A stretch of 64,000 nt of DNA from Nonlabens antarcticus (GTDB taxonomy: Bacteria; Bacteroidota; Bacteroidia; Flavobacteriales; Flavobacteriaceae). A program made the translations under genes and the position numbers. Positions within the stretch are counted from its first letter, which is position 1. Each line of letters begins with the position of its first letter. Where the stretch lies: the NCBI RefSeq assembly GCF_015356755.1, contig NZ_JADFCO010000065.1, positions 62,001-126,000 of the forward strand, written 5' to 3'. Positions 1 to 64,000 of the stretch are shown piece by piece. The notes under the pieces were generated by a model. It was not told the origin of the DNA and did no database searches. It was given only the letters and a program-made list of their open reading frames with translations.

Positions 1-481
1 TTTTCACTCCTAGAATAAATGGAATAGCAAAGTCAATTTCCCTATCGTACTGTTCCAATAAACCGCTACTGTTCAAAGCGTGTGAACCGTAGCTAAATGC
101 GGTAATTCCAGTATATATATAAGGAGTAACATGTGGTTTCCCAGAATACAGTTCCCATTCCCAGAAGGTGTATTCCAGTCCTACAGAAGCTTCTAATAGA
201 TTATAGTCAAAATTATAGTTTCTATCGACCCTACTCTGATCATCGCTCCTATCGTCATCATTACTGATGGAGGAATAGATTAATGAAGCTCTAAAACTGT
301 GGCGGTTGCTTCGATTCCATTTGATGATGCCACCTATAGCAAGGTCTGACGGATTCACATATTTTGTACTTCCTACATCTGCAATAACGTTCGATCCTCC
401 TGCCCATAGCCCTACCTCATAGGTCTGCGCTTCCGCGAAAGCGAAAACGAAACAGCTTAAGAACAATAGGATTAACCTCAT
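1..481 (-). CDS. DUF6089-type outer-membrane beta-barrel protein, 3' end cut off by window
   Basis: The reading frame starts with ATG at 479-481 on the minus strand and runs off the window, so only about 160 residues are visible. It has a clear signal peptide (MRLILLFLSCFVFAFAEAQ), then alternating aromatic/polar stretches typical of small outer-membrane barrels (YEVGLWAGGSN, FWEWELYSG). In Flavobacteriaceae a DUF6089 protein commonly lies between nadK and uppS/bamA; the nadK neighbour here fits, and that context drives the family name. The end of the signal peptide is encoded by a one-mismatch copy of the window's repeated palindrome. Function unknown; possibly linked to outer-membrane biogenesis by position only. 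Confidence 0.7.
   Translation of the reverse strand, partial: MRLILLFLSCFVFAFAEAQTYEVGLWAGGSNVIADVGSTKYVNPSDLAIGGIIKWNRSNRHSFRASLIYSSISNDDDRSDDQSRVDRNYNFDYNLLEASVGLEYTFWEWELYSGKPHVTPYIYTGITAFSYGSHALNSSGLLEQYDREIDFAIPFILGVK
429..442. repeat. GCTTTCGCGAAAGC palindrome, one mismatch, in signal peptide
   Basis: GCTTCCGCGAAAGC; on the minus strand it encodes FAEA at the signal peptidase site of the DUF6089 protein. Confidence 0.85.
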
Positions 482-585
482 CGATTTTTTTAAAACGTGC
501 AAATATAACAATTCTCACTAGCCGACATCAGTAAACATCGAGCATTGTGTTCCTTCCTAAAACAAACGAAAATTCAAAATATTGC

Positions 586-1461
586 CTAGTTGCGTTTATC
601 TTCTCCCCATAGCAATTTGTTGCGCAAGGTTTTGATAAAGCTCTGATCGTGAAGCTGTATAAGATCTATGGTAAAGTCGGCTTTTTTGAGTGTGATTTCT
701 GTGCCATTAGGATAGGAGGAAATGCGGTTGTCTAGGGAAACCAGGTATTCATCCTGTCTGCCTATCACCTTTACTTTAATAGTCATGGTATCTGGAATTA
801 CCAGCGGGCGGGCATTTAAATTATGGGGAGCAATGGGTGTGATTACAAAAGCATCTGTTTCCGGTGATATTACTGGGCCACCACAACTCAAACTATAACC
901 GGTAGAACCGGTAGGAGTGGAAACGATCAATCCATCTGCCCAGTAACTAGTGAGCAGCTCATCATTTAAATGGGTTTCTATTTGTACCATCGACGTTGTA
1001 TTCATACGACTCACGGTAACTTCATTGAGTGCAAAATTGTTGGGTGGTAGGTGATTGTCTGGATGGGTGGAAACAGCTGTTATAAGAGTTCGTTTAGTCA
1101 GATTGTATTTTCCCTGAATTACATGACGGACGACCTTGTCTATCTCGTCCTGTTGTACGGTAGCAAGAAATCCCAACCTACCAGTATTCACCCCTAATAT
1201 AGGAATGTCCAACGATCCTATATATGCAACGGCTCTCAATATAGTTCCGTCGCCGCCTATACTGATGAGCATATCAAAATTTCTATCGAGCTTATCAAAA
1301 ACGGCAACATCACTGGGCAGCTTCAATCCCTTGAGCATTTTATAAAACTCTGATTCTATCAATACCGTATAAGACTCCTTTTTAAAAGCAATTATAATGG
1401 ATTGTACAGTAGCCAGCGCATCCTCATGAACGTATTGACCGTAAATAGCGATCTTCTTCAT
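586..1461 (-). CDS. nadK: NAD kinase
   Basis: A 291-residue cytoplasmic enzyme that phosphorylates NAD+ to NADP+ using ATP or polyphosphate. The diagnostic GGDGT motif (ISIGGDGTILRAV, about residue 67-79) and the downstream NEVTV and TPTGSTGYSLSCGGP motifs of the family are all present, and the length is normal. It starts at ATG 1461, overlapping the stop of the upstream CBS gene as TAATG, which implies translational coupling. It is followed on the same strand by the DUF6089 gene. No unusual features. Confidence 0.96.
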   Translation of the reverse strand: MKKIAIYGQYVHEDALATVQSIIIAFKKESYTVLIESEFYKMLKGLKLPSDVAVFDKLDRNFDMLISIGGDGTILRAVAYIGSLDIPILGVNTGRLGFLATVQQDEIDKVVRHVIQGKYNLTKRTLITAVSTHPDNHLPPNNFALNEVTVSRMNTTSMVQIETHLNDELLTSYWADGLIVSTPTGSTGYSLSCGGPVISPETDAFVITPIAPHNLNARPLVIPDTMTIKVKVIGRQDEYLVSLDNRISSYPNGTEITLKKADFTIDLIQLHDQSFIKTLRNKLLWGEDKRN

Positions 1462-2117
1462 TATATGTTCAGGTATTTGTCTAGGTAATCAGAACGTTCC
1501 TTGAGCGCATCTAGGTAAGAGTCGTCTGCTGCAGCACTAATAACATCATAACTATACCTTCTAAAAGTCTGCAAAACAGCATTCACATTCTCTGAGCTAA
1601 TTTTGAGCGTGATCTCTGTCATTTGATCTTGATAGTTACTCACAAAAAACCCAAATATCTTAGAGTCATTTGATTCCACAATCTGGGCAATCTCGCTGAA
1701 ACTGTAATCTGTTGCCCCTTTTTGAACGACAACTACCGCTCCAGATTCATAAAGAAATGGCGAGTCGTTAAAATGCTGCATAATATCCTTGAGCTCATAA
1801 TACCCCAAGTACTTGTTCTTTTCATCCAGCACCGGCATCACATTAGAATTGTGTTGGGCAAATGCTTCTAAAACATCCAGCCAGTGTGTATCCTCACGCA
1901 CCATAAATACGTCAAAAGCATATTTTACATCCGTAAGGTTCTGACCAGTTTCAAAACAATGGGCATCTGTTTCTGACACACAGCCTACATAGATGTCACC
2001 ATCCATAACCGGCATGTGGGAAAAGGTAAGTTGCTGGAAAATCTTTTTGGCCTGCTGTACGCTGTCCTGAAGTTCCAGTGGATCTACATCATTGATGATA
2101 TATTCCTTAATGTCCAT
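1461..2117 (-). CDS. CBS domain-containing protein
   Basis: A 218-residue soluble protein. The N-terminal half holds two CBS motifs (about residues 1-60 and 75-120; note MPVMDGDIYVGCVSE and VMPVLDEKNKYLGYYE), which usually bind adenosyl ligands. The C-terminal about 90 residues look like an ACT-type regulatory fold (VVVVQKGATDYSFSEIAQIVESND), which is an inference. Its stop overlaps the nadK start, so it is probably co-transcribed with nadK, and regulation by NAD(P) or adenylate level is a reasonable guess. The gene is divergent from pdxJ with under 90 bp between them. Confidence 0.85.
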   Translation of the reverse strand: MDIKEYIINDVDPLELQDSVQQAKKIFQQLTFSHMPVMDGDIYVGCVSETDAHCFETGQNLTDVKYAFDVFMVREDTHWLDVLEAFAQHNSNVMPVLDEKNKYLGYYELKDIMQHFNDSPFLYESGAVVVVQKGATDYSFSEIAQIVESNDSKIFGFFVSNYQDQMTEITLKISSENVNAVLQTFRRYSYDVISAAADDSYLDALKERSDYLDKYLNI

Positions 2118-2177
2118 GTATATTTCTTTTACCGCAAATTAATGAATTCTCTACTTAAAGCTTGTGAGCTTAGTTTG

Positions 2178-2185
2178 TATTTTTG
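2178..2185 (+). promoter_or_regulatory. candidate -7 box upstream of pdxJ
   Basis: TATTTTTG matches the Bacteroidota -7 consensus TAnnTTTG and lies 18 bp before the pdxJ ATG. The -33 TTG is not well placed (nearest at 2162-2164, spacing too short), so this is tentative. Confidence 0.35.
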
Positions 2186-2203
2186 AGGAGATAATCAAAC
2201 CCT

Positions 2204-2917
2204 ATGGCTATTTTAAGTGTAAACATCAATAAGATTGCCACGTTACGTAATTCTCGTGGCGGTAATGTTCCAGACCTATTAAAGGTAGCGATGGATCTGG
2301 AGCGATTCGGCGCGCAAGGAATCACAATACACCCGCGACCTGATGAGCGCCACATTAAATATCAAGATGCACGCGATCTAAAAATGATCGTCACCACAGA
2401 ATTAAATATTGAAGGAAATCCCATTCAAAGTTTTATAGATCTAGTGGATCAAGTGAAGCCCGCGCAAGTAACTCTGGTTCCAGATGCTCCGGATGCTATT
2501 ACTTCTAACGCAGGCTGGAATACAATTCAACATGAGGAGTATTTAAGAGACATCGTGGCACATTTTAAAAAGCAAGGGATACGCACTAGTATTTTTGTAG
2601 ATCCTGTAGAATCGATGGTTGAAGGGGCTGCAAAAACAGGTGTGGATCGCATTGAGCTTTATACGGAAGATTATGCACGGCTTTATTCTACAGATAAAGA
2701 AAGAGCGATCGCACCTTATGTTATCGCGGCAAAAAAGGCAACCGAGTTAGGCATAGGAATAAATGCAGGTCACGACTTATCCCTAGAAAACCTAAAATAC
2801 TTCAGTGAGCAGATTGTCGATCTAATGGAAGTAAGCATAGGCCATGCTTTAATTTCTGAAAGTTTATACCTAGGTCTTGAAAACGTTGTGAATATGTACA
2901 AACATAGACTCGTATGA
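2204..2917 (+). CDS. pdxJ: Pyridoxine 5'-phosphate synthase
   Basis: A 237-residue TIM-barrel enzyme that condenses 1-deoxyxylulose 5-phosphate with 3-amino-2-oxopropyl phosphate in the DXP-dependent vitamin B6 pathway. It shows the family's N-terminal [17 protein letters not shown], the [12 protein letters not shown] segment, VTLVPD and the late [12 protein letters not shown] motif. The family's usual LGVNIDHVATLR has Lys in place of His (NKIATLR), as is common in Bacteroidota, and the length is normal. The stop overlaps the next gene's start (ATGA), indicating an operon with the alpha/beta hydrolase. Confidence 0.96.
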
Positions 2918-3678
2918 TATTGCACAGTCTTATATTAGGAGAAGGAAAACCTTTTGTAATCCTACACGGATTCCTGGGAATGGCAGACAACTGGAAAACA
3001 CTGGGAACGCAATGGAGCGAGATGGGGTTTGAGGTGCATCTGTTAGACCAGCGCAATCATGGCCGCAGCTTTCAAACAGACGGTTTTGATTATAACGACA
3101 TGGCACAAGATGTAAAAAATTATTGCGATGAAAAAGGGTTAGAAAACATTATTTTGTTAGGTCATAGCATGGGTGGTAAAGTAGCTATGAGATGTGCGGT
3201 GCTTTATTCAGGTCTTATCGATAAGTTAATAATTGCCGATATCGCTCCTAAAGCATACCCACCACATCATAGCGATATTATTCACGCATTACAATCCATT
3301 GACCTGACTCAAATTGATTCCAGAAGTGATGCAGATGAGCAGTTGTCTAAAGGGATCAAAGACGTGGGCACCAGACAGTTTCTTTTGAAAAGCTTGCATC
3401 GTAAATCTAAGAATGAGTACCGGTGGAGGTTTAACCTTCCTGCTCTAGCGATGGCCTATTCAGACGTAGGAACGCACGATCCCATCGATACACCTATTTC
3501 CATTCCTACCCTATTTATACGTGGTGGGAACTCTGGCTACATTCTAGATAGTGATAGACCTGGAATCGAGTACGCTTTCGCGAAAGCGGAACTTCAAACA
3601 ATCCCCAACGCAGGCCACTGGCTACATGCAGAAAAGCCAGAAGAATTCAACAAACTAGTTAAGAATTTCATAGAATAA
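2914..3678 (+). CDS. Alpha/beta-fold hydrolase (YbfF-like esterase)
   Basis: A 254-residue cytoplasmic hydrolase. It has the oxyanion-hole HGFLG motif (about residues 18-22), the nucleophile elbow GHSMGGK (GxSxG), a late Asp region ([13 protein letters not shown]) and the catalytic His in [11 protein letters not shown], so the triad appears intact. The start is the ATG overlapping the pdxJ stop. Substrate unknown; closest in style to YbfF-type thioesterase/esterases. A palindrome copy at 3574-3587 is translated in frame as AFAKAE near the C-terminus. Confidence 0.9.
3574..3587. repeat. GCTTTCGCGAAAGC palindrome, in coding
   Basis: Exact 14-bp palindrome read as AFAKA inside the alpha/beta hydrolase. 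Confidence 0.9.
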
Positions 3679-3781
3679 ATTTATTATGCAAGCATAATGA
3701 TTAAGAAAACACTTGCGTAGTATTAATTTAATATTAAATTTGGTCTGATTAAATCCAAAAATATTATATAAACGTTTGAAT

Positions 3782-5029
3782 ATGAACAAATTAAAAGTTT
3801 TTGCTGTACTTTGTTTAATGTCTGCTGCTGCGTACGCCGGCGGATATCGTGTGAGCACACAGAGTAACAAGCAGTTAGCCATGGGTCATACCGGTGTTGC
3901 CGTCGTTAACAGTGCTGATGTACTGTTCTTCAACCCAGCTGGATTAGTGCACCTAGAAAGTAAACTGAACGTAAGCGCTGGTGGTTTTGGTGTGTTTTCA
4001 GACGTTAAATATCAGAACGAAAGTACAGGAGCATTTGCAGAAACCGACAGCCCGGTGGGAACTCCATTTTACGTGTATGCTAGTTATGCGGTAAGCGACA
4101 GTTTTGCGGTAGGTTTAGGTGTTTATACGCCTTACGGAAGTACTGTAACCTGGCCAACTGACTGGGAAGGATCACACTTAGTTAATGAGATCGAGCTTCA
4201 AGCAATTTTTATCCAGCCTACTATTTCTTATCAGATTTTTGAAAATGTAAGTTTAGGTGTGGGAGCAACAATTGCAATAGGCTCTGTAGATTTCAATAGA
4301 AATGCTTCTAGATCATTAACTGACGAGCAAGGTGATCGTGCAAATGTTGCGATTAGCGATAGTGGTGTAACAGGATACGGCTGGAATGCAGGTATTATGT
4401 TTACTCCTAATGAAAACTTAACCATAGGTTTCAACTACCGTTCTTTAATTGATATCGAAAGCACAGAAGGAGAAGCTACGTTCAGCAATTTCCCTAACAG
4501 CCCACTAGCTCCATCTAACGGAGTTCAAGGGTTTGAGGCTACCCTACCATTACCAGCAGAAGCAACTTTGGGAGTAGGATACGAAACAGGCAAGTGGTTA
4601 TTTGCATTTGATTATAACCGCGCTTTCTGGAGTGAATATGAAGACCTTGATATCATTTTTGAAAATGGTACAGAATCCATTAACCCTAGAGAATATAAAG
4701 ATGCTTCTTCTTACCGATTAGGGGTTCAATATACTGCTACTGACGCACTAACATTACGTGCAGGATATTACTTTGATGAGTCTCCTGTTAAATCTGGTCT
4801 ATTTGCACCAGAAACACCACGTAACGATTCTAATGCCTACACTTTTGGCCTTTCTTATGCATTCTCTCCACGATGGGCAATCGATGCTTCTTTCCTTTAT
4901 GTAAGGTTCAAGCAAGTAACAGAATCTTACAATGCTTATGCTGACCCGGGCGCATCGCCATCACCTTTCAGCGGGACGTACAAATCACGAGCACTGGTTC
5001 CTGGAATCGGTATCACTTATACCATGTAA
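3782..5029 (+). CDS. OmpP1/FadL family outer-membrane transporter
   Basis: A 415-residue outer-membrane beta-barrel of the FadL type, which takes up hydrophobic substrates such as long-chain fatty acids. It has a signal peptide (MNKLKVFAVLCLMSAAAYA), the family hallmark FFNPAGL near residue 45, repeated amphipathic strands and a terminal aromatic-containing strand ending in YTM. The ATG at 3782 was chosen over a TTG six bases upstream because it gives a clean signal peptide. It is followed after 12 bp by an SGNH-type lipoprotein, a pairing frequent in Bacteroidota that suggests joint handling of lipid or ester substrates. Confidence 0.92.
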   Translation: MNKLKVFAVLCLMSAAAYAGGYRVSTQSNKQLAMGHTGVAVVNSADVLFFNPAGLVHLESKLNVSAGGFGVFSDVKYQNESTGAFAETDSPVGTPFYVYASYAVSDSFAVGLGVYTPYGSTVTWPTDWEGSHLVNEIELQAIFIQPTISYQIFENVSLGVGATIAIGSVDFNRNASRSLTDEQGDRANVAISDSGVTGYGWNAGIMFTPNENLTIGFNYRSLIDIESTEGEATFSNFPNSPLAPSNGVQGFEATLPLPAEATLGVGYETGKWLFAFDYNRAFWSEYEDLDIIFENGTESINPREYKDASSYRLGVQYTATDALTLRAGYYFDESPVKSGLFAPETPRNDSNAYTFGLSYAFSPRWAIDASFLYVRFKQVTESYNAYADPGASPSPFSGTYKSRALVPGIGITYTM

Positions 5030-5041
5030 AAAAAATTAAAA

Positions 5042-6547
5042 ATGAAAAATAATTTTAAATATTTAGCTCTTTTTGCAGCCGCGGCAGTGTTCGTTAGTTG
5101 TGAAAACGAATTTGAGGATTCCGTCACTGACGGTGACTTATATACTAATGGAACCGCAGACTTTTCAAAATATGTTTCGGTAGGAAACTCTTTGACATCA
5201 GGTTATGCAGATAATGCTCTCTATCTAGAAGGACAGCAGAATTCATTTCCTAACATCATGGCGCAACAATTTGAGCTCGTCGGTGGTGGGGAATTCAATC
5301 AGCCTTTAGTAAATGATAATTTAGGTGGTTTACTTTTAAACGGTAATCAAATTTTACCTAATCGTTTTGTTCTCGCTGTTGGAGCTAATGGGTCTCCAGG
5401 TCCAGCTCGTATAGGAGGAACACCTACAACAGAAATTACTAACAAAGTAACCGGCCCTTTAAATAATTATGGAGTTCCAGGTGCAAGAGTTTTTCATTTA
5501 GGAGCACCGGGTTATGGGTCTGCTGCAGGTATCGCTAGTGGTACAGCAAATCCATATTTTGCAAGATTCTCAAGTTCTGAATCTTCTACAGTAATTGATG
5601 ATGCAGCTGCTGCAAATGGAACTTTCTTTACTTTATGGATAGGAAACAACGATATATTAGGATATGCTACTTCTGGTGGGTCTGGAGTTGATAACAATCA
5701 AACAGGACAAACTAACCCAGCAATGCAGGGCGATAACAGCATTACAAACAACAATACGTTTGCTGGAGTTTATGCTGCGTTAGTGGCAAAAATGACGGCT
5801 AACGGTGCTAAGGGTGCGTTGATAAACATTCCAGATGTTACTTCAATTCCTTATTTCACTACGATTCCAGCAAATCCTATTCCATTAGACGCTACAACTG
5901 CTGCTGGTGTGAACATGGCTTACGCGCAATATAATGGTGGTTTAAGAGCAGCCGAAGCTGGCCAGCTAATAACCACTGCGGAAAGAATAGCGAGAACCAT
6001 CAATTTTACAGAAGGAGCTAATTTTGTAGTTATAACAGATGTGGATCTTACTAATCTATCAGCGCTGGGATTACCTAACATTCGTCAAACAACCGCTGCT
6101 GATTTAATCACTTTACCTACAAGAGCTCTTTTAGGTACTTTAGCAGATCCTAGCAATCCTAGCAGTGTTAGAGGTGTGGGTGTTCCATTAGCAAACTCAA
6201 ATGTTCTCACTGTGACAGAGCAAACAAGAGTGTCTGCCGCACAAGATTCATACAATGCAACTATTGCAGCTATAGCTCAGTCTAACGGCCTTGCTCTAGT
6301 AGATGCAAAAACTGCTTTAGGCGGGTTATCTACCGGCGGTGTTGCGTTCAACGGCGGTATATTGACAAGTACATTTGCAACGGGTGGTGCATTTTCCCTT
6401 GATGGTGTTCACCCCACACCTAGAGGCTATGCATTTACAGCAAATACGGTTTTACAAACAATCAATGCTTTTTATGGTTCTACAGTTCCTAAAGTTGAAA
6501 TAGGAAACTATAAAACAATACAACCTAGTAACAATGTTGCACAGTAA
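5042..6547 (+). CDS. SGNH/GDSL hydrolase-like lipoprotein
   Basis: A 501-residue lipoprotein: signal peptide and lipobox around FVSCENEFED (Cys20). Block I of the SGNH fold is visible as VGNSLTSGYAD (Ser nucleophile), block III-like IGNNDILGY holds the Asn, and block V is LDGVHPTPRGY (Asp-x-x-His). The central region is Ala/Asn/Thr-rich. Probably a periplasmic or surface esterase/lipase working with the adjacent FadL porin; this functional link is inferred from the operon. A strong terminator follows. Confidence 0.88.
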   Translation: MKNNFKYLALFAAAAVFVSCENEFEDSVTDGDLYTNGTADFSKYVSVGNSLTSGYADNALYLEGQQNSFPNIMAQQFELVGGGEFNQPLVNDNLGGLLLNGNQILPNRFVLAVGANGSPGPARIGGTPTTEITNKVTGPLNNYGVPGARVFHLGAPGYGSAAGIASGTANPYFARFSSSESSTVIDDAAAANGTFFTLWIGNNDILGYATSGGSGVDNNQTGQTNPAMQGDNSITNNNTFAGVYAALVAKMTANGAKGALINIPDVTSIPYFTTIPANPIPLDATTAAGVNMAYAQYNGGLRAAEAGQLITTAERIARTINFTEGANFVVITDVDLTNLSALGLPNIRQTTAADLITLPTRALLGTLADPSNPSSVRGVGVPLANSNVLTVTEQTRVSAAQDSYNATIAAIAQSNGLALVDAKTALGGLSTGGVAFNGGILTSTFATGGAFSLDGVHPTPRGYAFTANTVLQTINAFYGSTVPKVEIGNYKTIQPSNNVAQ

Positions 6548-6570
6548 GTAATCACTACAATTTTTTTAAG

Positions 6571-6607
6571 CATCCGCTAAGAGTTTTCTCTTAGCGGATG
6601 TTTTATT
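6571..6607 (+). terminator. Rho-independent terminator after SGNH lipoprotein
   Basis: Perfect hairpin CATCCGCTAAGAG-TTTT-CTCTTAGCGGATG followed by a T-rich tract. Confidence 0.9.
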
Positions 6608-6629
6608 TTTACGGTAAACAAATAAGCTT

Positions 6630-6968
6630 ATGAAGTTTTTAATGAACTTAGTACTCACTGCTATCCTTGTAATCTTGCTTTCCTACCTATTACCAGGAGT
6701 TGCCGTCGAGGGATTTTTTACGGCTTTGTGGGTAGCACTAGCTTTATCTGTTCTTAACTTTATTGTTAAGCCTATTTTAGTAATACTGACCTTCCCCATA
6801 ACCGTATTGACCTTAGGTATCTTCCTTCTGTTTGTGAATGCCTTTATCATTCTTATGGCAGACTGGCTCGTGAGTGGTTTTGTTGTGGATAATGCTTGGT
6901 ACGCTTTGATTTTTGCAATCTTGCTCGCAATAGCAAGATCGCTCTTGATCAAAACGAATGAAGAGTGA
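6630..6968 (+). CDS. Phage-holin-family (DUF360-type) small membrane protein
   Basis: A 112-residue integral membrane protein of about four hydrophobic helices separated by short polar turns (for example SVLNFIVKPILVILTFPIT and TLGIFLLFVNAFIILMADW). The NFIVKP.L..LTLPITVLTLG-like stretch is typical of the family annotated as phage holin family/Mycobacterial 4 TMS holin (DUF360). The name reflects homology in topology; there is no phage context here and the role is unknown. It is a single gene bounded by a terminator upstream and the tig promoter downstream. Confidence 0.82.
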   Translation: MKFLMNLVLTAILVILLSYLLPGVAVEGFFTALWVALALSVLNFIVKPILVILTFPITVLTLGIFLLFVNAFIILMADWLVSGFVVDNAWYALIFAILLAIARSLLIKTNEE

Positions 6969-6992
6969 GAGTAACACACACTATGAATGGCT

Positions 6993-7022
6993 TTGTTTAC
7001 ATCCAAATAAAGCTTAATTTTG
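6993..7022 (+). promoter_or_regulatory. Bacteroidota-type promoter for tig
   Basis: -33 TTG at 6993-6995, exactly 19 bp, then -7 TAATTTTG at 7015-7022. This matches the TTG-N19-TAnnTTTG consensus 33 bp before the tig ATG. Confidence 0.75.
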
Positions 7023-7054
7023 CAGCCCGAATTTAACAGCATAAAAGTCTTTAA

Positions 7055-8383
7055 ATGAATATCAAGCGCACTGACACAGACGCACTTAACGCGACATTAA
7101 CGATTGAGGTATCTCAAGCAGATTATAAAGAAAAATTAGATAAAATCCTTGCAGACTATCGCAAGACTTCTACTATTCCAGGTTTTAGAAAAGGACACGT
7201 TCCAGCAAGCTTGATAAATAAAAAATACAGGACTCCCATTCTTGTTGAAGAAATCAACAAGTTGATCCAGGAGCAATTGAACAAGTACATTACCGAAGAG
7301 AAATTAAATCTATTAGGAAACCCGTTACCGTTAGATCAGGGGGAAATCGATTGGAATTCAGAAGATTTCAAATTTGATTTTGAATTAGGATTGGCTCCAG
7401 ACTTTGAGGTAGATCTTAAAGGTCAAAAAGCGATTACCCATTACCAGATCAAAACAGATGATGAGACGATTAACAAACAGATCGATCGCATACGAGAGCA
7501 GTACGGTAAATTAACGAGTAAGGATGAAGTTGAAAAAGGTGATGAAGTTGTCGGTATCTTCCGTAATGATGATGAAGAGATAAATGCTGATGCAACCTTC
7601 CCAATCGATAAGATCAAAGGAAAAGCAAACGAAAAGAAATTCATAGGAGCTAAGAAAGGTGACACCATAGAATTGAACACTAAAGGTCTTTTTAACGATG
7701 ATCACGATCTTATGAACATGCTCAAAATAGAACATGATAAGGCGCATGATTTAGATATTCCAGTATCATTTGAAGTTACCGAAGTAAATTCCCGTGAGAT
7801 GGCCGAAATGAATCAAGAGTTTTTCGACAAACTATTTGGTCCTGATGCGATTAAAACGGAAGAAGAGTTGAGAGAACGCCTGAGAGAAGATGCTAAAAAG
7901 CAGTTTGCTCAACAAACAGATCAAAAGTTACTTACTGACATTACAGAAGGCTTGATAAACGATACAAAATTTGACCTTCCTGCAGATTTCCTAAAGAAAT
8001 GGATTGCTACTAGTGGAGAAAAGGAATTGACAGAAGAAGAAGCCGCAACAGAATATGAACGTTCTGAAAAAGGATTGAGATATCAATTGATTGAGTCTAA
8101 TATTCTTAAGGCTAATGAAGATCTTCAATTAAAATTTGAAGATTTGAAAGCATATGCAAGTGAGCAAATCCGTGAGCAAATGAAGCAATACGGTCATAAT
8201 GATGCTACTGATGAAGAAGTAGATCAAATCGTTGCGCGTATCATGCAAAATCAGGAAGAAGTAAAAAGAATGAGCGAGCAATTGCAGAATGAAAAAATGC
8301 TTCAATTCTTCAAGACAAATGCAAAACTAAAGGAGAAGGAAGTCACTTATGAAGATTTCATAAAAGAAGCGTACGACGCCTAG
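7055..8383 (+). CDS. tig: Trigger factor (ribosome-associated chaperone)
   Basis: A 442-residue chaperone that binds nascent chains at the ribosome exit. The ribosome-binding tail includes PGFRKGHVP (about residues 42-50), close to the canonical GFRxGKxP signature. A PPIase-like domain follows (about 155-240, less conserved as usual in Bacteroidota), then the long helical C-terminal domain rich in Lys/Glu. Length is normal. It has its own promoter and terminator and precedes clpP and clpX, the order found in many bacteria. Confidence 0.95.
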   Translation: MNIKRTDTDALNATLTIEVSQADYKEKLDKILADYRKTSTIPGFRKGHVPASLINKKYRTPILVEEINKLIQEQLNKYITEEKLNLLGNPLPLDQGEIDWNSEDFKFDFELGLAPDFEVDLKGQKAITHYQIKTDDETINKQIDRIREQYGKLTSKDEVEKGDEVVGIFRNDDEEINADATFPIDKIKGKANEKKFIGAKKGDTIELNTKGLFNDDHDLMNMLKIEHDKAHDLDIPVSFEVTEVNSREMAEMNQEFFDKLFGPDAIKTEEELRERLREDAKKQFAQQTDQKLLTDITEGLINDTKFDLPADFLKKWIATSGEKELTEEEAATEYERSEKGLRYQLIESNILKANEDLQLKFEDLKAYASEQIREQMKQYGHNDATDEEVDQIVARIMQNQEEVKRMSEQLQNEKMLQFFKTNAKLKEKEVTYEDFIKEAYDA

Positions 8384-8405
8384 CCTTTCTTTAATCACTA
8401 TCTTA

Positions 8406-8440
8406 GGCGTTAACTTTTACAACTAGGTTAACGCCTTTTT
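8406..8440 (+). terminator. Rho-independent terminator after tig
   Basis: Hairpin GGCGTTAAC / GTTAACGCC with a 12-base loop and a TTTTT tail. Confidence 0.85.
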
Positions 8441-8467
8441 AATACAACAAAAAGTAATATTGCGTTT

Positions 8468-9154
8468 ATGACTATAGCTAAGGAATTTGAAAAATACGCA
8501 GTAAAAGATCGCGGTATAAACCCGATGTATTACGACAAAATAATGGGTAGCATGTACCCTACTAACTTCACCCCTAATATTATTGAAGAACGTCAAATGA
8601 ACGTTGTTGCGATGGATGTATTCTCGCGTTTGATGATGGACAGGATTATTTTTATGGGTACTGGCGTTAGTGACCAGGTGGCAAACATTATACAGGCGCA
8701 GTTACTCTTTTTGGAAAGTGCAGATGCGGTAAAAGATATTCAAATCTATATCAACTCACCAGGCGGTAGTGTTTATGCCGGTCTAGGGATTTATGATACG
8801 ATGCAGTTTATCAAACCAGACGTCGCTACGATCTGTACAGGAATGGCTGCTAGTATGGGAGCTGTTTTATTATGTGCCGGTGAAAAAGGGAAACGCAGTG
8901 CGTTGCCACACAGTCGCGTGATGATTCACCAGGTTTCGAGCGGTGCACAAGGTCAGGCATCTGACATTGAGATTGCTATTCAGGAGACTATAAAGCTGAA
9001 GGAAGAGCTGTATGAAATCATTGCAGAACACACTGGAAAAACCTACGAGCAAATTAATAAAGATAGCGATCGGGATTTCTGGATGCGTGCAGACGAGGCT
9101 TTAGAGTATGGAATGATTGATGAGGTTCTTAAAAGAGATAAGTCTGTAAAATAA
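8468..9154 (+). CDS. clpP: ATP-dependent Clp protease proteolytic subunit
   Basis: A 228-residue serine protease subunit, the chamber partner of ClpX/ClpA. The catalytic Ser lies in GMAASMGAVLL, the His in PHSRVMIHQ, and an Asp follows at the usual position in the helix region (NKDSDRDFWM). INSPGGSVYAGLGIYD is the conserved substrate-channel motif. The N-terminal extension of about 30 residues is typical for Bacteroidota. clpX follows after a 143-bp spacer that carries a copy of the palindrome repeat. Confidence 0.97.
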   Translation: MTIAKEFEKYAVKDRGINPMYYDKIMGSMYPTNFTPNIIEERQMNVVAMDVFSRLMMDRIIFMGTGVSDQVANIIQAQLLFLESADAVKDIQIYINSPGGSVYAGLGIYDTMQFIKPDVATICTGMAASMGAVLLCAGEKGKRSALPHSRVMIHQVSSGAQGQASDIEIAIQETIKLKEELYEIIAEHTGKTYEQINKDSDRDFWMRADEALEYGMIDEVLKRDKSVK

Positions 9155-9185
9155 GAAGAAGTGGTTTTCGTTCTGATAAATGTTC

Positions 9186-9199
9186 GCTTTCGCGAAAGC
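9186..9199. repeat. GCTTTCGCGAAAGC palindrome, clpP-clpX spacer
   Basis: Exact core inside a perfect 22-bp palindrome (9182-9203, GTTCGCTTTCG and its complement). Confidence 0.92.
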
Positions 9200-9297
9200 G
9201 AACTCGAAAGAACTTTAAACCATCTAATTACGACTAAACATAATACGATTGTAGCCGTATAGATTTTTAACAGCTGCCATAGTATAAAAATTCAAGA

Positions 9298-10533
9298 ATG
9301 AGTAAGGAACAATTAGAATGTAGCTTTTGTGGTCGCAACAAGGCAGAAACCAATCTTTTGATTGCGGGTCTGGATGCACACATTTGCGATCGTTGTATTG
9401 AACAGGCCCACGGTATTGTTTTAGAAGATGGTAAGGAAGAGGAAAGTAATATTTCCAAAGCTGACCTAACTCTCAAAAAACCGAAAGCCATAAAGGATTT
9501 TCTAGATCAATATATCATTGGTCAAGAATTTACTAAAAAAGTGATGTCTGTAGCTGTTTACAACCACTACAAGCGATTATTACAGCCAGCATCTAATGAT
9601 GATATTGAGATTCAAAAATCGAATATCCTCATGGTAGGTCAGACCGGTACCGGTAAAACCCTTATTGCAAAGACGATTGCCAAAATGCTAAATGTACCAC
9701 TAGCAATAGTGGATGCTACAGTTTTGACAGAAGCTGGTTACGTGGGAGAAGATGTAGAAAGTATCCTTACCAGATTACTACAAGCTGCGGATTATAACCT
9801 TGAGAAAGCGCAAACCGGTATCGTCTTTATAGATGAGATTGATAAAATCGCTCGAAAAAGCGATAATCCATCCATCACAAGAGATGTATCTGGAGAAGGA
9901 GTGCAGCAAGGGTTACTTAAACTTCTAGAAGGAACGGTGGTAAATGTGCCACCTAAAGGAGGGCGCAAGCACCCAGATCAAAAATTTATAGAAGTTAATA
10001 CAGAGAACATACTGTTTATCGCTGGAGGTGCTTTTGACGGCATTGATAAGGTAATACGCAAGCGTTTGAACATGCAGGCAGTAGGATTTTCTGCAAGTAT
10101 GTCTAATGATCTTGTTGCAGAAAAGGACAATCTACTTCAATATATTATTCCTAAGGACATCAAAGATTTTGGGATGATACCTGAGATCATCGGTCGTCTT
10201 CCTGTGTTAACACATATGAATCCACTGGATGCTTTTACTCTTAGAGCAATTCTTACAGAACCTAAAAATGCAATCATCAAGCAATATGAAAAGTTGTTTG
10301 AAATGGATGATATCAAGTTTACCATAACTGAAGGTGCTTTAGATTACATTGTTGGAAAAGCCATCGAATACAAACTAGGTGCTCGTGGATTACGCTCCCT
10401 TTGTGAAGCCATTTTTACTGATGCTATGTTTGACATGCCAGGTGGTGACATCAAAGAATTTAAGGTTACAAAACATTATGCCGAGTCAAAACTAGACAAA
10501 AGCGGAATACAGAAATTGAAGGCTGTTTCGTAG
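9298..10533 (+). CDS. clpX: ATP-dependent Clp protease ATP-binding subunit ClpX
   Basis: A 411-residue AAA+ unfoldase feeding ClpP. The N-terminal zinc-binding domain has two CxxC pairs (CSFCGRN and CDRCIEQ). Walker A is GQTGTGKT, Walker [10 protein letters not shown], and the pore loop GYVGEDVES and GARGLRS sensor region are present. The length is normal and the protein appears intact. The last 54 codons (10372-10533) and the terminator are paralogous to a second, detached copy at 12945-13106. So the 3' end of this gene has been a recombination or integration site, and the present tail may be of foreign or sister-strain origin. Confidence 0.97.
10372..10533 (+). repeat. 3' end of clpX, left copy of direct repeat
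   Basis: The last 53 codons plus stop. The translation matches the right copy (12945-13106) at 47 of 53 residues; differences cluster in residues 15-27 of the segment, while the final 25 residues are identical. Confidence 0.9.
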
Positions 10534-10554
10534 GTTGTTCAAGTTTGAAAACAA

Positions 10555-10586
10555 AAAAATCGTTCTAAAAGAACGATTTTTTTTGT
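10555..10586 (+). terminator. clpX terminator (left copy)
   Basis: AATCGTTC-TAAAA-GAACGATT stem-loop followed by eight or more T. The same stem, with a different loop, recurs after the detached clpX end. Confidence 0.9.
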
Positions 10587-11130
10587 TTTTAATTTTTTGA
10601 AAGTGACATAGTAGTCATTGTTCTAGTATTTCTTCTAATGTCCCTAAAAGCGTGGTATAATTACTGACGTCAATTAACTGCAATGACAGATTTTCTATTA
10701 ATTATCAATTTACTATAGGGTAAATTGTCCTATTCACAGATTACAGAAATTATAAAAATAAACCATGACCTTAATTCTAAAAAAAACGAAACTCTTAAAA
10801 AGATCTCTAATAAAAATGAAATGTTGATTTTTTAAATTGGTAAAGAGATTCATCTTTGATCCACAAATTTTTCAATGGTATAGAACTAGATTATGGATGT
10901 ACAAAATCATATTCCACCTGCATTATTTATAGAATCGGGTCATTAGGAAAGAATACGATAAGTAATATTCAGAAATCTTGTTTTAAAGAAACTTTATCGC
11001 CACGAGAAAATGTATGATTCTTTAGCAGTGCGTTATTTGGCGGAGAAGTAGGAGGAGATAGTGTAAATACTTTATATGGATAATTTAGAACATAAAATTT
11101 TATTATATATTTATATTTAAAATAAATCCT
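10587..11130. other. AT-rich intergenic stretch with decayed coding fragments
   Basis: No intact gene of useful length. Short frames such as the one ending at 11083 (…GGEVGGDSVNTLYG, stop) look like the tail of a lost protein. The 60 bases before 11131 are very AT-rich and may hold the promoter of the lipoprotein. Confidence 0.4.
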
Positions 11131-12504
11131 ATGAAAAATATATACCTATTGCTATTGATTCTATTCACTATCGTTAGTTGTGAAAAAGAGGATCCCATAG
11201 AAAACTATTCCAGCTTAGAAGGTGCTTTTCAAAATTCCAATATCAGTAACTCAATCCCTTACGACTTTAGAGTTGACTGGGCGTCTGGAAGTGAAATATT
11301 TTCAGAAAATTTCAATTCACTAATCACGGAATATCCTATAATTTACAATTCAGCATTTAATCCTACAAATTTTGGGACAAAGCAAATGGCTACATACACC
11401 ATTTCAAAAACTACAGAGGATAATGGTGTTAAGTTTTATACTAATAAGTATATAAACTTAAAAAACAACAAGAAGAAACCTTTCGTCAATAGCCAGCGAT
11501 TTAACGGTAAATTAGATATTTTCCAAGAAGATGGTGATTTAGTCTTTACAAATTTAGTTAGAAATGGAAGTGTAATTGCAATGGGCTCAACCATTGAGGG
11601 TCCTGAAATACAAGAGAAAAAATTTTCTTTGAATAGGCAGTTATTAATAGTTTGGACTGATAGTTACACAGATTGGTACACAGAAGATGGGAACGGTGGT
11701 GGTGGTATGAGATACGTAAGAACTACACACAATGGAAGAACAGCCCAATACTACTGGTCAGACACTGATGCTGATCTATATGATTTTTATACTTCCTACC
11801 CAGATGATTTCAATGGCGGTGGTGGCAGTGGTTCATCAAATACTAGAACAGTAAGTGTTGAGGAATCCACATTGAGGAAGATTAGGGATAGGCATTTAAT
11901 AGATGAAATAATTATTGACCCCTCATTTAAGAATACTAAAGCTGAGTGCGTTTATAATAAATTAAATCAACTTTCCTCAAACTTTAAGTCATCCATAAAA
12001 AACTTTGACCGAGAGTTTACTGTAGCCGATTTAGCTCTAACAGTCGATTATGGATTGACAAACATTCAAGGCGGCGTAACTAACAATAGTCATAATGATC
12101 GTATTATAATTAAGATTAACGGTAACTTGTTAGAGAACAGAACCGCGTTAGGAATCGCTAGGACTTTGGCTCATGAAGTGATTCATGCTGAATTATATCG
12201 AAAAGTAAGGTCTGTTGGAGGGAGTGTTTCCATTAATAATTTTCCAGGTATTTATGATTATTACAGGAGACATGTGAAGAACTGGCAACACGAACAAATG
12301 GCAGCACACTATAGAGCCACAATATCAAAAATATTGAAAGAATTTGATGGTAATGATGCTACGGATTCCCAATTTTATGATGACTTTACTTGGGAAGGTT
12401 TAACAGAGACGACGTCTTGGACAAGTTTATCTCCAGAAGAAAGAACAAGGATTGAAACTGTTATTTTAAATTATAAGAAAAATGGAAATAAAAGCTGCAA
12501 TTAA
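11131..12504 (+). CDS. Lipoprotein with C-terminal zincin-like metallopeptidase domain (putative toxin)
   Basis: A 457-residue lipoprotein (lipobox IVSC, Cys17). The N-terminal about 180 residues form an uncharacterised region. Two Gly-rich linkers (about 188-193 and 228-236) follow, then a C-terminal domain beginning near TRTVSVEEST. That domain contains ECVYNKL (272-278) and the zinc-peptidase motif HEVIH (348-352), with further His/Glu in WQHEQMAAHY (386-394) as possible third ligands. This arrangement resembles Bacteroidota lipoproteins whose C-terminal metallopeptidase-like domain is swapped among toxins. The next gene overlaps its 3' end by 23 bp, as immunity genes often do. Toxin function is inferred, not shown. 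Confidence 0.6.
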   Translation: MKNIYLLLLILFTIVSCEKEDPIENYSSLEGAFQNSNISNSIPYDFRVDWASGSEIFSENFNSLITEYPIIYNSAFNPTNFGTKQMATYTISKTTEDNGVKFYTNKYINLKNNKKKPFVNSQRFNGKLDIFQEDGDLVFTNLVRNGSVIAMGSTIEGPEIQEKKFSLNRQLLIVWTDSYTDWYTEDGNGGGGMRYVRTTHNGRTAQYYWSDTDADLYDFYTSYPDDFNGGGGSGSSNTRTVSVEESTLRKIRDRHLIDEIIIDPSFKNTKAECVYNKLNQLSSNFKSSIKNFDREFTVADLALTVDYGLTNIQGGVTNNSHNDRIIIKINGNLLENRTALGIARTLAHEVIHAELYRKVRSVGGSVSINNFPGIYDYYRRHVKNWQHEQMAAHYRATISKILKEFDGNDATDSQFYDDFTWEGLTETTSWTSLSPEERTRIETVILNYKKNGNKSCN

Positions 12505-12931
12505 ACTAGGGATTAATATCGTAATAACCTTGATAGCATTATTGTGTTTTCAAACTAATGCACAAATATCAGAACCTGTACATCTGTCTTATAATATTGA
12601 TAACACACAAAAAACTAAACTAAAAAAGATCGTTCAAAAAAACGGAGAGGTTCATTTCTATATAGATAGACAACATTTTATATTTAATCCTGAAGATGCA
12701 CAAGTCTTAAGTATGAACACTTCTGGAATTAAACAAGATATTATACAGATTAGTACTTTCGAAAATTTAGCCCACAAAGAAAGAATAAGATTGGTCAAGG
12801 AAGGTGATGCTTCTAATTCTGTTAAAATATTATTTAATGATGAGGTATTTAATACAATTTATTTATACGAAAATATTTGTGACTCCTTAACAAATAGATA
12901 TTCTGTTCAATGGATTGAAGAAATTGAGTGA
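12482..12931 (+). CDS. Small secreted protein, candidate immunity partner
   Basis: A 149-residue protein with an N-terminal signal peptide ending near CFQTNAQ (about residue 32) and a beta-rich remainder with no recognised domain. It starts inside the last 23 bases of the zincin-like lipoprotein gene, so the two are translationally coupled. Export to the periplasm fits neutralising a partner that acts outside the cytoplasm. It ends 13 bp before the detached clpX tail. Unknown family; the immunity role is inferred from position only. Confidence 0.55.
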   Translation: MEIKAAIKLGINIVITLIALLCFQTNAQISEPVHLSYNIDNTQKTKLKKIVQKNGEVHFYIDRQHFIFNPEDAQVLSMNTSGIKQDIIQISTFENLAHKERIRLVKEGDASNSVKILFNDEVFNTIYLYENICDSLTNRYSVQWIEEIE

Positions 12932-12944
12932 TTCATCTTAAAGG

Positions 12945-13106
12945 AAACTAGGCGCCCGCGGACTGCGATCGCTGTGTGAGGCCATTCTAACCGATGCGAT
13001 CTTTGAAATGCCCAGCGACGATACCAAGGAATTCAAAGTAACAAAACACTATGCCGAGTCAAAGCTAGACAAAAGCGGAATACAGAAGCTGAAGGCTGTT
13101 TCGTAG
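12945..13106 (+). pseudogene. Detached clpX 3'-end fragment (right copy)
   Basis: An open stretch of 53 codons plus stop, homologous to the ClpX C-terminus (KLGARGLRS… to …QKLKAVS) but with no start or upstream domains. It is richer in G+C in its first half than the intact copy and has many synonymous changes, so it is diverged rather than a fresh duplication. A near-copy of the clpX terminator follows. It is probably the displaced original tail or the tail brought in by a related strain. Confidence 0.9.
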
Positions 13107-13108
13107 GT

Positions 13109-13129
13109 GGTTTAAGGTTTAAGGTTTAA
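13109..13129 (+). repeat. Heptamer array GGTTTAA x3
   Basis: Three tandem copies of GGTTTAA, starting two bases after the stop of the clpX remnant and directly before the terminator stem. Absent at the equivalent place after the intact clpX. Confidence 0.75.
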
Positions 13130-13160
13130 AAAAATCGTTCCTTCGGAACGATTTTTTTTG
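13130..13160 (+). terminator. Second clpX-type terminator
   Basis: AATCGTTCC-TTCG-GGAACGATT stem with a T8 tail; same stem as the terminator at 10555 but with a stable TTCG loop. Confidence 0.88.
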
Positions 13161-13312
13161 TTTCTAAAAGCGATATATTTAGTTGTAGGAACTGGATATT
13201 ATATACTCCCTTTGCTCACAATAGCAAATGCAAAATCATCATCTTAACAGAAATAAACAAAACCTTTACGCAACCATTTAAACAAAAACACACCTACAAA
13301 TAAACCACTATA

Positions 13313-13710
13313 ATGAACTTCAAATCACCAACCTTACTCCTACTACTTTGTAGCCTTTTATCCTGATAAGCTGCGATAGCGATGACGATTCTAATAACAA
13401 TAAAAAACAAATTGCGTTTGTAACATCCATTGAAGCACCCAGCACTGGTTTTGTAAATCAAAAGCTGGATTTAAAAATCAGCTTTCCAGTCAACAATGGT
13501 TGTGGAAACTTCAATAGATTCATAGAGTCTGGATCTGGATTTAATAAAAGCATTGAGGTAGAAGCAGTTTACATCGGGGAGGTATGCACGTTCGACATTC
13601 CAATCAGAACCGCAACATATTCATTCACTCCCAAAACTAAAGGAATCTATAAATCAAGTTTTAGAACAGGAGAAGATAAACTTCAGCCTATTACTATTTT
13701 GGTGAAATAA
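13313..13710 (+). pseudogene. Small lipoprotein gene broken by a frameshift in the lipobox
   Basis: ATG at 13313 begins a hydrophobic signal (MNFKSPTLLLLLC) but reaches tandem stops at 13363-13368. Shifting frame within the signal gives LISC, a proper lipobox, then DSDDDSNNN and about 110 further residues to a stop at 13708-13710 (…QPITILVK). A single indel therefore separates an intact signal from an intact mature part. The mature part has two Cys (NNGCGNF, EVCTF) and looks like a small beta protein. It is a pseudogene or a sequencing error; family unknown. Confidence 0.7.
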
Positions 13711-13821
13711 CTATTTTGACATAAAGCCAAAGCCTAATCTTATATAAACATTCTTTTCAGAAGATCCTAATCACTGCAAAAATATGATTGCTTCTAGAAT
13801 GATGGTGGAATTATTTTTTAG

Positions 13822-13950
13822 AGAACGGCTCGAATACAATTATCCATCGTAACAAATGGTGGAAGAGTTCAATTCAACAATGCGGATCGAAGCGTTATTG
13901 CTACTGAATATCAAACTACTTTTACTGGAAATGGAAACTGTGCTGACTAA
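13822..13950 (+). pseudogene. C-terminal fragment of a lost protein (module copy 1)
   Basis: A start-less open frame ending …TEYQTTFTGNGNCAD stop. Its last 18 codons match module copy 2 (14875-14985) closely, with a related NG.R..F.N.D segment upstream. It overlaps the start of the next small gene by 20 bases. Confidence 0.6.
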
Positions 13951-14100
13951 TTTTTTAGAAATTCAAGCTTCTCTATTTTATTATAATGATAAATCAGATA
14001 CTTCTTCCTATCAACTTTCTAACGAATCTAGAAATCTTAAAAAGGTTTTAAAACAGTATGAGAATTCAGACACAACTGCCATATCTGCTACAACGGCAAT
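13931..14100 (+). repeat. Direct repeat, module copy 1
   Basis: About 170-190 bp (from around 13908 to 14100) closely matching 14943-15122 with a few point changes. It covers the end of one frame and the start of the overlapping next frame. Confidence 0.85.
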
Positions 14101-14302
14101 AAAGCTTACGGATATATATTTTGCTACAAACCCAGATGTTACTGATATTGCTCTAGGTCAATTTTTCAAACAACAAATTACTAATTCTTTGAGGTCAGTA
14201 GGTGGTAGTATAAATAAGAATAGGCCACCATTTCCCATACGTAATCCTGCACCGTACATAACCAGGATTATCGGATTGAGTGATCCATACAATCGTAACT
14301 AA
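13931..14302 (+). CDS. Chimeric hypothetical protein (module copy 1)
   Basis: 123 residues if begun at the ATG at 13931, which is the start shared with copy 2; a frame-consistent ATG at 13856 would add 25 residues that lie over the fragment upstream. The first about 55 residues (METVLTNFLEIQASL… to …DTTAIS) are nearly the same as in copy 2. After TTAIS the sequence changes abruptly to an unrelated tail (LTDIYFATNPDVTD…SDPYNRN), which marks a recombination joint near 14100. Its stop overlaps the next ATG (TAATG). Likely not functional in its original role. Confidence 0.5.
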   Translation: METVLTNFLEIQASLFYYNDKSDTSSYQLSNESRNLKKVLKQYENSDTTAISATTAIKLTDIYFATNPDVTDIALGQFFKQQITNSLRSVGGSINKNRPPFPIRNPAPYITRIIGLSDPYNRN

Positions 14303-14838
14303 TGAAAATTATTTTATCTGCCTTAATAGCTGTATCCGTTATGTTAAATACAAAGTTTGAAAAAATGATTGGTAAACATATATCAATATTTGAAAAGGCT
14401 ACTTGCTGTGATTTTGAAAATAAGCTTTTTGGTAAAGATTTTTATTATTTGGATAGTAGTTTAAAAGAAAAAGAATATTTTACTATGAATTATAACACAC
14501 TTTCCGTTGTTGTAGATGAAAATAGTACTATAAATTCAATAACAATTCATTTTAGAAATGTTCTAGATAAAGAGTTTTATAACGTATTTGTGGAATACTA
14601 TGGAGCACCAGACAGTATTCAAACAATCAAAAATAAAAACGTTAGCTCTAGGTCATCGTATACTGATCCAGATGATAATCTGTCTCAATACCTTACAAAG
14701 AGTACTTTCGATCTGAGAGAAGGTAAATTTGATGAGAACCCTCTATATATAATATGGAAAAAGAAAAATTATCAAATGAGGGCATTTTTAAGACACAATC
14801 AAAATCTAAGTGAGATTACTTTTAGTAGTAATCAGTAG
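14302..14838 (+). CDS. Hypothetical protein with possible signal segment
   Basis: 178 residues with a short hydrophobic N-terminus (MKIILSALIAVSVMLNTK) and a polar remainder rich in Asn, Ser, Phe and Tyr. I recognise no domain. It overlaps the preceding chimeric frame at TAATG, the same coupling seen for the lipoprotein/small-protein pair upstream. It may therefore be a small immunity-type gene left behind in the islet, but this is conjecture. The codon use is strongly AT-rich compared with the housekeeping genes on either side. Confidence 0.5.
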   Translation: MKIILSALIAVSVMLNTKFEKMIGKHISIFEKATCCDFENKLFGKDFYYLDSSLKEKEYFTMNYNTLSVVVDENSTINSITIHFRNVLDKEFYNVFVEYYGAPDSIQTIKNKNVSSRSSYTDPDDNLSQYLTKSTFDLREGKFDENPLYIIWKKKNYQMRAFLRHNQNLSEITFSSNQ

Positions 14839-14874
14839 TTATCAGGCAGATTTGATTAAAGGATGAAACGATGA

Positions 14875-14985
14875 CAATTTCAAATTTTAAATGGGAATCG
14901 AATTAATTTCCACAATGTCGACGTGATATCCATTCCTACTGAATATCAAACTACTTTAACTGGAAATGGAAACTGTGCTGACTAA
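14875..14985 (+). pseudogene. C-terminal fragment of a lost protein (module copy 2)
   Basis: A start-less frame ending …TEYQTTLTGNGNCAD stop, homologous to 13822-13950. It ends inside the start of the following gene, as in copy 1. Confidence 0.6.
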
Positions 14986-15122
14986 TTTTTTGGAAATTCA
15001 AGCTTCTCTATTTTATCATAATGATAAATCAGATTTTTCTGCCTATCAACTTTCTAACGAATTTAGAAATCTTAAAAAGGTTTTAAAACAGTATGAGAAT
15101 TCAGACACAACTGCCATATCAA
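14966..15122 (+). repeat. Direct repeat, module copy 2
   Basis: Counterpart of 13931-14100, offset by 1,035 bp. Confidence 0.85.
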
Positions 15123-15558
15123 ATATTTTAAAAAAGTTTTTGGAGATGATTTAGGATTACTAGATATTACTAATTATTCGTGGGGAGATCGATGTTACAC
15201 ATTTCAAGTTTTTAAGATCGTTGATCGTGAGTTTTACTCCGTCAATATTTGTGTGAGCTTTTTGGTCCCTTTTTACTTGGCTTACAGCAGCCACAATAAA
15301 TTTGGAGAAGAAGTTATAAAAGACTCTGGCGTATTTATGGTGGTGGATGAGGTCATACAAATGGAGCCGTTTGACAATCTGTATTGGGATAGATTAAAAT
15401 TGAAGGAAGCTATGTCAGATAACTTTTCCATCACAGAGTTTCCAGGATCTCTTATAAACAAGCAGTTCAAGGAATCCTACTGGTTTGGAGATAATTGTAA
15501 AAATAAATTTACTTATTTCCACGCTTTCTTTAAAAACGTAATGGACGTGCAGAAATAA
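14966..15558 (+). pseudogene. Frameshifted hypothetical gene (module copy 2)
   Basis: ATG at 14966 begins METVLTNFLEIQASL… and stops at 15152-15154. A +1 shift near 15120-15140 joins it to a frame reading KKVFGDDLGLLDITNYSWG… through to the stop at 15556-15558. The joined product would be near 200 residues, with no recognised domain and an aromatic-rich C-terminal half. It carries the original continuation that copy 1 has lost. The gene appears inactivated unless the shift is a sequencing error. Confidence 0.6.
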
Positions 15559-15594
15559 TTAATGTAGAATATTCTTTGTTTGTTTTTAAAATAT

Positions 15595-16740
15595 TCACCC
15601 CTTCTCCAGCGCAATCTCAAACACGGTACCTTGATCGAGCTTGCTTCCCTTTACCCGCAGTTTGCCGTCGTGATAATCGTTGATGATTCGTTGCGCTAGC
15701 GAAAGCCCCAATCCCCACCCACGTTTTTTTGTGGTAAAGCCTGGATTGAAAATACGTTTCCAGAGTCTTTTCGGGATTCCTTTACCCGTATCAGAAACCG
15801 TGATGTACACTTTCTTAGAATCTTCTCGCAGTACTACTGCAATAGCCCCTTTACCGCGCATGGCATCAATACCATTTTTAATTAAATTCTCGATAACCCA
15901 AGCAAATAATTGCTCGTTCATTTGAACCACAATAGGCTGATCTGGTAATGTTATAGAAAAGCTGATTAATTTTGAGGAGCGGGAGCTTATATATCCCGTA
16001 GCCTCTCGTGTCTGCTCAACAATATCCAGAGGTAATAATTTAGGGATAGAACCTATTTTAGAGAAGCGTTCCGTGATCATCTGCAAACGGCTTATGTCTT
16101 TTTCCATCTCATCCACATAACTAGGATCGATAGCAGATTCTCGTAAAATAGCTGTCCAACCCACTAATGATGATAACGGAGTTCCTATTTGGTGGGCACT
16201 TTCCTTTGCCATTCCAGCCCATAATTTGTTTTGTTCCGATGCTTTAGTAGATCTGTAAAAAAATAAAATCACCGCACCGAAAAGAAACATAATAAGCAAC
16301 AAGGACAAAGGATAATATTTCAGTTTCTTAAGCGTATCGCTATCGCCATAGTAGGTGGTGGAAATGACGGCACCATCAAATAAAGTGACGATAGGCTCGT
16401 TCTGGCTGCCATAGGAAAGCATTAATTCTCGCAGTTGAACAGAATCTTTGGATACATTTTCCGGTAAGTTTGCTGCAAATAATTCGCCGTCTTTATTCTC
16501 CACTATAATGGGACTCGTTGTATTGCCAGTTACCGTAAGGCCCAATTCTCCTAGGTCTGCATCCAGCGATTGATTACCCAGATCCTTTAATGCGATGGCG
16601 TATTCTTGCATATTTCGCCGTTCTGATTGTTTCAGTTTTTGGAAAAATAAATATGTATTCCACAGGATTAAAGAAGTAATTAAAACACCAAAAACGATGA
16701 TGATCCATCGCAATAGGTTCTTATTTGAAGTAAAATTCAT
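15595..16740 (-). CDS. Membrane sensor histidine kinase
   Basis: A 381-residue inner-membrane kinase. Transmembrane helices lie at about 11-33 and 144-163 and flank a small extracytoplasmic sensor domain. The H-box is KESAHQIGTPLSSL with His183, the N-box ENLIKNGIDAM (about 284-294), then DTGKGIP and GWGLGLSL for ATP binding. There is no adjacent response regulator, so it is an orphan in this window and its signal is unknown. HQIGTPLS replaces the common HEIRTPL, as in other Bacteroidota kinases. Confidence 0.9.
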   Translation of the reverse strand: MNFTSNKNLLRWIIIVFGVLITSLILWNTYLFFQKLKQSERRNMQEYAIALKDLGNQSLDADLGELGLTVTGNTTSPIIVENKDGELFAANLPENVSKDSVQLRELMLSYGSQNEPIVTLFDGAVISTTYYGDSDTLKKLKYYPLSLLLIMFLFGAVILFFYRSTKASEQNKLWAGMAKESAHQIGTPLSSLVGWTAILRESAIDPSYVDEMEKDISRLQMITERFSKIGSIPKLLPLDIVEQTREATGYISSRSSKLISFSITLPDQPIVVQMNEQLFAWVIENLIKNGIDAMRGKGAIAVVLREDSKKVYITVSDTGKGIPKRLWKRIFNPGFTTKKRGWGLGLSLAQRIINDYHDGKLRVKGSKLDQGTVFEIALEKG

Positions 16741-16827
16741 GCAGCCTGCTCAAAACATTTAAAAATACAACTATTCCATAAACGTAAATCCGTCTAAGAA
16801 AGTACTTGGGATTCGCCATAAATGGAA

Positions 16828-16858
16828 TTGGAAACAGCAGCGAGAAATACTACCTTTG
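16828..16858 (+). promoter_or_regulatory. Bacteroidota-type promoter for flavin reductase gene
   Basis: TTG at 16828-16830, 20 bp, TACCTTTG at 16851-16858; start codon 19 bp further on. Confidence 0.65.
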
Positions 16859-16876
16859 AAATCCTGTAATAACTAA

Positions 16877-17728
16877 ATGAAAATAAGACCAGAAGACTTA
16901 GAGAATTCAAAGCTTTACGGCTATCTAACCAGCGCCGTGCAGCCACGTCCCATTGCTTTTGCAAGTACTATTGACGTTGACGGTAAGGTGAATCTTTCCC
17001 CTTTTTCTTTTTTCAATGTTTTCAGTGCAAACCCTCCAGTGCTTGTCTTTTCACCAGTACGCCGTGGTCGTGATGGTACCATAAAAGATACATTGACAAA
17101 TGTCCAGCAAACGGGCGAGGTAGTAGTCAATATTGTTAATTTTAATATGGTACAACAAATGTCGCTGGCAAGTACGGAATATGAAACCGGCGTCAATGAA
17201 TTTGTTAAAGCGGGATTAACACCAGTGGAAAGCGATCTGGTAAAACCACCACGCGTTGCAGAAAGCCCGGTTCAATTTGAATGCAAGGTGCTGGAAATAA
17301 AAGAACTGGGAACAGATGGCGGAGCAGGAAATCTAGTGATTTGTGAAGTCATTTGCATTCACATCAATGACGATATTCTCGACGCAGATCAAAACATAGA
17401 TCCATTCAAGATTGACACGGTCGCTCGTATGGGTGCTAACTGGTACTGTCGTGCAAAAGATGCGATGTTTGAGGTGGAGAAGCCGTCTAGAAATCATGGT
17501 GTAGGCGTGGACGCGTTACCTCAAACGGTTAGAAACAGTGAGGTTTTAACTGGTAATGATCTGGGCAAACTAGGAAATATTCATGAAATCCCTGAGGCTG
17601 ATGAAGTCCTCGCTTTCGCGAAAGCGGAAAACCTACAATCTTCATCTATAAAAGAAAAACACATTAAGGCAAAAGAATTGATCGCAAAAAACGCCATCAC
17701 TGATGCCTGGAAAACTTTATTATCATAA
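16877..17728 (+). CDS. Flavin reductase family protein
   Basis: A 283-residue FMN-binding split-barrel protein. Typical family features are QPRPIAFASTID near the N-terminus, the NLSPFSFFNVFSANPP stretch and DTLTNVQQTGEVVVNIV. Such proteins reduce FMN with NAD(P)H or act as flavin-dependent oxidoreductases; the precise substrate cannot be told. The C-terminal about 90 residues are an extension common in Bacteroidota members. A palindrome copy (17612-17625) is translated as AFAKAE in that extension. It is co-directional with the DUF3127 gene, 2 bp apart. Confidence 0.88.
   Translation: MKIRPEDLENSKLYGYLTSAVQPRPIAFASTIDVDGKVNLSPFSFFNVFSANPPVLVFSPVRRGRDGTIKDTLTNVQQTGEVVVNIVNFNMVQQMSLASTEYETGVNEFVKAGLTPVESDLVKPPRVAESPVQFECKVLEIKELGTDGGAGNLVICEVICIHINDDILDADQNIDPFKIDTVARMGANWYCRAKDAMFEVEKPSRNHGVGVDALPQTVRNSEVLTGNDLGKLGNIHEIPEADEVLAFAKAENLQSSSIKEKHIKAKELIAKNAITDAWKTLLS
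17612..17625. repeat. GCTTTCGCGAAAGC palindrome, in coding
   Basis: Exact copy, read as AFAKA in the C-terminal extension of the flavin reductase. Confidence 0.9.
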
Positions 17729-17730
17729 CT

Positions 17731-18105
17731 ATGGAAGTTCAAGGAAAAATCAAACTAATAGGAGAAACCAAAACATTCGGATCTAATGGTTTCCAGAAAC
17801 GTGAAATGGTCGTTACGACTGAAGAGCAGTATCCACAACCGATTATGGTGGAGTTTGTGCAAGACAAAACCAGCTTGCTGGATTCCTTCAATATAGGTGA
17901 TGCCGTTAAAATAGGTATCAATTTACGTGGTCGTGAATGGCAAAGTCCACAAGGAGAAACTAAATACTTCAATTCCATCACGGGATGGCGCATTGAGAAA
18001 ATGGGAACTGGAGCAGCACCTACCGCTGAAGGTGTACCACCTTTTGATGAGTATGATCCTATTACAAATTCTAGTGATGAGGATAACGATGACTTACCAT
18101 TCTAG
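17731..18105 (+). CDS. DUF3127 domain protein
   Basis: A 124-residue protein with an OB-fold-like beta pattern: EVQGKIKLIGETKTF, QKREMVVTTEEQYPQPI, FNIGDAVKIGINLRGREW and YFNSITGWRIEK match the DUF3127 family. The acidic tail (SSDEDNDDLPF) closely resembles the acidic C-terminal tip of single-stranded DNA-binding proteins, so nucleic-acid or SSB-partner binding is plausible. No direct evidence of function. Followed by a strong terminator. Confidence 0.85.
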   Translation: MEVQGKIKLIGETKTFGSNGFQKREMVVTTEEQYPQPIMVEFVQDKTSLLDSFNIGDAVKIGINLRGREWQSPQGETKYFNSITGWRIEKMGTGAAPTAEGVPPFDEYDPITNSSDEDNDDLPF

Positions 18106-18132
18106 GTAAATCGTTCTTCCTTTTAAATATTT

Positions 18133-18162
18133 GATCCCAGCCTAAATGCTGGGATTTTTTTT
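18133..18162 (+). terminator. Rho-independent terminator
   Basis: ATCCCAGC / GCTGGGAT stem with CTAAAT loop and T8 tail. Confidence 0.9.
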
Positions 18163-18200
18163 GAAATGGAGGATTTATCCTCATAAGCTTCCTTTCCATC

Positions 18201-18848
18201 ATGCAAATTTTAAATCACCAACTTCTATTTCCGGATCCCAGCACTGCTGCAGTTCACGGCATGCTAGCTATAGGTGGTGATTTGAGCGTGGAACGACTTG
18301 TACTCGCCTACAACTCAGGTATTTTTCCCTGGTACAACGACGGTGACCCTATTTGCTGGTGGTCACCAGACCCTAGAATGATTTTTGATTTACAGATTGA
18401 ATCCTCTATGAAAGTCTCAAAATCGCTGCGCCAAAGCCGTCGCAATCGCGGCTATGAAATCCGGGAGAATACTTGTTTTGAGACGATAATGAGAAACTGT
18501 ATGGAGAATCCGCGATCTGATCAGATGGGAACCTGGATTAGTGAGGAATTAGTGCAAGCTTATACTAACTTGCATGAGTTAGGATATGCAAAAAGCATCG
18601 AAGTATTTAAGGATGAAGTACTTATAGGTGGTCTGTACGGTATAGACTTGCCGCAGCATGGCATTTTTTGTGGAGAAAGCATGTTTTCTATCAAAACAGA
18701 CGCAAGCAAACTGGCGCTATGGCATTTAGTTGAGAAATTAAAATTGCAGAACTACCGTTGCATTGATGCGCAACTTTATAACGATCACCTTGCTAGTCTA
18801 GGCGCAATTGAGATTGATAGGGAAGTGTTTTTATCTTATTTACGATAG
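18201..18848 (+). CDS. aat: Leucyl/phenylalanyl-tRNA-protein transferase
   Basis: A 215-residue enzyme of the N-end rule pathway. It adds Leu or Phe from aminoacyl-tRNA to proteins with N-terminal Lys or Arg, marking them for ClpAP. The signature GIFPWYNDGDPICWWSPDPR is complete, and the later GGLYGI, FCGESMFS and DASKLAL motifs are present. Length is normal. It stands alone between a terminator and a convergent tag gene. Confidence 0.96.
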   Translation: MQILNHQLLFPDPSTAAVHGMLAIGGDLSVERLVLAYNSGIFPWYNDGDPICWWSPDPRMIFDLQIESSMKVSKSLRQSRRNRGYEIRENTCFETIMRNCMENPRSDQMGTWISEELVQAYTNLHELGYAKSIEVFKDEVLIGGLYGIDLPQHGIFCGESMFSIKTDASKLALWHLVEKLKLQNYRCIDAQLYNDHLASLGAIEIDREVFLSYLR

Positions 18849-18917
18849 TCTTTAAATTCTGAAAGCTTCTCTATTAATAAAATATTATTTGACTTTTTAA
18901 GGTGGTGAAAATTTAAT

Positions 18918-19493
18918 CTACACCTCGTCATATCTAAAGCAACTGACCTCGTGATCGTTGACCATTCCTGTAGCTTGCATAAAAGCATAGATAATTGTGC
19001 TTCCCACAAACTTGAATCCTAGCTTCTTGAGGTCTTTAGCAATCTGATCAGAAAGTGGGGTATTAGGCGCGGCGTTACCATAATTCTTCACAGCGTTTGT
19101 TATGGGTTTGTGGTTCACATATGACCACATAAAATTTGAAAAACTACCGTGATCCTTCTGGATATTTAAAAATAACTGAGCGTTTGTTATAATAGACTTT
19201 ATCTTCAATTTATTACGAATTATTCCAGCATTCTGTAGGAGTTCGTCAATTTTGTTTTGATCGTAACTAGCTATTTTATGAGCATCAAACCCATCAAGAG
19301 CGTTGCGGTAATTCTCCCGCTTTTTAAGAATGGTGATCCAGCTTAATCCAGCCTGCATGGTTTCTAGAATTAGAAATTCAAAAAGTTCTTGATCATCATA
19401 GTTTGGCTTTCCCCATTCCTTGTCGTGGTACTCTTCATATAAGGCATCTCCTTCACACCATCCACACCGGTGCTTTATTTCCATCTTTTCCAT
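18918..19493 (-). CDS. tag: DNA-3-methyladenine glycosylase I
   Basis: A 191-residue base-excision repair enzyme that removes 3-methyladenine. It has the RCGWC…YHDKEWG N-terminal zinc/active-site segment, LEFLILETMQAGLSW-type motif (QAGLSWITIL) and the C-terminal VNDHEVSCFRY with the zinc-binding His and Cys. Length is normal. It is convergent with aat and divergent from the NTF2-like lipoprotein gene. Confidence 0.95.
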   Translation of the reverse strand: MEKMEIKHRCGWCEGDALYEEYHDKEWGKPNYDDQELFEFLILETMQAGLSWITILKKRENYRNALDGFDAHKIASYDQNKIDELLQNAGIIRNKLKIKSIITNAQLFLNIQKDHGSFSNFMWSYVNHKPITNAVKNYGNAAPNTPLSDQIAKDLKKLGFKFVGSTIIYAFMQATGMVNDHEVSCFRYDEV

Positions 19494-19537
19494 GATATGA
19501 AAATAGGTTTAATTATATTGAACTTCAAATCTGAACC

Positions 19538-20035
19538 ATGAGATCTATTTTTCTATCATTTATTTTAGTGACCTGTTTGACCAGTTGTTCTACCTATCAA
19601 GAAATCTCAAAGCCTCAAGCCGGCGAGATCGTAGATCAATGGCATAAAGCGGCTGCAGATGCTGACTTTGATACTTATTTTAATCTTATGACTAGCAATG
19701 CAGTTTTCATAGGTACAGAAGCGACTGAAAACTGGCAACTTAAAGAATTTAAAGCCTTTTCAAAACCTTTCTTTGATCGCGGTAAAGCCTGGTCGTTCAC
19801 TTCATTACAACGTAATATCTATTCAGAAAATGAGGTGGTTTATTTCGATGAACTACTCGATACTCAAATGGGAATTTGTCGCGGTAGTGGTATTCTAAAA
19901 AAGGAAAATGGTTCTTATCGCATTGCTCACTATGTTTTATCCATAGCAGTGCCTAATGACAACGTTGACAGCCTTACCGAAATGAAGAAAGAGTGGGACC
20001 AAAAATATATCGACAAACTGCAAACGAGGAATTAG
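19538..20035 (+). CDS. NTF2/SnoaL-like lipoprotein
   Basis: A 165-residue lipoprotein (lipobox LTSC, Cys17). The mature part follows the nuclear-transport-factor-2-like pattern: VDQWHKAAADADFDTYFNLM, a mid-region AVFIGTEATENW and a final beta sheet with RGSGILKKENGSYRIAHYVLS. In Bacteroidota such proteins are annotated as nuclear transport factor 2 family; ligand and role are unknown. Monocistronic. Confidence 0.8.
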   Translation: MRSIFLSFILVTCLTSCSTYQEISKPQAGEIVDQWHKAAADADFDTYFNLMTSNAVFIGTEATENWQLKEFKAFSKPFFDRGKAWSFTSLQRNIYSENEVVYFDELLDTQMGICRGSGILKKENGSYRIAHYVLSIAVPNDNVDSLTEMKKEWDQKYIDKLQTRN

Positions 20036-20312
20036 TGTCACTCGACCTAAACTTGCATCTTGTCGTCAAGTAAAAGATTTCGGATTAATTACTAAATCAA
20101 TTCAAGTCCTTTAGGGTAAAGGGCTTCCATACTTCTTTGATTTTAATTTTAACACAATTTAACAGTAATTTCTGTCGATTAACGGCAACACGTTATTACA
20201 CTTTATCGAATAAGAATGTATGTTGGCCTATATGGTTACCACCCATAGAATACTTAATTAGCGCACCTCTATGTGCTTGTATCTTGCTTGAGCATTACAG
20301 CAAGTTACATCT

Positions 20313-23300
20313 ATGAAAATCACTACTTTAGTTTTTCTTCTTCTCTCAATCACGGCAACTGCACAGTTCAGTACAGATGCTCCATGGATGCAGAATCTAA
20401 ACGTAGCAAAAAGTAGTGCAGAGCCATCCTTTGAGAATATCAAAAAAACTGGAGAGCAATACTGGTTACAAAACGATACGTCTGTAGCTGGTAGTGGTTA
20501 TAAATCTTTCTTACGATGGGCAGAAAGAACAAAGTCTTATTTGAAGGCAGATGGAACTGTACAATCCTCTAGTGAAGTTCAAGAAGCATTCAATTCCTTA
20601 AACATTGCCAAAACTACCCCTAACGCTGTATCACCAGACGGATCAAATTGGAGCCCTGTAGGACCATTCAATTATGAAAACACTTCTTCATGGTCACCAG
20701 GTCAAGGTACTGTAAATACTATCGCAGTTGACCCTAACAATCCCAACACATATTATGTAGGAACTCCTACTGGTGGACTTTGGAAGTCTATTGACGGTGG
20801 CAATAACTGGAAACCACTTACAGATCACCTATCCCAAATAGGTGTTAGTGCAATTGCTATCGATGGTAATAACTCTGATATCGTCTACATAGGAACCGGT
20901 GATGATGATGGAGGCGATTCTTCTAGCATTGGAATGTTGAAATCTACTGATGGCGGAAATAGTTTTTCTACAACTGGTTTGAAGTTCAACTCTTCTACTG
21001 CGGTAATTAGCGAAATCTACATTGATCCTACAAATTCTAAAAAAGTATTTGTTGCTTCTAACAGCGGTTTGTACGTAACAATTAATAGTGGCTTAACCTT
21101 CAAAAAAGTTTTTAGCGGTAATGCTAAGGATATCAAATTACAACCTGGAGATTCTAACAACGTCTACCTAACCACGAACTCTTCTTTTTTCAAATCCAGC
21201 GATGGTGGAAAAAGCTTTTTCCAAACAACCACTGGTTTGCCTTCAGGCATTTCACGTATGGTTATAGGAGTTACTAAAGCTGACTCATCTAGGGTTTATC
21301 TACTCGCAGTGGATATGGGAAATTCGTTGTTAGGAATCTACCGGTCTAATGATGCTGGAGCCACTTTTTCAAAGACAGATAATGGAACTGATATCATTGA
21401 GACTACTCAGGCATGGTACTCTCTAGCGTTAGAAGTTTCACAAACTAATCCAGACGTCATTTTTACGGGATGCCTTAATATATGGAAATCCACAAATGGT
21501 GGTGCTGGATTTGAAAAGATCAACTCCTGGAATGCTCCAGAATCTGTTGCATATACCCACGGCGACATCCACCAGCTTAGACAGTTTAACAACGAGCTTT
21601 TTGCTATGACTAACGGTGGTATTTATAGAAGTACAGACGACGCAACATCTTTTACAGACTTGACGGGAGGACTTCAAATAGGACAATTTCTAAGAATTGC
21701 GGTAAGCCCGCAATCTAGTAAGGATATTACAGGCGGTCTTCAAGGTAATGGAGGTTTCACTTTTAGCAATGGTACTTGGAAAAATTTCCACGGTGCAGAT
21801 GGTATGGAATCAGGAATTAATCCTAATAATTCTAACATCAGATACAGCTTTACTCAATTTGGTCTTGGATTGCATATTACAGAAGATGGCAGCACACTAG
21901 CAAGAAAAATTGATGGCCCAGCCTTAGGTAACTGGATCACTCCTTTAAAAACGAATAGTGCCGGAGTTATTTACGCAGGGTATAACAAATTATATAAAGT
22001 TGAGGGAAATAAATTTGTAGCGGTTTCTAAAAGCTTTATGGGAAACATAGATGTTTTAGAGCTGGATCCTATTAATGAGGACATCATGTATGTTGCGTTA
22101 AAAAATCAACTTTTTAGATCTACAAATACTGGAAAGGACTTCTCATGGATTAAGGAATTACCAGGGGACATCACAGCCATTGAAGTAAACAACAACAATA
22201 ACAACATCCTCTATCTTACTACAGGAACTGTTAACGGTAAAGTGTTAGTTAGCGATAACATGGGTGCCGATTTTAAAGACATCAGTCATAATTTACCACG
22301 ACTGGGTAAAAATACTCTTGCACATCTAGCTAACAGCGCTGACAATGCATTGTTCTTAGGAACAACAGCAGGCGTATTCAAGTATGTAGATTCAAATAAT
22401 ACTTGGGTAAATTTTTCTAAATTGTTACCTACAGTAGATGTAAGAGATATCGAGATCAATACAAATGACATGATCATGACTGCGGGTACTTATGGTCGTG
22501 GTATCTGGCAAACACCTATTGAATTTGTCCAGCCTATGACAGATGTTGTTTTGAAATCTGCAACAACTGCCGGTGGCATCATTGATTGTGGCAGCAATAA
22601 TATCACAGTTTCTTTAGGTAATATGGGAGTCAATACTATTGATGAAGTAACTTTATCTTATACCATCAATGATGGAACTGCGATTTCTGAAAAGTATAAC
22701 CTAGTAATTGAGCCACAAGGGACAAAAGAGATCACTATTGAAAACCTAAACTTAAAGCCAGGAAGCTATCAGATCAAAATAACTGCAACTACAGCGCAAG
22801 ACGAGTTTTTGAGCAATAACTTCAAGACCATAAGAATACTTCAGAATGCTCCTGCAACATTAGATACCACTTATGATTTTGAGCAGGCAGTCATGGTTAC
22901 TGAAAATAATGGAAGCTCAGAGGTATTGTGGGAAAACGGAATTCCTAATGGTAGTAAATTGAACAAGTCATTCAATAATAATAAGGTATACGCCACAAAT
23001 TTGAATGGTAGCTACACAGACCAGACAATTGCTTATTTATATACGGGATGCTATGATCTAACAGATACTGCAGATGCCCAGTTCCAGTTTGACATGGCAT
23101 ATGATCTAGAAGAGAATTGGGATATCTTTTATTTAGAGTATTCCATTGATCAAGGTCAGAACTGGAATCTTTTAGGAAATGAAGATGGTGACAACTGGTA
23201 CAACTCTAATTTAGGCTCCGATGGTAGCAACTGCTACAACTGTCCTGGTGGACAATGGACTGGAACTGATACAGAGATGAAAACGTATGCAACATCTCTA

Positions 23301-23672
23301 GAAAATCTAAAAGGTACTTCTAGCGTTGTTTTCCGTTTTGTATTTCATTCTGATCAATCTGGAAATCAAGAAGGCGTTGTTCTAGATAATGTAAAAATCA
23401 CTGGAAAATCAATAGAGAAGAAACCTGAAAATGTAAGCTTACTTTATAGTGTATATCCTAATCCTTCCAATGGTATTTTCAAGATCAACTGGAAAATGGA
23501 AGTTGAATACAGCTATATTGTTACAGACATGACGGGAAAAACAATCCTACAATCAGATTCTAGCAATGATAAAACGACGCAGTTGGATCTTACTGATGTT
23601 GCTAGCGGTCTATACTTCTTGCACGTGAATGCAAATGGCGTCACAGATGTCAAAAAACTTTTGGTTCGCTAG
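20313..23672 (+). CDS. T9SS-secreted protein with sialidase/VPS10-like beta-propeller repeats
   Basis: A 1,119-residue secreted protein. After a signal peptide (MKITTLVFLLLSITATA) the first about 740 residues contain recurring BNR/VPS10-type units such as TGGLWKSIDGGNNWK, GMLKSTDGGNSFS and FFKSSDGGKSF, which build one or two beta-propellers. A CARDB-like adhesion module follows (about 745-850), then a jelly-roll-like segment containing SNCYNCPGG, and finally a type A type IX secretion domain with VYPNPSNG near residue 1050 and the terminal KKLLVR. Likely exported across the outer membrane and surface-bound or released; ligand or enzymatic role unknown. Confidence 0.9.
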   Translation: MKITTLVFLLLSITATAQFSTDAPWMQNLNVAKSSAEPSFENIKKTGEQYWLQNDTSVAGSGYKSFLRWAERTKSYLKADGTVQSSSEVQEAFNSLNIAKTTPNAVSPDGSNWSPVGPFNYENTSSWSPGQGTVNTIAVDPNNPNTYYVGTPTGGLWKSIDGGNNWKPLTDHLSQIGVSAIAIDGNNSDIVYIGTGDDDGGDSSSIGMLKSTDGGNSFSTTGLKFNSSTAVISEIYIDPTNSKKVFVASNSGLYVTINSGLTFKKVFSGNAKDIKLQPGDSNNVYLTTNSSFFKSSDGGKSFFQTTTGLPSGISRMVIGVTKADSSRVYLLAVDMGNSLLGIYRSNDAGATFSKTDNGTDIIETTQAWYSLALEVSQTNPDVIFTGCLNIWKSTNGGAGFEKINSWNAPESVAYTHGDIHQLRQFNNELFAMTNGGIYRSTDDATSFTDLTGGLQIGQFLRIAVSPQSSKDITGGLQGNGGFTFSNGTWKNFHGADGMESGINPNNSNIRYSFTQFGLGLHITEDGSTLARKIDGPALGNWITPLKTNSAGVIYAGYNKLYKVEGNKFVAVSKSFMGNIDVLELDPINEDIMYVALKNQLFRSTNTGKDFSWIKELPGDITAIEVNNNNNNILYLTTGTVNGKVLVSDNMGADFKDISHNLPRLGKNTLAHLANSADNALFLGTTAGVFKYVDSNNTWVNFSKLLPTVDVRDIEINTNDMIMTAGTYGRGIWQTPIEFVQPMTDVVLKSATTAGGIIDCGSNNITVSLGNMGVNTIDEVTLSYTINDGTAISEKYNLVIEPQGTKEITIENLNLKPGSYQIKITATTAQDEFLSNNFKTIRILQNAPATLDTTYDFEQAVMVTENNGSSEVLWENGIPNGSKLNKSFNNNKVYATNLNGSYTDQTIAYLYTGCYDLTDTADAQFQFDMAYDLEENWDIFYLEYSIDQGQNWNLLGNEDGDNWYNSNLGSDGSNCYNCPGGQWTGTDTEMKTYATSLENLKGTSSVVFRFVFHSDQSGNQEGVVLDNVKITGKSIEKKPENVSLLYSVYPNPSNGIFKINWKMEVEYSYIVTDMTGKTILQSDSSNDKTTQLDLTDVASGLYFLHVNANGVTDVKKLLVR

Positions 23673-23699
23673 TTACTTAAACCACTACTCTGCAACCAG

Positions 23700-23733
23700 A
23701 AGGCTCCTCTATAAAAAGAAGAGCCTTTTTTTG
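23700..23733 (+). terminator. Rho-independent terminator
   Basis: AAGGCTC…GAGCCTT stem with A-rich loop and a T7 tail. Confidence 0.75.
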
Positions 23734-23775
23734 TAACATTTAATTAATGTGTGCAACTTATCCTAGGTGGAGTTC

Positions 23776-23789
23776 GCTTTCGCGAAAGC
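23776..23789. repeat. GCTTTCGCGAAAGC palindrome, intergenic
   Basis: Exact copy, extended to TTCGCTTTCGCGAAAGCGTAA, between the T9SS protein terminator and the M13 peptidase. Confidence 0.9.
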
Positions 23790-23896
23790 GTAATTGCCAT
23801 CAATTACAGAATGACAGCAAGAAATTGTTAAACCACTGATAATCGCCGCATTAATTCTGGGGAAAAATTACATTTACAATCTAAATTTTTAATATC

Positions 23897-25975
23897 ATGA
23901 ATTACAAATGGAACGTCGCTAGGTCGTTGTTAGTTCTAGCAGCAGTAACAGTCTTTACCTCTTGTAAGGACGAGAAAGAAACTGAAATGGCAGAAAATAA
24001 AGTTTATCCCGGTATCGATTTTACCGCCATGGATACACTTGTAAGCCCTAAAGATGATTTTTATCGCTATGTAAACGGTACCTGGATTGACTCCACAGAA
24101 ATTCCTGCAGACCAGACGGTATGGGGCGGTTTTAACAAACTGCGTAAGGATACAGACGCAGACGTTCTAGCAATATTAAATAAAGCAAAGGACGATAAAA
24201 ATTTAGATCCTGAATCAGATCAAGCAAAAGCGGTGTATGTCTATCAATCGATTATGGACACAGACAATCGCAATAAGGCTGGTTATGAACACTTGACGCC
24301 CTACCTTGAAATGATCGATAACATTAAAAGCGTGACAGAGCTACCCATAGTACTGGGTGAATTATCAGCTTATGGGCTGAACGGCTTGGTTTCATTTAAT
24401 GTAGGACCAGATGCTAAGGATACTAATATGAACGTGGCACAACTAGGAGCAGGAAGCCTGGGAATGGCCAGAGAATATTATGTAGAAAAAGATGCAGATA
24501 GTAAAGAAAAGTTAGAAAAATATCAGGAACACGTTGCCCGTTTGTTGAAGATGACGGGAACAGATAGTTTATCCGCAGGTAAAATGGCTGCAGGAATTGT
24601 TGCTTTTGAAGGTAAAATGGCTAAACCTAGGCTGGATAAGGTTGCTAGACGTAATCCACTGTTATCTTATAACCCGATGCCTAAATCCAATCTTAAAAAA
24701 TTAGTACCAGCGATGGACTGGAAGGCTTATTTTAAAAATGTGGGCGTGAAAGATTTTGACACCATCGTAGTGTCAGAACCAGATTACTTGAAAGCCTTAC
24801 AACCTATGATTACTCAAAACAATTTGCCGGTAATTAAGGATTATTTGAAATGGACCATGATCAACCAGTCTGCTAGCTTTCTTTCGGTAGAGTTAGAAGA
24901 TGCAAACTGGGATTTTTATTCTAAAACGATGACTGGTGCTGTAGAACAAAAGGCCGCTAACGAGCGTGCCCTAGCTATCGTAAATGGAACTGTTGGTGAA
25001 GCCTTAGGTAAATTATATGTGGAAGAAAAGTTCCCACAAGAAGCTAAGGACAAGGCCACAGAAATGATTGAGTACGTTAAACGTGCCTATGAAGTGCGCA
25101 TCAATGCACTGGACTGGATGAGTGCAGATACTAAGAAAAAAGCGATCGAGAAACTTAATGGAATGACTATCAAAATAGGGTATCCAGACAAGTGGAAGGA
25201 TTATTCTGAAATGGAAATCACGAGCCCAGATAATGGCGGTAACTTGTTTAACAACATGATGGCCGTGATCAAATGGAATCGTGAGGACAACCTAGATAAC
25301 CTAGGCGATAAAGTGGACAAGAGCGAGTGGTTCATGTCACCACAAACTGTGAATGCTTATTATAATCCTTATTATAACGAGATCGTTTTTCCAGCAGCAA
25401 TATTACAACCACCCTTTTATGATTATAATGCAGATGCTGCCATAAACTTTGGTGGTATGGGTGCTGTAATAGGTCATGAGATCTCCCATGGTTTTGATGA
25501 TAGCGGTGCTAAATTTGATGCCGCAGGAAACATGACAAACTGGTGGACAGATGAGGATAATACTAAGTTTGAAGGACTAGGAACTAACCTTGCAGATCAA
25601 TATAGCGCCATTGAAGTTATGCCAGACGTTTTCATCAACGGTGAATTTACGCTAGGAGAAAACATAGGTGATTTAGGTGGTGTAAATGCTGCTTATGACG
25701 CATTGCAAATGTGGCTAGATGACAAGGGAATAAAAGAGGAGAATATCGATGGGTTCACCCAGCAACAACGATTCTTTATAAGTTGGGCAACCGTATGGCG
25801 TACTAAAATGCGCGATGAGGCATTACAACAGCGCATCAAGGGCGATACTCACTCTCCTGGAATGCAACGTGGTTATGTGCCGCTTCAAAATATTCAGGCT
25901 TTCTATGATGCGTTTGACATCAAAGAGGGAGATAAAATGTACATAAAACCAGAAAACCGTGTGGTTATTTGGTAA
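23897..25975 (+). CDS. M13 family metallopeptidase lipoprotein
   Basis: A 692-residue neprilysin/PepO-type zinc peptidase. It has a lipobox (FTSC, Cys22), the N-terminal M13 domain with FYRYVNGTWI, and the catalytic domain with NAYYNPYYNEIVFPA, zinc motif GHEISHGFDDSG (HExxH) and the third-ligand motif GENIGDLGG. The end follows the family form (MYIKPENRVVIW). Probably a periplasm- or surface-anchored oligopeptidase. The following genes, a CocE-type hydrolase and an exported deformylase, suggest a small peptide-processing cluster, though a terminator separates them. Confidence 0.95.
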   Translation: MNYKWNVARSLLVLAAVTVFTSCKDEKETEMAENKVYPGIDFTAMDTLVSPKDDFYRYVNGTWIDSTEIPADQTVWGGFNKLRKDTDADVLAILNKAKDDKNLDPESDQAKAVYVYQSIMDTDNRNKAGYEHLTPYLEMIDNIKSVTELPIVLGELSAYGLNGLVSFNVGPDAKDTNMNVAQLGAGSLGMAREYYVEKDADSKEKLEKYQEHVARLLKMTGTDSLSAGKMAAGIVAFEGKMAKPRLDKVARRNPLLSYNPMPKSNLKKLVPAMDWKAYFKNVGVKDFDTIVVSEPDYLKALQPMITQNNLPVIKDYLKWTMINQSASFLSVELEDANWDFYSKTMTGAVEQKAANERALAIVNGTVGEALGKLYVEEKFPQEAKDKATEMIEYVKRAYEVRINALDWMSADTKKKAIEKLNGMTIKIGYPDKWKDYSEMEITSPDNGGNLFNNMMAVIKWNREDNLDNLGDKVDKSEWFMSPQTVNAYYNPYYNEIVFPAAILQPPFYDYNADAAINFGGMGAVIGHEISHGFDDSGAKFDAAGNMTNWWTDEDNTKFEGLGTNLADQYSAIEVMPDVFINGEFTLGENIGDLGGVNAAYDALQMWLDDKGIKEENIDGFTQQQRFFISWATVWRTKMRDEALQQRIKGDTHSPGMQRGYVPLQNIQAFYDAFDIKEGDKMYIKPENRVVIW

Positions 25976-25996
25976 GTTTTAATAAAATTCAATCAA

Positions 25997-26025
25997 AGGC
26001 GCTCCATATCAGAGCGCCTTTTTTT
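25997..26025 (+). terminator. Rho-independent terminator after M13 peptidase
   Basis: AGGCGCTC / GAGCGCCT stem, 7-base loop, T-run. Confidence 0.9.
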
Positions 26026-26062
26026 GTGAGTTCACTTATCTTTAGACGATAACTTTGAGATT

Positions 26063-27973
26063 ATGAAAAATATATTTGTTGCAGTGTTGATGATGTTGAG
26101 TTTCGCTTTCGCGAAAGCTCAGTCCTCATCAACTTATGTAAAAGAAAACTACACTAAAACGGTCGAATACATCCCTATGCGAGATGGAACGAAACTCTAC
26201 ACGGTCATTTATGAGCCAAAGGATACTTCTAAAAAATACCCCATGATGATGCAGCGCACCTGTTATAGTGTGGCGCCTTATGGAGAAGGTGAATTTAAAA
26301 GCTCCCTAGGTCCTAACAACTTTATGATGAAAGAAGGGTACATTTTTGTCTATCAAGATGTTCGCGGCCGCTGGATGAGTGAAGGAGTTTTCAATAACAT
26401 GACGCCTAATATTCCCGGTAACGATGTCAAGAATAAAACCGATATCGATGAGAGTTCTGACACTTATGACACCGTGGAATGGTTAATCAATAATGTAAAG
26501 AACACTAATAAAAAAGTAGGCCAGTGGGGTATTTCCTATCCAGGATTCTACACTGCTGCAGCATTACCAGATGCTCACCCAGCCTTAGTTGCTTCTTCAC
26601 CTCAAGCACCTATCGGCGATTTTTTCTTTGATGACTTTCATCATATGGGAGCAACATTGCAAAGTTATCTAATGGCGTATCCAGTATTTGGGCATCCTAC
26701 AGAAGGCCCAACATCAGAAAGCTGGTATGAGGACAAATGGGACGCGATGCGTGCCGCTGGTAATATGAAAGATTCCTATGCTTTCAACATGGATTTAGGC
26801 CCACTTAAAAATGTTACTGATAAAATTTATCCGGATAACACTTTTTGGAAGGAAGTTTCAGAGCATCCTAATTATGACGAATTCTGGCAGAAGCGCTCTA
26901 TCGTCAACCATTTGCAAAATGTTGATCATGCGGTAATGACCGTAGGCGGCTGGTTTGATGCTGAGGATTTATACGGCCCCTTGACGATCTATAAAAATAT
27001 AGAACGAAATAATCCTAAAAATAAAAATAACACGATAGTTATGGGACCCTGGAGTCATGGGAACTGGGCTCGCGAACCGGGAACGCAGATGGTAAATCAT
27101 ATCGTCTTCGGTGATAGTATATCCACATTTTATCAACGTGAGATAGAAACACCGTTTTTTGAACATCACTTAAAAGGTAAAAAGAATCCACAGTTGCCAG
27201 AGGCTTACATGTTTGACACAGGCTTAAAGCAGTGGGAGAAATTTAATGTATGGCCACCACAACAAGAGCAGATTGTCTTTAGTTTTGGAAAAAATGAAGA
27301 GTTGCTCATCAATGAGAAAGCTGATGAAAACGCCAGCTTTAATTACGTGAGTGACCCGGCAAAGCCAGTCCCTTTTCGCAGTGAGGTGACACCTGTAACC
27401 TTTACACCGCGAGCTTATATGACAGATGATCAACGTCACGCTTCCCGACGACCAGATGTGCTTACCTTTAAAACAGATATACTAACTGATAACACAAGGC
27501 TCGCCGGAGAAATACAAGCAAATTTAGAAGTCATCTTAAAAGACATTACGGATGCTGATTTTATCGTAAAAGTAATTGATGTTTATCCAAATGATATGGA
27601 AAACGATCCTAAGACACCAGCAGGAGTAACGCTCGCAGGTTACCAACAGCTGGTTCGCGCCGAAACCTTTAGAGGAAGATTCCGCAATAGTTTTGCAGAT
27701 CCAGAACCGTTTACTGAAGGTCAGAAAACATCAGTTAATTTTCCATTACAGGATGTATTGCACACCTTTAAAAAAGGACACCGCATCATGATCCAGATTC
27801 ACAGCACCTGGTTCCCTTATATCGATAGAAACCCACAGAAATATGTGGACAATATATTTGAGGCAACAGAAGAAGACTTCACTGCGGGAACCGTTCAAAT
27901 TTTAGGATCCAGTGCCGTTAGTGTTGGGAAACGTCCCGATTTTAATGTCATGGATTTACAACCTAAAAACTAA
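26063..27973 (+). CDS. CocE/NonD family hydrolase (X-Pro dipeptidyl-peptidase S15 type)
   Basis: A 636-residue exported serine hydrolase. The signal peptide is MKNIFVAVLMMLSFAFAKAQ. The catalytic Ser is in GQWGISYPGFYTA, preceded by the VFVYQDVRGRW-type oxyanion segment (YQDVRGRWMSEG), with Asp and His in GGWFDAEDLYG and GPWSHGNW. A C-terminal jelly-roll domain (about 400-630) is typical of X-Pro dipeptidyl peptidases and glutaryl-7-ACA/cocaine esterase relatives. A -7-like TAACTTTG box lies at 26050-26057, giving a very short leader. The deformylase follows after 4 bp. Confidence 0.92.
   Translation: MKNIFVAVLMMLSFAFAKAQSSSTYVKENYTKTVEYIPMRDGTKLYTVIYEPKDTSKKYPMMMQRTCYSVAPYGEGEFKSSLGPNNFMMKEGYIFVYQDVRGRWMSEGVFNNMTPNIPGNDVKNKTDIDESSDTYDTVEWLINNVKNTNKKVGQWGISYPGFYTAAALPDAHPALVASSPQAPIGDFFFDDFHHMGATLQSYLMAYPVFGHPTEGPTSESWYEDKWDAMRAAGNMKDSYAFNMDLGPLKNVTDKIYPDNTFWKEVSEHPNYDEFWQKRSIVNHLQNVDHAVMTVGGWFDAEDLYGPLTIYKNIERNNPKNKNNTIVMGPWSHGNWAREPGTQMVNHIVFGDSISTFYQREIETPFFEHHLKGKKNPQLPEAYMFDTGLKQWEKFNVWPPQQEQIVFSFGKNEELLINEKADENASFNYVSDPAKPVPFRSEVTPVTFTPRAYMTDDQRHASRRPDVLTFKTDILTDNTRLAGEIQANLEVILKDITDADFIVKVIDVYPNDMENDPKTPAGVTLAGYQQLVRAETFRGRFRNSFADPEPFTEGQKTSVNFPLQDVLHTFKKGHRIMIQIHSTWFPYIDRNPQKYVDNIFEATEEDFTAGTVQILGSSAVSVGKRPDFNVMDLQPKN
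26105..26118. repeat. GCTTTCGCGAAAGC palindrome, in signal peptide
   Basis: Exact copy encoding the FAFAKA just before the predicted cleavage site of the CocE-type hydrolase. Confidence 0.9.
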
Positions 27974-27977
27974 CATC

Positions 27978-28622
27978 ATGAAAAGAAACATCAAGATTTT
28001 CAGTTTATTAGCCATCATAGGAACTTTTTCTGGCTTGCAAGCACAGGTTAAAAATATTGAAGAGTCTTTTACAAAACAACAAAGCGAACTCATCATGGCT
28101 TCCAGTGCAGATAAACCTATGAGAGTGTTTAAAATTACCAGTGAAGCAGACTCCTTATTGCTACGTGAAAATAGTAAGATGGTGAATGTTGACCCAAAAG
28201 ACCCAACGTTGCGCAGGTTAGTGGATCGCATGTATGCAACTGTAAGAGATAGCATGTCATTAGGTGCTGGTATTGCTGCGCCTCAAGTGGGTGTGCTTAA
28301 AAGAATAGCATGGGTACAACGATTTGACAAACCAGACTTTCCCTTTGAAGTAATTCTTAATCCTAATATTATTCAGTACTCTGTTAAGAAACAAGAATGC
28401 AGGGAGGGCTGCCTTTCTATTCCAGACAGAAGCGACACTTTAAATTCAAGATCTTATGCTATTCTCGTAGAATATGAAACAATGAATGCAGAACGCAAGG
28501 TGGAAATGGTCGAGGATTTCACGGCTGTTATCTTCCAACATGAAATTGATCACTTAAACGGGATTCTTTATCTGGATCATCTAAAACAAGAGCAGGAAGA
28601 TGCAGCTCGCCGAGAGCCTTAA
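27978..28622 (+). CDS. Exported peptide deformylase-like protein
   Basis: 214 residues. All three deformylase motifs are intact: GAGIAAPQVG (motif I), EGCLSIP with the metal Cys (motif II) and QHEIDHLNG (motif III, HExxH). The ATG at 27978 gives a signal peptide (MKRNIKIFSLLAIIGTFSGLQAQ), and there is a further about 45-residue N-terminal extension before the catalytic core. Peptide deformylase normally acts in the cytoplasm on nascent formyl-Met, so export implies another substrate such as secreted formyl-peptides, or an unrelated amidase role. It probably forms an operon with the CocE-type hydrolase. Confidence 0.85.
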   Translation: MKRNIKIFSLLAIIGTFSGLQAQVKNIEESFTKQQSELIMASSADKPMRVFKITSEADSLLLRENSKMVNVDPKDPTLRRLVDRMYATVRDSMSLGAGIAAPQVGVLKRIAWVQRFDKPDFPFEVILNPNIIQYSVKKQECREGCLSIPDRSDTLNSRSYAILVEYETMNAERKVEMVEDFTAVIFQHEIDHLNGILYLDHLKQEQEDAARREP

Positions 28623-28764
28623 CTTAATTTAAAGATAATTTGTGTTTTTTATCGAATAATTAGAACCTTATAGCAGTTAATTAAGTGTTTATTGTGATAT
28701 TAGAACTTTCTAAGATTTAAAACATATAACTGTGCAAACATCCATTCAAAAACCTAGTAATATC

Positions 28765-28830
28765 ATGTCTACTTATTTATTAATTAAAGGTCTTTGTAAA
28801 CTGGTAGCGCGTACTTTTTTTACGTTCTAG
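28765..28830 (+). CDS. Possible 21-residue peptide
   Basis: ATG at 28765 encodes a short, hydrophobic and basic peptide (begins MSTYLLIKGLCKLVART, ends FFTF) with a stop at 28828-28830. A stretch of intergenic DNA this size often holds such ORFs by chance. The amphipathic composition and the terminator 30 bp downstream are the only support. Confidence 0.25.
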   Translation: MSTYLLIKGLCKLVARTFFTF

Positions 28831-28861
28831 ACATATAAGTTTTTTGCTTTCACAAAAATAT

Positions 28862-28900
28862 AAATCCCATTCAGGAATAAGCTGAATGGGATTTTTATAT
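28862..28900. terminator. Bidirectional terminator hairpin
   Basis: AAATCCCATTCAG / CTGAATGGGATTT with 7-base loop. T-run on the plus side and A-run on the other, between convergent genes. Confidence 0.88.
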
Positions 28901-28940
28901 TTTGGGCCGTCTTGGAGAGTCAAAACAATCCTCTTTCTAT

Positions 28941-30638
28941 CTACTGTGGAATGGCGTCAATCAATTTCTTAGTATATTCTTGCTGGGGGTTCGCATAGAG
29001 CTCATCAGACTCGTTCTGTTCTTCAATCTTTCCTTTATTCATTACAATGACACGGTCACAGAAATACTTCACTACGGCAAGATCATGAGAAATAAATAAA
29101 TAAGATAGTCCTAAGTTTTCTTTAAACTCGTTCAAGAGATTCAGCACCTGAGCTTGTACTGAAATATCTAGTGCACTAACAGACTCATCACAAACGATTA
29201 GATCAGGTTGCAAGGCTACAGCTCGAGCTATTCCTATACGTTGTCGCTGTCCACCACTAAATTCATGCGGGTACCGGTTATAATGATCTGCCGTTAGACC
29301 TACCCGCTCTAAAAGTTGCTGCACCATTTCTATTCGTTCTCGTCTGCTGTTTCCTATACCGTGCCATTGCATGGGTTCTAAAATGGCATCACCCACCTTA
29401 ATACGCGGATTAAGTGAAGCAAATGGATCTTGAAAAATGATCTGTATCTTTTTACGCAGTTTGCGCAACTCGGTTTTTGATATACGGGAAATATCCATTC
29501 CATTAAATAGTATGCTACCGGCTGTGATGGGAGTCAAGCCTAAGATCATATTGCCTAACGTACTTTTCCCACAACCACTTTCTCCGACTAATCCTAGACT
29601 TTCGCCACTAAATAGATTAAAACTAACATCATCCACTGCGCGATACGTTTGTTGCGGCTGGAATATTTTTTTCTTCAATTGATAATCCTTGATGACGTGT
29701 TGAACAGAGAGAATCGCGTCTGCATCATAGAGCTTTTTATGTCGCTGCGTGCGTTCTTGAGTTGATTCTATTGCCACCTCACTTGTTCCTTCCATGAAGT
29801 TCTTGATCGTGGGAAGACGTATCAACCGACGGTTAGTTTCTGGTCTGGCTGCTATGAGTGCTTTTGTATAATTGTCTTTGGGATTATTGAAAAGCTCTTC
29901 CGCGGTGGCCGTTTCTACAATACGCCCTTTGTACATCACTGCGATGCGATCTGCCACCGCTTGAACCAATGATAAATCATGAGAAATAAAAATAATGCTC
30001 ATCCCGTACTCCTTTTGCAGCGATTTGAGCAGCAGTATAATTTCTTTTTGTACGGTTACATCCAGCGCAGTGGTAGGCTCGTCTGCAATTAATATTTTGG
30101 GTTTACAGGCAATTGCCATGGCAATCATGACGCGCTGCATCTGACCACCGCTTATTTCATGAGGGAATTTTAAATAAGTAACGTCTGGCTGGGGTAATTT
30201 TACTTTTCCAAATAATTCTAGCACCTGTTTTTTTCGTTCTTGCAGATTCAAATTGGTGTGAATTTGAAGGATTTCGGCAACCTGACTTCCACAGGAAATG
30301 GTAGGATTTAAAGAACTCATGGGTTCCTGGAAGATCATGCTGACCTCGCTTCCGCGAAAGCGTGACCATTCACTATTGTTCATTTTCAGGACATCTTTAT
30401 TCAAAACCATTGCTTTATCTGCAACAATCTGAACATTATCCTCTGGTAACAATCCCATCAAAACTTTACTAGTCACTGATTTGCCACTTCCTGACTCACC
30501 TACTATCGCTAAGATTTCGTTCTCAAAAAGCTTAAAATTGACATCATACAACACCTGAGAGGCTCGATCTCCAGGGCCGAAGGAAACGTTGAGCCCGCTT
30601 ACCTCTACTAAGAGTTTATTTACTGACGATTTGATCAT
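28941..30638 (-). CDS. Dual-ATPase ABC transporter protein (DppD-DppF / YejF type)
   Basis: About 565 residues from the internal ATG at 30638 (an alternative ATG at 30656 lies further inside the upstream gene). Two complete ABC ATPase domains are fused. The first has Walker A GESGSGKS and signature SGGQMQRV, the second GESGCGKS and SGGQRQRI. Each is followed by the DEP(T)xALD / DESVSALD Walker B and the oligopeptide-importer C-terminal motif. It energises import of di/oligopeptides or nickel-type substrates; no permease or binding-protein gene is nearby. A one-mismatch palindrome (30348-30361) is read as RFRGSE near residue 95. Confidence 0.92.
   Translation of the reverse strand: MIKSSVNKLLVEVSGLNVSFGPGDRASQVLYDVNFKLFENEILAIVGESGSGKSVTSKVLMGLLPEDNVQIVADKAMVLNKDVLKMNNSEWSRFRGSEVSMIFQEPMSSLNPTISCGSQVAEILQIHTNLNLQERKKQVLELFGKVKLPQPDVTYLKFPHEISGGQMQRVMIAMAIACKPKILIADEPTTALDVTVQKEIILLLKSLQKEYGMSIIFISHDLSLVQAVADRIAVMYKGRIVETATAEELFNNPKDNYTKALIAARPETNRRLIRLPTIKNFMEGTSEVAIESTQERTQRHKKLYDADAILSVQHVIKDYQLKKKIFQPQQTYRAVDDVSFNLFSGESLGLVGESGCGKSTLGNMILGLTPITAGSILFNGMDISRISKTELRKLRKKIQIIFQDPFASLNPRIKVGDAILEPMQWHGIGNSRRERIEMVQQLLERVGLTADHYNRYPHEFSGGQRQRIGIARAVALQPDLIVCDESVSALDISVQAQVLNLLNEFKENLGLSYLFISHDLAVVKYFCDRVIVMNKGKIEEQNESDELYANPQQEYTKKLIDAIPQ
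30348..30361. repeat. GCTTTCGCGAAAGC palindrome, one mismatch, in coding
   Basis: GCTTCCGCGAAAGC on the plus strand, read as FRGS in the ABC ATPase. Confidence 0.85.
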
Positions 30639-31329
30639 CTGTGAGAATTTTTTCACCGCGTAATCTTAGAAATACTTGAGCTACCGCTACAACATCGCGC
30701 TCACAATAATTTGCGATGCGATCTATATCATTATCAATATAAAATACATCGCGTACCTGAGATCCGTTAATATCATCTTTAGGGGATTCAATATTTAGAA
30801 TGCGCGTCAATAATTTAAGACTCGTGAAATGTTTGTAATCGCCAAATTTCCACAATTCCATCGTATCGAGATGCGGAATTTCCCAAGGCTTTTTGCCAAA
30901 AAGATTCAGCTTTGCCGGTAATTCCATCCCATTGATGATCATACGCCTAGCAATATAGGGGAAGTCAAATTCTTTAGCATTATGACCACAAAGTAGGTTT
31001 TCATTCCTAGAAAAATGTTCTTCCAGCATTTTAGAAAAATCTGTGAGCACCTGTATCTCCGTACCTGTGTAACTTGTGGTTCTAAACTGTAAAGCTGAAT
31101 CTGAAGTTTTGAAGAAACCTACAGAAATACAGACGATCTTCCCAAACTCTGCCCAGATGCCTGCACGGTCATAAAACTCTTCCGGCGTAAATTCGTCACG
31201 ACGCTGGTATTGGGTTTTGAGTTCGTATAGCTCTTGATCTTCTTCTACTAGATTATTAAAGTCTTCCTCTTGGGGAACCGTTTCAATGTCTAAAAAAAGG
31301 ATGTTTTCAAGAGCTAATCGCTGGATCAT
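30616..31329 (-). CDS. 3'-5' exonuclease (DNA polymerase B exonuclease-like)
   Basis: A 237-residue DEDD-family nuclease. Exo I motif is FLDIETVPQ, Exo II HNAKEFDFPYIARR, and Exo III NYCERDVVAVAQVFLR (DEDDy style with Tyr). The middle has IPHLDTMELWKFGD. This matches the predicted 3'-5' exonuclease family related to PolB proofreading domains. It lies 4 bp downstream of PBP1A and overlaps the ABC ATPase, so it is in the ricT-gldH-pbp transcription unit by position. Role in DNA repair or RNA processing not known. Confidence 0.9.
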   Translation of the reverse strand: MIQRLALENILFLDIETVPQEEDFNNLVEEDQELYELKTQYQRRDEFTPEEFYDRAGIWAEFGKIVCISVGFFKTSDSALQFRTTSYTGTEIQVLTDFSKMLEEHFSRNENLLCGHNAKEFDFPYIARRMIINGMELPAKLNLFGKKPWEIPHLDTMELWKFGDYKHFTSLKLLTRILNIESPKDDINGSQVRDVFYIDNDIDRIANYCERDVVAVAQVFLRLRGEKILTDDQIVSK

Positions 31330-31333
31330 AATT

Positions 31334-33667
31334 TTACATATCTAATTCATCACTATCGTCACCGCCACCATTGCCTGAGGTACCGTTTTGTTCTTCATAA
31401 GCTGCACAATCGACTTGTATCGAAAGATCTGTAGGCCGCGGAAAGTCACCTTTTGATATCCCGATGTTCTCATCTTTATAAACACCTTTCATATAAGATC
31501 CCCATATAGGAAGTGCCATGGCAGCTCCCTGACCATAAGTAATTGTAGGAAAATGAACGGCACGATCCTCACCACCTACCCAAACACCGGTAACTAGATT
31601 AGGCACCATTCCCATAAACCAACCATCACTTTGGTTTTGAGTTGTTCCCGTTTTTCCTGCAATTGCCTGACTTTTACTTAAATTGTAAGGGTAATCCGTT
31701 AAAATATTTGCGTATGATTGATTTGTTCGCCAGGTATCCTTTAACCTCGCACCACTACCTACTTCAGTCACACCTTCCATAAGCTTGACCGTTACGTAAG
31801 CTACATCAGGGTTCATAACGTCTTTTGATTCTGGCACATACTGATATAAGATAGTACCATTTTTATCTTCAATACTAGTAACGAGGACAGGTTCGTTATA
31901 AATACCGCCATTTGCAAAGACGCCGTAAGCCGCTACCATTTCGTAAAGACTTACGTCTTCCGTTCCTAAAGCTAGCGCTGGTTGAGCGCTCATATTACTT
32001 GTGTCAATTCCTAAGGTTTTAATCCTATCAAGCACTGCTTGTGGTCCAACTTCATCAATCAAACGCGCAGAAACTGTGTTCACAGAATTTGCTAATGCGT
32101 CTTTTAGGGTTCTCAAATTTCCATAACCACCACTGGAATTCTTAGGTGTCCAGTCGCGCATATTTCCATAGCGGCCAGCGGGAATAGTGTATTCTCCATC
32201 ACTATAAACCTTGCAGGGAGAATAGTTCAATAGATCAATGGCTGTTGCATAAAGGAAAGGCTTAAAAGTAGAACCTGGCTGACGTTTTCCTTTCTTGACG
32301 TGATCAAACTTAAAATTCTCATGATTGATACCTCCTACCCACGCCTTAACGTGACCTGTTTGTGGCTCCATGGACATCATTCCAGCCTGTAAAAATTTCT
32401 TGTAATACCTGATAGAATCCAGCGGAGTCATTAGGGTATCTATACTGCCTTTCCAAGAAAAGATAGTCATATCTGTTTTCACAAGAAAACTCTTCTTAAT
32501 ATCTGCATCAGATATGCCCTCGCCCTTCATGACTCTCCAGCGTTCTGATCGTCGCATTGCAGGTGCAAGAATTTTATCATTTACATCTTCTTCAGACACA
32601 TCGCGGAAAGGAGCCGTTTTCAAATTGCGGTTCTGCTTATCAAATTCCGCTTGCAAGTTTTTCATGTGATCTGTAACGGACTGCTCCGCAATTCCTTGCA
32701 TGCGGCTATCAATCGTTACATTCACCTTCAATCCATCTCTGTAAATATTGAATTTCTCTCCATTTTCTGGGTTCGGGTTTTCATTGATCCAATTGTCCAA
32801 CCAGCTTCTCAAATACTCTCTGAAGTAAGTTGCCATCCCGTCATTATGACCTTCAGGATTATAATCTAACTTGATGGGTTGAGCTGATAAACTGTCCTTT
32901 GTAGTTTCCGTCATTTTATCATTACGCACCATTTGCACAAAGACCTGATTGCGACGTCGCAGGGATTTATCCTTACTAATTTCACGTTTAGGGTTGTACT
33001 GTCGTGGATTTTTAAGCATTGCTACAATAACAGCGCTTTCCTCCACATTAAGCTCCCTAGGTTCTTTCCCAAAATAGATACGTGAAGCAGAACGTACACC
33101 ATCTGCTTGATATAAAAAGTCAATCTGATTAAGGTATTGAGCAATGATTTCCTCCTTAGTATATTGAGTTTCCAGACGTATGGAAATGATCCATTCCTTT
33201 AGTTTTTGCCCTATTCGTTCCACAATATTACTACTGGGTTGCTCTGTAAAATAATTTTTTGCTAGTTGTTGTGTGATGGTACTCGCGCCACCTCTTGAGC
33301 CTAGATAGGCTACCGCACGTAAAGTACCAAAACCATCGATACCACTATGATTATAGAAGCGCTCATCTTCTGTGGAAACAAGTGCATCTACCAGGTTTTG
33401 CGGTAATTCCTCAAAAGCTACAGGCGTGCGATTGTCTTGATAGAATTTTCCTAACGTTTCACCGTCAGCCGTTACGATTTCTGTCGCAAGGTCTGTATCT
33501 GGATTTTCTAGTCTGGTGTGATCTGGTAAGGAACCGAAAACGCCCCAACTGGTCAAAAGAAATACTAATGCGACCAGTAAAATACCCAGTCCCACAAGTT
33601 TCCAGAACAAAATCACGTTGCCGCGCAAATCTTCTTTGCGCTTTACTTCAGCCTTACTTATTGCCAT
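31334..33667 (-). CDS. Penicillin-binding protein 1A, transglycosylase/transpeptidase
   Basis: A 777-residue bifunctional peptidoglycan synthase: one N-terminal membrane helix (about 19-46), the GT51 domain (EDERFYNHSGIDGFG with the catalytic Glu; GGASTITQQLAKN), and the transpeptidase domain with SxxK in GSTFKPF (near residue 465), SVN, and KTGTT (near 672). The tail is acidic and Gly-rich (NGTSGNGGGDDSDELDM). Its start overlaps the gldH 3' end by 14 bp, the usual flavobacterial order. Confidence 0.94.
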   Translation of the reverse strand: MAISKAEVKRKEDLRGNVILFWKLVGLGILLVALVFLLTSWGVFGSLPDHTRLENPDTDLATEIVTADGETLGKFYQDNRTPVAFEELPQNLVDALVSTEDERFYNHSGIDGFGTLRAVAYLGSRGGASTITQQLAKNYFTEQPSSNIVERIGQKLKEWIISIRLETQYTKEEIIAQYLNQIDFLYQADGVRSASRIYFGKEPRELNVEESAVIVAMLKNPRQYNPKREISKDKSLRRRNQVFVQMVRNDKMTETTKDSLSAQPIKLDYNPEGHNDGMATYFREYLRSWLDNWINENPNPENGEKFNIYRDGLKVNVTIDSRMQGIAEQSVTDHMKNLQAEFDKQNRNLKTAPFRDVSEEDVNDKILAPAMRRSERWRVMKGEGISDADIKKSFLVKTDMTIFSWKGSIDTLMTPLDSIRYYKKFLQAGMMSMEPQTGHVKAWVGGINHENFKFDHVKKGKRQPGSTFKPFLYATAIDLLNYSPCKVYSDGEYTIPAGRYGNMRDWTPKNSSGGYGNLRTLKDALANSVNTVSARLIDEVGPQAVLDRIKTLGIDTSNMSAQPALALGTEDVSLYEMVAAYGVFANGGIYNEPVLVTSIEDKNGTILYQYVPESKDVMNPDVAYVTVKLMEGVTEVGSGARLKDTWRTNQSYANILTDYPYNLSKSQAIAGKTGTTQNQSDGWFMGMVPNLVTGVWVGGEDRAVHFPTITYGQGAAMALPIWGSYMKGVYKDENIGISKGDFPRPTDLSIQVDCAAYEEQNGTSGNGGGDDSDELDM

Positions 33668-34157
33668 CCTGCAGTTGTTTTTCTATTGAATAGCCCACAT
33701 CCAGAACTCCACTTAATTGTTCTAGAGGAATGGCACTACCACTTTTTCTCATTGCTTGTTGTAGGGAAAGTTGATATGTTCCGCTTTCGCGAAAGCGGAA
33801 TCCCTTTAAATATCCTAACTTGTTTTCAATCACATCATGCCCAGTGCCTTCAAACTTACCTTGCGCATCTGCCATGTTGTATTCTAATGTATCAATAACG
33901 ATCTTTCCCTGTGGAAATTTCATTTGTGTGATCATCCATAGATTTTTATAGGCATAATCCTGGTTATTGCGCAACCGCAGGTATATGTTATAATCTGTGA
34001 TACTGTCCGGTGGTTTGATGTCAAAATTGGCCGGTGAATCCTGCGACCACTCTGCGCTGGGAAAGGATTTAGTTCCTGAATCCATAAGGTTTTCATCACA
34101 GGAAATCACAAGTCCTAAACAACACAATGCACATATCAACTTCAACAACCGCTCCAT
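33654..34157 (-). CDS. gldH: Gliding motility lipoprotein GldH
   Basis: A 167-residue lipoprotein required for flavobacterial gliding. The lipobox is VISC (Cys20), and the FDIKPPDSITDYNIYLRLRNNQDY region is the family core. It begins one base after the ricT stop and overlaps the PBP1A start. A palindrome copy (33783-33796) is translated as FRFRESG in the C-terminal half, apparently tolerated. Acts in the periplasm with the T9SS/gliding machinery. Confidence 0.93.
   Translation of the reverse strand: MERLLKLICALCCLGLVISCDENLMDSGTKSFPSAEWSQDSPANFDIKPPDSITDYNIYLRLRNNQDYAYKNLWMITQMKFPQGKIVIDTLEYNMADAQGKFEGTGHDVIENKLGYLKGFRFRESGTYQLSLQQAMRKSGSAIPLEQLSGVLDVGYSIEKQLQDGNK
33783..33796. repeat. GCTTTCGCGAAAGC palindrome, in coding
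   Basis: Exact copy (18-bp palindrome with flanks), read as RFRES in GldH. Confidence 0.9.
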
Positions 34158-35654
34158 CTATTTAGGATCTGTATTAGGCTTATTTCCATCAGGTTTAGGC
34201 CCTCTAGGTTTGTTTCTACGTGACTTATTTCCAGCTGGTTTATTTGGGTTGGGGTTAGGTTTAGGCGCTCTTTTTTCAGTCCCATCAACCTTTTTCTCTG
34301 CTGGTTTGCTTCCTGCTGGCTTGTTGGGGTTTGGTTTTTCACCATTAGGTTTCTCGCCAACGGGTTTGCGACGTTTATTGCTGCGAGGTTTTGCATCCTT
34401 TTTAGGAGCATTTGGGTTTGATTTATTATCCCTATCACTAGATTCCCTTTTTTTGCGAGGGGCCCTTTTTTCTGTAATATCCCTTGCAACGTCAGTATTG
34501 CCGTCAGTCTTAGTAGTGTTGCGGTTGGTACGACGTTTTTTACGTTTGGTTTTTGTTCCGGTAGATTGATTGTCAAAGCGAGTCAAACTATCCTGACCCA
34601 CCACATTTTCAAAGCTCACCTTCTCTTCAATTAATAACTCCCGAGCGTATTCTTCAATACCCGCCACAGGTTCCTTAGCCTTATTTTTTGCAACTATTTC
34701 ATGCACTTGATCTGTAGTAAGTGTGTGCCAGTTCATCCACTCCCCATCGTAACAATACCACATCAACCCTTTAAAGATATCGACCTTTTGGCATAATGCC
34801 ACTCCTTTATCTGTATAGAGTTTTTGATTCTGTTTGGGAAAATTGTTAAGCGCATCCATGTAGGAATCTAGCTCATAATTCAAACAACATTTGAGCTTGC
34901 CACATTGACCCGCTAGTTTTTGAGGGTTGAGCGATAAATTTTGATAACGCGCGGCACTGGTAGTCACAGATCTAAAATCTGTCAACCAGGTGCTGCAGCA
35001 CAACTCACGACCACAAGAACCAATACCGCCCAGACGGGCAGCTTCTTGACGCAATCCTATCTGACGCATCTCAATACGAGTGCGGAATGTTGCGGCATAT
35101 TCCCGAATCAATTCTCGGAAATCTACGCGTTGTTCTGCCGTGTAATAAAAGGTGGCTTTTGAACCATCTCCCTGAAATTCAATATCAGATATCTTCATTT
35201 TTAAATTAAGGCGTATCGCGATCTCACGGGCCTTAATTTTCATGGCATCTTCCTTCTCACGGGCTTCCTTCCACTTGTCCACATCTGGTTGTGTGGCAAT
35301 GCGATAAATCTTGAGGGTTGCTTCTGGGTCTTGTTTCACCCGCTTGCGTTTCATTTGAACGCGCACCAGCTCGCCAGTTAATGTGATGATTCCTATATCG
35401 TGACCGGCTTCTGCCTCTGTAGCAACAACATCACCTATTTTGAGTGGGAGTTTCTCATTATTAAAAAAGAACTCCTTTCTACTATTCTTAAAACGGATTT
35501 CAACATAAGGAAACTCTTCTTGCCCTTGTGGCAACTCCATGTTTGCCAGCCAATCAAATACCGTTAATTTATTACATCCTGAGGTACCACAGGTACCATG
35601 ATTTTTACAACCGCCTGGCGTTCCGCCATCAGTTCCACAACTATTACAGCTCAT
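34158..35654 (-). CDS. ricT: PSP1/RicT-family regulatory protein with long basic tail
   Basis: 498 residues. A Cys-rich N-terminus (Cys 3, 6, 16, 22, 27) precedes the PSP1 domain, which carries the conserved ELCCSTWL and GKLKCCLNYE cysteine motifs. In Firmicutes the RicT (YaaT) complex binds Fe-S clusters and supports RNA processing; here the role is inferred. From about residue 375 the protein becomes a low-complexity tail of Lys/Arg/Pro/Asn repeats such as KPNPNKPAG, likely disordered and perhaps RNA-binding. It starts the cluster with gldH and PBP1A. Confidence 0.88.
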   Translation of the reverse strand: MSCNSCGTDGGTPGGCKNHGTCGTSGCNKLTVFDWLANMELPQGQEEFPYVEIRFKNSRKEFFFNNEKLPLKIGDVVATEAEAGHDIGIITLTGELVRVQMKRKRVKQDPEATLKIYRIATQPDVDKWKEAREKEDAMKIKAREIAIRLNLKMKISDIEFQGDGSKATFYYTAEQRVDFRELIREYAATFRTRIEMRQIGLRQEAARLGGIGSCGRELCCSTWLTDFRSVTTSAARYQNLSLNPQKLAGQCGKLKCCLNYELDSYMDALNNFPKQNQKLYTDKGVALCQKVDIFKGLMWYCYDGEWMNWHTLTTDQVHEIVAKNKAKEPVAGIEEYARELLIEEKVSFENVVGQDSLTRFDNQSTGTKTKRKKRRTNRNTTKTDGNTDVARDITEKRAPRKKRESSDRDNKSNPNAPKKDAKPRSNKRRKPVGEKPNGEKPNPNKPAGSKPAEKKVDGTEKRAPKPNPNPNKPAGNKSRRNKPRGPKPDGNKPNTDPK

Positions 35655-35765
35655 TCTCCTACGTTATATATTGAAATCCAGTCTATTAATAGACGGATTG
35701 AAAGTGTTTTTACTTAAGGTAAATATAGGGATTATGAAGCAGTATGGTAGTTGTGTGAAATTTAA

Positions 35766-35788
35766 ATCTGATAGCTCTGCTATCAGAT
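35766..35788. repeat. Inverted repeat upstream of ricT
   Basis: Perfect 10-bp arms ATCTGATAGC / GCTATCAGAT around a TCT loop, about 110 bp before the ricT start. No T-run, so it could be a regulator site or RNA hairpin. Confidence 0.5.
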
Positions 35789-35984
35789 AATTGTAACAAG
35801 CATTATACTATTGAATCAATATTGTAACACTGATCTGAATGCAAACTAGAATCTTATTCAATTCTGTGGTGAAGTGTACAGGAATAGTTTTTTGAGCAAA
35901 CAGATTAGATCGACTGACTTGAGCTATACATACTAGAATTATAAGACTACCAGACTTTACTGTAACTTACTGAAAACCAGTAAA

Positions 35985-36018
35985 AACAAAAATCCCAACC
36001 ATTGCTGATTGGGATTTT
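35985..36018 (-). terminator. Terminator after tRNA-Asn
   Basis: AAAATCCCAA / TTGGGATTTT stem directly after the tRNA on the minus strand, then a T-rich run (complement of AAAACAAAAA). Confidence 0.8.
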
Positions 36019-36019
36019 G

Positions 36020-36093
36020 CTCCTCCTCTTGGGCTCGAACCAAGGACCCTCTGATTAACAGTCAGATGCTCTAACCAACTGAGCTAAGGAGGA
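36020..36093 (-). tRNA. tRNA-Asn (GTT)
   Basis: A full cloverleaf on the minus strand: acceptor TCCTCCT / AGGAGGA, D-arm GCTC-AGTTGGTTA-GAGC, anticodon stem TCTGA / TCAGA with loop CTGTTAA (anticodon GTT), 5-bp T-stem CTTGG / CCAAG with TTCGAGC, and discriminator G. CCA is not encoded. Confidence 0.97.
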
Positions 36094-36193
36094 ATGTGTA
36101 AACACATGCTAAAGCGATCTGCTTTAGCGAGGGCAAATATAATACGTTTTCAAATTTGAGCCAATGTTTTCATTGAAAAAATTACGCTCTTTT

Positions 36194-37534
36194 TTATTCA
36201 AACAACCAGCGGTAAATATCGTTCCCATTTGCATAGAGCATCAAAACAAGTAAAATAAGAATTCCTGTGATTTGTGCACGTTCCATAAACTTGTCTCCCG
36301 GCTTGCGACCGGTAATGATTTCATAGAGTAAGAACGCGACATGACCACCGTCTAGCGCTGGGATAGGTAAGATATTCATCACTGCAAGAATAAATGATAT
36401 CAAAGCTGTTGTGCCCCAAAATTTGACCCAGTCAAAAGTATCTGGATATAACTTGGCAATCGTTCCAAAACCACCCAGTTGTCCTGCACCTTTCTTTGTA
36501 AAGATGTACTTCATCTGCGCAATGTAATCGTGCATGATCCAGTATCCCTTAGAAATTCCCGCAGGAATACTTTCTCCTACAGAGTAATTTCTAGTACTAA
36601 CCTTATAAATATCCTTTTCTATAGGTCGCATATACATGCCAAATCCATCTTTCAATTGTTCATCAGTCATGGTAAGCTCAACATCACGTTGATTTCCGTT
36701 TTCCACAATCGACATAATGAATGGCTTTTCAGCATCTACATTATTATTGAGAGCATAAGTTACATCAGTTTGATAATCGATAGGGTAACCGCCTACTGAG
36801 GTAATTTTACTGCCACGCTTGATTTTTAGAGATTCTGCAAGACCACCAGGAGTTAGAGAATCCACCACAAAAGGATACCTATAATCAAGGGACCCCATCA
36901 CACCATCATGAAACATCCGGTTACCTATATCTTCTGGAATGTCGATTTGAACCATCTCATTGTTACGCAGTACGCTCACCGTTTGCACATCTCTCAAAAC
37001 CAGTTGCTGATGCAAGGCACTAGCATTCTCTAAAGTATCATTATTGATCAGTATGACCTTATCTCCCTGTACAAAACCTATTTCTTCCAAAGTTTTAGCA
37101 TAACCAAAACCATATTTGAAGTCAGTACCATGCGCAATTTGTGTTCCTTGAGTATAAAGTAAACCTGCACAGATGATAAACCCAACGATAACATTTACAG
37201 TCACACCGCCCAGCATCACAATCAATCGCTGCCACGCCGGTTTTGATCTAAATTCCCAGGGTTCAGGCGGCAATGCCATCTGTTCCTTGTCCATACTCTC
37301 ATCGATCATCCCGGCAATCTTCACATAACCACCCAGCGGCAACCAGCCTATTCCATAAACAGTATCGCCTATCTTCTTTTTGAAAAGAGAAAATTTAATA
37401 TCAAAAAACAGATAAAACTTCTCCACCTTAATTTTAAAGAGTCTGGCAGGAATAAAATGACCCATTTCATGAAGGACGATGAGCAGGGAAAGACTCATCA
37501 AAAAGTTTATAATTAATACAATCGTGGGATGCAT
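36194..37534 (-). CDS. rseP: RIP metalloprotease RseP (site-2 protease)
   Basis: A 446-residue inner-membrane zinc protease that cuts anti-sigma factors within the membrane. The active-site HEMGH lies at 22-26, the second motif NILPIPALDGGH near 390-400, and a PDZ region sits in the middle (about 200-290; TPGGLAESLKIKRGSKI). At least four membrane helices. A TATTTTTG -7 box on the minus strand (37558-37565) lies about 25 bp upstream of the start. Monocistronic. Confidence 0.94.
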   Translation of the reverse strand: MHPTIVLIINFLMSLSLLIVLHEMGHFIPARLFKIKVEKFYLFFDIKFSLFKKKIGDTVYGIGWLPLGGYVKIAGMIDESMDKEQMALPPEPWEFRSKPAWQRLIVMLGGVTVNVIVGFIICAGLLYTQGTQIAHGTDFKYGFGYAKTLEEIGFVQGDKVILINNDTLENASALHQQLVLRDVQTVSVLRNNEMVQIDIPEDIGNRMFHDGVMGSLDYRYPFVVDSLTPGGLAESLKIKRGSKITSVGGYPIDYQTDVTYALNNNVDAEKPFIMSIVENGNQRDVELTMTDEQLKDGFGMYMRPIEKDIYKVSTRNYSVGESIPAGISKGYWIMHDYIAQMKYIFTKKGAGQLGGFGTIAKLYPDTFDWVKFWGTTALISFILAVMNILPIPALDGGHVAFLLYEIITGRKPGDKFMERAQITGILILLVLMLYANGNDIYRWLFE

Positions 37535-37669
37535 ATGTTCATTAAATTTTCAAGCGGCAAAAATAAGGGATTCGGTTTAGGTTTAATCAAAAACAAGCAG
37601 TTAACGGATTACCTCTTATTTAAGAACGTATTTTCCGTCTTTTTTTTTAATATGAAGCATAATCCGTTG

Positions 37670-37699
37670 AAAAGTTCGCTTTCGCGAAAGCGAACTTTT
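37670..37699. repeat. 30-bp perfect palindrome containing GCTTTCGCGAAAGC
   Basis: AAAAGTTCGCTTTCG followed by its exact reverse complement; the longest version of the repeat in the window. Confidence 0.93.
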
Positions 37700-38027
37700 C
37701 CTAAGGTAATCTGCTCCTTATTATTTATTGGAAGGTTTGTCGCTTCTAATTCAACTTGATGACAGCGGTAAAATGTAAATAATGCAACATAATAAGTTCA
37801 TTGTAGGTGATAAGTCACTGGAATATCGGTAGCTGCTTGGAAAAGTCTTATAACCTTCTACATAAAATCACTAAAAAGCTGTAAACAATAGCTTTATCTA
37901 GGCTTTGGAAAAGAGCATGTTTTTACGAAAGCAAGACCATTGAAACCATTAAACACGACTCTTATAAAAGTGTGCTTAAAACTGTTAGTTATGCAGTAAT
38001 AACGCCACTAATGAGTAGATAAGATTG

Positions 38028-38035
38028 TAATTTTG
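38028..38035 (+). promoter_or_regulatory. -7 box upstream of SCO gene
   Basis: TAATTTTG matches TAnnTTTG, 15 bp before the ATG; no clear TTG at -33. Confidence 0.4.
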
Positions 38036-38050
38036 TAGCAAATACAAGTC

Positions 38051-38728
38051 ATGCGGGAATTCTTTGTACATAATAAGTATCGTATTATTTTTATGGTCGT
38101 ACTATCGACGGTTATCATGATTGCTATTCAGCAATTATTGACACCAGAACGGCGGCTTTCTGTATTGCAACCAGACCAGTTTGACCCTTCACTAGTGGAT
38201 GACAGCATGCTTTTTGTAAAAAAATATCACAAAATAGCGCCTTTCAAATTGATCAATCAAAATGGAGACACGATTACAGAGAAGAACTACAAAGACAAAA
38301 TTTATGTCGCTGATTTCTTCTTTACCACCTGTCCCAGTATTTGTCCAATCATGACTAAGAACATGACCATGATTCAAGAAGAATTCAAGGATGATCCTGA
38401 GGTTATGCTGCTGTCACATAGCGTTACGCCAGAAATTGATAGTGTGGAAGTTTTGCGGGAATATGCGGACCGCAAGGGTGTGATTGATGCTAAATGGAAT
38501 CTTGTTACCGGTGATCGTGAGCAGATCTATGACCTCGCCAGAAAATCCTACCTCGCTGCTAAAAAAAATAAGTACGGCGGTGAAAATGCCATGATTCATA
38601 CAGAAAACTTTCTGTTAGTAGATAAGGAAGGTCGACTGCGAGAGCGGTCTTATGATGGCACTGACAAGGAAGACATCAAAGCGTTGATTGAAGATATTTA
38701 CGTTTTAAAGTCAAGTTATACAGATTGA
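38051..38728 (+). CDS. SCO1/SenC family copper-binding protein
   Basis: A 225-residue membrane-anchored thioredoxin-fold protein. There is an N-terminal helix at about 12-29, then FFFTTCPSICPIM with the copper-binding Cys94 and Cys98, and His183 in MIHTENFLL completes the site. The family helps assemble the CuA centre of cytochrome c oxidase or handles thiol redox. Followed by a promoter for the next gene, so probably transcribed alone. Confidence 0.93.
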   Translation: MREFFVHNKYRIIFMVVLSTVIMIAIQQLLTPERRLSVLQPDQFDPSLVDDSMLFVKKYHKIAPFKLINQNGDTITEKNYKDKIYVADFFFTTCPSICPIMTKNMTMIQEEFKDDPEVMLLSHSVTPEIDSVEVLREYADRKGVIDAKWNLVTGDREQIYDLARKSYLAAKKNKYGGENAMIHTENFLLVDKEGRLRERSYDGTDKEDIKALIEDIYVLKSSYTD

Positions 38729-38748
38729 GACAATCCTCTTTTAGACGT

Positions 38749-38778
38749 TTGATGACTGTGGTCGATTGTGTACTTTTG
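38749..38778 (+). promoter_or_regulatory. Promoter of TerB-DnaJ gene
   Basis: TTG at 38749-38751, 19 bp, TACTTTTG at 38771-38778. It covers an upstream in-frame GTG (38768) and so supports the ATG at 38795 as the true start. Confidence 0.75.
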
Positions 38779-38794
38779 CAGGCTAATTGAGCAC

Positions 38795-39505
38795 ATGAGT
38801 TTTTTCGGTTATATATTTTTGTTTTTTGTGTTGCGATGGTTGTATTCGCTGTTTGTAAACAGCTCAAACACGACGCAACGTACCACTGGAAGTCCTTTCC
38901 AGCAGCGCTCCACAACGGTTAGCGCACAAGATTTTGAACTCCATTTATTGACACTTTCCTCCATCGTCATGAAGGCAGATGGAAATGTAACTTCTAGCGA
39001 GCTGCAATATGTGCAGCAATATTTTGTTAGCAACTATGGGAAAGAGCGAGCTAATGCAATTTTTCGCGTTTTTAATGATGTTGTCAAAAAACACGAGGTC
39101 AATGCCTCACGTGTTTGTGAGTATTTGAATGCGAGAACGCGTTATGAATCTCGATTGCAAATTTTACACTTCCTCTTCGGCATTGCACAATCTGATGGAC
39201 ACGTGAGAGATTCTGAAGTAAGAGTTTTAGAACAAATCGCAGGTTATTTACGATTGACGCAGCGGGACTTTATTTCCATCAAAGCGATGTTTGTTAAGGA
39301 TCAGGACAACGCCTATAAGATCTTGGAAATTGACAAGTCCGTTCCAGACCACGAGGTTAAAAAAGCATACCGTACTATGGCTAAAAAATATCATCCCGAC
39401 AAGTTGGTAGATATGGATGAAGCCTACATCAAGGGTGCCCGGGAAAAGTTTACTAAGGTTCAAGAAGCTTATGAAACGATCCAGAAGGAACGTGGAATGT
39501 ACTAG
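38795..39505 (+). CDS. TerB-DnaJ co-chaperone (DjlA-like)
   Basis: A 236-residue protein: N-terminal hydrophobic helix (about 2-21), a TerB-like helical domain (about 45-165; SIVMKADGNVTSSEL, FGIAQSDGHVRDSEV, each with the Asp-Gly metal-type loop), and a C-terminal J-domain with HPD at 200-202. This is the DjlA arrangement: a membrane-tethered DnaK partner. The start was set by the promoter position. Confidence 0.92.
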   Translation: MSFFGYIFLFFVLRWLYSLFVNSSNTTQRTTGSPFQQRSTTVSAQDFELHLLTLSSIVMKADGNVTSSELQYVQQYFVSNYGKERANAIFRVFNDVVKKHEVNASRVCEYLNARTRYESRLQILHFLFGIAQSDGHVRDSEVRVLEQIAGYLRLTQRDFISIKAMFVKDQDNAYKILEIDKSVPDHEVKKAYRTMAKKYHPDKLVDMDEAYIKGAREKFTKVQEAYETIQKERGMY

Positions 39506-40022
39506 TTTCTTTGCAGTCTCTTGAAATAAACCTAAAGTCACTCATTGCCAATTCTTAATTTGCCTGGAAATCTTGATTGCTAATTCCTTTTTTTTATTTT
39601 CAAATTAGAGAAGTACAAAACTCAGGTGGTAATTATAACTACGTTTCAGATGCCACTTTAATTGTTAGTTCAAGCACCATCGAAACTTGCTTTCTAGTTC
39701 AAATAAAGATTAAAACATCACTTGGGGTTTCTTAACCTTCTTCTAAAACAAGCTAAGGAAATTACCTAAATTTTAAGTGCTCATTACATTGTGCCTAAAC
39801 CGCAAATAATACCTTCTATTTATCTGTCACTTTTAGTTTATTTCAGAGTCTCTTGAAACACCGATGAGGATTACTCTCGAAATTAAATACATAACCGTAA
39901 AATCATCATACTAGGTAAATAATCCCAAGTCTCATTGGGAAATCTAATTCGTACTTAAATATTTTTTAGTCTTACCTAATACTATATTCCGCAGTGACAT
40001 ATAAATAATTTACCTTTGCCGC
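39506..40022. other. Long intergenic region upstream of mntR
   Basis: AT-rich, no gene seen. Several TTACCTAA-like words occur (around 39761, 39912 and 39973), and TTAG…CTAA at 39966-39979 is an imperfect inverted repeat that might bind a DtxR-type regulator. A TACCTTTG -7 box (40011-40018) ends only 4 bp before the mntR ATG, implying a leaderless or near-leaderless transcript. Confidence 0.4.
40011..40018 (+). promoter_or_regulatory. -7 box of the metal-transport operon
   Basis: TACCTTTG fits TAnnTTTG; the start codon is 4 bp downstream. Confidence 0.5.
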
Positions 40023-40679
40023 ATGCAAACGGTTTCAGAGGAGAATTACATCAAGACCATTCATCACCTGCAAAAAGGCGAAGTGCTCGTATCTACCAAT
40101 GAGATCGCCGATAAAATGAATACCAAAGCATCTTCTGTCACAGAAATGCTCAAACGATTAGCCGGTAAAAATCTAGCTGATTACATTCCATATAAAGGAA
40201 CAAAACTTACTCAAACCGGTGTTGATTGCGCAAATAAAATCATTAGAAAGCACCGCTTATGGGAAGTCTTTCTCGTGGAAAAATTGAACTTCACGTGGGA
40301 TGAAGTCCATGAAATTGCAGAACAACTAGAACATGTTCAATCGACCAAACTCATTGACGAACTCGACAAACATTTAGGTTTCCCCAGAATTGACCCTCAC
40401 GGTGACCCCATTCCAGACAAGGCTGGAAATTATCAGGAGGTCACTCAAATACAGCTTTCAAAACTTAAGAAAGGCGATCGCGGGAAAATCACAGGTGTCA
40501 TAGATACTTCAAAAGAATTTTTGAAATATCTTGATAAGCATAATGTAGGGTTGGGTAGTGCTGTTGAAATCATGGACCGTGAAGAATTTGATCAATCCTT
40601 CATAATAAAAACAGAGCTTAAAGCACTTCATATATCTCAGCATATTGCAAATAACCTGTATTTAAAAACTACTATTTGA
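40023..40679 (+). CDS. mntR: DtxR/MntR family metal-dependent transcriptional regulator
   Basis: 218 residues. Winged-helix N-terminus (SEENYIKTIHHLQ, STNEIADKMNTKASSVTEML), metal-binding dimerisation domain (HRLWEVFLVEKLNFTWDEVHEIAEQLEHV with Glu/His ligands; LGFPRIDPHGDPIP) and a C-terminal FeoA/SH3-like domain (about 145-218). It heads an operon-like run of ABC metal importer genes, which it likely represses when Mn2+ or Fe2+ is sufficient. Whether the metal is Mn or Fe cannot be told here. Confidence 0.88.
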   Translation: MQTVSEENYIKTIHHLQKGEVLVSTNEIADKMNTKASSVTEMLKRLAGKNLADYIPYKGTKLTQTGVDCANKIIRKHRLWEVFLVEKLNFTWDEVHEIAEQLEHVQSTKLIDELDKHLGFPRIDPHGDPIPDKAGNYQEVTQIQLSKLKKGDRGKITGVIDTSKEFLKYLDKHNVGLGSAVEIMDREEFDQSFIIKTELKALHISQHIANNLYLKTTI

Positions 40680-40705
40680 ATTTTGTAACGGCTTTGAAAA
40701 TGCCC

Positions 40706-40719
40706 GCTTTCGCGAAAGC
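40706..40719. repeat. GCTTTCGCGAAAGC palindrome, mntR-transporter spacer
   Basis: Exact copy in the 64-bp gap between the regulator and the substrate-binding lipoprotein. Confidence 0.92.
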
Positions 40720-40743
40720 GAAAAAATTAAGAACAACACAATT

Positions 40744-41652
40744 ATGAAGAATATTCTATATTTTATGGTGGTATTACTACTTGTTTCCTGCCGTAATAAT
40801 GACACAAATAACGGGAAATTAAAAATTGTGACCACGACCACAATGATTACAGATATGCTGGAGAACATAGGTGGCGATAAAGTAGCCGTGGAAGGTTTAA
40901 TGGGTAGTGGCGTTGATCCACATCTTTATAAAGCCAGTGAAGGTGATGTCTCAAAACTCTATAATGCCGACATTATTTTTTACAGTGGCCTACATCTCGA
41001 AGGGAAACTGGTAGATGTATTTGAAAAGATGGCGTCTCAAGGAAAAAATACCATTGCTATTAGCGATGCACTTGATAAAAGCACACTTATAGGTAGCGAG
41101 TATTTTGCCAGCAGCTATGATCCTCACATTTGGTTTGATGTGGATTACTGGTCACAAATGACCGTCTATGTCACAGAAAAACTAACCGAAAATGATCCCG
41201 AAAATGCAGCTTATTATGTGGAAAACAGAGATACCTACCTGGAAAAGATCAAAGAATTGAAGAAGGAACTCATTGCTAAGATTGATGAACTGCCGCAAGA
41301 GAAAAGAATTTTAGTAACCGCACACGATGCTTTCAATTATTTTGGCCGTCGTTTTGGTTTCAATGTAGTTGGTCTTCAAGGAATTTCTACGGCTACTGAA
41401 GCTGGTGTGCAGGATGTACAACGTATCACTCAGTTCATAATTGATAATAAGGTAAAAGCTGTTTTTATTGAAAGTAGCGTCCCGCGTCGTACTGTTGAAG
41501 CTTTGCAGGCTGCAGTGCAAGCGCAAAATCACGAGATCAGTATAGGTGGAGAATTATATAGTGATGCTCTAGGAAGTGCTGGTACTGATGAAGGAACTTA
41601 CATCGGGATGTACAAACATAATGTCAAAACGATTGTTAACGCACTTAAATAA
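40744..41652 (+). CDS. Metal ABC transporter substrate-binding lipoprotein (TroA/MntA type)
   Basis: A 302-residue cluster A-I binding lipoprotein (lipobox LVSC, Cys16). The expected metal ligands appear in order: His in [10 protein letters not shown], His in YDPHIWFDV, His in [11 protein letters not shown] and Asp in [10 protein letters not shown], the TroA-like H-H-H-D set. There is no His-rich loop, which argues against a dedicated ZnuA. It delivers Mn2+/Zn2+/Fe2+ to the permeases that follow. The stop overlaps the ATPase start by one base. Confidence 0.9.
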
Positions 41653-42389
41653 TGGTAGAAAAAATAGCTGTTGCTGTAGATGATTTGACCGTCGCCTATA
41701 ATTACAAACCTGTACTCTGGGATATTGATTTATCAATACCTGAAGGAGTACTCATGGCAATCGTGGGACCTAATGGTGCGGGAAAATCTACTTTAATCAA
41801 ATCCATTCTGGGAATCATCGATCCTATTGCTGGATCTGTTGCGATTTTTGGAAAGCCTTATTCTAAACAACGTGACAAAGTCGCCTACGTACCGCAGAAG
41901 GGAAGTGTAGACTGGGATTTTCCTACCACGGCCCTGGACGTAGTGATGATGGGAACTTACGGCTCGTTAGGCTGGATTAAAAGACCGGGAGCTAAGGAGA
42001 AAAAGCAATCGCTGGAAGCTCTAGAGAAAGTAGGAATGCTAGCTTTTAAAAGCCGACAAATTAGCCAACTTTCAGGCGGGCAACAACAACGTATTTTCCT
42101 AGCTAGAGCCCTGGTACAAGATGCAGCGATTTACTTTATGGATGAACCTTTCCAAGGTGTGGATGCCACTACTGAAATTGCAATCATCAATATTTTAAAG
42201 GAGTTAAGAAAAGCTGGAAAAACTGTTATTGTCGTACATCACGATCTACAAACGGTTCCAGAATATTTTGATTGGGTGACTTTCTTGAATGTAAAACACA
42301 TTGCCACCGGTCCAGTCAAAGATATTTTTAATGATGATAACCTAACCAAGACCTATGGGATTAATTATAAAGTAGCGGTGCAGAAATAA
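41652..42389 (+). CDS. Metal ABC transporter ATP-binding protein
   Basis: A 245-residue ATPase: Walker [10 protein letters not shown], signature LSGGQQQRI, Walker [14 protein letters not shown] and switch His in VIVVHHDL. It powers the metal importer with the two downstream permeases. The heptamer array ATGAGGT x9 begins on the last base of its stop codon, putting about 200 bp of repeat-laden DNA between it and the first permease gene. Confidence 0.95.
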
Positions 42390-42451
42390 TGAGGTATGAG
42401 GTATGAGGTATGAGGTATGAGGTATGAGGTATGAGGTATGAGGTATGAGGT
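42389..42451 (+). repeat. Heptamer array ATGAGGT x9
   Basis: Nine perfect tandem copies (63 bp) starting at the stop codon of the ABC ATPase. The same unit forms an array at 57090-57145. Confidence 0.95.
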
Positions 42452-42506
42452 AAAATTTAAATAAATATGATGAGAAACAACAATTTAATCATTTAATAAA
42501 AAACAA

Positions 42507-42545
42507 ATTCCCCTCTACGCTGGAGAGGGCTGGGATGAGGTATTT
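42507..42545. repeat. GC-rich hairpin repeat (CCCTCT…AGAGGGCTGGGATGAGG)
   Basis: Reads TTCCCCTCTACGCTGGAGAG then GGCTGGGATGAGGT. Its layout (TTCCC, hairpin, GGGCTxGGGATGxGGT) resembles the inverted-repeat arms of the DUF559 element in leuS. It contains the ATGAGGT heptamer once. Confidence 0.6.
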
Positions 42546-42587
42546 CTCCATCAAAATTTAAAATAAAAAGATCATAAATAATTAGAG

Positions 42588-43700
42588 GTGGATATAACAC
42601 AATACTTCACAGATTATACACTCAGAACCATAACGCTGGGAACCGCGGTTCTGGGTGCGATATGCGGAATGCTAGGAAGCTTTGCCGTTTTGAGGAAGGA
42701 AAGTTTGTTGGGCGATGCTATTTCTCATGCGGCCTTACCGGGAATCGCCATTGCATTTTTAATCACAGGAGCTAAGGATACTAATGTTTTACTACTAGGA
42801 GCGCTTGTTAGCGGACTCATAGGAACTTGGTGGATTCGAGGAATCGTATCTAAAACGCACTTGAAAACCGATACCGCTTTGGGGTTGATATTGAGTTTAT
42901 TTTTTGGTTTTGGAATGTTATTGCTTACCTACATTCAGAAACAGCCCAATGCTAATCAGGCAGGACTGGACAAATATCTTTTTGGTCAAGCGGCAACTTT
43001 AGTAGAAAGTGATGTGATTTTGATGTCCATTGTTACTGGAGTTAGCTTGCTGGTATTGCTGCTTTTCTGGAAAGAATTTAAACTGTTGTTATTTGATAAA
43101 GACTATGCCATGACACTCGGTTTCAACACTAAATTTATAGATGGCCTCATTAGTTTTTTTATTGTTCTGGCAATTGTCATCGGTTTGCAAACGGTGGGTG
43201 TTGTTTTAATGAGTGCCATGTTGCTGGCTCCTGCGGCTGCAGCACGTCAATGGACCAACAGTCTAAGCGTAATGGTATTATTAGCTGCAATTTTCGGGAT
43301 GTTTTCAGGCGTTTTCGGTACAGCGATTAGTGCCAGTCAGACCAATCTATCTACAGGACCAGTAATCGTTCTTGTCGCCTCCGTCTTTGTAGCAGTTTCT
43401 TTTATTTTCTCACCAGGCCGCGGCATTTTGTTCAAGCAAATACGGCTGATAAGGAACAGGCGGGAATTAGAATTACAAAAAACACTTTATTTCATGTATT
43501 CCATCGTTAAAAACCACGATGATATCTCTAGACCGCACGCGATTCGAATACTTAACAATTTTCAAGGTTTTACAAAAAACACGTTATCCCAATTAGAGCA
43601 AAAAAACTGGATCACCATTCAAGGAGCCAACTGGTCCCTAACAGACGATGGTTTTAAAAAAGCATCAAACCTGTACACCACTAATCTACCAGAATCATGA
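42588..43700 (+). CDS. Metal ABC transporter permease with C-terminal winged-helix-like tail
   Basis: 370 residues. It starts with GTG at 42588 because no ATG precedes the first membrane helix. The N-terminal about 280 residues form an ABC-3 permease with eight or so helices (LGDAISHAALPGIA is a family hallmark). About 90 soluble residues follow (LQKTLYFMYSIVKNHDDISR… WSLTDDGFKKASNLY) that look like a winged helix of the DtxR type. The second permease has a similar tail. The start overlaps nothing, but its stop overlaps the next gene's ATG. Confidence 0.88.
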   Translation: MDITQYFTDYTLRTITLGTAVLGAICGMLGSFAVLRKESLLGDAISHAALPGIAIAFLITGAKDTNVLLLGALVSGLIGTWWIRGIVSKTHLKTDTALGLILSLFFGFGMLLLTYIQKQPNANQAGLDKYLFGQAATLVESDVILMSIVTGVSLLVLLLFWKEFKLLLFDKDYAMTLGFNTKFIDGLISFFIVLAIVIGLQTVGVVLMSAMLLAPAAAARQWTNSLSVMVLLAAIFGMFSGVFGTAISASQTNLSTGPVIVLVASVFVAVSFIFSPGRGILFKQIRLIRNRRELELQKTLYFMYSIVKNHDDISRPHAIRILNNFQGFTKNTLSQLEQKNWITIQGANWSLTDDGFKKASNLYTTNLPES

Positions 43701-44854
43701 ATCCATCCATAGAAATACAGATGATTGCTGCAGTGACCGCTGCCGCTTGTGCGATTCCAGGAGTGTTTCTCGTATTGCGTAAAATGGCGCTTATTAGCGA
43801 TGCGATAAGTCATTCCATCCTGCCGGGAATAGTCATCGGTTTCATGATTACTCAAGATCTAGCCTCACCATTGCTCATTTTGCTGGCGGCCTTCAGTGGG
43901 ATTATTACCGTGATATTAGTAGAAATGATTCAAAAAACTGGATTAGTTAAGGAAGATACAGCCATAGGGCTTGTATTTCCTGCATTGTTCAGCATCGGTG
44001 TTATATTGATTGCCCAGAATGCTAACGATGTCCATCTGGATGTGGATGCTGTTTTATTAGGCGAGCTTGCTTTTGCACCATTTGATCGGTTTTACATCAA
44101 TGATACTGATATCGGCCCAAAGGCCTTATGGACTATATCGGTTATATTATTGATTACCATTTCTCTGATGCTCGCCTTTTACAAGGAATTAAAGTTGAGC
44201 ACCTTTGATGTAGGGTTATCATCTGCTTTGGGATTTTCGCCTGTTATTTTACATTACGGATTGATGAGTGTAGCGTCAGTAACAACCGTTGCCGCCTTTG
44301 ATGCCGTGGGTGCAATTCTGGTTGTGGCGTTAATGATCACACCGGCAGCAGCAGCTTATTTGCTAACTACAGACTTGAAGAAAATGTTGGTACTTTCGAT
44401 ATTATTTGGGGTAAGCAGTGCCATCGGTGGCTACTGGCTGGCTCGATTGTTAGACGCTTCCATATCTGGATCGATAACTACCGTGCTAGGGTTATTGTTT
44501 TTGGGAATATATTTCTTTGCTCCCAGCAAAGGACTTATTGCCGTTCTCTTGCGTCAAAATCGCCAGCGTAAAGAAGTATCCCTTCTCACATTCCTATTAC
44601 ACCTCAACAATCATGATAGTACGGAAGAACGCGGTGTTGCTCACTTGCAAGAGCATATCAATTGGAGGCGGGTCAGGGCAAAGTCGGTGCTGGATCTTGC
44701 GGTTCAGAACAATATGATCACGATTGAAAATCAAGTAGTTTCTCTCACCCGTAAAGGTCTGGAGTTTACAGAAAAAGCTCTCGAATACATCATCACTAAT
44801 AAAGACGAAAAGATCGAGGACATGAAAGATGACTTCTTCTTGTTTAGGGGATAA
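43697..44854 (+). CDS. Second metal ABC transporter permease with winged-helix-like tail
   Basis: 385 residues, overlapping the first permease by 4 bp (ATGA). The ABC-3 membrane domain covers about residues 1-280 (LISDAISHSILPGIVIG hallmark). The cytoplasmic tail (about 290-385) contains HLQEHINWRRVRAKSVLDLA and MITIENQVVSLTRKGLEFTE, a wHTH-like pattern. Two permeases with one ATPase fit a heterodimeric TroCD/MntCD-type importer. The tails may sense metal or contact mntR, which is inference. Confidence 0.88.
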   Translation: MNPSIEIQMIAAVTAAACAIPGVFLVLRKMALISDAISHSILPGIVIGFMITQDLASPLLILLAAFSGIITVILVEMIQKTGLVKEDTAIGLVFPALFSIGVILIAQNANDVHLDVDAVLLGELAFAPFDRFYINDTDIGPKALWTISVILLITISLMLAFYKELKLSTFDVGLSSALGFSPVILHYGLMSVASVTTVAAFDAVGAILVVALMITPAAAAYLLTTDLKKMLVLSILFGVSSAIGGYWLARLLDASISGSITTVLGLLFLGIYFFAPSKGLIAVLLRQNRQRKEVSLLTFLLHLNNHDSTEERGVAHLQEHINWRRVRAKSVLDLAVQNNMITIENQVVSLTRKGLEFTEKALEYIITNKDEKIEDMKDDFFLFRG

Positions 44855-44857
44855 TTC

Positions 44858-44871
44858 GCTTTCGCGAAAGC
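44858..44871. repeat. GCTTTCGCGAAAGC palindrome, just after permease stop
   Basis: Exact copy starting 4 bp after the stop of the metal transport operon. Confidence 0.9.
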
Positions 44872-44955
44872 GATATTCTGGTGCTATTTTATGAGAGATT
44901 CAAATTAAGTGAATGTTGATTCCTGCATGAAACCGAAACTCTCTAAAATAACCTG

Positions 44956-45522
44956 TCAATCTTCCAGGTTCAACTCTACAATCAAGGAGTCAATCTGATC
45001 TTCAATCTGATAAGGGCTTTTCATTCTAAAATAACTCCCATTTTCAATTTCATAGATTCTTCCAAGGTACAAGGCAAAAAAATCTGGTTTTAGTAATCCG
45101 TTATCGTATGCTGATTTGAACTTGGGATAAAAAGTTCTTCTTACGTTCTTATCAATCGAATGATGAACTACCAACGCAGGCGTGAGGCTTATAGTTTCTC
45201 CATAGATTTTCATATCTGGATAATCATACTTCTCTAGATACCAACCTATTTTTTCCAGATTTGCATCGTCGACGGCATTTATACTTTTTGCAAACTCAAT
45301 ATCTTCATCACTATCAACTCCGTATTTTTCCTTAATCTCATTTGATTGTGTTCGTATGCTTTGATCAGCATCAAAAATTTCCTGTAAAAACGCAGTTTTA
45401 TCATCTTGACCTTCTAATGCTGGAAACTGCTTTGTTGTAGCAATGGATGCGGGTTTTGAGGTATTATTTTGGCAAGAAATCAGTAGTAAAACCAGAATGA
45501 TTAACGAGATAATTATTCTCAT
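44956..45522 (-). CDS. DUF6624-like lipoprotein
   Basis: A 188-residue lipoprotein (lipobox LLISC, Cys17). The mature part holds EIFDADQSIRTQSNEI and ALVVHHSIDKNVRRTFYP, a D…R/HHS pattern seen in DUF6624 proteins of Bacteroidota. It also carries LKPDFFALYLGRIYEIENG. Role unknown. It stands alone, convergent with the metal transporter operon. Confidence 0.7.
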   Translation of the reverse strand: MRIIISLIILVLLLISCQNNTSKPASIATTKQFPALEGQDDKTAFLQEIFDADQSIRTQSNEIKEKYGVDSDEDIEFAKSINAVDDANLEKIGWYLEKYDYPDMKIYGETISLTPALVVHHSIDKNVRRTFYPKFKSAYDNGLLKPDFFALYLGRIYEIENGSYFRMKSPYQIEDQIDSLIVELNLED

Positions 45523-45643
45523 GTCAATGATTAGTATAAAATATTAGGCTTTAGCAAAACGGAGAAATCACAAGCCTCATAAATCACATGTGAGGTATTT
45601 AATTCTACCACATCGTGAGTTAAATGAATAATTGATAACTCCA

Positions 45644-45657
45644 TTTTTCGCGAAAGC
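45644..45657. repeat. Degenerate GCTTTCGCGAAAGC palindrome
   Basis: ATTTTTCGCGAAAGCGAT: left arm has two changes, right arm intact. It lies just after the stop of the 44-residue ORF. Confidence 0.65.
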
Positions 45658-45661
45658 GATA

Positions 45662-45796
45662 TTAGATTTCATCAATAGCTGATTGCGACTGAGACTTTCG
45701 CTTGAAATATCTTATAAGATAAAAAACCAAGACACCAAAGCCGATTACAGCGAAGGATAATAAAATGAGAAGTGCAATCGACCAAATTCCAGGCAT
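45662..45796 (-). CDS. Small single-pass membrane protein (44 residues)
   Basis: ATG at 45794-45796 encodes 44 residues: one hydrophobic helix at about 5-29 (SIALLILLSFAVIGFGVLVF), then a basic juxtamembrane patch (RYFKRKSQSQS) and a short acidic end, the positive-inside pattern of a real tail. It lies 23 bp downstream of the enoyl-CoA hydratase on the same strand. No known family. The composition, not homology, supports it. Confidence 0.6.
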   Translation of the reverse strand: MPGIWSIALLILLSFAVIGFGVLVFYLIRYFKRKSQSQSAIDEI

Positions 45797-45819
45797 TGAT
45801 TTGTATTTTAAAATTTAAA

Positions 45820-46587
45820 TTAAAACTCTGCTTTACGCTTTTCTAAAAAGGCGGTGGTTCCCTCAATAAATTCCTCGGTTCCAAAACAGCTTCCGAAATT
45901 ATCGATCTCTACCTGGTAACCATCGGTGCCATCCATATATCCAGCATTAACCGCATCAATCGCTGCGGCAATCGCCATAGGACTGTTCTTTATAATTTTA
46001 TGGGCTAGCTCCTCACAAGTAGGAATCAACTCTTCTAAAGTCACCACGTGGTTAACAAGTCCATAGGAATGTGCTGTTCCAGCATTGATCATTCCTGCCG
46101 TCATAATCATTTCCATCGCACGACCTTTACCTACCAATTGCGGCAAACGCTGCGTTCCCCCATATCCCGGGATCACGCCCAAAGATGTTTCTGGTAAACC
46201 CAATCTGGCATTATCACTTGCTACTCTAAAATGCGCTGCCATGGCAAGTTCAAGACCGCCACCCAACGCAAAACCATTAATGGCTGCTATGACTGGTTTT
46301 GAACAATTTTCAATGACATCAAAAAGCTCGGCTTGTCCTTTACCAGCCAATTTCTTTCCTTCTGTTTCGTCAAAGTCGGCAAACTCAGAAATGTCTGCTC
46401 CTGCAACAAAAGCTTTCTCTCCAGAACCTGTGATGATAACCACACGAACACCTTCATCTTCCTCTAAGTCTGCAAAGGCAGTCCCTAATTCTTCTATCGT
46501 TTCTTTATTTAAGGCATTGAGCTTATTAGGTCTATTTATAGTTATGGTGGCGATTTGGTTTTCGGTAGCTATAAGTATGTTGTTCAT
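45820..46587 (-). CDS. Enoyl-CoA hydratase/isomerase family protein
   Basis: A 255-residue crotonase-fold enzyme. The oxyanion-hole segments are EKAFVAGADISEF and NGFALGGGLELAMAA, and the catalytic Glu region is LPETSLGVIPGYGGTQRL (both Glu present, as in hydratases). It likely hydrates short-chain enoyl-CoA in fatty acid or amino acid breakdown. Length is normal. A heptamer array lies 25 bp upstream of its start. Confidence 0.93.
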   Translation of the reverse strand: MNNILIATENQIATITINRPNKLNALNKETIEELGTAFADLEEDEGVRVVIITGSGEKAFVAGADISEFADFDETEGKKLAGKGQAELFDVIENCSKPVIAAINGFALGGGLELAMAAHFRVASDNARLGLPETSLGVIPGYGGTQRLPQLVGKGRAMEMIMTAGMINAGTAHSYGLVNHVVTLEELIPTCEELAHKIIKNSPMAIAAAIDAVNAGYMDGTDGYQVEIDNFGSCFGTEEFIEGTTAFLEKRKAEF

Positions 46588-46897
46588 GAGATAAGTTTAG
46601 AGTCTTTTTGGTTCAATGTTCAATGTTCAATGTTCAATGTTTAATGTTCAATGTCTAAAGAAAATGATTCTTGTTGCAAAAACAGGTTAATACAACCTAA
46701 AGATATGCAGAGAGCGTTAACAACGAAAGTTTATACTAACAATTAGTAGTAAGAACCTGTGCAATAGCTATTCAGAGAATGAGAATGAGAACTCCTTTGC
46801 TAAATTGAACCAAAACAGCCAAAATAAATGGGTCTATGAGACCTGGACAAGATTAAAACCCAGGCAAATCTGAACCTTCTGTATACTTATACGTTTA
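46588..46897. other. Intergenic region with heptamer array
   Basis: Holds the TTCAATG array (46612-46653). No gene or clear terminator recognised in the rest. Confidence 0.5.
46612..46653. repeat. Heptamer array TTCAATG x6
   Basis: Six tandem units, the fifth being TTTAATG. The unit differs from the other arrays in the window, but the 7-bp period is the same. Confidence 0.9.
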
Positions 46898-48355
46898 TCA
46901 TTTACTCCTAGGCAAACTAACGGTAAAGGTTGCCCCTTCTCCATAAACGGTTTTCATAGAAATGGTTCCGTTGAAATTTTCTACAATTTGTTTTACCATC
47001 GCAAGTCCAAGACCCATACCACTATTTTTAGTAGTGAATTTGGGTTCAAATATTTTGTATTCGTTATCTGGATGCACACCCATCCCGTTGTCTTCCACAG
47101 ATAGGAAAATTTGATTCTCATTATGAGTCACGCAAACGTGAATTATTGATTCCCGATCAGGATGTCCCGCTTGCATTGCGTTTTTCACGAGATTAGTGAC
47201 CACTCTTATCAATTGTGTCCTGTCAAATATGGCACACAAATCGGTCGAATCCTCGCTGTAATGAATGTCAGAATCAATGAAGATGTCCAGCGCTAGCTGT
47301 GTAATTTTTGGAACATTCGTCTGCTCTGTTTTTTGAGCTGGCATGGTGGCATAGGTAGAGAATGCTCCAGCGATATTGCTCATAACATCGATTTGCTCGA
47401 TAAGTGAATTTGAGTACTCAGCTAGTTTTGCAGTAGCTTCAGGATCTTCAGGGTCAAAACGGCGTTGAAAACTTTGAACCGTTAAACGCATGGGCGTTAG
47501 GGGGTTCTTAATCTCGTGCGCGACCTGTTTGGCCATTTCTCTCCAGGCTTGCTCTCGTTCACTCGTCGCTAGTTTGACCGCGCTTTCCTCCAGCTCATCC
47601 ACCATATCGTTGTAGGATTCTACTAGAGTGTTGATCTCTTCAGATCCAGTAACATCAACGTGAATCTTCTGGTTACGTTTTGAAATGCTTAGCTTCTTGA
47701 TTTTATCACTGATTTCCCGTATCGATTTTGTGATGTATCTAGATAAAAGATAAGCGATCAAAATTGAAAACATGAACATTAGAATATACACGATTCCTAT
47801 ACGGTAAAGAAACTCTGTAAGCTCATAATCTATGAAGTCATCGTTCTCAAGATAAGGCAAATGAATAATTGCAATATTTTTAAAACGGTCGTCTTTTAAG
47901 TAGGTATAACTAGATCTAAAAGTCAGGCCTTCCTCACTAAATTGATAGACATACCTACCTTCATCAGCATTTCTAAGGTTGTATAACGTGAGAGAGTCCA
48001 ATTGCATTTTCATGTCTCCCGAAACAAAATTTCTATCAGAAGTCTTGATCAAATGTCCGCGCAGATCGTAGATAATAACTGGCATTTTGTGAACATCGCT
48101 AATCTCTGAAATTACCGGGTCAAAAATAAAGGGCAGATTATCCGTTGTATTTGACCAGTCTGTTTTTTCTAGGGTATATCTAAGACTCTCAAGGATCGCT
48201 TCCTCCTTGCGCTGCAAACGTTTATTGTGGTAATCCTTGCCTTGTTCTGTATATTGATAAATCGACATTCCTGCAATAAGCACACTGGAAATAAGCGTCA
48301 ATAGGATCATGGAGAAAAAAATCCGGTTACGCAGGCTGTTTCTGTACAATTTCAT
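46898..48355 (-). CDS. NtrY-like sensor histidine kinase
   Basis: 485 residues from the ATG at 48355 (the frame is open further upstream, but that part covers a palindrome copy and would bury the first helix). Membrane helices lie at about 12-32 and 186-206 around a periplasmic sensor, then a HAMP linker (about 205-255). The H-box is AKQVAHEIKNPLTPMRLTVQ with His280, and the ATP-binding part has NLVKNAMQAG, DNGMGV and GMGLGLAMV. HEIKNPLTPM is typical of the NtrY/AtoS group. No response regulator is adjacent. Confidence 0.9.
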   Translation of the reverse strand: MKLYRNSLRNRIFFSMILLTLISSVLIAGMSIYQYTEQGKDYHNKRLQRKEEAILESLRYTLEKTDWSNTTDNLPFIFDPVISEISDVHKMPVIIYDLRGHLIKTSDRNFVSGDMKMQLDSLTLYNLRNADEGRYVYQFSEEGLTFRSSYTYLKDDRFKNIAIIHLPYLENDDFIDYELTEFLYRIGIVYILMFMFSILIAYLLSRYITKSIREISDKIKKLSISKRNQKIHVDVTGSEEINTLVESYNDMVDELEESAVKLATSEREQAWREMAKQVAHEIKNPLTPMRLTVQSFQRRFDPEDPEATAKLAEYSNSLIEQIDVMSNIAGAFSTYATMPAQKTEQTNVPKITQLALDIFIDSDIHYSEDSTDLCAIFDRTQLIRVVTNLVKNAMQAGHPDRESIIHVCVTHNENQIFLSVEDNGMGVHPDNEYKIFEPKFTTKNSGMGLGLAMVKQIVENFNGTISMKTVYGEGATFTVSLPRSK

Positions 48356-48430
48356 AGCCATCAAAGTAACAATTATTGCGCCACTCCTATGCTGGAAATT
48401 GTTTAGGAATTTTAAGATGAGTTTAATTTC

Positions 48431-48444
48431 GCTTTCGCGAAAGC
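48431..48444. repeat. GCTTTCGCGAAAGC palindrome, between divergent genes
   Basis: Exact copy (TTCGCTTTCGCGAAAGCGAA) in the 148-bp gap between the histidine kinase and aldo/keto reductase starts. Confidence 0.92.
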
Positions 48445-48503
48445 GAACTAACTTACCATTAGACTGACATAAGAGTCTACTTTTAACAACAAATACTTTA
48501 AAC

Positions 48504-49601
48504 ATGGCGCTGGACACATATTACACATTAGGAAACACTGGATTGCGAGTAAGCAGGCTGGCACTAGGAACAATGACCTTTGGGACAGAATGGGGATGGG
48601 GAATTGAAAAGAAAGACAGTGCTAAAATCTTTGATTGCTACCTAGAAAACGGCGGTAATTTTGTGGACACAGCAGATATGTACACCGGTGGAACCAGCGA
48701 GAAATTTATAGGCGATTTCATGAAAGAACGGAAGAATAGAGAATCCATCGTTCTGGCCACAAAATTTACATTCAACAACACAGAAGAAAAATTTATCAAT
48801 GGTGGCGGGAATTCCCGTAAAAACATCAGACGCACTCTGGAAGAGTCACTTAAACGTCTTCAAACAGATTACATCGACCTTTATATAATGCACTGCTGGG
48901 ATCGCATGACACCTGTAGAAGAAGTAATGCGAACTTTAAACGACCTCGTTACAGAAGGAAAAATTCTTCATTACGCTTTTTCTAATGTTCCCGCCTGGTA
49001 TGCTAGTAAAGCTCAAACTATTGCGAGATATAATAACTATGAACCTATTTGCGCATTGCAACTAGAATACTCATTGATACAGCGTACGATTGAAAATGAA
49101 TTTATCGATTTGACTCAGGATATGAATGCTGGTATAATGGCGTGGTCACCGCTAGGCGGCGGTTTGCTTTCTGGGAAATACAAGCCCGGGATCGATGGCC
49201 AAAAAGACGTGCAAGGACGCTTGAAACAAATTACCGATAATGGCGGCGAGGTAAGTTCTAAAGACAACGAGCGCAACTGGAATATCGTCAAAACACTCCA
49301 CGAGGTAAGTGAAGAAATCAACCAGCCCATGGCAAGCGTTGCCATCAACTGGATCGCAAGTCAGCCTAGTGTAGCAACCGTCCTTGTGGGCGCGACTAAA
49401 CTATCTCAAATCAAAGAGAATATGAGCGCACTTGAGTTCACCATTCCTGCAGAATCCATGGAAAAATTAAAGGCTGCCAGCGCACCAGTTATTTCTTATC
49501 CCTATACATTCTTTGAGCCTAAAACACTGGGCCGTATTTATCCCGGGACTAAAGTAGGGTTAAAGCCAGATAATTACTGGAAGGAACTACGGATAGGTTA
49601 A
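48504..49601 (+). CDS. Aldo/keto reductase
   Basis: A 365-residue NADPH-dependent oxidoreductase. The catalytic tetrad fits: Asp and Tyr in FVDTADMYTGG, Lys in LATKF and His in YIMHCWD. The nucleotide-binding end is VLVGATKLSQIKENM. It is most like the YdhF/voltage-gated K+ channel beta-subunit-like AKR group. The C-terminal extension FEPKTLGRIYPG is slightly longer than the minimal family. Single gene, followed by a terminator about 210 bp later. Confidence 0.93.
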   Translation: MALDTYYTLGNTGLRVSRLALGTMTFGTEWGWGIEKKDSAKIFDCYLENGGNFVDTADMYTGGTSEKFIGDFMKERKNRESIVLATKFTFNNTEEKFINGGGNSRKNIRRTLEESLKRLQTDYIDLYIMHCWDRMTPVEEVMRTLNDLVTEGKILHYAFSNVPAWYASKAQTIARYNNYEPICALQLEYSLIQRTIENEFIDLTQDMNAGIMAWSPLGGGLLSGKYKPGIDGQKDVQGRLKQITDNGGEVSSKDNERNWNIVKTLHEVSEEINQPMASVAINWIASQPSVATVLVGATKLSQIKENMSALEFTIPAESMEKLKAASAPVISYPYTFFEPKTLGRIYPGTKVGLKPDNYWKELRIG

Positions 49602-49934
49602 AGTACAATTATGAGTTATCTATTTGATAATTATCACAGCAACCCTTAATCCCTAATGGGTAAAGACTATGTTTCTTAAAAAGTTTGCTAATTGATTTAT
49701 GGTTATCAGTTTCCCATATAATACCATAAACTACAGCAGTAGACTGACCCTCTCAATAGAAGTTCAAACTAGTAATACCTTTATAAATCAGACAATTTGA
49801 TATTTTATAAATAGAAAAAACCTCTCAAAGCTGTGCCTTGAGAGGTTTTTTTAAAGTCAATTGTCGATTATAACTAAAAGTAGTAATCGATCATCAAAAT
49901 TATAGAATTCTAACCATCAACTACAACTTAAATA
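49602..49934. other. Convergent intergenic region
   Basis: Contains one bidirectional hairpin (49814-49853). No other feature seen. Confidence 0.5.
49814..49853. terminator. Bidirectional terminator
   Basis: AAAAAACCTCTCAA…TTGAGAGGTTTTTTT hairpin between the convergent aldo/keto reductase and desaturase genes. Confidence 0.88.
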
Positions 49935-50939
49935 TCATCCACCAACCAAAGCTGGTTGCACCCATTTAAAAGTATGGGATTCTGCTGGAATTTTCATGCG
50001 TTGTGCAACGCGTTCCATACGAGCTGGTAACTTCATCAAGTAATCACGAGCTTTTTCTGCTTCATCCGTGAGGTTGTTGATGTTTGCAATATCCCAAGTC
50101 TCGTTCAAACTGCGTAAAATATCGATATAATCTTGTGCAGTATAAACGCCTATGCGCTGTGCACTGTTTGAAAAATCTTCAAATGCTGCTCCTATCGTCT
50201 GTCCAGATTCTCTCAAAAAATGTGCAGGCATCACGATTTTGTGAACCATCATTTCTTTAAAGGCAATCATCATATTGCTAGGATCCACTTTAAAGATCTC
50301 ATCGACAAATGTTGAATATGCTTTGTGGTGACGCATTTCATCTCCAGAAATAATACGACACATGCGCGATAGCGTTGTGCTGCCGTACTCACGAGCCATT
50401 TTGGCAACACGGTTGTGGGAAATGTAAGTCGCTAGTTCCTGAAAACTGGTGTACACAAAGTTTTTATAAGGATCACGATCTGTTCCTATATCAAAACCGT
50501 CAGCAATCAGGTGTTGAGTAGTAACCTCAACCTCACGCATATTTACACGGCCAGAAAGGTATAAATACTTGTTCAAAACGTCACCGTGGCGGTTCTCTTC
50601 AGATGTCCACTGGCGTACCCATTTTGACCAGGCGTTGCCTTTTCCTTCCATTTGATTCACTCCTTCTACATCCATTAACCAGGATTCGTAAGTTGGTAGT
50701 GCTTCCTCTGTGATCGTATCTCCTACAAGCGTTACCCAGAAATCGTACGGTAATTCCTTAGCCAGTTCGCGCAATTCCTTCAATTTATCAAAGAAACCAT
50801 CAACGGTAGAATCTGGTAAGAAATCCGTAGGCTGCCATATTTTTTCCACGGGAATCAAGAACTTGTCCATGAAGGACTCGACCTTTGATTCCAAGGATTG
50901 CATAACCTCGATTCGGATATTTTTAAGGGGTTTTATCAT
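49935..50939 (-). CDS. Acyl-[acyl-carrier-protein] desaturase
   Basis: A 334-residue soluble diiron enzyme that introduces a double bond in acyl-ACP. Both EENRHGD and DEMRHHKAY diiron motifs (ExxH) are present, with the additional Glu positions in the helices. It is slightly shorter than plant stearoyl-ACP desaturases, as in other bacteria. Together with plsC downstream on the same strand it points to membrane phospholipid remodelling; a palindrome copy sits in the 81-bp gap. Confidence 0.93.
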   Translation of the reverse strand: MIKPLKNIRIEVMQSLESKVESFMDKFLIPVEKIWQPTDFLPDSTVDGFFDKLKELRELAKELPYDFWVTLVGDTITEEALPTYESWLMDVEGVNQMEGKGNAWSKWVRQWTSEENRHGDVLNKYLYLSGRVNMREVEVTTQHLIADGFDIGTDRDPYKNFVYTSFQELATYISHNRVAKMAREYGSTTLSRMCRIISGDEMRHHKAYSTFVDEIFKVDPSNMMIAFKEMMVHKIVMPAHFLRESGQTIGAAFEDFSNSAQRIGVYTAQDYIDILRSLNETWDIANINNLTDEAEKARDYLMKLPARMERVAQRMKIPAESHTFKWVQPALVGG

Positions 50940-50982
50940 TAGTTAAATTAATTTATTAAATATAAGGTTTTCAGCCGAGTAC

Positions 50983-50996
50983 GCTTTCGCGAAAGC
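50983..50996. repeat. GCTTTCGCGAAAGC palindrome, desaturase-plsC spacer
   Basis: Exact copy, CGCTTTCGCGAAAGCG with A/T flanks, 43 bp upstream of the desaturase start and just after the plsC stop. Confidence 0.92.
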
Positions 50997-51020
50997 GAAA
51001 ACATTAACAATCTCATTGCA

Positions 51021-51764
51021 TTAAACGGCAGTTGATGTTATACTGTTATGCACCACAGATTGTGCCGCTTGTATGATATCGACGGGATCTTTTCCTGCGA
51101 TGGGCATAGGTTCATGAATCGTGAGGCTTATATGGTTGCCCATTCCATAGGGAAACTTGCCATAACGATCCACTTTCCAGCTGTTATTCACTGTCACGGG
51201 AACTACCACCGCGTCTGGTACATGTTTAAAAATTGTTTGTAATCCACGCACTTGAAAAGGTTTAGGAACGCCGGTTCTACTGCGAGTTCCCTCTGCAAAA
51301 ATGACAACACTGCGGTGTTTTTCTTCGACATTTTTGGCAAAACTTGAAAGTGCCACAATAGCTTCTTTAGGGTTTTTGCGATCAATGGCGCAATTCTCGC
51401 CTATTCTCAAGTTCAAAGAGATGCTAGGGATACCTTTAGCCAGCTCTTTTTTAGCCACAAATTTTGGATAATATCTTCTTAGAAAATAGATTAACGGTGG
51501 TATGTCAAACATGCTTTGGTGGTTGCTCACAAAAATATAAGATGGACCCACCGGTAATTCTTCCTTGAAACTAACAGAAAATCTATTGAACAACACCAAT
51601 TGCGTGCCCATCAAAAACCAATTTAATGCCGACACACTTTTCTGATGCAGGTCATGGCCTCCTATCCAGTGACAAATCATCTGGATGGGATGAAAAATCA
51701 GCAATACTAAAAAAAACAAAATCAGCTGCAAAACCGATAGAGGATAAGAAAGGATTTTCTGCAT
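51021..51764 (-). CDS. plsC: 1-acyl-sn-glycerol-3-phosphate acyltransferase
   Basis: A 247-residue membrane-associated acyltransferase. It has the N-terminal hydrophobic helix (about 9-30), the VSNHQSMFD (HX4D) active site and the FAEGTRSR (EGTR) glycerol-phosphate-binding motif, with VVPVTVNNSW as block IV. It converts lysophosphatidic acid to phosphatidic acid. Length is normal. Confidence 0.93.
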   Translation of the reverse strand: MQKILSYPLSVLQLILFFLVLLIFHPIQMICHWIGGHDLHQKSVSALNWFLMGTQLVLFNRFSVSFKEELPVGPSYIFVSNHQSMFDIPPLIYFLRRYYPKFVAKKELAKGIPSISLNLRIGENCAIDRKNPKEAIVALSSFAKNVEEKHRSVVIFAEGTRSRTGVPKPFQVRGLQTIFKHVPDAVVVPVTVNNSWKVDRYGKFPYGMGNHISLTIHEPMPIAGKDPVDIIQAAQSVVHNSITSTAV

Positions 51765-51933
51765 CGTGCAAAGATAGTTTTTGCCGTGATGCGGTCATAC
51801 GTTGTAAGCGGTAATCAATATGCATGCATAGCATTTTGAACTAGCGGTTCTCAAATTGCCGATTATTGGTTAAAATTTTAAAAACTCCTTTCCCAGAAAT
51901 TCAAATAATAATTTGACAGAAGCATCTGTACAA

Positions 51934-52090
51934 CAACACAACTCTCAAAATAATAAAACCCCAAAAACTCCTTTCCTAAAAAGAGGAAAGGTCGATTCAA
52001 GGCGATAGCAGTGAAAATGGATAGGTTGAAGTTCCACAACATTTGAATGAATTCCAGAACTAGAAACAAGCTTAATTGCAACTTCAACCA
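51934..52090 (-). repeat. Direct repeat, copy A
   Basis: Closely matches copy B; shared core includes ATTGCAACTTCAAC and CCACAACATTTGAATGAATT. On the minus strand it reads GVVEVAIKLVSSSGIHSNV…HFHCYRLES. Confidence 0.88.
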
Positions 52091-52199
52091 CTCCTGATTG
52101 CATCACCGTAAACGGCGAAGCCAATCTGTCCTCCCCTGTTTCTAGGCGAGGAGCCGTTGATATAGTCCTATTATGATTTGGAATAAACACTACTTGAAA

Positions 52200-52354
52200 C
52201 AACAAAACTCTCAAAATACTAAAACCTAAAAATTCCTTTCCTAGAAACAGGAAACGTGAATTCATGGCGATAGCAGTGAAAACGGATAGGCTGAAGTTCC
52301 ACAACATTTGAATGAATTCCAGAACTAGAAATAAGCTTAATTGCAACTTCAACT
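52200..52354 (-). repeat. Direct repeat, copy B
   Basis: Second copy, offset 266 bp. On the minus strand it reads GLVEVAIKLISSSGIHSNV…RFHCYRHEF then a stop within the repeat. Confidence 0.88.
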
Positions 52355-52434
52355 AATCCGTATTGTTTTACTGTACAAGGCAACAATCTGTCTTCGCCTA
52401 TTTTAGTAATGACCGGAAATCGTTTTATAGTTGG

Positions 52435-52472
52435 TTTTCATAAGGGTAGGCTTAAGCCTACCCTTATGAAAA
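52435..52472. repeat. 38-bp perfect palindrome after leuS
   Basis: TTTTCATAAGGGTAGGCTT and its exact complement, 18 bp beyond the leuS stop. It can form a stem with no loop beyond TTAA. It lacks a T-run in the leuS direction, so it is not a classic terminator but may act as a 3' end. Confidence 0.8.
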
Positions 52473-52489
52473 AGGCGCGTTACTTTGAC

Positions 52490-55400
52490 CTACCCTACCA
52501 CAAAATTCACAATTTTACCGGGAACAATAATCGTTTTACGGACTACTTTTCCTTCCAATTGCTCTTGAACTTTATCGTTCTCCAAAACCATTTTTTCCAA
52601 CTCATCTTTAGAAACATCAGTTGGTAAATCAAGCGTGAATTTCATTTTTCCATTGAAAGAAATTGGATAAGTTTTGCTGCTTTCTACCATGTGTTTTTCT
52701 TCAAATACTGGGAATGCCGCAGTACTGATGGATTCTTTGTGTCCTAATAAAGACCACAGCTCTTCTGCGATATGTGGCGCATATGGAGAAACCAGAACTG
52801 CCAGTGGTTCCAAAACCTCGCGGTTGTTGCATTTTTGAGCGGTCAGTTCATTGACGGCGATCATAAAACTGCTCACGCTGGTATTAAATGAGAAATCCTC
52901 AATATCCTGACGTACTTTTTTAATTGTTTTATGCAAGGTCTTCATGCTGTCTGGCGATGCTTTTTCATCGCTCACATTAAAACCATTGTCATCATGATAC
53001 AGCTTCCACAGCTTTTTCATGAATCCGTAAACTCCTGTGATTCCAGCCGTATTCCATGGCTTTGCCTGCTCCAGCGGACCTAGAAACATCTCGTATAACC
53101 TCAAGGTGTCTGCCCCATATTGATCACAGATATCGTCTGGATTTACGACGTTGTATTTAGACTTGGACATTTTTTCTACTTCGCGGGAGACTTTGAATGT
53201 ACGATCTTGTTCAGTGATAAAATCAGAGTCCGCAAAATCAGCTCTCCATTTTTTAAATTCAGAAATATTTAAATTATTGTGGACATCAACAATAGATACG
53301 TCTGAATGAATTTTCATATCGCCAATGGACAGAATATTTGGATCAATTAAAGAATCATCAATAGAGTCGACGAAGTTTTTTAAATTTTCAAAGCTCCATT
53401 CGTTATTTAGTTCCACAACAGTTGGTAAATCATGGAAATTCTTTTCGTAAAACTCTGAACTAATGAATAGATCTGGGAATCTATCATTGAGTTCTTCCAA
53501 GTGCTTTATTTGGTTTTTAGTGTAATTTCTAAACTTATCTCCAGCAGTAACAGGAAACATCATCGTTACTTTATGGACAAAAGCACTTTCCCCCAAAATC
53601 ATCCCTTGATTGATCATCTTTTGGAACGGCTCGATAACAGTGATTTTGCCCAAATCATGCAGCAACTTTATCCAAAATCTACTGTACAACAAGTGACCCG
53701 TTGCGTGCTCGCTTCCTCCTATATATAGATCGACGTTCTGCCAGTATTCTTGCGCTTCGCTGGAGAAGATTTCTGTTTCATTATTGGCATCCATGTATCT
53801 GAACATATACCAAGAACTTCCTGCCCAGCCAGGCATAGTGTTGAGTTCTAGTGGGTAGATTTCATTCTGATCGCCAACCCATCCTAAATCCTTCCCAAAA
53901 GGAAGGACTTCATTTTTTCCAGGGAAAAAATTAGGACGTTGTTCTAATGCTTCGGTGATTTTCTTTAAAACTGATTCAAGTGAGTTTGTGATTTGTTCAT
54001 TTGTAAATCTTAAAACTTTGTACCCTAGCTTTTGCTCCAGCTTATGAGTTCGAGCGTCATCTTTATCAATTTGAAACTCGTGATATTTTCCATCAACCTC
54101 AACAATTAACTTTCTGGTAAGGCAAACAAAATCAGGGATAAATTCGCCTATCGGGTGTTGCTGTCTGAATTTATACTCTAGTTTTTTTCCTTTTAATTCT
54201 TTCCATAAAGTCACTTCTGCATCCGTTGGATTTTTACGCATTTCTTGAGCTCGCTCCAGCAATGTAGAGGCGATCTCAGGCTTAGCCGTAAAATAACCTA
54301 AAGCGGACTTCTCCTCAGTTTCCGAAAAACTAGCTTTTTCTGAAGAAGAAGAAGTTCCCTTCCCTTTGGGAAGGGCTAGGGATGGGTTGGCCACAACTTT
54401 ATTATTCACCGCATCCCAATACCATTCCTTAGCCCTTCCCAACGGCGGCGCGCCATCCTCAGTCGGCAAATATTCATCTACTTCTGGAAGCTCCAGCGGT
54501 AAATACTTACGATCAATCATTTGTGGCAAACCGTCCTTATAGTAAACCGGGAATGGTTCGCCCCAATAACGTTGTCTAGAGAAAACGGCATCGCGCAGGC
54601 GATAATTTGTTTTTCCTTTTCCTGCGCCTGTTTCTTCGAGCTTTTCAATGGCAGCTGCCATGGCGCCAGATTTGTAGCTCAACCCGTTGAGGAACTCGCT
54701 GTTGGTTAATTTTGTATCGTCTTTTGCTGCGTAGGCCTCTTCGCTTATATCGATGCCTTCAAAAATATTCTTGATTTCTGGCATTCCGTTTTTTTCTGCA
54801 AAATGGTTTGCAAAAGCATGGTCGCGTTCATCGCCGCAGGGAACGGCCATGACGGCGCCAGTTCCGTAGCCCGCAAGTACATAATCGCCTATCCAGATTG
54901 GGATCTTTTCGTCGCTTAATGGATGCGTGGCGTAGGCTCCCGTAAACACTCCAGAGATCGTTTTGACATCTGCCATGCGCTCGCGTTCTGATCTTGCAGA
55001 TGTTGCTTTTTTATAGGCCTCTACGGCCTGTTTTTGCTCTGCGGTTGTGATGATGTCGACCAACTCGTGCTCTGGTGCAAGCGTCATGAAGGTGACACCA
55101 TAGATGGTGTCTGGTCTGGTGGTAAAGACATCGATTTTAAGATCTTTCTGAATAGCATCAGCCCCATTGCCTGCGGCATTTCCCCAAAGGGGAAAATTTC
55201 CATCAAGTTTAAATGACACCATCGATCCTATCGACTTCCCGATCCAGTTGCGCTGAATTTCTTTGATGGATTCACTCCAATCGAGATCTTCCAAATCGTT
55301 CAATAAGCGGTCTGCAAATGCGCTTATCCGCATCATCCACTGGCGCATTTTTTTGCGCACGACTGGATGGCCGCCGCGTTCTGAAACGCCGTTGACGATC

Positions 55401-56083
55401 TCGTCGTTTGCGAGTACAGTTCCCAACGCTGGACACCAGTTCACTTCAGTATTTGCTAAAAATGTCAACCGGTAATCGAGTAATATTTCCTGCTTTTCGT
55501 TTTCCGTAAAAGCGTTCCATTGTGCCGCGTTGAACTGTTGTAAATCTTCTGTAGTTGCAGCATTGATGGAGGTTGTTCCGCTTTCGCGAAAGCAAAATTC
55601 CAGCTCACTTATAGGACGTGCTTTATTTGCAATATTATCATACCAACTGTCAAAAAGCAGGATAAAAATCTCTTGTGTGTATTTATAATAATCGGGTGAC
55701 GACGTGCGCACTTCCCGCGACCAGTCAAAGCTAAAACCGATGCGATCCATCTGCTCCCGGTATCGCGCAATGTTATCTTTTGTAGTGATCGCTGGATGTT
55801 GACCCGTCTGAATGGCGTACTGCTCTGCCGGTAACCCAAAGCTGTCGTAGCCCATGGGATGCAATACATTGAAACCGGTGTGGCGTTTGTATCGACTCAC
55901 GATATCACTAGCAATATATCCTAGCGGATGACCCACATGAAGCCCGGCACCACTAGGATACGGAAACATATCGAGCGCATAAAACTTAGGTTTATCAGAA
56001 TGATTCTGGGCATGGAAAGTGCCATTATCTTTCCAGTGCTTTTGCCATTTCGCTTCAATTTCCTTGTGATCGTACAGTAACAT
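52490..56083 (-). CDS. leuS: Leucyl-tRNA synthetase with in-frame DUF559 nuclease-like insertion
   Basis: 1,197 residues from the ATG at 56083; Bacteroidota LeuRS is usually about 920-950. The catalytic HIGH motif is HVGH (49-52), and KMSKS is at about residue 970. The editing domain and TMPGWAGSSWY are present. Residues about 565-737 are a foreign insert placed between RAKEWYWDAVNNKVV and the TMPGW motif: a DUF559 domain whose FIPDFVCL…KLIVEVDG core looks intact. Two further palindromic repeats are translated: GCTTTCGCGAAAGC as FCFRESG (about 165) and a CCCCTTTGGGG element as NFPLWGNAAGNGAD (about 296-308). The segment before KMSKS is also longer than usual. The gene must presumably work, as no second leuS is seen. 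Confidence 0.93.
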   Translation of the reverse strand: MLLYDHKEIEAKWQKHWKDNGTFHAQNHSDKPKFYALDMFPYPSGAGLHVGHPLGYIASDIVSRYKRHTGFNVLHPMGYDSFGLPAEQYAIQTGQHPAITTKDNIARYREQMDRIGFSFDWSREVRTSSPDYYKYTQEIFILLFDSWYDNIANKARPISELEFCFRESGTTSINAATTEDLQQFNAAQWNAFTENEKQEILLDYRLTFLANTEVNWCPALGTVLANDEIVNGVSERGGHPVVRKKMRQWMMRISAFADRLLNDLEDLDWSESIKEIQRNWIGKSIGSMVSFKLDGNFPLWGNAAGNGADAIQKDLKIDVFTTRPDTIYGVTFMTLAPEHELVDIITTAEQKQAVEAYKKATSARSERERMADVKTISGVFTGAYATHPLSDEKIPIWIGDYVLAGYGTGAVMAVPCGDERDHAFANHFAEKNGMPEIKNIFEGIDISEEAYAAKDDTKLTNSEFLNGLSYKSGAMAAAIEKLEETGAGKGKTNYRLRDAVFSRQRYWGEPFPVYYKDGLPQMIDRKYLPLELPEVDEYLPTEDGAPPLGRAKEWYWDAVNNKVVANPSLALPKGKGTSSSSEKASFSETEEKSALGYFTAKPEIASTLLERAQEMRKNPTDAEVTLWKELKGKKLEYKFRQQHPIGEFIPDFVCLTRKLIVEVDGKYHEFQIDKDDARTHKLEQKLGYKVLRFTNEQITNSLESVLKKITEALEQRPNFFPGKNEVLPFGKDLGWVGDQNEIYPLELNTMPGWAGSSWYMFRYMDANNETEIFSSEAQEYWQNVDLYIGGSEHATGHLLYSRFWIKLLHDLGKITVIEPFQKMINQGMILGESAFVHKVTMMFPVTAGDKFRNYTKNQIKHLEELNDRFPDLFISSEFYEKNFHDLPTVVELNNEWSFENLKNFVDSIDDSLIDPNILSIGDMKIHSDVSIVDVHNNLNISEFKKWRADFADSDFITEQDRTFKVSREVEKMSKSKYNVVNPDDICDQYGADTLRLYEMFLGPLEQAKPWNTAGITGVYGFMKKLWKLYHDDNGFNVSDEKASPDSMKTLHKTIKKVRQDIEDFSFNTSVSSFMIAVNELTAQKCNNREVLEPLAVLVSPYAPHIAEELWSLLGHKESISTAAFPVFEEKHMVESSKTYPISFNGKMKFTLDLPTDVSKDELEKMVLENDKVQEQLEGKVVRKTIIVPGKIVNFVVG
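53874..53911. repeat. DUF559 element inverted repeat, arm 1
   Basis: CCAACCCATCC, spacer, CCTTCCCAAAAGGAAGGACTTC; itself contains a short hairpin CCTTCC/GGAAGG. Confidence 0.8.
54351..54391. repeat. DUF559 element inverted repeat, arm 2
   Basis: GAAGTTCCCTTCCCTTTGGG then AAGGGCTAGGGATGGGTTGG; complement of arm 1 with a few changes and small gaps. Confidence 0.8.
55161..55197 (-). repeat. CCCCTTTGGGG–CCGCAGG repeat, in leuS coding
   Basis: On the minus strand reads TTTTCCCCTTTGGGGAAATG then CCGCAGGCAATGGGGC. Near-identical to the intergenic copy at 57203-57241 but with one base removed from each side of its second stem. Confidence 0.85.
55580..55593. repeat. GCTTTCGCGAAAGC palindrome, in leuS coding
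   Basis: Exact copy, read as CFRES in LeuRS. Confidence 0.9.
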
Positions 56084-56102
56084 GTGGTCGTAATTAAGGG
56101 CA

Positions 56103-56110
56103 CAAAAATA
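56103..56110 (-). promoter_or_regulatory. -7 box upstream of leuS
   Basis: TATTTTTG on the minus strand, 20 bp before the leuS ATG; no well-spaced TTG. Confidence 0.4.
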
Positions 56111-56172
56111 GGCTGTTTGCAACAAGTAAGAAACTTATGGCGTTGTAAACCCAGACAGCTCTGGAACTTTGT

Positions 56173-56180
56173 TATTTTTG
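56173..56180 (+). promoter_or_regulatory. -7 box upstream of ftsX
   Basis: TATTTTTG, 28 bp before the ATG at 56209; the nearest TTG is further upstream than ideal. Confidence 0.4.
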
Positions 56181-56208
56181 CTCTCTTAATCCCTTGCAAC
56201 TGCAATTT

Positions 56209-57087
56209 ATGGCATCTTCTTCTTCTTATCAGAAACGCCGCGTGTTTAGCTCCTATTTTTGGGTAGTGATCAGTGTATTTTTGGTTTTATTTATGCTGGG
56301 ACTTCAGGGGTTTTTCCTCCTTAATAGTCAGAAATTAGCTGATTACTTCCGCGAGCAGGTTCCTATGTCGATTTATTTTAAGGATACCGCTAAGGATATT
56401 GAAATGCAGCAATTAGAGAAATCGCTACAAATGGCGGATTATACTAAAAGCGCTATTTTTGTAAGCAGCGAGGAAGGTGCTAAAAAAACCATTGAAGATC
56501 TGGGTGAAGATTTCGTTGCTAAACTAGACGGCTTTAACCCGATCCCCAACTCCATCGACGTGCGTTTGAATGCACAGTTTGTGGATGATAGCCAGATCCA
56601 GCAGATTGCTGATGATCTTGCGGCCAAGGATTTTGTTCAAGAAGTGAGTTATGACAAACCGCTGGTTTCCCTATTGAATGAGAACGTAAAACGCATCTCT
56701 TTCTGGATGTTGATCGTTAGCGGAGTGTTTATTTTTATCGCGTTCCTCCTGATCAACAGCTCCATCAGATTATCAATTTACGCCAAACGTTTTACCATTA
56801 AAACCATGCAAATGGTAGGTGCCACAAAAGGATTTATACGCATGCCGTTTATTTTGACCAGTATTAAACTGGGCGTCATCGGTGCTTTATTAGCCCTAGT
56901 GGCATTGGGCGGTGTAGTGTACTGGATGGATGGCTATGTTCCAGAATTGGAGATTTTGCAAAATTATAAAATGCTCGCGATTTTGTTTGTGGGCGTTTTG
57001 GTTTTTGGGGTATTGATCAGTCTAGTGAGTACGTTTTTTGCAACGACGAGATATTTGAATTTGAGAACGGATCAGCTGTACTATTAG
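56209..57087 (+). CDS. ftsX: Cell division protein FtsX-like ABC permease
   Basis: A 292-residue inner-membrane protein. One N-terminal helix (about 20-42), a large periplasmic domain (about 43-165; VPMSIYFKD, FNPIPNSIDVRL) and three C-terminal helices match FtsX. FtsEX controls peptidoglycan hydrolases at division; no ftsE lies nearby. The ATG at 56209 was chosen over a TTG five codons upstream because it begins the typical MASSSS N-terminus. Directly followed by a heptamer array after its stop. Confidence 0.9.
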   Translation: MASSSSYQKRRVFSSYFWVVISVFLVLFMLGLQGFFLLNSQKLADYFREQVPMSIYFKDTAKDIEMQQLEKSLQMADYTKSAIFVSSEEGAKKTIEDLGEDFVAKLDGFNPIPNSIDVRLNAQFVDDSQIQQIADDLAAKDFVQEVSYDKPLVSLLNENVKRISFWMLIVSGVFIFIAFLLINSSIRLSIYAKRFTIKTMQMVGATKGFIRMPFILTSIKLGVIGALLALVALGGVVYWMDGYVPELEILQNYKMLAILFVGVLVFGVLISLVSTFFATTRYLNLRTDQLYY

Positions 57088-57089
57088 GT

Positions 57090-57145
57090 ATGAGGTATGA
57101 GGTATGAGGTATGAGGTATGAGGTATGAGGTATGAGGTATGAGGT
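57090..57145 (+). repeat. Heptamer array ATGAGGT x8
   Basis: Eight perfect tandem copies beginning 2 bp after the ftsX stop; same unit and placement as at 42389. Confidence 0.95.
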
Positions 57146-57202
57146 AAATTTCAAAAATTATTGGGAACCAACCTCATAAAATGATCAATGATATTGATGC
57201 GT

Positions 57203-57241
57203 TTTTCCCCTTTGGGGAAATGTCCGCAGGACAATGGGGCT
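57203..57241 (+). repeat. CCCCTTTGGGG–CCGCAGG repeat, intergenic copy
   Basis: TTTTCCCCTTTGGGGAAATG then TCCGCAGGACAATGGGGCT: two stacked hairpins, matching the leuS copy at 55161-55197. Confidence 0.85.
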
Positions 57242-57322
57242 TTTTGTCGCTAAAGAGATTTTGAATTATAACATGCAATAAAATAGTTCTAATGTTTAGG
57301 ACTTAGATCATATAGCAAAATT

Positions 57323-57607
57323 ATGAGCAAATCAATTAAAAAGAACGAACCTGTAAAAAATACGGAGCCCGATTATGTGCAGCCGGTTTTTGGGTTTGTG
57401 TTTAAGAAGAAGAATTATATGTGGATGATTATAGGTCTGGTGGTAATTGCGCTAGGTTTTATTTTCATGGCAGGTGGCGGTAGCGATGATCCCAATGTGT
57501 TCAATCCAGAAATTTTCTCATGGACGCGGATACGTTTAGCGCCTGCGCTGGTGATCATTGGTTTTGGAATTCAAGTATATGCGATTCTTTTAGATCCGGA
57601 TAAGTAA
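57323..57607 (+). CDS. DUF3098 membrane protein
   Basis: 94 residues with two membrane helices (about 34-54 and 73-90) and a polar N-terminus. The FGFVFKKKNYMWMIIGLVVIALG stretch is the DUF3098 signature. Its stop and the uppP start overlap (TAATGG), and the ftsX-DUF3098-uppP-truB order is typical for Bacteroidota. Function unknown, linked to envelope genes by context. Confidence 0.88.
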   Translation: MSKSIKKNEPVKNTEPDYVQPVFGFVFKKKNYMWMIIGLVVIALGFIFMAGGGSDDPNVFNPEIFSWTRIRLAPALVIIGFGIQVYAILLDPDK

Positions 57608-58404
57608 TGGAGGTAATTGATGCACTAATCCTGGGCGTAATACAGGGATTAACAGAATTCCTGCCGGTTTCTTCCAGCGGGCATTTAGAATTAGGCAAGG
57701 CAATTCTGGGCGACCAGATGGTGCCAGACGAAAGTTTAATGTTCACCGTGGTGCTGCACTTTGCCACCGCGTTGAGCACCATCGTTGTTTTTAGAAAAGA
57801 CATATTTGAATTATTAAAAGGACTCTTCTCTTTTAAATGGAATGAGGAAACTCAGTTTTCGTTAAAGATTATATTATCAATGATTCCCGCCGTATTTGTA
57901 GGGTTGATGTTTGAAGAAGAGTTGGAGTCTTTATTTGGCGGTAGTGTGTTATTAGTCGGTTTCATGCTTATTGTCACTGGTTTATTATTATTTCTCGCTG
58001 GCCGGGCAAAACATACTGGTAAATCAGTGACCTGGAAAGATGCCGTAATTATAGGCATTGCTCAAGCGATTGCCATATTACCGGGTATTTCTAGGAGTGG
58101 TGCTACTATATCGACATCTGTAATGTTAGGGAATGACCGTACAAAAGCGGCTCGGTTTTCTTTTTTAATGGTGGTGCCATTGATTATAGGAAAAATTGCC
58201 AAGGATGTTATGAGTGGCGATCTGAGCATGGAAGTTAGCAATAGCTTGCCATTAATCGTCGGTTTTATAGCGGCGTTCATTACCGGACTGGTGGCTTGTA
58301 CCTGGATGATCTCACTTGTTAAAAAAGCAAAGTTACATTACTTTTCTTATTACTGTTTTGCAGTAGGAATAGTGGCGATTATTGCTGGAAGTATGGCGCT
58401 ATAA
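57607..58404 (+). CDS. uppP: Undecaprenyl-diphosphate phosphatase
   Basis: A 265-residue multi-helix membrane phosphatase that recycles undecaprenyl pyrophosphate for peptidoglycan synthesis. The catalytic motifs LTEFLPVSSSGHLELG (residues 15-30) and PGISRSGATI are complete. Length is normal. It overlaps the DUF3098 stop and is followed 29 bp later by truB. Confidence 0.96.
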   Translation: MEVIDALILGVIQGLTEFLPVSSSGHLELGKAILGDQMVPDESLMFTVVLHFATALSTIVVFRKDIFELLKGLFSFKWNEETQFSLKIILSMIPAVFVGLMFEEELESLFGGSVLLVGFMLIVTGLLLFLAGRAKHTGKSVTWKDAVIIGIAQAIAILPGISRSGATISTSVMLGNDRTKAARFSFLMVVPLIIGKIAKDVMSGDLSMEVSNSLPLIVGFIAAFITGLVACTWMISLVKKAKLHYFSYYCFAVGIVAIIAGSMAL

Positions 58405-58433
58405 TATCTTTATCATCAATTGAAACTCTACTA

Positions 58434-59138
58434 TTGAATTCCAAATCTCCAGACAACCCCTACAGCAACGGCAACGTCCTACTCTTCGACAAACCATTAA
58501 ACTGGACCTCGTTTCAACTGGTCAATAAAGTACGCTGGATGATCAAGCAGCGCTATGGTTTGAAAAAGATTAAGGTAGGTCATGCTGGCACGCTCGACCC
58601 GCTTGCTACTGGTTTGTTGATTATCTGTACCGGGAAAGAGACTAAGAACATAACTACCTATCAAGCTCAAGAAAAGGAATACACGGGAACCATAACTTTA
58701 GGCGCTACAACGCCCAGCTTTGACCTGGAAACAGAAATCGATCAAACCTTTCCTATCGACCAGCTCACTCCAAATTTATTAAAGGAAACTACTGCACAGT
58801 TCACTGGTGAAATTCAACAAAAACCACCCATTTACAGCGCCATCAAAAAAGACGGTAAACGTCTGTACGAGCTTGCAAGAGCTGGAGAAACTACAGAAAT
58901 CGCGTTAAGAACGGTCACTGTAACCGACTTTGAATTGACTCGTATTGAATTACCTGAAGTGGATTTCAAAATAGATTGTTCCAAAGGAACTTACATCAGA
59001 TCTATGGCTAACGATTATGGCGCGGCTTTAAACAACGGCGGTCATTTAAGTGCGTTGCGCAGAACAGCAATAGGGAATTATCGAGTTGAAAATGCTCTGG
59101 ATATTGAAGAGTTTGAGGAAATACTTAACCAACAATAA
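58434..59138 (+). CDS. truB: tRNA pseudouridine(55) synthase
   Basis: A 234-residue enzyme modifying U55 of the T-loop. It has GHAGTLDPLATGLL with the catalytic Asp, the early LFDKPLNWTSF motif and GTYIRSMANDYG. TTG at 58434 is taken as start since the next Met lies beyond the conserved N-terminal motif and the 29-bp spacing to uppP suits an operon. The C-terminal PUA-like part is short, as in other bacterial homologues of this size. Confidence 0.94.
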   Translation: MNSKSPDNPYSNGNVLLFDKPLNWTSFQLVNKVRWMIKQRYGLKKIKVGHAGTLDPLATGLLIICTGKETKNITTYQAQEKEYTGTITLGATTPSFDLETEIDQTFPIDQLTPNLLKETTAQFTGEIQQKPPIYSAIKKDGKRLYELARAGETTEIALRTVTVTDFELTRIELPEVDFKIDCSKGTYIRSMANDYGAALNNGGHLSALRRTAIGNYRVENALDIEEFEEILNQQ

Positions 59139-59150
59139 TTTCTTAAGGTC

Positions 59151-59765
59151 TTATGTTGTTGACAGAATAGATTTTAAAATCGCCATCAAATCCTGCTCGG
59201 TTCCCTTTCCTTTATCCTTATTATACCAGTTTTGCAGCTCTTGTTTAAATTCTGGTGAGAACATTCCTTTTTCTTCTTTTTCTTTTGCTACTATTTCAGT
59301 CGCTTCAGTAGGTCGCGGACCCCAATTAGCCACTGGTAAACCTGTAGTATTATCTACTAATATAAGTTTTGCAATAGATCTACCACCGTCCGTTAAGAAT
59401 TGATCCATCAGATCTAGGTTTTCATCCCGCAACACAATCTTTAAATCAATCCCTCCAGCATGTGCCACCGCATTGATCATGGGTATCGTTTGCGCAGCAT
59501 CACCACACCAACTTTCTGTGATGACAAGGAAATAGACATCTTTTTCAAAATTTCTCAAAAACTCCTCAGATTCTGGTAGAAGTTTTACGGTTTTATCCAG
59601 TCGCTTCATGCGCTGGTTATTCAACTTTGTATATTCTGCGAGGTCTGCTGATTGTTCAGCGCCAGAGTTGGTGCCATTTGCGGTGTGGGCTTCCACAAAT
59701 GCTCGATATTGTTGGTAAGACATGCTATTGTCTACTGCAGCGCCGATAATTTCATTTAATTTCAT
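59151..59765 (-). CDS. Thioredoxin family protein (WCGDA type)
   Basis: A 204-residue cytoplasmic thioredoxin-fold protein. The active-site loop is ESWCGDAAQT, where the second Cys of CxxC is Ala, so it cannot use the usual dithiol cycle; this is a recognised feature of the Thioredoxin_9 group. A cis-Pro-like GLPVANWGPRP follows. Function may be in binding or monothiol chemistry. Convergent with truB. Confidence 0.85.
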   Translation of the reverse strand: MKLNEIIGAAVDNSMSYQQYRAFVEAHTANGTNSGAEQSADLAEYTKLNNQRMKRLDKTVKLLPESEEFLRNFEKDVYFLVITESWCGDAAQTIPMINAVAHAGGIDLKIVLRDENLDLMDQFLTDGGRSIAKLILVDNTTGLPVANWGPRPTEATEIVAKEKEEKGMFSPEFKQELQNWYNKDKGKGTEQDLMAILKSILSTT

Positions 59766-59832
59766 AATACAAAGATAAGAGCATCATCCACTGCATGCTA
59801 TTACATTTATCACAACTAATGGTACGTTTTTC

Positions 59833-60231
59833 TTAGGGCTTGAATCTGCGGTTTGCTTTCTTCTCGCTGTGTTTTTTATTATCATTCAAACGCTTTCTCT
59901 TGACAGATGCAGGAACTACTCGCTTCCGACGCACTTTTTTAGGGGTTGCACTTTTCTTAAGTAATTTGACCAATTTTGCAAAAGCCAGTTCCTTATTTTT
60001 AGCTTGGCTTCTGGATTCTTGGCAAGAGATTTTAAGTAAATTCTCTTTAGTTAATTGTCCTTGAAGAGCCTCTAATATTCTGGAATGTTCCCCTTTCGCG
60101 AAAGCGGTACTATTTTCAATATCAAACTCCAGCAAAACTTTTGTGGCTACTTTATTAGCATGTTGCCCGCCTGGCCCACTGCTTGCAACGGCTGTGTAAC
60201 TCACTTCTTTATGTAGCTGCTCGATATCCAT
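59833..60231 (-). CDS. arfB: Alternative ribosome-rescue factor ArfB (peptidyl-tRNA hydrolase)
   Basis: A 132-residue release-factor-like protein. The GGQ motif (SGPGGQHANK, about 18-27) catalyses peptidyl-tRNA hydrolysis on stalled ribosomes, and the strongly basic C-terminal tail (KKVRRKRVV…KKANRRFKP) binds the mRNA channel. A near-exact palindrome at 60092-60105 is read as AFAKGE. Its start directly follows the DUF4301 stop, so the two are probably co-transcribed. Confidence 0.92.
   Translation of the reverse strand: MDIEQLHKEVSYTAVASSGPGGQHANKVATKVLLEFDIENSTAFAKGEHSRILEALQGQLTKENLLKISCQESRSQAKNKELAFAKLVKLLKKSATPKKVRRKRVVPASVKRKRLNDNKKHSEKKANRRFKP
60092..60105. repeat. GCTTTCGCGAAAGC palindrome, one mismatch, in coding
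   Basis: CCTTTCGCGAAAGC; read as AFAKG in ArfB on the minus strand. Confidence 0.85.
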
Positions 60232-61782
60232 CTAGCTCTGGTGTGCAGGTTTGAGTAGATCGTTTACATTCTTGACCGGATTGAAAGTAATGAGCGGCAC
60301 CTCAACAAAAATTGTATTCCAGTGCGCCATCGCACCGTTCCACAGTCCAGGAAGTTCTTGAGCTTTCAAATCGGTTCCCATTCTAGACTTGCGGGTTATA
60401 AATCCAGTTTCTAAATCGCGAAATTCAGTTAGGTCAAATTTATCCTTCTTATAATCTCGAACGCTACAAACCAGATCTACCGGATTGAAATGGGTGCAAT
60501 TTGATGCGATCTTGCGCTGTCTGTGATTGTCCTGATCAACCTGTGCGCTCTCTACTATCTGAAGGCTCAACTGCCCTGTTTCATTAATCACCCAAAATGG
60601 CCCACCACCGGGTTCCCCCTCATTTTGTACCATTCCACAAACTCTAAATGGGCGATTCAACCTCTCTTTGATTGCTTGCAGTTGAAACTCCATTTTATAT
60701 TTATGATAATCCAGCGGTAAAGTACTTTGTAGTTGGTCCTTTATGAATTCCTCCATTTCCCGCATCATATCACTCGATGGCGTTTCAATGTCTAGAAGCT
60801 TAAGGTAACTGAATGATTTTTCCTGCAAATCCAGTAGAATTCCCGCAAGCATTTTTTTATAGTCTCCTACCTCAACCTCAAAAGTAGAGACGGTGACATT
60901 ATCAATATTTTTTATAAATATGAGATCTGCATTTAGTTCATTGAGGTTTTCTAGTAAAGCCCCATGGCCCGCAGGACGAAAGAATAACTCTCCGTTTTCA
61001 TCAAGAATGGGCTGGTTCTTCATATCTACCGCTAGGGTATCAGTATGCGGTTGCTGGTGTGAAAAATTTATTTCAAAACGAGTTCCAGTCTTAAGTTCAA
61101 CAATTTCCTGAATGCGTTTAAATTCTTGCTTAAAATCGTCCCTGAAATCTGGAGCAATCGTAAAATGAAGTTTGGCCTTGTTTTGCGAGGTCGCATAGCT
61201 TGATGCCTCATAAAGGTGTTCTTCAAAAGCAGTAGCAATATTTTCTGGATATTTATGAAAGGGCACTAAACCCTTAGGCATTGCCGTATAATTAAAGCCT
61301 TCCTTAAAAAGCATTTTGCGTACAAAGCGGACTTTCTGCTCCCGGTCAGAAAGTGATTTCCAATGGGCGTCCTCATTTTTTAATGCTTGCAATATCTCCT
61401 CATAAAACGGGAATTTGTCCAATCCTACAAAAAATGTAAACAGTTCCCTCGCCTTTTTTTTATTGACAAACGAATTAATAGAATCTACTACTGGATCAAA
61501 TTGCTGCAGGAACTCATGTAAAAACTTGAACATTCTAGTAGCTGCACCGCTCGCAGGGACAAATTTGATAATATCAAGATTCTTCTTTTTTTCTTCATAC
61601 AGATTAATGTAGAAACTTCTCTTATCATCGTTAACGGTTACAATCCCATCATCAATTACCGCAGCACGCTGTAATTTGACTACTGGAAAACCGTTTACAA
61701 ACCTTTTAAGTTGTTCTTCCACGGTTGTGGTTGAGATTTGCTTTTCCCTTAGTTGTTGAAGTTGGGGTTCCGTAAAATTCAT
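60232..61782 (-). CDS. DUF4301 family protein
   Basis: A 516-residue soluble protein matching DUF4301 of Bacteroidota: FVPASGAATRMFKFLHEF near residue 75, KGLVPFHKYPENIATAFEEHLYEA, GHGALLENLNELNADLIFIKNIDNV and CGMVQNEGEPGGGPFWV. The GSGxGTRM-like ASGAATRMF resembles a nucleotidyltransferase loop, so a sugar-nucleotide-type activity is possible, but no function is established. The stop abuts arfB and the start abuts the NadR-like ATPase. Confidence 0.87.
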   Translation of the reverse strand: MNFTEPQLQQLREKQISTTTVEEQLKRFVNGFPVVKLQRAAVIDDGIVTVNDDKRSFYINLYEEKKKNLDIIKFVPASGAATRMFKFLHEFLQQFDPVVDSINSFVNKKKARELFTFFVGLDKFPFYEEILQALKNEDAHWKSLSDREQKVRFVRKMLFKEGFNYTAMPKGLVPFHKYPENIATAFEEHLYEASSYATSQNKAKLHFTIAPDFRDDFKQEFKRIQEIVELKTGTRFEINFSHQQPHTDTLAVDMKNQPILDENGELFFRPAGHGALLENLNELNADLIFIKNIDNVTVSTFEVEVGDYKKMLAGILLDLQEKSFSYLKLLDIETPSSDMMREMEEFIKDQLQSTLPLDYHKYKMEFQLQAIKERLNRPFRVCGMVQNEGEPGGGPFWVINETGQLSLQIVESAQVDQDNHRQRKIASNCTHFNPVDLVCSVRDYKKDKFDLTEFRDLETGFITRKSRMGTDLKAQELPGLWNGAMAHWNTIFVEVPLITFNPVKNVNDLLKPAHQS

Positions 61783-62336
61783 TATAATAATTTATCTATG
61801 GCTTTTACTGCATTTAAAAAACGCTGATGACCTAGTTGATTAATCAACACATAGGGTTGATTGAATTTTTTAAGTGTGTTCTCAAATCTATCAAATAACT
61901 CCTTACGATCGCCTGGTCGATCTCTTAAATCATCTGGCGACCACAAAGTGTCTATATCTTTAAGAAGATATAAATCACATTTTGAGGAACGAGCAGCATT
62001 CTCTAATTCCTGCGGAATTTTATTAAAGTAATACTGGCAATAGACATAGGTTTCTAATATATCTGTATCGCAAATCAATAGTTTATCGGCTTGAAGACTG
62101 GCTAGATTTTCTGCTTCACGCTGTCCTATAGCGATAGGAATAATATCTTGATATTCACAAATATGACCGTTGACATCAAATTTTTGTTGGAGATAATCAC
62201 GAGCAAATTCGGGTACTTCTGGCACTTGATAATGCCTGGCAAGTTGATTTGCTAGGGTTGATTTACCGCTACTTTCTGGGCCATAAAGAACAATCCTTAT
62301 GCCAGAGAAATCTGATTGTTCAGGTATTTTTTCCAT
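61782..62336 (-). CDS. NadR-like AAA ATPase (ribosylnicotinamide kinase type)
   Basis: A 184-residue P-loop kinase: Walker A YGPESSGKSTLANQL (about 18-32), FARDYL and the CDTDILETYVY segment match the C-terminal kinase domain of NadR. No HxGH nucleotidyltransferase domain is present. Its first 40 bp overlap the 3' end of the PnuC-like transporter gene, implying tight coupling. It likely phosphorylates nicotinamide riboside after import, or another vitamin if the transporter is a PnuT. Confidence 0.85.
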   Translation of the reverse strand: MEKIPEQSDFSGIRIVLYGPESSGKSTLANQLARHYQVPEVPEFARDYLQQKFDVNGHICEYQDIIPIAIGQREAENLASLQADKLLICDTDILETYVYCQYYFNKIPQELENAARSSKCDLYLLKDIDTLWSPDDLRDRPGDRKELFDRFENTLKKFNQPYVLINQLGHQRFLNAVKAIDKLL

Positions 62337-62944
62337 TGTTTATATCCTACAAAGGCAATTATAGAGAGAAATATGTAAAGCACGGCAGTGAGACTAAACG
62401 CATTGTACATCTGGTCAATCTTGTAAAAATAAAGTGGCACTGATATGATATTCCCTACCATCAATACCAGCCAGTGTTCCAGCTTGCGACGTGCCATAAG
62501 CCACATTCCCGCAAAGAAAATCCCAGTAGTTAACATGTCAACGTAAGAAACCCAACTTTCTAATCTTTGCGTGGATTTATATAATATAAAAATAGCAACT
62601 CCAGTTGCCACAGCAATTCCTGTGGCGGTTACCCATTCCTTAAAGAGTGTTATGGTAATAGGTGCTTCCGTATTATTCTTCCCGTTTTTTAACCAGTAAT
62701 ACCAGCCATAAACACTCATTATAAAGTAATAACCATTGATTACCATATCACCTAAGAGATTCCACTGATACAACAAATAGACAAAAAGCAGAGTGCTTAC
62801 AATTCCAAAAGGAAATACTAAAATGTTGTTGCGCAAAGAATAAAGGACACTAATTACAGACATCACTATAGCGGTAACTTCTAGAAGAACTTGGGTTGTA
62901 GAGTACTCGCTATACTGACCAAAAATAAAGTCCATCCACTCCAT
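62297..62944 (-). CDS. PnuC family nicotinamide riboside (or thiamine) transporter
   Basis: A 215-residue membrane protein with about seven helices: YGWYYWLKNG and KLEHWLVLMVGNIISVPLYFYK are hallmarks of PnuC-type facilitators. Such transporters rely on intracellular phosphorylation by an adjacent kinase, which the overlapping NadR-like gene supplies. However, the gene upstream encodes a thiamine-binding-family protein, so a thiamine substrate (PnuT) cannot be excluded. One base separates the two genes. Confidence 0.87.
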   Translation of the reverse strand: MEWMDFIFGQYSEYSTTQVLLEVTAIVMSVISVLYSLRNNILVFPFGIVSTLLFVYLLYQWNLLGDMVINGYYFIMSVYGWYYWLKNGKNNTEAPITITLFKEWVTATGIAVATGVAIFILYKSTQRLESWVSYVDMLTTGIFFAGMWLMARRKLEHWLVLMVGNIISVPLYFYKIDQMYNAFSLTAVLYIFLSIIAFVGYKQWKKYLNNQISLA

Positions 62945-63205
62945 CTAGAAATGTGGTTTATAGTCGGCACGATTTGATTTGACAAGTTTCATATAGATGA
63001 GAACCGCATCTTGTTCTGACAAACTTTCTTCTATTGCATCAACTAAAAACGGCATCAAAGATGAATATGGACCATAAATCTGGGTAGAAAGAGGGTTTTC
63101 CATCACTTTAAAGGATGAAGCTCTTAGCACTTTTATAAAATTAATAATGTGCTGTTCAAAATCATCTTGCAACGGCGACATGGTTAATTCAATAGATACT
63201 TCCAT
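62945..63205 (-). CDS. Thiamine-binding (MTH1187/YkoF-like) family protein
   Basis: An 86-residue single-domain ferredoxin-like protein. The pattern VSIELTMSPLQDDFEQHI…STQIYGPYSSLMPFLVDAIEESL matches the MTH1187/YkoF family, some members of which bind thiamine or its HMP moiety. The final KSNRADYKPHF is polar. It precedes the PnuC-like transporter with no gap, which suggests a shared vitamin-handling role. Confidence 0.7.
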   Translation of the reverse strand: MEVSIELTMSPLQDDFEQHIINFIKVLRASSFKVMENPLSTQIYGPYSSLMPFLVDAIEESLSEQDAVLIYMKLVKSNRADYKPHF

Positions 63206-63228
63206 AATATGGTTCTTTGTTTACAAAA

Positions 63229-63957
63229 CTAACCTATCCAACTCAGATTTTGCTCAATTGCAGTTCCTACAACGACCATTTTGACACCCGCATTAAACCG
63301 CTCTTCTATTTCTTTGAGCTCACACAAACCGCCTCCAACGATGACGGGAACGTTAGTCGCTGCGACAACTTTTGAAATAATGTCAACTTTTACCGCTGTG
63401 CGTGCACCGCTTCCAGCTTCCAGATAGATCAATTTATTGCCCATAAGATGACCGGCTATTGCAGTATCGATAATGTGTTCTTCTTCATTTTGCGCGATGG
63501 GTTTCGTCTCAGAGACTCTAGCAACTGCAGTTTCCACCCCTCCATCCACCAGAATATATGCGGTAGGAATTATTTCAAGTTTTGATTCCCGCAACTTTTC
63601 TGCAGCCTTCACTTGCTCGCCTATCAAATACTGGGGATTGCGCCCAGAAATAAGGTTCAGAAACAGTAAGCCATCAGCGTTTTCTGAAATTTGATAATGT
63701 GATCCTGGAAATAACAGCAATTCTAGTTGCGTTGTTTTACGAAAAGCTTCTAGCCACTTATCCAGATTGATACTTTCCATCGTGCTACCGCCTATCAAAA
63801 ATATAATATGGTCTAACTGAAGTTTCCTTTTGAGTTCTGACGTTGTGGTTGACATAGCTTTCGCGAAAGCGGAAAAGTCTTCCATACATAACTTTTCAGG
63901 ATCTACAAGGATGCCCAGAGTCCGGTTGCAATTGCGCAGACGTTGTAAAATTGACAT
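63229..63957 (-). CDS. Geranylgeranylglyceryl/heptaprenylglyceryl phosphate synthase-like protein
   Basis: A 242-residue TIM-barrel protein of the GGGP synthase/PcrB family, which joins a polyprenyl group to glycerol-1-phosphate. Visible motifs are LGILVDPEKL, FLIGGSTM, LLFPGSHYQIS, YLEAGSGARTAV and VPVIVGGGL. The ATG at 63957 was chosen over a TTG one codon earlier. Bacteroidota carry this enzyme although they lack archaeal lipids, so its product here is unclear. A palindrome copy is read as AFAKAM near residue 32. Confidence 0.92.
   Translation of the reverse strand: MSILQRLRNCNRTLGILVDPEKLCMEDFSAFAKAMSTTTSELKRKLQLDHIIFLIGGSTMESINLDKWLEAFRKTTQLELLLFPGSHYQISENADGLLFLNLISGRNPQYLIGEQVKAAEKLRESKLEIIPTAYILVDGGVETAVARVSETKPIAQNEEEHIIDTAIAGHLMGNKLIYLEAGSGARTAVKVDIISKVVAATNVPVIVGGGLCELKEIEERFNAGVKMVVVGTAIEQNLSWIG
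63857..63870. repeat. GCTTTCGCGAAAGC palindrome, in coding
   Basis: Exact copy, read as AFAKA near the N-terminus of the GGGP synthase-like protein. Confidence 0.9.
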
Positions 63958-64000
63958 CAAGTAGCAGGTAAAATGTAAACAAGTGTTGATTCCAGAATTT

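Follow-up and report, generated by a model that had tools for sequence, protein, structure and literature searches.

The leuS gene of Nonlabens antarcticus carries a cassette that is read in frame with its host protein, leucine--tRNA ligase (LeuRS), and that consists of a DUF559 nuclease domain between inverted-repeat arms. We consider this cassette likely to be a selfish homing element that lacks a splicing device and is translated through the host frame. The computed support consists of the same in-frame anatomy at many sites, the arms, a conserved active site, and a patchy distribution; in addition, similarity at RecG peaks over the insert, and at MetH the insert has a sharp boundary on its 3' side. 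An earlier reading of the locus (the original prediction) had proposed a mobile, splice-less coding insertion with arms that act as linkers, perhaps homing by means of its nuclease, and the comparative data favor that view. In its favor are an empty site in a congener, 34 site labels, oriented arms, low-confidence linkers around a confident core, kinship with a homing endonuclease, and a homing footprint at two other host sites.

We propose that a Vsr-like nuclease with hairpin inverted-repeat ends would be translated along with its host and form an additional domain at the protein surface, attached by flexible linkers that would leave the host enzyme functional. The nuclease would cleave or nick those alleles of the host gene that are still empty, and repair templated by the occupied copy would spread the insert and co-convert its flanks. 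Jumps to new sites would be less frequent and may rely on the hairpin arms, of which short copies lacking the gene also exist. As for the broader proposition that DUF559 with REPIN-like hairpin ends constitutes its own class of mobile element in bacteria, one that would colonize surface loops of essential proteins as a translated domain that the host tolerates, home between alleles, jump between genes through its ends, shed short non-autonomous copies, and in time decay in place into new protein domains, we put the chances at about even.

The leuS cassette and its host gene

The window is the whole stretch of 64,000 nucleotides that was analyzed, and it contains the following features:

52490..56125, minus strand: leuS, leucine--tRNA ligase, the host gene (likely start 56083; stop 52490-52492)
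53873..54391, minus strand: whole in-frame cassette of 519 bp, or 173 codons, as bounded by the inverted repeats and the frame
54351..54391, minus strand: 5' arm (coding sense), hairpin-forming, a low-confidence linker when translated
53942..54259, minus strand: DUF559 (PF04480) Vsr-like PD-(D/E)XK nuclease domain with an intact D-F...E-x-D-G-x-x-H core
53873..53911, minus strand: 3' arm (coding sense), an inverted copy of the 5' arm, hairpin-forming, a low-confidence linker when translated

The gene is a single open frame of 1,197 amino acids (aa) from the ATG at 56083, and the leuS_bact profile matches its product with an E value of 4e-263, split over four stretches. PF04480 matches residues 609 to 713 of the protein (E 1.7e-33), and the genome-wide search with this profile returned the same domain at C65:115942-116259, which is 53942-54259 of the window (E 1.7e-33). 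The predicted in-frame DUF559 insert with inverted-repeat bounds is confirmed, with the frame kept over 519 bp, and the earlier bounds (53874-54391, residues 565 to 737) agree with ours (53873-54391). It had also been claimed that this LeuRS has approximately 250 extra residues. The cassette explains approximately 172 of these; the remainder is a lineage difference elsewhere in the protein, since the LeuRS of a congener (G010, L172:1504-4578), which has no cassette, reads 1,025 aa. This congener supplies the empty site that had been proposed as a check, its LeuRS being 85% identical over the query and continuous across the site. Sharing of the insert by all relatives, which was to count against mobility, is not what we observed: DUF559 is absent from the site in 29 of 29 other LeuRS loci read, including that of the congener.

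The arms of the leuS cassette align over 34 nt with 85% complementarity. Their alignment score of 24.5 lies above the 99th percentile (19.0) for mismatched flanks of other loci, the maximum of which is 30.0 because arms of different loci resemble each other; with shuffled flanks the maximum is 13.5. When the N-terminal 562 residues of LeuRS were used as a query, one place in the assembly matched at full length with 100% identity among the matches listed (the weakest of these having E values near 1e-8, with three more below them), and the gene in the window therefore appears to be the only leuS of its genome. The closest DNA to the cassette among the fetched loci was 71% identical over 271 nt (best-scoring match), and no close donor was found among those loci. 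The window's own copy may have moved.

Profile, catalytic core, and fold identify the cassette domain as a DUF559, Vsr-like PD-(D/E)XK nuclease. The nearest solved structures by sequence are 3hrl and the homing endonuclease I-Bth0305I (3r3p, E 8e-7), and the same two come first by fold (Foldseek E 8e-4 for 3r3p), with Vsr a weak match (E 0.026). A model of the cassette alone has a mean pLDDT of 80.9, with blocks of 89 to 97 over most of residues 41 to 150 and one block of 66, giving a mostly confident core (residues 38 to 152) between low-confidence linkers. The model of full-length LeuRS is of moderate quality (mean pLDDT 68.9) and has the same linkers at low confidence at residues 569 to 600 and 720 to 740. 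The arms are flexible linkers as protein and hairpins as DNA. The catalytic motif is retained in 119 of 121 in-frame copies, and dN/dS of the insert is 0.05 to 0.24 in pairs with usable dS (for L077 and L078, dN is 0). The nuclease presumably cleaves DNA, with empty alleles as its probable target, and the full-length host protein is probably made uncut. PADLOC returned no match.

Distribution over host genes and genomes

Five PF04480 matches are present in the window genome, namely, in leuS, in the cobalamin half of metH, at the C terminus of hisD, and in two short frames; the arms of the metH cassette measure 37 nt and are 86% complementary. Across larger sets, a DUF559 match occurs in 60 of 120 genomes of the family and in 171 of 296 Bacteroidota genomes. 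Among 29 DUF559 loci read in the family, which were not chosen by frame length, 12 sit in frames of at least 300 aa. A scan of named genomes gave 80 loci, from which 3 without a clean frame were dropped; in 59 of the 77 readable loci the frame that contains DUF559 is 230 aa or longer. This set was not selected by frame length but by closeness to a query drawn chiefly from in-frame copies.

From the Bacteroidota, the long-frame loci among the matches listed were fetched. The readable loci number 142, a set enriched for long frames. In 98 of these the domain is internal, in 16 it is N-terminal, in 7 it is C-terminal, and in 21 it is free (L070, counted among the 98, is an N-terminal fusion to HemF that passed the length cut). 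Cassettes of this kind stand in frame under 34 site labels among the internal loci, each unlabeled host being counted as one site. Internal hosts include LeuRS (at two sites), IleRS, ValRS, MetRS, MetH, RecG, IcmF, AroC, HsdR, and others. Most of the 20 hosts scanned with profiles have host-model matches on both sides of DUF559, and the host names confirmed by profile include MetH, HisD, RecG, IleRS, ValRS, MetRS, chorismate synthase, IcmF, HsdR, and an acetyl-CoA synthetase-like enzyme; the names of hosts beyond those scanned were read from motifs and are presumptive. Outside the Bacteroidota, we found three alphaproteobacterial records (L120, L137, and L138), all from draft genomes.

Occupancy of individual sites is patchy. 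At the E cut-offs used, the RecG site is occupied in 9 of 150 Flavobacterium genomes and MetH site 1 in 15 of 150; a MetH query in the congener G010 returned nothing, an empty answer that is uninformative on absence. LeuRS site 1, the loop preceding the TTRPDT strand of the editing domain, holds an insert in 8 of the 120 family genomes, with two inserts decayed and one (in G112) broken in frame. Two site-1 copies (L301 in G113 and L302 in G002) keep DUF559 in frame and have lost the E-x-D-G-x-x-H motif. A homing cycle predicts clustering by site, patchiness, decay, and insert-centered similarity, and these decayed LeuRS copies fit the decay stage that such a cycle would predict.

The LeuRS loops that accept DUF559 also hold, in L181, L185, L190, L303, and L304, short peptides resembling translated palindromic repeats, which we take to be HSELVSES- and SAVEGS-like. 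Separately, a Y1_Tnp (HUH) transposase-like domain lies in frame inside a long frame in L258 (G162:C1:142146-142379) and L273 (G165:C33:94827-95129), the hosts presumably being DNA methyltransferase-like, so DUF559 is perhaps not the sole nuclease with such a habit.

Inheritance and homing footprints

A DUF559 tree with 92 rows at 19 sites, built from a short alignment and containing many weak forks, requires 23 site changes versus a mean of 65.6 after shuffling. The few joins across sites, such as that between Flavobacterium MetH sites 1 and 2 (99*), suggest moves. On this DUF559 tree, the six rows of the LeuRS site-2 group, which includes the window copy, need 5 changes, 1 of them forced by starred branches. 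The LeuRS host tree has 47 rows and leaves out L087 and L103; to explain the state of site 1 it takes 11 changes, of which starred branches force 7 or more. Mixing with named loci in this host tree pointed to Flavobacteriaceae as the family of the window. Distances among inserts correlate with those among hosts (Mantel r of 0.68 for LeuRS site 1 with 18 of 19 rows, 0.65 for MetH site 1 with 16 of 17 rows, and 0.86 for RecG, hosts shorter than 55% of the longest being dropped), which argues that inheritance with losses makes up much of the history.

A few RecG and MetH pairs show signs of recent movement between species. In a RecG trio, where the flanks are intermediate, pS values for host, insert, and flank are.232/.025/.104,.312/.025/.130, and.316/.025/.181, and a separate RecG pair gives.480/.164/.397 (one of its genomes, G511, being 68% complete). 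For the MetH pair L294 and L300 the values are.626/.076/.511 (P of 2e-19), and similarity drops sharply at the 3' end of the insert; both loci come from incomplete metagenome-assembled genomes (G508, 76%; G533, 77%), and only the 3' boundary is visible, since the G508 contig ends inside the insert. Fisher P values for these footprint pairs range from 3e-6 to 2e-19, and a weaker MetH pair has a pS of.547 for the host and.340 for the insert.

The strong footprints are extremes among 170 RecG and 190 MetH pairs. The insert has a lower pS than the host in 138 of the 170 and 180 of the 190 pairs, totals that are raised by three MetH pairs in each of which a species is compared with itself (pS of 0). 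In distant pairs the mean pS of insert versus host is.62 versus.73 for MetH and.65 versus.73 for RecG, a deficit small enough to indicate that the wide gap in the footprint pairs is not inherent to the insert. The RecG loci L081 and L161 run in the opposite direction, with.565 for the host and.719 for the insert (P of.013). Other pairs within single genera reveal little of the effect: dS is 1.67 for the insert and 1.43 for the host at LeuRS site 2 (L067 and L071) and.50 and.70, respectively, at MetH (L144 and L169). From the divergence in the few footprint pairs we infer that, within the cassette family, the insert has moved between alleles at one site, with co-conversion of the flanks in RecG. 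Two candidate recent jumps were rejected: the Prevotella loci L098 and L099 are the same site, and L098 and L101 have arms that are ~97% alike but only 73% identity in the DNA between them.

These data also bear on the possibility that DUF559 is an old accessory domain with a cellular job, such as DNA repair, defense, or tethering, that has been lost repeatedly. Purifying selection on the inserts, their clustering by site, and the Mantel correlation with hosts would all suit such a domain, and its presence in restriction genes could hint at a function. However, the hosts are functionally unrelated (synthetases, MetH, AroC, IcmF, and RecG), occupancy of the RecG and MetH sites in Flavobacterium is patchy at the frequencies given above, similarity peaks are centered on the insert, and catalytically decayed copies still sit in LeuRS frames. 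We regard this explanation as unlikely.

Arms, rival element classes, and known systems

The arms share a layout across loci, in which the outer part reads CC(T/C)CACCCC-AACCC and is accompanied by a hairpin that is C-rich/G-rich. When the two flanks of each locus were compared, complementarity at 36 of the 98 internal loci was above the 95th percentile for mismatched flanks (4.9 expected), the other 62 staying at or below this control. The same level was exceeded at 11 of 15 loci with an N-terminal domain, at 4 of 7 with a C-terminal one, and at 16 of 37 where the domain is free. The C-terminal locus L050 has the longest pair without a mismatch (42 of 42 nt). The P3 motif occurs in the right orientation at 42 internal loci in the 5' flank, 32 in the 3' flank, and 11 in both, versus 5 (5') and 8 (3') for the opposite orientation; with the reversed motif the corresponding counts are 3 and 7. 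Within 400 nt of DUF559 over all 142 loci, the counts are 61 (5'), 44 (3'), and 21 (both), with 26 finds in the wrong orientation.

One narrow arm pattern has 534 occurrences in 59 of the 296 genomes (reversed control, 2). It is found in 48 of 126 genomes with a strong DUF559 match (our cut being an E value of <1e-15) and in 11 of 170 others (Fisher P of 1.4e-11, in a test that ignores phylogeny). The arms may take part in jumping. In L224 and L240, a solo arm is translated in frame without DUF559, in hosts that are presumably CysRS-like and cyclase-like frames.

That the arms would prove to be a widespread repeat in the window genome was not borne out. The metH arm pattern (up to 3 mismatches) found only its own two arms across the genome, the leuS 3'-arm pattern found only itself across the window, and the whole leuS element had one further arm-like match in the genome, at G000:C57:37262-37290 (94% over 31 nt), without DUF559. 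A different narrow arm pattern has four copies in this genome, all noncoding, and on these arm-pattern searches we rejected a high-copy arm repeat there. Nor did the anticipated duplicated target appear: an exact direct repeat of at least 2 nt occurs in 2 of 60 clear-ended elements versus a permuted mean of 4.2, with ends that were set by alignment and may be some bases off.

A link to Y1/TIRYT transposases was examined because a published TIR motif resembled the arms. The P3 arm was found in the right orientation at 0 of 30 Y1_Tnp loci in 18 genomes, picked mostly for arms or in-frame DUF559 and with several loci weak or cut by contig ends, and in the wrong orientation at 2; the arms were therefore rejected as Y1/TIRYT transposase ends. 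This result weighs against DUF559 as passive cargo that hitchhikes on palindromic arms spread by another enzyme or by recombination, as do conservation of the DUF559 motif and the concentration of arms in genomes with strong DUF559 matches (kinship ignored). Such hitchhiking would account for short arm pairs without DUF559 (L238 and L239) and for arm-rich genomes with few or no DUF559 matches (20 copies and none in G141; 180 copies and one in G391), and in-frame palindromes without a known transposase are documented (PMC3733652). On balance we find it quite improbable. Removal of the cassette from RNA or protein as a cryptic intron or intein is harder still to credit and very improbable in our estimation, for although base pairing between the arms could join the ends of the element in RNA (z of -5.6 for the stem) and its 519 nt divide evenly into codons, Rfam gave no match of any kind, group I and II introns included, up to an E value of 1 in 53400-54900, no Hint or intein family was found in Pfam or NCBIfam scans of LeuRS (E up to 0.01), the inserts are under selection as protein, and copies also occur at protein ends (16 N-terminal and 7 C-terminal).

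A homing element translated through its host shares features with several known systems. Like intron and intein homing endonucleases, the cassettes show clustering by site, patchiness, decayed copies, and insert-centered similarity peaks; they differ in having no detected intron or intein, a nuclease in the host frame, and inverted-repeat hairpin ends. Inteins and mobile introns are thought to persist in essential genes through splicing. The likeness to I-Bth0305I (3r3p) is one of a Vsr-like fold. REPIN/RAYT systems also have inverted hairpin repeats around a gene and short copies elsewhere, but RAYTs are HUH Y1 transposases lying between REPs, whereas the element here encodes a DUF559 nuclease, and Y1 loci lack the right-oriented arm, as described above. 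With DDE insertion sequences and MITEs the cassette shares terminal inverted repeats but not a target site duplication.

Rickettsia palindromic elements lie in frame in genes that include those for tRNA synthetases and repair, and CGTC-tagged REPs are reported to lack a dedicated transposase (PMC3733652). Both are short repeats without a gene, whereas the cassette is 519 bp long and carries one; in addition, its arms lack the CGTC head and the A-T first stem positions of CGTC REPs, and identity with these is unsupported by the published description of head and stem (PMC3733652). The ShiLan domain of a phage methylase is described as an actively homing in-frame insertion without detectable splicing, and a lone LAGLIDADG insert without a splicing element is mentioned as apparently vertically inherited (PMC11855218). 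The cassette resembles ShiLan in that the host frame runs through it and no splicing is detected, but the HNH nuclease of ShiLan lies in another frame, whereas the PD-(D/E)XK nuclease of the cassette lies in the host frame and in many cellular genes. The terms "inverted repeat" and "palindrom" are absent from the main text of that paper (PMC11855218, term search), whereas the cassette has inverted-repeat ends. Yeast WHO genes also home without self-splicing beside a host gene, but their position is the end of FBA1, where gene fragments are duplicated, whereas the cassette is an in-frame internal domain (PMC7282806). Caulobacter VsrA belongs to the same DUF559 family and is Vsr-like, but it is a free-standing protein proposed for mismatch repair rather than an in-frame insert (PMC12907096).

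Among the papers listed in searches of the open-access literature, we found no earlier description of in-frame DUF559 cassettes. If our preferred reading is true, a homing nuclease can survive unspliced in essential genes when it is small and borne on linkers made from its own DNA ends. This would be a route by which proteins gain domains, would supply a candidate enzyme for a palindromic repeat family, and would give a DUF family a function. Such fusions would read as odd multidomain enzymes, a warning for annotation.

Other repeats were observed in the window. Two 161-bp repeats, 86% identical, lie downstream of the gene at 51956-52381, and the free DUF559 locus L005 is flanked by sequence that resembles them by eye. 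A palindrome, CGCTTTCGCGAAAGCG, has many copies at 3567-63874 of the window, at least one in coding sequence, including a copy within leuS at 55573-55611. Two arrays of the heptamer ATGAGGT lie at 42361-42489 and 57055-57183, the latter where the coding frame 56194-57087 ends.
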